Below are positions 1 to 21,849 of a stretch of DNA of 21,849 nt, in pieces; position 1 is the first letter of the stretch, and each line of letters opens with the position of its first letter. Source of the DNA: a virus; the IMG/VR virus record IMGVR_UViG_3300043774_000484, positions 1-21,849 of that record; one strand, written 5' to 3'. The position numbers were made by a program, and so were the translations under genes. Under the pieces are notes generated by a model. The model searched no databases, had not been told where the DNA came from, and worked only from the letters and a program-made list of their open reading frames with translations.

Positions 1-907
1 ATGAACCACTTATTCCGCTACTTCCAGAAGTTCCAGAAGAACCGCTTGTTCCAGATGAACCACTTGTTCCGCTACTTCCAGAAGTTCCAGAAGAGCCGCT
101 TGTTCCACTACTTCCAGAAGTTCCAGACGAACCACTTGTTCCGCTACTTCCAGAAGTTCCAGATGAACTGCTTGTGCCACTACTTCCAGAAGTTCCAGAT
201 GAACCACTTATTCCGCTACTTCCAGAAGTTCCAGAAGAACCGCTTGTTCCAGATGAACCACTTGTTCCGCTACTTCCAGAAGTTCCAGAAGAGCCGCTTG
301 TTCCACTACTTCCAGAAGTTCCAGAAGAACCGCTTGTTCCAGATGAACCACTTGTTCCGCTACTTCCAGAAGTTCCAGATGAACCACTTGTTCCGCTACT
401 TCCAGAAGTTCCAGAAGAACCGCTTGTTCCAGATGAACCACTTGTTCCGCTACTTCCAGAAGTTCCAGAAGAACCGCTTGTGCCACTACTTCCAGAAGTT
501 CCAGATGAACCACTTGTTCCGCTACTTCCAGAAGTTCCAGAAGAACCGCTTGTACCACTACTTCCAGAAGTTCCAGATGAACCACTTGTTCCGCTACTTC
601 CAGAAGTTCCAGATGAACTGCTTGTACCACTACTTCCAGAAGTTCCAGAAGAACCGCTTGTGCCAGAAGAGCCGCTTGTGCCACTACTTCCAGAAGTTCC
701 AGATGAACTACTTGTTCCGCTACTTCCAGAAGAACCGGATGAACCGCTTGTTCCAGAAGAACCGGATAAACCGCTTGTTCCAGAAGAACCAGATGAACCG
801 CTTGTACCAGAAGAGCCAGATGAACCGCTTGTACCAGAAGAACCTGAAGTTCCACTGCTTCCGCTAGTACCACTTGATCCACTTGTGCCTGATGAACCAG
901 ATGGCCC
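1..907 (-). repeat. Tandem repeat coding the Gly-(Ser/Thr)-Ser array
   Basis: The basic unit is 18 bases coding G-S-S-G-T-S. A conserved core (plus-strand GCTACTTCCAGAAG or ACTACTTCCAGAAG) recurs about 18 times between 17 and 719, always 36 or 54 bases apart, so every spacing is a multiple of 18 and any unit gain or loss keeps the frame. Single-base changes turn the expected Gly codon into Ser at 167-169, 617-619 and 707-709, each in the same T-S-[S]-S-S context. Leu and Ile appear once each in X positions. The array continues past base 1. The apparent long plus-strand reading frames here are by-products of the repeat. Confidence 0.95.
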
Positions 908-3631
908 TTGTACTCCTTCAATTTTACTTATTAAAATTCTACTTGCAGGATAATCGTTTCTTACATTTATATTTTGTGATGTCGAATCGTTATGAAAAAC
1001 ATATATTTCAAAAAAATCATTATTTGCTAATGTTAATGTAGAACTAAAATTTATTACCGTATACTCATTATTAGTCGATACGCTATTATAAGAATATCTA
1101 CCTTGAAGAGAAGCTATGTTTCCATTTTTAACTATAAATACCGATCTAGTAGTACCAGCGGTTCCCCCAGATGCCCAACTTATATAACCATCAATATTTA
1201 CAATATAAGACGCTCCAGAACTATTTGTAAATCTATTTGATGAACTAAAAGTTAAACCAGTAGACCCTTGACTATTTGCAGTATCAGCGGTATTCCAATC
1301 TGCTATAGTATCTGTACTTGAAGTTATAGTTTGAGGAGTATTACTATATCTAGCTAAAGTATTAGCCACTGTTGGAGTGCCGCTTGTTCCTGACGAACCG
1401 CTGCTTCCACTAGTTCCGCTAGATCCTGAAGTTCCACTTGATCCAGAAGTTCCTGATGTACCACTAACAGGTGTGATTTCAATACCACGAAAAGTTAACA
1501 CATTTGCAGTTGTAGCTGATAACGCGAATAATATTGGCTTAGATATCTCACCATAAGCTGTCGGCTCAACTGATTGCCACGTTCCAGAAGTAGTCGTATT
1601 TAAAAAGTAAACAGTTCCAGCAATCAAACCCGACAAACCAGTTATTAATCCATCTACTACCACTTTAAAAGTATTTGCAGTTACCGACTTAACAACACCC
1701 AATACTTCTGCATTTGCGGCGCTGTCTGCTTGCGCTTTAAAATAATTTGTTCCATCGAATCTAATAACATCACCAGCAATAAAACCATGAGCAGCAACAG
1801 TAAACTCTTCAATTAAAGAAGTGCCGCTCCCTGTATCTAATTGTTTTTTTACAATGTTATCTTCAACTACTAATTTATATAAATTTTCTGAAGTTGTTGT
1901 TGTTGGTAATTCAGTAAATACTAAATTATTACTACCGCTATAATATAACGTACCTGTTGTTAAACTATCTGAATCAGAAAATACTGGCAAATAGCCACTA
2001 ACACCAGATCCATCAATTACTTTTTTACCACTTAACGGACTAAAATTTATGGCTTGATTTATATATCCAGAACTAATAAATAAAGTATCTGAGAATTCTG
2101 AAACGACCTCATCAGTATTAATTGCGCGAACTTTTACAAAATAATTAGCATCTTCTTTTACTGAAAAAATAAAAGATGGATCTATTGTAGAATATACAAA
2201 ATCAGCAAAACCAGTTATTCTTTTTGCTATTTGTATTCCTGTTACAGTATCATTTAAATCATTGAACCCACTAATATTAGGTGTGAAAATCGATAAATAT
2301 CTAACATCAGAATATGTGCCAGTATATACATTACCGCTAAAATATCCACCACTTGGCAAGAAACTAAATTGATTATTACCAGTATAATTATAGCACAGAA
2401 AAACTTCTGAAGAATTTGAAATTCCAGAAGGTATTCTTATTTCTGTAATATAATTTATTCCTGTAGAATATTGATCATAAATACCTGTCGGCAAAGAACC
2501 TAAATTATCAGTATAAATTGTATGGTCATTCCATCGTATTCCTGAAGACCCATAATTTTGAAAAATTGTACCAGATGAACTTAATCCAGTTCCAGTACCG
2601 TATAATATTGATGAAATTTTATCTAAAGATCTATTTTGTAAAAAATAATCGTATTTATTAGAATTTGACCCACTCTCTTCGACTAAGATATGAAACGAAC
2701 AATCTTGAGACTCTGTAATCGCATCCCACTTCACAAAAATATTTAAATCTAATTCTTTAGAAGTCTTATTAAAATTATTAAACGCATAGCCAGTAACATT
2801 ATTTATTTTTTCTGGCAAAAATACCTCAGAATAAGAAGATGGTTTTATACCTGAAGACGTTATTTTTTGACCGCTAGAAAAATAACTATAAGGAATCAAA
2901 TGAACATAATAAGGAAGCCTTATTTCATTATCTGTCAGTTGATTTTGATTTAATCGAATTAAATCTGGAACATAAACGTTATCTAAAGATGGAGCGTTAT
3001 AATTTGCGTAATATAAATAATCTTGACTTAAAGGATCAAAAGATTGACCCGTTGTAACAAATAAATCTAAAGATTCAATTATTTGTCTATCTGTATAGTT
3101 TAAATTTAAATTTGTTGTATTATCTATGCTATAACCACTAATTTGTACACTTGGCACGCCAAAATTTATTAAAGCAATTCCAGTGCTTGTTCTGCCTTGA
3201 AAATCTTGACTTACTATATCAATAAAAAATTGATTATAATTAACAGCACTATTTGATCCGGTAATCGATGAGAATATACTAAACAACTCTTGAGAAGTTA
3301 TTTTATAATTAGTTCTATTAAAAGCGTTAGTATCTGTAAAAATTAAACTTCTTCCAGTATCATAATAATTAACATAAAAACCAGAAAACCCCACATCGTT
3401 AACAAACGAAGTAATTAAATCTTTAGTTATTGGTCTTTCTACAGCCCAAGATAAAGAAATCTGATTTTCAGCCATGAAGCCGCTGACAAAGGAAGTTGAA
3501 GGATCTATTCCAAAACTTGTTGGCGAATAAGAGGTATTCTTTGACGAAAAAATACCATTTAAACTTAAATCAATATTTTTTATAGCAAAAGCGCTATCGT
3601 AATCAATTCCTGTGTTGCTGATAAATGCCAT
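1..3631 (-). CDS. Long tail fibre with Gly-Ser-Thr tripeptide array (3' end outside window)
   Basis: Starts at the ATG at 3631, eight bases after the hub gene stop, and stays open to the left edge (1210 codons), so the C-terminus is missing. Residues 1-600 are Ser/Thr/Asn/Tyr-rich beta sequence with no family I can name. Residues 605-715 match a module common in phage fibres (AHGF.AGDVIRFDGTNYFKAQ near the start, GLSGLIAGTVYFL later). Residues 724-751 are a short Gly-X-Y run, 752-908 a beta-rich domain that could be a C1q/TNF-like jelly roll, and from residue 909 (GPSGSSGTSG) a Gly-X-Y array continues to the edge, about 300 residues. X and Y are almost only Ser and Thr, with little proline. 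Its place directly after the gpJ-like gene fits a side or central tip fibre that contacts the host. The receptor-binding end probably lies beyond the left edge. No Shine-Dalgarno precedes the start. Confidence 0.85.
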   Translation of the reverse strand, partial: MAFISNTGIDYDSAFAIKNIDLSLNGIFSSKNTSYSPTSFGIDPSTSFVSGFMAENQISLSWAVERPITKDLITSFVNDVGFSGFYVNYYDTGRSLIFTDTNAFNRTNYKITSQELFSIFSSITGSNSAVNYNQFFIDIVSQDFQGRTSTGIALINFGVPSVQISGYSIDNTTNLNLNYTDRQIIESLDLFVTTGQSFDPLSQDYLYYANYNAPSLDNVYVPDLIRLNQNQLTDNEIRLPYYVHLIPYSYFSSGQKITSSGIKPSSYSEVFLPEKINNVTGYAFNNFNKTSKELDLNIFVKWDAITESQDCSFHILVEESGSNSNKYDYFLQNRSLDKISSILYGTGTGLSSSGTIFQNYGSSGIRWNDHTIYTDNLGSLPTGIYDQYSTGINYITEIRIPSGISNSSEVFLCYNYTGNNQFSFLPSGGYFSGNVYTGTYSDVRYLSIFTPNISGFNDLNDTVTGIQIAKRITGFADFVYSTIDPSFIFSVKEDANYFVKVRAINTDEVVSEFSDTLFISSGYINQAINFSPLSGKKVIDGSGVSGYLPVFSDSDSLTTGTLYYSGSNNLVFTELPTTTTSENLYKLVVEDNIVKKQLDTGSGTSLIEEFTVAAHGFIAGDVIRFDGTNYFKAQADSAANAEVLGVVKSVTANTFKVVVDGLITGLSGLIAGTVYFLNTTTSGTWQSVEPTAYGEISKPILFALSATTANVLTFRGIEITPVSGTSGTSGSSGTSGSSGTSGSSGSSGTSGTPTVANTLARYSNTPQTITSSTDTIADWNTADTANSQGSTGLTFSSSNRFTNSSGASYIVNIDGYISWASGGTAGTTRSVFIVKNGNIASLQGRYSYNSVSTNNEYTVINFSSTLTLANNDFFEIYVFHNDSTSQNINVRNDYPASRILISKIEGVQGPSGSSGTSGSSGTSGSSGTSGSSGTSGSSGSSGTSGSSGSSGTSGLSGSSGTSGSSGSSGSSGTSSSSGTSGSSGTSGSSGTSGSSGTSGSSGTSSSSGTSGSSGTSGSSGTSGSSGTSGSSGTSGSSGTSGSSGTSGSSGTSGSSGTSGSSGTSGSSGTSGSSGTSGSSGTSGSSGTSGSSGTSGSSGTSGSSGTSGSSGTSGSSGTSGSSGTSGSSGTSGSSGTSGSSGISGSSGTSGSSGTSSSSGTSGSSGTSGSSGTSGSSGTSGSSGTSGSSGTSGSSGTSGSSGTSGSSGISGS
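1379..1462 (-). repeat. Short Gly-X-Y tract inside the fibre gene
   Basis: Twenty-eight residues (724-751) with Gly at every third position and Ser or Thr elsewhere, built as in the large array. It links the GDVIRFDGTNYFKAQ-type domain to the 157-residue beta domain that precedes the long array, so it probably acts as a shaft or linker. Confidence 0.9.
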
Positions 3632-3639
3632 ATTATACT

Positions 3640-6600
3640 TTACACATTAATTAAACGCATATTAGAATCAAAAGCATACAAATCTATATCGAACACTACA
3701 GTATTATTGTTTTGTAATGATATGTTCTGTCCAAGAAAAATAGAAATTTTACCTGCTTGGTTCTTATATTGTTTAAATTTTAAAACTTTTCCATCCTTTA
3801 TGATTGTGCAGTATAAACCATTGATATATTTATTATTCTCTAATATAGAAAACAGTTTAATAAAATTAATCTCTATACTTAGGTAGTTTTTAAAATTGAA
3901 AGCGTCTGTTAAAACTTCGTTTTCTATAGAAAAAGAATAATCAAAATTAATATTTATTGCTTGAATATAAGATAAAGATGTTTGTTTTATGTTTTCATTT
4001 ATTACGGTATCAGAAAAAGCAGGTCTTATATAATCATCTGTAGCAAATATCACTTGTTTTTTATTGTATTGATTTTCATCTATATATTCATTTTTGTCCA
4101 CAACATCGAATTTTTCAGCATTGTATTTCATAGCTGAAATTCCATATTCGTTTGCAGACGCTTCATTCATACCTACAACTCTATATAAATCTTCTTGTTC
4201 AGCATCATTTTCTAAATATATAGAAAAATTAGCGTCAGATCTTAAATTAGAAAAGCTATTATACATTGGCAATGGATATCTAGAAAATGTTATTTCATTT
4301 ATTTTTGCAAATTGAGTATTAAAAGCTGCAACCGCATATAAAGGATTTCCTTTCGTTCTTGACTGTGGATCTGTTAATTTTTGTTGATTTAAATAAAAAG
4401 TTACGTTAACTCCGTCATATGATATGGTCAATAAATCAGAACTTGTTATAGATTTATTAAAATTAAATGGAACCGCTACTGGATAACCAGGAAAAACTCC
4501 TAATAAATTTCCGCTATTTATATAAAAAGCATACTGAATATCTTCATAACTATTTGATATATTATTAGCAGAACTTAAACCACAAATAAAAATTTGAGAA
4601 ACTTCTGCAACTTTAAAAGAAATTTGACAATCTTCAACATAACTTTGCTTTGTAAAAGCTTTTTTATCCCAAGCTGCCGCTGAAATCAAATCAGACGATA
4701 AGGTTCTTCCATTATCAGAAGCTATAGCTTTGCTTTTTATATTCCAACTAAAATAATCATAAGGCAATAATTTTAACTTTAATTCTGAATTATCGCTTTC
4801 AAAAACACTCAACGTGCTTTCTAATGGCTCGTCGTCAACAATTGATAAAATTTTTATTCTTTTACCAGTCACATCATTTTTAAGCTCTCTATCAATATAT
4901 ATATAATTATTTTTAAAATCTAAAGATGTAACCTTTCCAAATTCCAATTTAGAATTTTTAAGATTATCTGCTATTCTAATTATATCTCCTATTTTTAAAA
5001 GACTAGCTTCTATACCAGTGGAAAAAGCAACTGTTTGCGACTCTAGTTTACCTGTTGTTAAAAACCATTTGCCTATTCTTTCGGCTTGATACTTAGAAGT
5101 TATTCCAAAGCCTAATATTTCTTTTTCTATTAAACCGTATTTTTTTATTAATGTAGAATCTTCAACATAGACTACTTTATCTTTAAAATTATCTGTTTTG
5201 TCTAAATACGATACTTTAGCAACCGAATATGAAGATTCTAAATTAGAAGAGCTATAATTAAAAAGACCCTCTTTTACGTTTGAATTTGTAAAAACATAAG
5301 AAGTAGCTTTTTTCACATCTGTATTTAAATTTAAAAGACCATTTTTAAAATAAAAAATACCTCTAAAGATAGACGATAAATCACTTAATATTTTCAACCC
5401 CTCTGTGGCTTCATTTATATATATGTTAGCAGAAAATCTAGGTTCTAAAAAATCTCCATATTCTGGATGTTTTACGACACATTTTCCAGACGCTACGTTT
5501 AAAGAATTATCAAAAATCTTTTTATTTCTAAAAGATAACGATATGTTTTCAGCGGTAGAATCATATGTATTTATTGAATTTGATATGTTATTTAAATACG
5601 ATATAGCAAAGCTTTTAGCGTTATCTTCTGTATTTAAAACTTCAGGATTCCCAACGATATACTGCTTTAAAGAATCATAAAATCTACCAGAATTATCAGA
5701 TTCAATAAATTTTCTAATACCAAAATCATTACATAATTTTATTTTTACTGTATTTCCTACTTTTGTTACTGACAATATAATTTTTTTAAAATTTATGTTT
5801 ATATTTTCATCAAGATTATTCTTTATATTATATAAATATATGATGCTTTTTTCTGGATATCTAGTTTGTAATGTATTTAAAGCCTCAACAGAAGTAAAAG
5901 TTATTGTATTATAATCTGTTTGATTTAATTGTATTTTATTATCGAAATTGAATTCATCTTCTTTATATTTGGTTCCAGCATTAGTAATAACTAATTCATC
6001 ACAAAATTTAGATATTTTATATAACTCCCATTTATTTAAATCTTTTTCAGACATTGATGATTTAGCTAAACCATATCTACTATTTATACATAAATCATAA
6101 AAAATCCAAGCCGGATTATCAGTCCATTTTAATAATTTACTAAAATCTCCGCTCCAATCCTCATCGTATTGTCTAGCATCAGAGTCATAATTATTTGGGA
6201 CTTTTACTTTTAATAATTTACAATCAAAACTTCTGACCGGAATATTAGCAAAGTGTTTAGCGCTAATTGTATTTTGACAAACCGCTGAATAAGGATAAGA
6301 AAACGCATAATCTACTCTTTCAACTATAGAGTCTATCGAGAAACTTCTAGAATTGTTACTTAATGTTCTATTTTTTGAACCAATTGCTGTCAATCTTTTT
6401 TCTACACTATATACATTTATTAAATATTCTGGAGGATTTCCAGATAAATTGGCCTCTCTCTTAAATTGTATTTGAATTGGTATTACAACAGGATTTCCTT
6501 TTGCAACAAAGTAAGATTGATAATAAAAATATGTTGTAGTTTTTTCTGTAACATTAGTAACCGATAATATAAAACGAATATTATTTCCACAAGTTTCTCC

Positions 6601-7350
6601 TTTTCCTCCTATATAAAAGCATGTATCTATTTTTACATTTACAGTCGCTGAAGTTATATATTTATTTTTTACATAATGAGAGAAGCTTCTCGCTTTATTT
6701 TTTAAATATATTAATTGTTGATATAATGGATTAGAAGTTAAATCAGAAAACTGTTCTCCTATATACGATTTATCTAAATTATTAAAACTAGCTATATTTG
6801 GATCTTGATCTAAATCGTAAACTCTAGAATCATAAGAGTAGACACTGCTTGATATATCATTAAAATTGTTTACTTCATTTCCTAAAGTTAAATTAAAATT
6901 AGCTGCTGTTAAATTTAATAAATTTGTGTTTTTATCTTTTACTGAAATATCGTTGTAATAAATACCATAAGCTAATGAAGAATTTCTATTTTTAACCGTA
7001 GAATTCAAATCAAGCAAATTTAAAATATTACCATCTTTATCTACCAAACCTTCAATAGGCCCTTCACATAAAAGATCATTGCTTTCATAAAAAGATTCTG
7101 TATCTAAAGTCGCATCTGCTGTTATAAAAGAAGATGCATATGATATCGTAGAAACTAAATTATTTTCTATAAATATTTTAACTACATCTGCTCCAGATGA
7201 GGAAGCGCTTAAAGAAGATGTGTTTATTAATAAATTTGGATCTGAACTATTAGAACCCTGCTGAACCTGGCTTGAAGCTCCAATACTTTGCGGAATATCT
7301 CTTTCCATGTCTTCCGTTAATCTTACTGGATATATTGAAGTCGCGCCCAT
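3640..7350 (-). CDS. gpJ-like tail tip central hub / host-specificity protein
   Basis: 1236 residues, close to lambda J (about 1130). Family motifs appear in the expected order: DLLCEGPIEGLVDKDG at 92-107, AWIFYDLCINSRYGL at 414-428, NEATEGLKILSDLSSIFRG at 646-664, then FGITSKYQAERIGKWFLTTG at 748-767 and SLLKIGDIIRIAD at 783-795, which match the hub beta domains. Residues 889-1026 look like a LamG/SPRY-type jelly roll (DLLTISYDGVNVTFYLNQQKL region at 972-992), followed by an LYRVVGMNEASANEYGISAMKYN segment that in J relatives normally follows the hub domain directly. The first 90 residues, rich in Ser and Asn, are an N-terminal extension. Start ATG 7350 lies three bases after the gpI-like stop, with no Shine-Dalgarno. 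In lambda, J forms the tail tip spike, initiates tail assembly and recognises the receptor. Here the next gene is the fibre, so receptor contact may be shared. Confidence 0.9.
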   Translation of the reverse strand: MGATSIYPVRLTEDMERDIPQSIGASSQVQQGSNSSDPNLLINTSSLSASSSGADVVKIFIENNLVSTISYASSFITADATLDTESFYESNDLLCEGPIEGLVDKDGNILNLLDLNSTVKNRNSSLAYGIYYNDISVKDKNTNLLNLTAANFNLTLGNEVNNFNDISSSVYSYDSRVYDLDQDPNIASFNNLDKSYIGEQFSDLTSNPLYQQLIYLKNKARSFSHYVKNKYITSATVNVKIDTCFYIGGKGETCGNNIRFILSVTNVTEKTTTYFYYQSYFVAKGNPVVIPIQIQFKREANLSGNPPEYLINVYSVEKRLTAIGSKNRTLSNNSRSFSIDSIVERVDYAFSYPYSAVCQNTISAKHFANIPVRSFDCKLLKVKVPNNYDSDARQYDEDWSGDFSKLLKWTDNPAWIFYDLCINSRYGLAKSSMSEKDLNKWELYKISKFCDELVITNAGTKYKEDEFNFDNKIQLNQTDYNTITFTSVEALNTLQTRYPEKSIIYLYNIKNNLDENININFKKIILSVTKVGNTVKIKLCNDFGIRKFIESDNSGRFYDSLKQYIVGNPEVLNTEDNAKSFAISYLNNISNSINTYDSTAENISLSFRNKKIFDNSLNVASGKCVVKHPEYGDFLEPRFSANIYINEATEGLKILSDLSSIFRGIFYFKNGLLNLNTDVKKATSYVFTNSNVKEGLFNYSSSNLESSYSVAKVSYLDKTDNFKDKVVYVEDSTLIKKYGLIEKEILGFGITSKYQAERIGKWFLTTGKLESQTVAFSTGIEASLLKIGDIIRIADNLKNSKLEFGKVTSLDFKNNYIYIDRELKNDVTGKRIKILSIVDDEPLESTLSVFESDNSELKLKLLPYDYFSWNIKSKAIASDNGRTLSSDLISAAAWDKKAFTKQSYVEDCQISFKVAEVSQIFICGLSSANNISNSYEDIQYAFYINSGNLLGVFPGYPVAVPFNFNKSITSSDLLTISYDGVNVTFYLNQQKLTDPQSRTKGNPLYAVAAFNTQFAKINEITFSRYPLPMYNSFSNLRSDANFSIYLENDAEQEDLYRVVGMNEASANEYGISAMKYNAEKFDVVDKNEYIDENQYNKKQVIFATDDYIRPAFSDTVINENIKQTSLSYIQAININFDYSFSIENEVLTDAFNFKNYLSIEINFIKLFSILENNKYINGLYCTIIKDGKVLKFKQYKNQAGKISIFLGQNISLQNNNTVVFDIDLYAFDSNMRLINV
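4273..4686 (-). other. LamG/SPRY-like domain inserted in the hub protein
   Basis: Residues 889-1026 of the gpJ-like protein read as a concanavalin-like sandwich: alternating hydrophobic strands, an F..A.YINSGNLLG segment near 941, and the D..TISYDG..VTFYLN strand pair near 972-987. Typical J proteins pass straight from the hub strands to the YRV strand, so this domain looks inserted. Assigned from sequence pattern only. Confidence 0.55.
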
Positions 7351-7353
7351 AAA

Positions 7354-7866
7354 TTAATTATTATTAATTTTATTTGTTAAGATTACATCATTGGCAACAA
7401 CGATACTTCCTATTTTTAATCTTCCATAACCTATAGGAATTGACACGTTTCTTTTAGTTACGTTTTCATAACCAGAAAAGAGTCTTGAATTATTTTTAAT
7501 ATCTTTTGGGGCTTTTGGAGTCATTAAACTGGTTATTAACATTGAAATTCCTGTTGATATCGCTATCAAAAGAATAGCAATCAATATATCAATACCAGCA
7601 ATTGTTGATCCCAATATCAATGGAACAACTTCTATTTTCGAATCTTTTTTTAATATTGGCGAATTAAAATATTCATGAGACACTGGCTTATCATCAACAT
7701 ATATAATAAAATGCGTTAAATATTCCTGAAAATTACCCAAAGCTTCTAACAATTTTCCACTATTAGCCTCAATAGCCTCAAATGCTTCAAAAACAGTTTT
7801 GACATTTAAATGCCATTCTGTTTTCACATAGTTTTCGAAAATACCATGTAATTTAATATTAACCAT
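7354..7866 (-). CDS. gpI-like tail assembly protein
   Basis: 170 residues. Residues 1-85 look like the ubiquitin-like beta-grasp domain of the lambda tail assembly protein I family: short strands, then IIYVDDKPVS at 54-63 and SKIEVVPLILG at 76-86, the usual end of that domain. A strongly hydrophobic segment follows at 88-115 (LIAILLIAISTGISMLITSL), long enough to cross a membrane. The C-terminus carries the family tail, SGYENVTKRNVSIPIGYGRLKIGS at 131-154. In lambda, I acts during tip assembly and is not reported in the finished particle; K and I belong to the same initiator pathway. Position between the JAMM gene and the hub gene supports the call. Start ATG 7866 is three bases past the previous stop. 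Confidence 0.82.
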   Translation of the reverse strand: MVNIKLHGIFENYVKTEWHLNVKTVFEAFEAIEANSGKLLEALGNFQEYLTHFIIYVDDKPVSHEYFNSPILKKDSKIEVVPLILGSTIAGIDILIAILLIAISTGISMLITSLMTPKAPKDIKNNSRLFSGYENVTKRNVSIPIGYGRLKIGSIVVANDVILTNKINNN

Positions 7867-7869
7867 ATA

Positions 7870-8208
7870 TTATATTAATTTACACTTCTTTTCTTTAAAG
7901 ATGTTTTGTTTAATATCATAGATAATCATATTTAAATTATGATATTTTTGATAAAACAAATCAACATTAGAAAAATCAAAGCTTTCAGGATGACTATGAA
8001 AATAGTATAAAATTGTGTAATTATTTTTTATTTGCAAGTAATCTTTAGGAGAAACTAAAACGTGATTTTGTTTTTCTGGGTGTTTATTATCGACTGGAAT
8101 GAATTTAATTACCGAGTCTTTTTCTACAATAAACCCACAAACCTCTTCATTAGCATTTTTATTAGAATAAGATCGCAATTCATCATGTATTTCAGGTTTT
8201 AGATTCAT
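7870..8208 (-). CDS. gpK-like JAMM/MPN-domain tail assembly protease, short form
   Basis: 112 residues from ATG 8208. The JAMM zinc-metalloprotease signature is complete: Glu22 in EEVCGF, His71 and His73 in HSHP, Ser80 and Asp83 in S-N-V-D. In lambda K this domain is followed by an NlpC/P60 cysteine peptidase; here the protein stops after the JAMM fold, so only half of the usual protein is present. Lambda K is a tail tip assembly factor, and a peptidoglycan-related or processing activity is often proposed for the family. An in-frame TTG at 8241 would add 11 residues (overlap of 50 with the upstream gene). I chose the ATG because it overlaps by only 17 bases and the domain starts right after it. 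Neither candidate has a Shine-Dalgarno. Confidence 0.85.
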   Translation of the reverse strand: MNLKPEIHDELRSYSNKNANEEVCGFIVEKDSVIKFIPVDNKHPEKQNHVLVSPKDYLQIKNNYTILYYFHSHPESFDFSNVDLFYQKYHNLNMIIYDIKQNIFKEKKCKLI

Positions 8209-9238
8209 TGTTATATGGAAAGGTAGCTGGAAAAGCCCCAAATGGTAAATACGGTTTATCTTTAGTTAAATTAACATTATCATTGAATCTTAATCTACAC
8301 CCTCTTAAAGTACGCGAGCATTTATCTTGTTTCCAAACGTCAGTATTTTGCGAAGGATATTTATTTACATTATTAATTATGCAAACAAAATAATTTTTTG
8401 GTTTGTTTAAAGAAACTATTTCCGATTCATCGTTTTCTAAATTAGCGTTAGAAACAGCATCTACATAAATAAAATCTCCAACCACATAAGAAGTGGTAGC
8501 CAACCATTCATTTTTATATGTTAAGCTCGTTAAATTATAACTGCCATTATAAGGTAAATCATATAAATCTCCTGAATTAGTGCTATTCGCTTTTTTAACA
8601 AAAACTTTATCATTTTCATCAGCAACTGGCGCTCCTAAATAACCGTTGAAACCACCCCCTATTGTTACTGGCAATTTAGGCCCTGAATAATCTCTATTAT
8701 TTCCATAATTACATCCATAACATCTATAATTCCACGAACAGGTATCATTAGTAATTTTTCTTGCAGGAATAGATAATGATTCAACATCGACTTTTGTTGT
8801 TAATTCCAACTCTACTAAATTTAAATTTTCTGCAATCTTTGCGTTTACCACAAACCTATCAAACGCTATATAAGTATTAAAACTAGATATTCCATATGGA
8901 TTAATGTTATTTTCAAAATTACTAACGTCTAAATCTTTAGCTAATATTTTTTTTCTATTAAAATTTTTACCTATAAGATCGTTTCTGTCTTGCAACACTT
9001 TAGAAAAATAATTATTTATATTACCGATTTGCAATTTAGGTCTACTTTGCCTACCGTCCGAGGAGGTTTCATAAGAAGAAAACTCACAAGGTATAAAAAT
9101 ATATTCTTTATTTTGGAAAAATAAATTTTTGTTAAAATTCTTAGACCCATGAAATCTTAAATACCCCTCGTTAGATTCCAATTCTATTTCAAATAAATCT
9201 AATATTACATAATTACTAAGTTTAAATAAAGTGTTCAT
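8192..9238 (-). CDS. gpL-like iron-sulfur minor tail tip protein with inserted CBM5/12-like module
   Basis: 348 residues. The N-terminal 165 residues are beta-rich, as in phage minor tail protein L. The C-terminal part carries the L-family cysteines: Cys167, Cys173 and Cys176 in TCSWNYRCYGC, and Cys307/Cys314 in CSRTLRGCRLRF. In lambda L four cysteines here bind a [4Fe-4S] cluster; the best set is Cys167, Cys173 or Cys176, Cys307 and Cys314. Between the two pairs lie about 130 residues, with a segment at 241-306 that reads like a CBM5/12 or chitin-binding type 3 module (EWLATTSYVVGDFIYVD, then YFVC and a final W). The protein ends with LPFGAFPATFPY. Its start overlaps the upstream stop as TAATG. 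The product would cap the tube and join the hub to it. Confidence 0.85.
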   Translation of the reverse strand: MNTLFKLSNYVILDLFEIELESNEGYLRFHGSKNFNKNLFFQNKEYIFIPCEFSSYETSSDGRQSRPKLQIGNINNYFSKVLQDRNDLIGKNFNRKKILAKDLDVSNFENNINPYGISSFNTYIAFDRFVVNAKIAENLNLVELELTTKVDVESLSIPARKITNDTCSWNYRCYGCNYGNNRDYSGPKLPVTIGGGFNGYLGAPVADENDKVFVKKANSTNSGDLYDLPYNGSYNLTSLTYKNEWLATTSYVVGDFIYVDAVSNANLENDESEIVSLNKPKNYFVCIINNVNKYPSQNTDVWKQDKCSRTLRGCRLRFNDNVNLTKDKPYLPFGAFPATFPYNNESKT

Positions 9239-11904
9239 TATAATGATGATATTTTACCAGCTAAATTAAAAATATTTGGAAACCTAACTCTATCAGTAAT
9301 ATTCAAATAAGAATTCGAAGCTATTCCTGTAAATAATTTCATATAACTTTGCAATAAATGATTATTAACTTTTCTATTTTCATCATTAAATAAAACTCTA
9401 TTATAACATAAAATATCAAAAAAACTAGTAGACATTGCAGTGTCGTTATTTTCTAATCTAAATGTTGTAGATAATATTTCTGAAATAAAGTTATTTATAT
9501 TTCTTGCTGATAATTCTGTACTAAAATTTAAATCATAAAAAGTATGCAATTGCCCGTTTACGTATATTGTATAAACCGATCCAGTTCTTTTTATATTTAA
9601 AATAAATGGATATATCGTGAAAGAACTAGTGTTCAAACATTTAGATAATTGATAATATGAATTTTCAGCCCCTTTATTGAATAAAAAGAAATCTTTTGAC
9701 GCTTCATTATTAATTTGAAAATTGTACAATAAAGAAGTGAAAAAATTAAAAGTATTAGACTCTGCAAAATTATTAATAGAAACATTTGTATCAGTGAATT
9801 GTTTGAAATTTACATGTTTTTTGCTTATCTTGGTTGCGTCTGCATACCAATTTATCAAGTTGAAGGTTTTTGGTGGAGTCATTGTTCCCCCAAAACAACC
9901 AACTAGATACAAATCAAAATTCTTACAAGTTGATGAGCCAGAAATAAGCCCAGAAAGAGAACCGTTTGTAATAGTTAAAGCTCTGTATCCTGTTGAATTA
10001 AAATTAGAATTATATGAAACTCCTCCGCTTAACGTATTTAAAGTAAAAATTGTTGAAGCGTTATTGTTTTGTGCTACCCAAGATGACGAGCTTGTCAATA
10101 AAGAATTTTCTAATCTAAAAATATAATCAGTAGGTATATCAGTGTTGTATAAAGAATACCTTAACGACGAATTAGAGTATTTTTTAATTAAATTTCCAGC
10201 TTGAGAAACTGCGCCAGGCATACTTACAAAACTTAAACCTCTTGGATTACCATCTATAGGAAAACTATTTACGTTAGTGTATATTTCAGGTTGATAATAC
10301 TTATCTCTACTAAAACTAAAAGTAGAAATCTGATCTAAATATTTAAAATAAAAAGTATTAGAACCGTCTTCTCCATATTCTGATTTATTTGAGAAAAAAG
10401 AAGCAACAATAGTAGACGATGTAGTAATTGCGTCTCCATTTCTAACATGAGTGGCTTGTCCTCTAAATAGATCATATTTAGTATTTATTCCATATTTATT
10501 AAAAGCTCCATTTAATTGATAAAGAGTGCCTTTTATTAAATTATCAGAACTTAAACCATAAGCCTCACCAACTCCTGCAATTTCAGCTATGCCAGCTTTA
10601 TTACCACCTCCACCAGCAGCTATGAAACTATTTTTTTCCGTATAAATATTATAAATAAAATCTTTTATATCCTTATCTGTTTTAGCGTCTAATTTTAATA
10701 CATTTCCACCAGATTTTGAATCTGATAATGTTGGGTTTGTTTTATTGTATTCTGCGGTTGTTTTGTTTAATACGCCTTCTAAAAATGCTCTTTTAGCAGA
10801 ATTCACCCATACATCAGAAGTAATAATATCTCCACCTTTTCCAAAGTTTCCAATTATATTGCAATTGTAAGGTATGTAAAAATTAATAAAAGTACCATTT
10901 GCATCTCCCGTGAAGTTTTGTAATACTACATTATTTAAATCGACAGCATAACTATTTTCATCTTTAGAAGAGAACGTTGAATTTCCTGGAAAATAAACAT
11001 TTATACCAGAATAAAATGTAAAATCAGAAATTGTTTGATTTGTTTTTAATATTTTTTGTGATAAATCGTAATTTACGTAATTACCATTTTCTATATAAAC
11101 GTTTAATGCTTTTTTCTTGAATTCAATGTTTGGTTTAACTCCAGAATTTCCATTAATAACTTCTTCAGACAACTGTTCACTAACCGAATCTATACCTGTA
11201 GCATAAATACTTATTCCAGTATTGTTAGTGCTATATGTATAAATTCTTGCATAATAACCAGTGTCTAAAATTAAAGTTGGAAAATCTTTTTTAGAAACAT
11301 TTACTGTATTTTCTAATTCTGGATATCCATAAAAAGACGCAAATTTAGGATTGTTTGTCGTGTTTTGAGCGCTAATTATTCCAGTCGTAAAAACGGTATT
11401 TGTTACAAAATCAGTACCTGTTGCAATATCTAATTGATATCCTGTAAAATAATAATTTTTCAAAGATCCAGTACCAGTTGGAGGCAACCAGCTAAAATCA
11501 TAATTAATTCCATTATTTACATCGTAATTTTTTAAAGCTACAAATTTACGCACTGCTCCTGCTGTATTGGTTATTATTCTTGATCCAGTTGCATTTATTG
11601 TTATTAAACCGCTTGGATCAATAGCTCCATCTTCAACAGATTGACCAAAGATTGTAAAATCCGCTGTTTCATCAGCCGCAGAAGCAGTGATTGTTGGTTT
11701 ATAAAATATATAAAAGACTCCAGTCGAACCGTTATTAATTATTAATTCAGAATTAGATGTAGAAAATACATTTGTATTATTTTTGACATCAATAGCGTAC
11801 TCTACATCAGAATTTCCACTATTATAAATTACTACTGGATAACTAGAACCAAAACCCGTCAAGCATTCACCAATATGTTTTCCTGTTGTATTTACATATG
11901 TCAT
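9238..11904 (-). CDS. Multidomain tail tip protein with LamG-like C-terminus
   Basis: 888 residues, no single family recognised. By eye: residues 15-110 resemble an ASH/Hydin-type Ig-like domain (YPVVIYNSGNSDVEYAID start, Gly-Ser turn, GVFYIFYKP); 120-235 resemble a fibronectin III-like fold (YDFSWLPP ... TGYQLDI ... LDTGYYARIYTYS); 335-450 contain Gly-rich turns (GNFGKGGD, IAAGGGGNKAG) like Gly-rich domains of phage fibres; 615-860 form a LamG/concanavalin-like domain ending in the common FDILCYNRVLFNDENRKVNNHLL motif. Start ATG 11904 overlaps the upstream stop as ATGA; its own stop overlaps the gpL-like start. Lying between the M-like and L-like genes, where lambda has nothing, it is probably an accessory adhesin or side fibre of the tip. 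The domain names are pattern-based; the LamG end is the most secure. Confidence 0.7.
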   Translation of the reverse strand: MTYVNTTGKHIGECLTGFGSSYPVVIYNSGNSDVEYAIDVKNNTNVFSTSNSELIINNGSTGVFYIFYKPTITASAADETADFTIFGQSVEDGAIDPSGLITINATGSRIITNTAGAVRKFVALKNYDVNNGINYDFSWLPPTGTGSLKNYYFTGYQLDIATGTDFVTNTVFTTGIISAQNTTNNPKFASFYGYPELENTVNVSKKDFPTLILDTGYYARIYTYSTNNTGISIYATGIDSVSEQLSEEVINGNSGVKPNIEFKKKALNVYIENGNYVNYDLSQKILKTNQTISDFTFYSGINVYFPGNSTFSSKDENSYAVDLNNVVLQNFTGDANGTFINFYIPYNCNIIGNFGKGGDIITSDVWVNSAKRAFLEGVLNKTTAEYNKTNPTLSDSKSGGNVLKLDAKTDKDIKDFIYNIYTEKNSFIAAGGGGNKAGIAEIAGVGEAYGLSSDNLIKGTLYQLNGAFNKYGINTKYDLFRGQATHVRNGDAITTSSTIVASFFSNKSEYGEDGSNTFYFKYLDQISTFSFSRDKYYQPEIYTNVNSFPIDGNPRGLSFVSMPGAVSQAGNLIKKYSNSSLRYSLYNTDIPTDYIFRLENSLLTSSSSWVAQNNNASTIFTLNTLSGGVSYNSNFNSTGYRALTITNGSLSGLISGSSTCKNFDLYLVGCFGGTMTPPKTFNLINWYADATKISKKHVNFKQFTDTNVSINNFAESNTFNFFTSLLYNFQINNEASKDFFLFNKGAENSYYQLSKCLNTSSFTIYPFILNIKRTGSVYTIYVNGQLHTFYDLNFSTELSARNINNFISEILSTTFRLENNDTAMSTSFFDILCYNRVLFNDENRKVNNHLLQSYMKLFTGIASNSYLNITDRVRFPNIFNLAGKISSL

Positions 11905-13904
11905 AATTTTATTAACGTATTGAAATATATGTCCGACTCTGTTAAACCTTTAAATTCTATAAATTTCACTGAAAGATCATGATTGTTTTTAAATTTATAT
12001 GAATGATTCCATTCTGGACAATAAACATTTATTAATTTATTATAAGGGGCTGGCAATGTCATTTCAAAAATTTTAAAACCAGCATTCGAATCTAAAAATT
12101 TTAAAATAGCTTCAGTTTCTTTATCAGATCTATTTGATAAATTATATGTAAATTCTAAATTAGTTTTATTAATTCCATAGTTCTCATAAGCAGCGGCAGA
12201 ATTATTGAATTCTGTTTTTGTAAATTTTGGAGAAATTGGAATTTCAAAATCTAATTCTGGTTGAAAATAAAAAGATCTTGTAAATAATGAATTTGCTCCA
12301 GAAGGTCTTTGCGTATGTGTGGGAATAGTATTATCTATTCCAGTATACCAATAATAACCTTTTTGACTTTCTGCATTTGTATTATAATAGACTACGTCAT
12401 TCTTAAAATAAGATTTAGTTTCGTTAAAAAAAGAAGTTACATCTTTTCCAGTAACCTGAAATCCTCTATAGTCTAAACTAGAATCATAAGCTGATTCGCA
12501 TTTGATTGAAATCTTATTTAAATTAGCTTCTACCGAATTATATTGCAAATCAGAAAAATAAATTTTTGAGTTGTTTTTATATGGAAAGAATAAATCTATT
12601 TTAACATTTTCATAAGAATCAACAATATTTTTAGGAGTATATTCAAAAGTGTTTTGAAAAAATCCTATTAGACATTTAGCTTGAATATCAGTAAGACCAT
12701 CATAATTTAAATTAAATTGTGAATTTAAATTATTTATATTAGGTATTACATTTGTAAAATAATTATCTCCATAGTTCATTCTTTCGGCTTTTGTAGAAAA
12801 ACTGGCCGAACATCCATATGTTTTATTAAAAACAGAATCGATTTCTTTTGTTAGATATTGAGATCCAGTTATATTTATTGGAGAATAACGATAATCAGAA
12901 ACAGTAAAATTAGATTTACAAATATATAAGCCATCATCATTTGTAAAATGTTTTTCAAAAAGATATTTTTCTACCGCCAATATATCATCATCAGTTGGCG
13001 TTTTAGCAAAACCCAATATTTCATAATAAGAAATATCTGAACCATCATAATTAAATACATTATTTTGAGAAGGATGATTATTATTTGCCGCGCCTATCAT
13101 TAAACCACTGCATCCAGAATTGAAATGATTTGTGCTGTTTATATTTAATAATTCATATCCATTATTTCTTAATCTTAAATTATTTGTCGTATCATTTTTT
13201 ATAATAGAAACAATGTTTTTATTGCTCAATACCTTAGAAGCAGAAAAAGCTGAATTTACATTTAATGGATTATTCTCTGCACTTCCTGTTGCATTAATGA
13301 CAAATTGCTGAGAACCAACAGAAGTATTTAAATTCCATTTATATATATCAGTATTACCGGAGATCCCTAAAAAACCGCTGCTTGCGCAATTTGTTGGATA
13401 TCTTGAAGCGGCGTATAAATCTGTATCAATTATACTTGCTATGTTTGGCTTTATTGTAAAGCCGTAATCACCTCTTCTTAAATCATCAAACTCATAAACA
13501 ATAAACCAACAACGATCCCCAGTCAAAAAACCAACAAAACCGTCGCCAGTGGTAAATAAACTATTAAGAGTAAAATTTGAAAAATCAGCTTCAAAACTAA
13601 CACAATTTTTATTTTGATTATAAAAAGGACGATTTTGACTTGAAGTGGTATTATTTAAATCTTGACCTATTTCATGACCTACAGCGTTATTATACCATTT
13701 ATAAATACGTCCTGATGCATCAAATTCTAGATTATTTAAATCATCGAGATTGAACCATGCGTAAAGACCAGACAAATTAGTTGGATCTTTTAAATTGCCA
13801 GTAAAATATTCAAAGTCAACTAAATTATATTGCACATAAGAATCGCCAATATCAAAATTAGCTATTCCAGAAACTGAAAACTGCGTGTCTAAAAATTTAC
13901 TCAT
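11901..13904 (-). CDS. gpM-like minor tail protein fused to a LamG domain, with duplicated M-like part
   Basis: 667 residues. Residues 45-325 form a LamG/concanavalin-like domain (LSGLYAWFNLDDLNNLEFDA start; ISYYEILGFAKTPTDDDIL then VEKYLFEKHF at the end). The C-terminal 546-660 matches the phage minor tail protein M pattern: a P.F strand, YGINKTNLEFTYNLSNRSD, ETEAILKFLDSNAGFKIFEM, P-APY...V-CPEWNHSYK and a final strand pair ending FIEFKG. Residues 333-475 follow the same plan more loosely (LTDIQAKCLIGFFQ; IDLFFPY; NKISIKCE), suggesting two M-like domains. Between them, 484-545 (FFNETKSYFKNDVVYYN ... YYWYTGID ... FTRSFYF) resembles a CBM5/12-like module. In lambda, M follows H and contributes to the tip. 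Start ATG 13904 overlaps the upstream stop as ATGA. Confidence 0.75.
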   Translation of the reverse strand: MSKFLDTQFSVSGIANFDIGDSYVQYNLVDFEYFTGNLKDPTNLSGLYAWFNLDDLNNLEFDASGRIYKWYNNAVGHEIGQDLNNTTSSQNRPFYNQNKNCVSFEADFSNFTLNSLFTTGDGFVGFLTGDRCWFIVYEFDDLRRGDYGFTIKPNIASIIDTDLYAASRYPTNCASSGFLGISGNTDIYKWNLNTSVGSQQFVINATGSAENNPLNVNSAFSASKVLSNKNIVSIIKNDTTNNLRLRNNGYELLNINSTNHFNSGCSGLMIGAANNNHPSQNNVFNYDGSDISYYEILGFAKTPTDDDILAVEKYLFEKHFTNDDGLYICKSNFTVSDYRYSPINITGSQYLTKEIDSVFNKTYGCSASFSTKAERMNYGDNYFTNVIPNINNLNSQFNLNYDGLTDIQAKCLIGFFQNTFEYTPKNIVDSYENVKIDLFFPYKNNSKIYFSDLQYNSVEANLNKISIKCESAYDSSLDYRGFQVTGKDVTSFFNETKSYFKNDVVYYNTNAESQKGYYWYTGIDNTIPTHTQRPSGANSLFTRSFYFQPELDFEIPISPKFTKTEFNNSAAAYENYGINKTNLEFTYNLSNRSDKETEAILKFLDSNAGFKIFEMTLPAPYNKLINVYCPEWNHSYKFKNNHDLSVKFIEFKGLTESDIYFNTLIKL

Positions 13905-14731
13905 AATGAATTCCTAAGTGGAGCAACCCTTTGGCTAATTGCCATAGTGCTTTGTAATATTCCATTTGAATCTATATTCAAAGATCTTGAATCCAATCTA
14001 CCAGATATACTAAAAGTATTTAATAAATTATTATTATAATCTTTTAAATATATATCGCAAATAGATTCTATACCCTCAATATCTAAAACATTAGATTTTT
14101 TAAAATAATTACCATCAACTGATACCGCTTTTGCTTTATTTATTTTTGCTACTCTAAATGGCGTTATTTCACCATTTTTATAAAATGGAACTCTATCACA
14201 ACTTTCATTATATGAATAACTAAAGATTTCAGAAAATCCAAAAACATTAGATAAATCAGATATATAAGAATTATTTGAATGAGAAATCTGTGTCAATTTT
14301 TGCACGGCTGGACCAGTTGGCCCACTTGGCCCACCTATATCATTATTCTTTAAATTGTATGTGCTATTTGTAGAGTTTATTTTTCCATACCAATCAAAAT
14401 CAATACTTAATAAAATAGGAGAAAATTGCGATGCTGTAAAACTTATACTTTTAACATAACAATTTTCAACAGAAACGCCACCAAAACTACAATTTATACT
14501 TGACTCTGAAGAGTTAACTATGTTAAGATAATTTGGCAACGATCCAGTAAGATAAAATTCTGTAGATAACGACCCAACCACAGTCTCTTGAGGAGCGTAT
14601 CTCAATAAACTTCCATCAGCTAATAAAACTGGTTGAATATTAGATCTTAAAGAAATTTTAACAGATGTAGAATAAAAAATTTCGCTATTTATTCTAAAAT
14701 CTAAATTTTCATATTTTATGAATTTACTCAT
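13901..14731 (-). CDS. Tube-like tail protein, paralogue of the gene next to the tape measure
   Basis: 276 residues. Residues 1-118 resemble the 299-residue protein at 16477-17376: KYENLDFRINSE at the start, VVGSLSTEFYLTGSLPNYLN, a CSFGG strand, then CYVKSISFTASQFSPILLSIDFDWYG, the hairpin that ends phage tail tube folds. Residues 168-265 form a second domain (IFSYSYNESCDRVPFYKNGE, PFRVAK, then LNTFSISGRLDSRSLNID), also shared in layout. Between them is a short Gly-Pro linker, GGPSGPTGP at 133-141. Such two-domain tube-like proteins often sit at the distal end of the tube and adapt it to the hub. The start overlaps the previous stop as TAATG; the end overlaps the M-like start as ATGA. Function is inferred from pattern and position. 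Confidence 0.6.
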   Translation of the reverse strand: MSKFIKYENLDFRINSEIFYSTSVKISLRSNIQPVLLADGSLLRYAPQETVVGSLSTEFYLTGSLPNYLNIVNSSESSINCSFGGVSVENCYVKSISFTASQFSPILLSIDFDWYGKINSTNSTYNLKNNDIGGPSGPTGPAVQKLTQISHSNNSYISDLSNVFGFSEIFSYSYNESCDRVPFYKNGEITPFRVAKINKAKAVSVDGNYFKKSNVLDIEGIESICDIYLKDYNNNLLNTFSISGRLDSRSLNIDSNGILQSTMAISQRVAPLRNSL

Positions 14732-16473
14732 TAAATAATAATGTATTTTAAAGAGCTTGTTACTTTTACTGGAATATTTAATGTTGTAAAATCCGACTTA
14801 AATAATCTAAATTGAAGCAACTGACCAGAAGTAAAACTTCCAAACGTAGTGAATACTATTTCAGCTATTTGATTAGTATTTAATGTTACTGTTCCACTAC
14901 ATTTGACATTAGCATAATCTCCAGTTGTATTTATATTGTTATAACCGTTTGTAGCCGTAACTGCTGGAGTTATTGCGTAAAATTGAAAAACAACATTAGT
15001 GGCAATCGTGTCTGATGTTAATAATTTTACTCTTTCTAATTTACCATTATACATTGACACTCCAAATGGAGCATCATTATTAAAGTTACCACTACTAACC
15101 GTAGAAGAACCATTAACACCGAAAGGATCTATATATATATTTGATGTGCCAGTTAAACTTGAATTATGCACTTCAATAAAATGACCTTTACAGTAAGAAG
15201 AGTTTGTTGTAAATCTCCCATCAATATCAAAATCACCAACTGTAGATAATTTTGCGACAACATTTGGGCTTGTTCCAAAATAACCTCCTTTTATAAAAAC
15301 AAAATCATCTGATCCACCGAATGTTGTATCATTATATATATTGCCTATAGACCATTTATCTGTATCTACTGCACTATCATATCTAGAAAAAGTTGCAAAT
15401 GAATTTCTTGGACCAGTATCTGCACCACCTATAGCTTTATTAGCAGCTATAATTATTTCACATGTTTTAACCGTTCCAGTGTTGGCGAAGTGAGCTACTG
15501 TTTCAGAAGATATTGTATTAACGTCTAATTTATATTGTGGAGCACTTATTCCAAGCCCCAATAAACCTTCTCCAGCGTGACTATAAACTAAATTTGAAAC
15601 CGAATCGTCATAAGATGGACCAAGGTAAGTTTTATTATTTATTACCCCAAAATATCCAGAATCAACTGTATTTCCTAAAGCTAAAGTTGTATTATTTGTA
15701 TTACCATCTAATCTAGTTACTATTCCAGATCCGCTTACGTTTAATGGCGCATAAGGAGTTGTAGTATTAATTCCAACTCTTGGTAATAATAAATCATTAT
15801 CAATATATATAGCATTATATCCTAATCTAATATCAGCTAAATTATTATAATTTATTGAAAATACTTCATCAGTAGCGTTAGTTTTTATTTCACCATTATA
15901 CGGATCTAATATAATTGAATTCCCAGAATTTTGAAATTCAGAAAACTCGCCACTTACTAAAAATTTTCTTGTTAAAGCTCCAGTAGTTCCATGAAACGCA
16001 AAATTTCCGCTTTGATCAACAACCATTAAATTAGTAAAAGTGCTGCCATTATTTATTGACGATTCTAAATATAATTTTGTATCATTAGGTTGTTTTGCTA
16101 TTTGATAATAAGTACTTGGATCTGTTATAGAAATTCCAATTTTTCTAGCTGCGCTAGACGTACTAATTCTAATTTGACCTGATCCATTCGTTGCGCTTGT
16201 ATTATCAGCAACATCTAATGATACATAAGGAGTTTTATCATTTACACCAACAAATCCATTACTACCACTTACTGTTAAACCAACAAGACCCGCACTTTCG
16301 AATAAAGAAATACCACTGGCGTTTTGTGCTGTTAGATAATTAAAAGACTTGGCTAATTCAGATCTTTCTATTTTATTATTATTGGCGGACGTAGAATCTG
16401 AAACTAAAAAGATATCTGTATCTACAACAGCGCTTCCTAATTTTGCTGATAAGCTTGAAAGTGTTATTGACAT
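14731..16473 (-). CDS. Fibre-like structural protein with G(V/L)G(I/V)N..TP...LDV repeats
   Basis: 580 residues. The N-terminus (TDIFLVSDSTSANNNKIERSEL at 19-40) resembles the attachment end of many phage fibres. Three copies of a fibre repeat follow: FVGVNDKTPYVSLDV (74-88), RVGINTTTPYAPLNV (232-246) and LLGLGISAPQYKLDV (304-318), each leading into a beta-rich segment of 60-140 residues. This repeat is common in trimeric phage fibres, often those ending in an S74 intramolecular chaperone. No S74 Ser-Lys chaperone domain is visible here; residues 470-580 instead look like a compact beta domain (GVSMYNGKLERVKLL, FQFYAITP, QLLQFRLFK), perhaps a trimeric head. The start lies three bases past the previous stop. 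It sits between the two tube-like paralogues, so it could be a side fibre anchored there. No enzymatic motif is seen. Confidence 0.65.
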   Translation of the reverse strand: MSITLSSLSAKLGSAVVDTDIFLVSDSTSANNNKIERSELAKSFNYLTAQNASGISLFESAGLVGLTVSGSNGFVGVNDKTPYVSLDVADNTSATNGSGQIRISTSSAARKIGISITDPSTYYQIAKQPNDTKLYLESSINNGSTFTNLMVVDQSGNFAFHGTTGALTRKFLVSGEFSEFQNSGNSIILDPYNGEIKTNATDEVFSINYNNLADIRLGYNAIYIDNDLLLPRVGINTTTPYAPLNVSGSGIVTRLDGNTNNTTLALGNTVDSGYFGVINNKTYLGPSYDDSVSNLVYSHAGEGLLGLGISAPQYKLDVNTISSETVAHFANTGTVKTCEIIIAANKAIGGADTGPRNSFATFSRYDSAVDTDKWSIGNIYNDTTFGGSDDFVFIKGGYFGTSPNVVAKLSTVGDFDIDGRFTTNSSYCKGHFIEVHNSSLTGTSNIYIDPFGVNGSSTVSSGNFNNDAPFGVSMYNGKLERVKLLTSDTIATNVVFQFYAITPAVTATNGYNNINTTGDYANVKCSGTVTLNTNQIAEIVFTTFGSFTSGQLLQFRLFKSDFTTLNIPVKVTSSLKYIII

Positions 16474-16476
16474 ATT

Positions 16477-17376
16477 TTAATTTAAATATCCTTTGTAATT
16501 AAGTTTTACACTTAAAATCTCATCCGCATTCGAATTAAATTCTTGAGATACTAATTTAACATTATTAAAAGATTGATTAAATAAAGAAACCCCAACAGAT
16601 GTCCTAGCCACAATTAAATCATCTATTCCAACATCTAAATCTTGATTTGAATCTGCCAATAGATTTTGATCTTGCAGAACAGCGCCAACAATTAACAAAC
16701 TAAACGAAGAATCAATATCATTATTTAATTGCTCGTATAATTTTCTGGATTGAAAATCATCAATTTCAATATTAAAACTTACGCTTATTTCTATAGGAAA
16801 ATCACACAATACCTCATATGGAATATAATTATTTGATGTTTGCAATGTATAAATTGGTTTTTTAGGAGAATTTATAGAATAATCGAAATTAGTTATTCTA
16901 TTAGATGAAGAGCCGCTACATGTTATACTTATGTCTTTTACCTGCGGAACAGTAACGTATCTTGCTTGTCTAGTGCCTGATGCTGAGTATCCAGATCCTA
17001 TATCTCCAAAAACTTGAATACTCATCGAAGTCTGTGGAATATCACCCACCGAACAAGACAAGCCAAAAGAACTTAAATATCCACTTTGAAATCCTATTGA
17101 TCTATTATTATAATTTATGCTTCCAGCAAAACTAGGAGCTATTAAATTATTTTTTTGACCTGTAAAATTTAAAAACGGCTCATTATATACTAAATATTTA
17201 TTAACATTAAATTCAGCCGTAGGTACATCCGCAATTACTTGTTTATTATACCCAATTCCTATTGTGTTAATTGGCGCATAATTAATTGAATACGAACCAT
17301 CAACTGATATAACCCCTGAAATAGCTTGGCCGTCAAGATAAAAAACATTTTCATAATTAAGTATTGTATTTTTCAT
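16477..17376 (-). CDS. Two-domain tube-like (distal tail) protein
   Basis: 299 residues, starting one base after the tape measure stop (TAA A ATG). Residues 1-127 carry ADVPTAEFNVNKYL, an APSFAGSINYN strand and SGYLSSFGLSCSVGDIPQTS then SIQVFGDIG, typical of the tube-fold hairpin. Residues 145-299 repeat the plan: TNFDYSINSPKKPIYTLQT, DFPIEISVSFNIEIDD, then FNNVKLVSQEFNSNADEILSV with KLNYKGYLN at the end. Proteins with one or two tube-like domains next to the tape measure gene usually form the last ring of the tail tube, between the tube and the hub. The 276-residue gene at 13901-14731 appears to be a diverged paralogue. No signal peptide or membrane segment is seen. I found no motif that would give a precise family name. 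Confidence 0.6.
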   Translation of the reverse strand: MKNTILNYENVFYLDGQAISGVISVDGSYSINYAPINTIGIGYNKQVIADVPTAEFNVNKYLVYNEPFLNFTGQKNNLIAPSFAGSINYNNRSIGFQSGYLSSFGLSCSVGDIPQTSMSIQVFGDIGSGYSASGTRQARYVTVPQVKDISITCSGSSSNRITNFDYSINSPKKPIYTLQTSNNYIPYEVLCDFPIEISVSFNIEIDDFQSRKLYEQLNNDIDSSFSLLIVGAVLQDQNLLADSNQDLDVGIDDLIVARTSVGVSLFNQSFNNVKLVSQEFNSNADEILSVKLNYKGYLN

Positions 17377-17377
17377 T

Positions 17378-20300
17378 TTATGCTTTTCTTGTACCAGCTA
17401 ATGAACCGCCAAATCTTTGTTGTTCACGAATAACATCAAGAACTGCTCCATATATTTTAGTATTAAGATTATTTGATAATTCAACATCTTGCTGTTTATA
17501 TGTTGAACTATCTGCTCCCATTTGTATAGCGCCGTCTCTATTAACTGAAGTGTTGAAATTAAATGAATTACTAGCATTACTATTATTAACAGTATTAGAA
17601 TTATTAGCTACAGCAGATGTTCCCCCGCTTTGCATTCCTACACCATACTGTTTAACCATTGGTGTATTATATAATCCACCTTCCATATAACCAGGAATTG
17701 TATCAGATAAACGAGAACCTATTGAACCACCAGTCTGACGACCCATAGGTTTTGTAACTAAAGCTCTATTTGGTCCAAATGATGGTCCTGATAAAAATGA
17801 ATTAAATCCTGATTGTATATTAGTTGGACCTTTGTACTCAAAATTATTTCCTAATAATCCAGATTTTTGAAATTTAGCTAAAGATCCAAGTTCTGAATTT
17901 GTCATTCCAGCGCCTCCAGTTGCATTTAGTTTGGCGGATAAAGTTTGAGCTTTACCGGCTTGGATATTTCCCATTTTATTAGATATTCCAGCGCCTATTC
18001 CAATTGTTGCTATAGAAGCTACAATAGACCCAACCATTTGGGCTGTTTGAGCTTGTCTTGCGCGTTTCTTTTGTCTGGCTTGTTCAGCTTTTTGTATTTC
18101 AGCGTCACGTAATTCTTTGTATAATGAACTATTTTCAAGACCAAAAGTAGTCATACCATCTTCCATTGATTTTATATCACTCAATTCCGCATTGAACGCT
18201 CCACCACTAGCGAAACGAGGCGCAGCAGAGAAATTCAAGGTATCAAGAGCAGCAGGACCACCCATCGCCATTACCGCTCTTCTATTCAATACATACTCAC
18301 CGTTCTCAAGCATCGCTGGATATTTATCTCCAGATCCAGTTCCTGAAACATACATACCCGATTGTGCGCGTACGACACCACCTTTTTGAGCCGTAAACAA
18401 ATTTTCAAGACCAAAACTACCAATCAGCTTGCGTGTTCCTGCTTGCATCAATGTTGTGCTTATAGAATCTAAGAAACTAGCAGCAACGCCCAGTAAAGCA
18501 TCACCAAGATTATCTGTTTCTTTTATAGCGGCTTTTATCCCATTAGCCATACCATCAGCAAACATACTTGGAAGATCTTTTCCTAATTTAGCCACCATTA
18601 AATCTGCGTCATCGTTTAAAGATGAAAAACCAGATTTTAATTGTAATCTAAAATTTCTAGCTTCTTGCAATCTTTTCATCTCAAGACTGTAAACATAATT
18701 AGCTGTTTTAATATCTTCTTCATTTTTAGCTTTAGATATATCATATGCAGTCTGTGCGCTTTTTACTTGATCCGTAAAAATTTGTTTATCTACAGGATCT
18801 TTGAAACCTGTTTTAGATTCTTGTATAAAATCTTTAATTTTCTGTAAACGTTCGTCTAAAGTATAATTTTGAGATATTAATGATTCTTCTAATTTTTTTA
18901 GAGATCCAAGTGATGTATAATTTAATTTTTTACTTATATCTGCAATCATCGTCATTGATTGATTTATTTGATCTCTTTGTGCCTGTTCGAAAGTACTCTT
19001 AATTTCTAATTGAGACGATTCTGCGCGATATCCAGCAGATTTAAAAGGCTTGCCCAAGAATTCACTCATTCTCCCCTTCTCTTCAATAGATATTTTTTGT
19101 CTTTGAACGTTTGCGGCTAAACCAACTTCATTTAATTTACTTTGATTTATATATTCGTTTACATTTTTTTCAATACTTTGTTTTAATTTTAGAAAATCTC
19201 CAAAGTCTTTTGCTATTTGATCTGCCGTTTTCTGCATAGTAACATCGACAGCAGTCAATTGAGTTACAAATTCTTCAAAATTACTTAGTATATATTGACC
19301 TTTATAATTTCCTGTTTCTCCAAATTTTCTTAAACTAGTTAATAATACATCTATTTCATCTCCAGCTAAACCTTTGTCTATTAAATTACCTCTCAGTTCC
19401 TCTAAAGCAGCTTCTCTATCTTTTGCCATTCCACTTTTTCCAACTGTTTTGATTAAATCAAATAAATATTTATCTAATTCATTTTTTTTGTCACCTGTTC
19501 CAAAAATTTTTCCAAAAAAACTAGATGTACCAGCTCCACCACCAGCTCCTACATATTCAGACACAACATCTTGCATTTTATAATTTTGTGTTTTTCTTTC
19601 TCTAGACTGAGAAAGCATACCATATGCTGAATAATTTTGATTTATATACGTTGCTATATCTAATCCTTTTAGACCTAAATCTATACCTTTAGATAATCCT
19701 TTTTTTATAGATTCTGTTAATTTTTTTGATACGTCTTCGTAATCTTGATTGGCAGCTAATAATTTATTATCTAAATTTTTTTGGCTCTCTTCATTTCCAA
19801 AACCGAAAAAACTTTTAACATCATTAGCGTACTGCTGAAATCCAAGCATTACCATGTTCAAACTAGAACCCAAGAAATCTGATAAATTAGAAAATGACTC
19901 TTTCAAACCATCTATAAAATTAAAAAATGGATCTTTTATTTTATCGACTATAAATGTCCATATTTTACTAGTACTTTCAGCAACGTATTTAAAACCATCA
20001 ACGATTGAATTTCCAACAAATTTAAACATATCAATAATTGTATCGCCAAATTCAAAAATAGCTTCACTCGTTTGTTGTTTAAATCTATCAAAAAACGAAA
20101 CTTCTTTTCCTCCTGTTTTTAATTTTTCAGATGCTGATAAAACTGCTGTTTGCATAGCAGCTTTTTTGTTCATATCTGAAATTAAAAATTCTAACTGTTT
20201 TGGAGATTTTCCTTGAACAGTTTTATTTAAATTTTGATCTGAAATACTTGACAATGAATACACTAAATCTTTTGCATATTTTGCTTTAGATACTTCGTCT

Positions 20301-21849
20301 CCAGTCTCGACTGCTGATGCAAGTAATTCTATATTATTTTTATAATCTGATATAGCGGAAGACTGTTTAGCATTGGTTTCAGATATTTTTTCTTTCATTT
20401 CTCCAATAGTCAATTTAGCAGCTTTTGTTGCTTCTGAAAATGCAATTAAACCTCCCACAGCAGCACCTATAGCTGCGCCCAAACCCGGCAAAATCATATT
20501 TCCTATAAAAGCGCCAGTAGAAATAGATGTAACTCCAGTATTAGCAAAACTTTGTTTTGTTCTTTCTGATTCTGTCAATTCATAACGTTTTTTGTCTCCA
20601 TAAGCAAATTGAGAAGTAATTGCTCCTGTTATTTGAGGCAATATCATTGCTAATATTGGATTAGAAAAAGCTTTCGATAATCCACCTCCCATTTTTGAAA
20701 GTATTCCACCACCAACCCCAGACCCCATAACTGGTGGTTTTGATCCACCAGATGACTGTCCTTTCCCAAACATATTACCAAAAGACAATTTTAAATTATT
20801 AGACAAATTACTAACTGATGTTTTAACGTTTGCAGAACTCGTTTTTAGTTTTGCGGTTGCAGATTTTGATGTATTTTCTATAATATCAGCAAAATCAGCC
20901 CCAAAAACAGCTATATATTGATAAGCATTGTTAATTTTTCTCAATGCGTCTTGAGCTAATTTTTCGGCTTGTGTGGCAATTTGCTGGGCATTAAAAAAAG
21001 TTGTTCCAGAAGTATTATTAGCTTGTTGTGATTGTTGGTTTCTTTGAATTCTTCTTCTAGCAGATCTACTATTTGCAAAATTAGGTATAAAACCATCATT
21101 CATCAACCCAGCATTCTTCTGCCCTCTCATTGAATCACTCAAAGCATTACTTAAACCACCATGATCAGATATTGCGGAACTAAATGTTGGCTGACTTTTG
21201 TTTCTAATGTGCGGGAAAGGCTTAGTATCGAATACGGCTTTTTCTCCGCTCATGCTTTCTTCTAAGCCCATTACTGCTTGTTTATACGCAAAGTTAGGAA
21301 TAAACCCTGAAGCATGAGAATTAACTAATTCAATCAATGCCATATCTAGTTTTGCGGCATTGTATTTATGACCAGCTATTCCACTTTCAAAATCAGACAT
21401 CGCAATCTCCTTACCATTTATTAAGAGTTTAGAACTCTTAGCCATTTTCGCCCAAGATAATTGAGGAAAAATAGCTTTTGCAGGAATAGATTTGCCGCTC
21501 GCATAATCTGCCAAAGCTTGTTCTTGTGGTAATAATACAGATTTAATAGTACTACCGGAACCAATTTTTTCAGCAATGCTTCTGTATAATTGAGAGCCTA
21601 ATCCTTGACCTCTAAATTTTTTACCGACTTCAACGCCTTCGATTTCATAATTATTTTTGCCTGTTTTTATTGCTGATATATTTCCTTTTCCTTTTATAGA
21701 AGAAGATATCATTGAAGCGAAATTAGGAACAAAACCTTTAGAAAATGAATTTTTCTTAGATTGATATCTTTTCATTAAACCGTCTGTAAGCAATCCAAGT
21801 TTGCCTCTCATTGTTGGATCAACATCTGCATAACTGTTTTTTACAATAG
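17378..21849 (-). CDS. Tape measure protein (5' end outside window)
   Basis: At least 1490 codons. The frame stays open to the right edge (the codons before ATG 21811 read IVKNSYADVDPT), so the true start is probably upstream. Numbering from that ATG: GF(V/I)PNFA motifs at 26-32, 169-175 and 240-246, with a GNAT-like segment at 38-100; helical, coiled-coil-prone sequence at 270-345 and 470-1130; a Gly-rich stretch at 355-385; a hydrophobic helix at 433-458 (IGNMILPGLGAAIGAAVGGL); the tape measure C-terminal signature GGVVRAQSGMYVSGTGSGDK, then PAMLENGEYVLNRRAV at 1165-1180; a second hydrophobic segment at 1259-1276; and QRFGGSLAGTRKA at the end. This protein sets tail length, fills the tube and leaves ahead of the DNA, so embedded domains could be delivered into the host. 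The gene precedes the tip genes as H does in lambda. Both ends are visibly richer in GC than the middle. Confidence 0.9.
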   Translation of the reverse strand, partial: IVKNSYADVDPTMRGKLGLLTDGLMKRYQSKKNSFSKGFVPNFASMISSSIKGKGNISAIKTGKNNYEIEGVEVGKKFRGQGLGSQLYRSIAEKIGSGSTIKSVLLPQEQALADYASGKSIPAKAIFPQLSWAKMAKSSKLLINGKEIAMSDFESGIAGHKYNAAKLDMALIELVNSHASGFIPNFAYKQAVMGLEESMSGEKAVFDTKPFPHIRNKSQPTFSSAISDHGGLSNALSDSMRGQKNAGLMNDGFIPNFANSRSARRRIQRNQQSQQANNTSGTTFFNAQQIATQAEKLAQDALRKINNAYQYIAVFGADFADIIENTSKSATAKLKTSSANVKTSVSNLSNNLKLSFGNMFGKGQSSGGSKPPVMGSGVGGGILSKMGGGLSKAFSNPILAMILPQITGAITSQFAYGDKKRYELTESERTKQSFANTGVTSISTGAFIGNMILPGLGAAIGAAVGGLIAFSEATKAAKLTIGEMKEKISETNAKQSSAISDYKNNIELLASAVETGDEVSKAKYAKDLVYSLSSISDQNLNKTVQGKSPKQLEFLISDMNKKAAMQTAVLSASEKLKTGGKEVSFFDRFKQQTSEAIFEFGDTIIDMFKFVGNSIVDGFKYVAESTSKIWTFIVDKIKDPFFNFIDGLKESFSNLSDFLGSSLNMVMLGFQQYANDVKSFFGFGNEESQKNLDNKLLAANQDYEDVSKKLTESIKKGLSKGIDLGLKGLDIATYINQNYSAYGMLSQSRERKTQNYKMQDVVSEYVGAGGGAGTSSFFGKIFGTGDKKNELDKYLFDLIKTVGKSGMAKDREAALEELRGNLIDKGLAGDEIDVLLTSLRKFGETGNYKGQYILSNFEEFVTQLTAVDVTMQKTADQIAKDFGDFLKLKQSIEKNVNEYINQSKLNEVGLAANVQRQKISIEEKGRMSEFLGKPFKSAGYRAESSQLEIKSTFEQAQRDQINQSMTMIADISKKLNYTSLGSLKKLEESLISQNYTLDERLQKIKDFIQESKTGFKDPVDKQIFTDQVKSAQTAYDISKAKNEEDIKTANYVYSLEMKRLQEARNFRLQLKSGFSSLNDDADLMVAKLGKDLPSMFADGMANGIKAAIKETDNLGDALLGVAASFLDSISTTLMQAGTRKLIGSFGLENLFTAQKGGVVRAQSGMYVSGTGSGDKYPAMLENGEYVLNRRAVMAMGGPAALDTLNFSAAPRFASGGAFNAELSDIKSMEDGMTTFGLENSSLYKELRDAEIQKAEQARQKKRARQAQTAQMVGSIVASIATIGIGAGISNKMGNIQAGKAQTLSAKLNATGGAGMTNSELGSLAKFQKSGLLGNNFEYKGPTNIQSGFNSFLSGPSFGPNRALVTKPMGRQTGGSIGSRLSDTIPGYMEGGLYNTPMVKQYGVGMQSGGTSAVANNSNTVNNSNASNSFNFNTSVNRDGAIQMGADSSTYKQQDVELSNNLNTKIYGAVLDVIREQQRFGGSLAGTRKA
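17984..18037 (-). other. C-terminal hydrophobic segment of the tape measure protein
   Basis: Residues 1259-1276 (MVGSIVASIATIGIGAG) are uncharged and hydrophobic, directly after a strongly basic run (KAEQARQKKRARQA at 1241-1254). A basic cluster followed by a membrane-like helix close to the C-terminus fits the part of a tape measure protein that meets the cell membrane during ejection. Confidence 0.5.
20438..20515 (-). other. Central hydrophobic helix of the tape measure protein
   Basis: Residues 433-458 hold an Ala/Gly/Ile-rich stretch with a GxxxG-like pattern (GLGAAIGAAVGGLIAF) between charged helical regions. Such helices are usual in tape measure proteins and are thought to insert in the membrane when the protein is ejected. 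Confidence 0.6.
21074..21736 (-). repeat. Three GF(V/I)PNFA heptapeptide repeats in the tape measure protein
   Basis: The copies are coded at 21716-21736 (GFVPNFA), 21287-21307 (GFIPNFA) and 21074-21094 (GFIPNFA). Each follows a short polar run (SFSK, SHAS, LMND) and delimits a block: a 136-residue block holding the GNAT-like segment, then a 64-residue block with SDHGGLSNALSDSMRGQKNAGL. Codons differ among copies, so the repeat is conserved at protein level and is not a recent DNA duplication. Its role is unknown; a spacer, a protease site or a fold-terminating strand are all possible. Confidence 0.85.
21512..21700 (-). other. GNAT acetyltransferase-like segment in the tape measure protein
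   Basis: Residues 38-100 read as the core of a GNAT fold: strand NYEIEGVEVGKKF, then RGQGLGSQLYRSIAEKI at 67-83, matching motif A (R/Q-x-x-G-x-G/A), the acetyl-CoA pyrophosphate loop and following helix, and strand TIKSVLLPQ at 88-96 leading to ALADYAS. The segment is shorter than a typical GNAT domain of about 140 residues, so it is either a minimal or remnant form or one end of a domain that starts upstream. It lies between the first and second GF(V/I)PNFA motifs. Activity cannot be judged from sequence alone. Confidence 0.5.

What the first reader, a model, noticed from the sequence alone, without database searches (positions are those of the whole stretch)
21074..21849. Enzyme-like cargo between GF(V/I)PNFA motifs in a tape measure protein
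Three GF(V/I)PNFA copies mark off blocks at the N-terminal side of the tape measure protein, and one block contains a GNAT motif-A loop (RGQGLGSQLYRSIAE). Tape measure proteins leave the particle ahead of the DNA, so domains carried there could be effectors delivered into the host, and the repeated heptapeptide could be a cleavage site or domain boundary. The frame is open beyond the right edge, so more blocks may exist. I know of similar PNFA-bearing phage proteins in general terms but of no described function for the motif. The delivery idea is inference.
Basis: partly seen in the sequence, partly recalled or inferred. Interest (0 to 1): 0.8.

Follow-up and report, generated by a model that had tools for sequence, protein, structure and literature searches.

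The report
Swappable enzyme cassettes in tape-measure protein
A family of uncultured phages carries interchangeable enzyme-like domains inside the long protein that fills the virus tail, each set off by the same seven-residue peptide, which suggests a quick-change rack of enzymes that may enter the host at the moment of infection.

Summary
Three GF(V/I)PNFA copies delimit two blocks of a tape measure protein (TMP). The first block is a GNAT acetyltransferase module with an intact acetyl-CoA loop; the second is a ~71-aa block that ends nearly every relative's series. The motif marks a large TMP family in uncultured phages: of 65 complete TMPs fetched by their N-terminus alone, 65 carry the motif (1-8 copies) and the ~71-aa-type block. 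Between conserved flanks sit variable cassettes: GNAT, probable PD-(D/E)XK nuclease, staphylococcal-nuclease, P-loop and kinase-like domains, and many unidentified ones. Cassettes are exchanged at the motif. L015, which lacks the GNAT cassette, has one motif that is a chimera of the window's two flanking motifs, with 111/111 nt identity on its left; L163 and L164 are 99.6% identical up to the motif and share no detected cargo block. Best reading: a polymorphic effector rack inside a TMP. Delivery into the host and catalytic activity are inferred, not shown; cleavage at the motif is untested. My paper searches found no description of the motif or of internal swappable TMP cargo. It differs from polyvalent proteins and TMP-related contractile-injection effectors in carrier, position and seam.

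The parts
21737..21847 (-). Last 37 aa of the upstream cassette, a 222-aa block in L015 (probable PD-(D/E)XK nuclease); the rest lies beyond the right edge
   Evidence: 111/111 nt identical to the end of the 222-aa block of L015; block HMM hit E 8e-6; invariant E, D and [E/D]xK in the family alignment A5
21716..21736 (-). Motif copy 1, GFVPNFA
21308..21715 (-). GNAT acetyltransferase cassette (136 aa); acetyl-CoA loop RGQGLG at 21596-21613
   Evidence: Pfam PF00583; family with invariant RGxG; AF2 model and structural matches; profile match to solved acetyltransferases
21287..21307 (-). Motif copy 2, GFIPNFA
21095..21286 (-). Conserved terminal block (71 aa counted with motif 2); its type is found in 193 of 208 family ORFs, near the end of the motif series
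21074..21094 (-). Motif copy 3, GFIPNFA (end of the cassette zone)
17378..21073 (-). C-terminal body of the TMP, with hydrophobic segments at 20426-20524 and 17978-18046 and a GEYVLN element at 18284-18301 (recalled as typical of TMP C-termini)
   Evidence: 71-85% nt identical to L009 over its first two thirds and 94% to L011 over its last 1179 nt

Best explanation
This is the cassette zone of a polymorphic tape measure protein. A conserved PhageMin_Tail N-terminus (~540-640 aa) and a TMP-like C-terminal body flank a zone that holds none to five (usually one or two) exchangeable domains of 90 aa or more, plus one near-constant ~71-aa block. Each domain begins with the peptide GF[IV]PNF[AS] and usually ends at the next copy. 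Shown: the architecture, the GNAT fold, and exchange at the motif. Inferred: the peptide is a standard seam, probably an exposed linker or short linear motif, at which domains can be joined without harming the TMP, so recombinants made there survive. The cassettes travel in the tail tube as part of the TMP, leave it when the TMP is ejected, and act in the host envelope or cytoplasm at the first moment of infection, for instance by modifying or cutting defence components. In the window the visible cassette is an acetyltransferase and the one before it a probable nuclease.
For: TMP identity: PF10145 E 1e-27 to 2e-33 on four of four relatives' N-termini scanned; downstream genes are lambda-like tail genes. 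Motif and 71-aa-type block in 65 of 65 complete TMPs fetched by N-terminus only. Exchange at the motif: 487 of 597 alignment ends within 15 nt of a motif centre against 6.4% at random, and 32 of 57 against 5.3% in the motif-unbiased set at >=90% identity. L163 and L164 are 99.6% identical to the motif, share none of their 3 and 2 cargo blocks (blastp E 1e-5), and rejoin one residue before the motif of the last block. The L015 motif is a chimera of the window's motifs 1 and 2. 32 pairs with the same 71-aa block but a different cassette cluster never keep contiguous identity past the motif. Motif letters are fixed as protein while all synonymous codons are used. Catalytic-type residues conserved: RGxG, E/D/[ED]xK, thermonuclease-type alignment. 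A proximity-labelling study finds the lambda TMP labelled by an inner-membrane partner during injection (PMC13190303, passages).
Against: No virion proteomics or infection data were found for these phages, so delivery is unproven. Folded domains may be too large for the tail lumen beside the TMP (recalled, untested); they might have to travel unfolded. Only a minority of blocks match known families: at E<=0.01 Pfam gave Acetyltransf_1 in 3 of 126 blocks and SNase in 1. The kinase-like family had no hit in PDB sequences. The 222-aa block's nuclease fold is weak: AF2 pLDDT 63.6, best VIA Z 3.2, Foldseek best E 0.15. The GNAT model is low confidence outside its core (mean pLDDT 56.6). The motif shows a modest codon shift to CCT and ATT that pure protein selection does not explain. 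37 of 66 occurrences of the 71-aa-type block in complete TMPs have no recognised motif after them, so the closing seam is not universal.
Confidence: 0.6

Rival explanations
1. The cassettes are structural: enzyme-derived folds reused as spacers, tube contacts or tail-length adjusters, without catalysis or delivery.
For: TMP length rises with motif number (r 0.65 over 65 TMPs). Most blocks match no recognised enzyme family.
Against: Catalytic-type residues are invariant across divergent members of the GNAT, 222-aa and SNase-type blocks. Spacers would not need such fold diversity or rapid exchange (reasoning).
Confidence: 0.17
2. The motif is a proteolytic processing site: a phage or host protease cuts at it and frees the cassettes as separate virion or host-entry proteins.
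For: The peptide is kept while synonymous codons vary, with consensus A-[AS]-x-G-[FY]-[IV]-P-N-F-[AS], and predicted order is low at the motif ends of both models (common at chain ends).
Against: No cleavage data. No copies in the other five frames of the 99 loci, so other proteins encoded there in those frames lack the site. The two TMP parts would also be separated, which a tail ruler can hardly afford before assembly (reasoning). It is compatible with the best explanation rather than exclusive.
Confidence: 0.13
3. The cassettes are selfish in-frame elements: nuclease blocks drive their own exchange between phage TMPs, in the manner of homing endonucleases, and the other domains hitch-hike.
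For: Several cassettes look like nucleases. A published study reports nuclease genes at boundaries of genetic exchange between phages (PMC10448857, title and start of abstract in a search listing only). A modest codon shift in the motif could reflect recombination.
Against: GNAT, kinase-like and P-loop cassettes occupy the same zone, and the window/L015 event involves the GNAT block alone. The motif varies freely in synonymous codons.
Confidence: 0.07
4. Chance motif or assembly artefact.
For: 17 of 119 pattern stretches are single motifs with neither family domain.
Against: 257 in-frame copies against 0 in other frames; relatives on many separate contigs.
Confidence: 0.01

Closest known systems
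TP901-type tape measure proteins (PF10145 PhageMin_Tail)
   Same: N-terminal domain, position in the tail operon, size, hydrophobic segments
   Different: Five named TMPs checked, out of 316 records with a distant N-terminal match, have neither motif nor 71-aa block (0 of 5; two of the five were cut at their 3' end)
Polyvalent proteins of phages and conjugative elements (Iyer et al. 2017, PMC5512222, passages)
   Same: Many effector-like domains, GNATs among them, on one phage polypeptide thought to enter the host
   Different: There the examples in the passages seen are P1 DdrB and DarA and the N4 virion RNA polymerase; a word search for 'tape' found none in that main text. Here the carrier is the TMP and domains sit between copies of one short peptide
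TMP-related effectors of contractile injection systems: Tme (PMC11126660, passages) and Sle1 (PMC13277306, abstract and outline)
   Same: A TMP-like carrier with a functional domain, exchangeable among Sle1-type proteins; Tme carries an endonuclease
   Different: Those belong to bacterial injection systems, with the functional domain at the C-terminus where described; here it is a phage TMP with internal cassettes and a TMP-like C-terminal body
Polymorphic toxin systems (PMC3482391, search listing only)
   Same: Exchangeable domains behind a constant carrier
   Different: Not C-terminal, often several per protein; immunity genes were not looked for and toxicity is unknown
AcrVA5-type GNAT anti-defence proteins
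   Same: GNAT fold (6iuf among the structural matches, Z 6.6)
   Different: Free protein against a domain in a TMP; no substrate known here; many other GNATs match as well or better

Membership tests
Tape measure protein, PhageMin_Tail type | PF10145 domain near the N-terminus | tested here: met
   Met in four of four relatives scanned; N-terminal HMM in 164 of 208 ORFs, many of which are cut. The window itself lacks its N-terminus, so membership follows from near-identity of its segments to L015, L006 and L009
Tape measure protein, PhageMin_Tail type | Very long gene in the tail operon, followed by distal tail genes | tested here: met
   Frame of 1489 aa, followed on the same strand by genes with tail families (Phage_tail_L, JAB, tail assembly, central tail fibre J); complete relatives 1434-3728 aa
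GNAT acetyltransferase superfamily | Motif A acetyl-CoA loop (R/Q-x-x-G-x-G/A) between a beta strand and a helix | tested here: met
   RGQGLG; R42, G43 and G45 invariant in 8 of 8 rows, three of them near-identical; strand 29-37 and helix 46-58 in the model
GNAT acetyltransferase superfamily | GNAT fold | tested here: met
   VIA-align Z up to 7.7, 37 of the 50 rows shown titled acetyl- or acyltransferase; Foldseek against viral models probability up to 1.00, best E 1.1e-3; model confident only in its core
GNAT acetyltransferase superfamily | Acetyl transfer activity | not testable with these tools
   No assay
PD-(D/E)XK nuclease superfamily (upstream 222-aa block) | E ... D ... (E/D)xK active-site pattern | tested here: met
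   E65, D104 and K120 invariant in alignment A5, 16 rows, two of them partial
PD-(D/E)XK nuclease superfamily (upstream 222-aa block) | Restriction-endonuclease-like core fold | tested here: inconclusive
   AF2 pLDDT 63.6. Six VIA rows with Z >= 2: Avs4 3.2, ClpX 2.7, influenza PA endonuclease 2.6, Ebinur Lake virus endonuclease 2.4, SCL3 2.1, YhdA 2.1; that Avs4, PA and Ebinur hold PD-(D/E)XK folds is recalled. Foldseek best E 0.15; profile search against PDB gave only FliG rows, best E 0.22
Polyvalent proteins | Two or more effector-type domains on one phage-encoded polypeptide | tested here: met
   L082: GNAT and P-loop families; L103: SNase-type and 222-aa blocks; domain identities by profile, activity unknown
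Polyvalent proteins | Packaged in the virion and injected with DNA | not testable with these tools
   No proteomics; inferred from TMP biology
Polymorphic toxin systems | C-terminal exchangeable toxin domain | tested here: not met
   Cassettes are internal; 64 of 69 hits of five families lie between motifs, 1 after the last motif (the models were built from inter-motif blocks)
Contractile-injection TMP-related effectors (Tme/Sle1) | Carried by a bacterial contractile injection system | tested here: not met
   The window is a viral record with lambda-like tail genes

The most novel reading that the evidence does not exclude
A whole lineage of phages uses its tape measure protein as a quick-change rack of host-acting enzymes. 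A seven-residue peptide serves as the universal seam for swapping them and perhaps also as the release site, so each virion delivers a set of early counter-defence enzymes before any phage gene is expressed.
Probability: 0.45. Interest if true: 0.88.

Novelty: new variant of a known kind. Interest (0 to 1): 0.76.

Why it matters
If true, phages do not only express anti-defence proteins after entry; some would bring a rapidly reshuffled set in the tail. That makes a testable source of new early-acting effectors, predicts which domain is cargo from a seven-residue signpost, and gives clear recent cases of module exchange in tape measure proteins. [quoted passage not shown] The seam peptide could also explain how tails tolerate foreign domains.

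Tried and rejected
Cultured relatives: tblastn of the window's aa 1-289 gave no match in 50,697 phage records; of the window's 71-aa block only three matches at E 6-7; another TMP's 71-aa-type block (L080), a GNAT block (L148) and a kinase-like block (L134) none; an SNase-type block matched two standalone phage genes. The N-terminal region found 316 records, all under 60% identity and about 26% in the 40 listed, so no close cultured model was found.

A site-specific recombinase as the shuffler: three of five named outgroup phages have an annotated integrase or recombinase gene just upstream of the TMP, but I recognised none by eye among the ORFs beside five family TMPs (first 60 residues of each looked at, no domain scan). 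Not supported.

A weak DNA effect is not excluded; it does not account for the fixed protein letters.

Kinase identity: the A7 family (4 rows) shows GxG, VKK, DLHGxN and DPG patterns by eye, but no PDB sequence match; ADP-ribosyltransferase (L053) and metallopeptidase (L024) readings were by eye and Pfam gave nothing to back them. Not claimed.

A composite alignment meant for one model of GNAT plus 71-aa block misaligned and was dropped; the 71-aa block therefore has no predicted structure. For the 222-aa block neither Foldseek's top rows nor the profile search listed a nuclease.

Event patterns: of 33 cassette-presence events, 18 are distinct by their motif triplets; 10 of these have three or more informative motif sites, 9 of which switch from left-motif to right-motif letters and 1 shows no switch; two events with two informative sites show the reverse order. 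Several share the same partner locus, and in those part of the signal comes from a motif ending in N rather than A, so they are not independent. The window/L015 case is the clean one.

Papers: searches for the motif as letters returned no phage paper on it (one search listed 20 of 98); TMP with acetyltransferase domain, effector, domain shuffling or polyvalent terms gave the works cited (lists partly capped). Most subscription papers and all preprint servers are outside that library, so 'not described' means only these searches.
Full report
What is there. The window is the whole of a viral record of 21,849 bases, perhaps a fragment, 30% G+C. It holds a lambda-like tail module on the minus strand: genes matching Phage_tail_L (PF05100), a JAB domain, a tail assembly family and central tail fibre J, and a collagen-repeat protein. 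The right end is a TMP frame of 1489 aa, open at its 5' end.

The GNAT block. Between motifs 1 and 2, Pfam finds Acetyltransf_1 just above its cut-off. Iterated searches among relatives found a family of such blocks, at 25-33% identity to the window outside its near-identical copies; R42, G43 and G45 of the acetyl-CoA loop are invariant in 8 rows, and the L079 member scores 33.4 bits, E 5.9e-8. A profile of the family finds solved acetyltransferases (best E 4e-4). The AlphaFold2 model is confident only in its core (mean pLDDT 56.6; residues 11-60 average 69-83 by tens), but that core matches GNATs: 37 of the 50 rows shown are titled acetyl- or acyltransferase (Z 6.3-7.7), and AcrVA5 is among the rest; viral acetyltransferases match by Foldseek with probability up to 1.00 though E is not below 1.1e-3.

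What lies upstream. The window's first 37 TMP residues are identical, 111 of 111 nt, to the end of a 222-aa block in L015. That block family has invariant E, D and [E/D]xK residues, the PD-(D/E)XK pattern (recalled). The fold support is weak, so I call it probable.

The family. Their ORFs run to more than 3,000 aa with a first motif often near residue 620-640. The N-terminus is a PhageMin_Tail TMP domain in four of four scanned. To avoid choosing by the motif, I fetched 80 loci by the N-terminal alignment alone: of 65 TMPs complete at the 3' end, 65 carry the motif (1 to 8 copies) and 65 carry the 71-aa-type block. Those 80 are the best matches to the query among at least 579 relatives, not a random sample. 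The cargo zone of these 65 holds 0 (3 TMPs), 1 (25), 2 (24), 3 (8), 4 (2) or 5 (3) blocks of 90 aa or more besides the 71-aa-type block. That block closes the series: of 66 occurrences, 37 have no recognised motif after them, 28 one, and 1 five. Five named TMPs distantly related at the N-terminus have neither motif nor block (0 of 5, two cut at the 3' end).

The cassettes. From 301 blocks, 126 non-redundant ones of 90 aa or more (including some cut at a contig end or taken before the first motif) were scanned. Pfam at E<=0.01 gives PhageMin_Tail in 3 members, Acetyltransf_1 in 3, and singles for SNase, a cytidyltransferase-related region, HATPase and others; PHROGs (25 of 33 families shown) and NCBIfam add little. 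Profiles of block families do better: an SNase-type family (4 rows) matches thermonuclease at E 1.3e-6 and a P-loop family (9 rows) matches P-loop proteins at E 6e-8. A kinase-like family (4 rows) has invariant GxG, VKK, DLHGxN and DPG residues but no PDB sequence match. With HMMs of five families (222-aa block, GNAT, kinase-like, P-loop, SNase) over 208 distinct ORFs, 64 of 69 domain hits lie between motifs, 4 before the first and 1 after the last; the models were built from inter-motif blocks, so this is partly built in. Most blocks remain unidentified, and 32 of 109 tested found no second distinct sequence.

Exchange at the motif. (1) L015 goes from the 222-aa block straight to the 71-aa block, and the window has GNAT between them. 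L015's single motif carries the window's motif-1 letters at the first two of five informative positions and motif-2 letters at the last three; the left flank is 111/111 and the 71-aa block 183/192 nt identical. This is what a crossover within seven bases of the motif would leave, by loss or gain of the GNAT cassette. (2) L163 and L164 are 99.6% identical over 1898 nt up to the first motif, then have cargo with no detected similarity (blastp E 1e-5), and rejoin one residue before the motif of the last block. (3) Over 108 ORFs, 487 of 597 ends of >=85% identical alignments in the cassette region lie within 15 nt of a motif centre, against 6.4% of random positions; counted once per query position, 143 of 226. 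In the motif-unbiased set the figures are 351 of 1133 at >=80% identity, 97 of 225 at >=85% and 32 of 57 at >=90%, against about 5%. Ends are pulled to the edge of the motif because it is itself conserved, and pairs are not independent. (4) In the window's own clade, 36 sequences (the window included) with an assignable cassette before the 71-aa block fall into 12 clusters at the thresholds used; at least two of these (L015 and L022 types) are distant members of the same 222-aa family, so the number of unrelated cassettes is somewhat lower. 32 pairs with the same 71-aa block (>=94% nt) but different clusters have contiguous identity over at most 18 of the motif's 21 nt, and 30% identity in the 30 nt before it. 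(5) The window's TMP is itself a mosaic: 100% to L015, 95% to L006, 98% to L014, then 85% and 71% to L009, and 94% to L011 over its last 1179 nt. Pairs with more similar N-termini share cargo more often (18 of 23 at >=90% identity, 42 of 454 below 50%), yet 5 of 23 pairs with >=90% identical N-termini share none.

What the peptide is. The consensus over 331 distinct contexts is A-[AS]-x-G-[FY]-[IV]-P-N-F-[AS] (G, P and N are fixed by the search expression). All synonymous codons are used inside it, mostly near the genes' general use, with a modest shift to CCT and ATT, part of which other [IV]PN triplets share. So the peptide is what is kept, though a weak DNA effect is not excluded. Predicted order is low at the motif ends of both models. 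That fits a linker or short linear motif; cleavage is possible and untested.

Mechanism and its limits. TMPs are held in the tail tube and leave it around DNA ejection (recalled); passages of a 2026 paper show the lambda TMP labelled by an inner-membrane partner during injection. Domains inside a TMP would therefore be among the first phage proteins to meet the host. The enzyme types and the fast exchange recall conflict systems. Delivery, activity and targets are inference.

Comparison. Polyvalent proteins and TMP-related contractile-injection effectors are the closest kinds. The present case differs in its carrier, in internal cassettes with a TMP-like C-terminal body, and in the repeated seam. 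I rate it a new variant of a known kind.

Noticed in passing
window 2-3631 (-): Protein with long SSGTSG-type collagen-like repeats (PF01391, E 6e-43) downstream of the central-fibre-J-like gene, cut by the left edge; probable tail fibre.
   Followed up: no
window 7870-8241 (-) and 8192-9238 (-): A 123-aa JAB-domain protein (PF14464) overlaps the Phage_tail_L gene, where lambda gpK would be (recalled); no NlpC/P60 match was listed for either.
   Followed up: no
L279:3086-4078, L280:3200-4186, L281:3009-4016: In three of five named outgroup phages an annotated integrase or tyrosine recombinase gene sits directly upstream of the tape measure gene.
   Followed up: partly
L134:7876-8475: The last block holds a 71-aa-type unit that starts with a variant motif GYTPNFA inside a longer block, so the seam drifts.
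   Followed up: no
L033, L062, L064, L079, L080, L082, L106, L119, L122: P-loop blocks (A8): A widespread P-loop cassette family (15 of 208 ORFs) with a Walker A-like loop and two invariant arginines near its end; function unknown.
   Followed up: partly
N-terminal ends of relatives, e.g. L073:9463-11352: Just before the first motif some TMPs carry related PNF-containing elements (IPNFNFG..., EY.VPNF), which may be where the seam peptide comes from.
   Followed up: no
cassette motifs, 208 ORFs: Proline CCT and isoleucine ATT are over-represented inside the motif, and CCT also in other [IV]PN triplets.
   Followed up: partly
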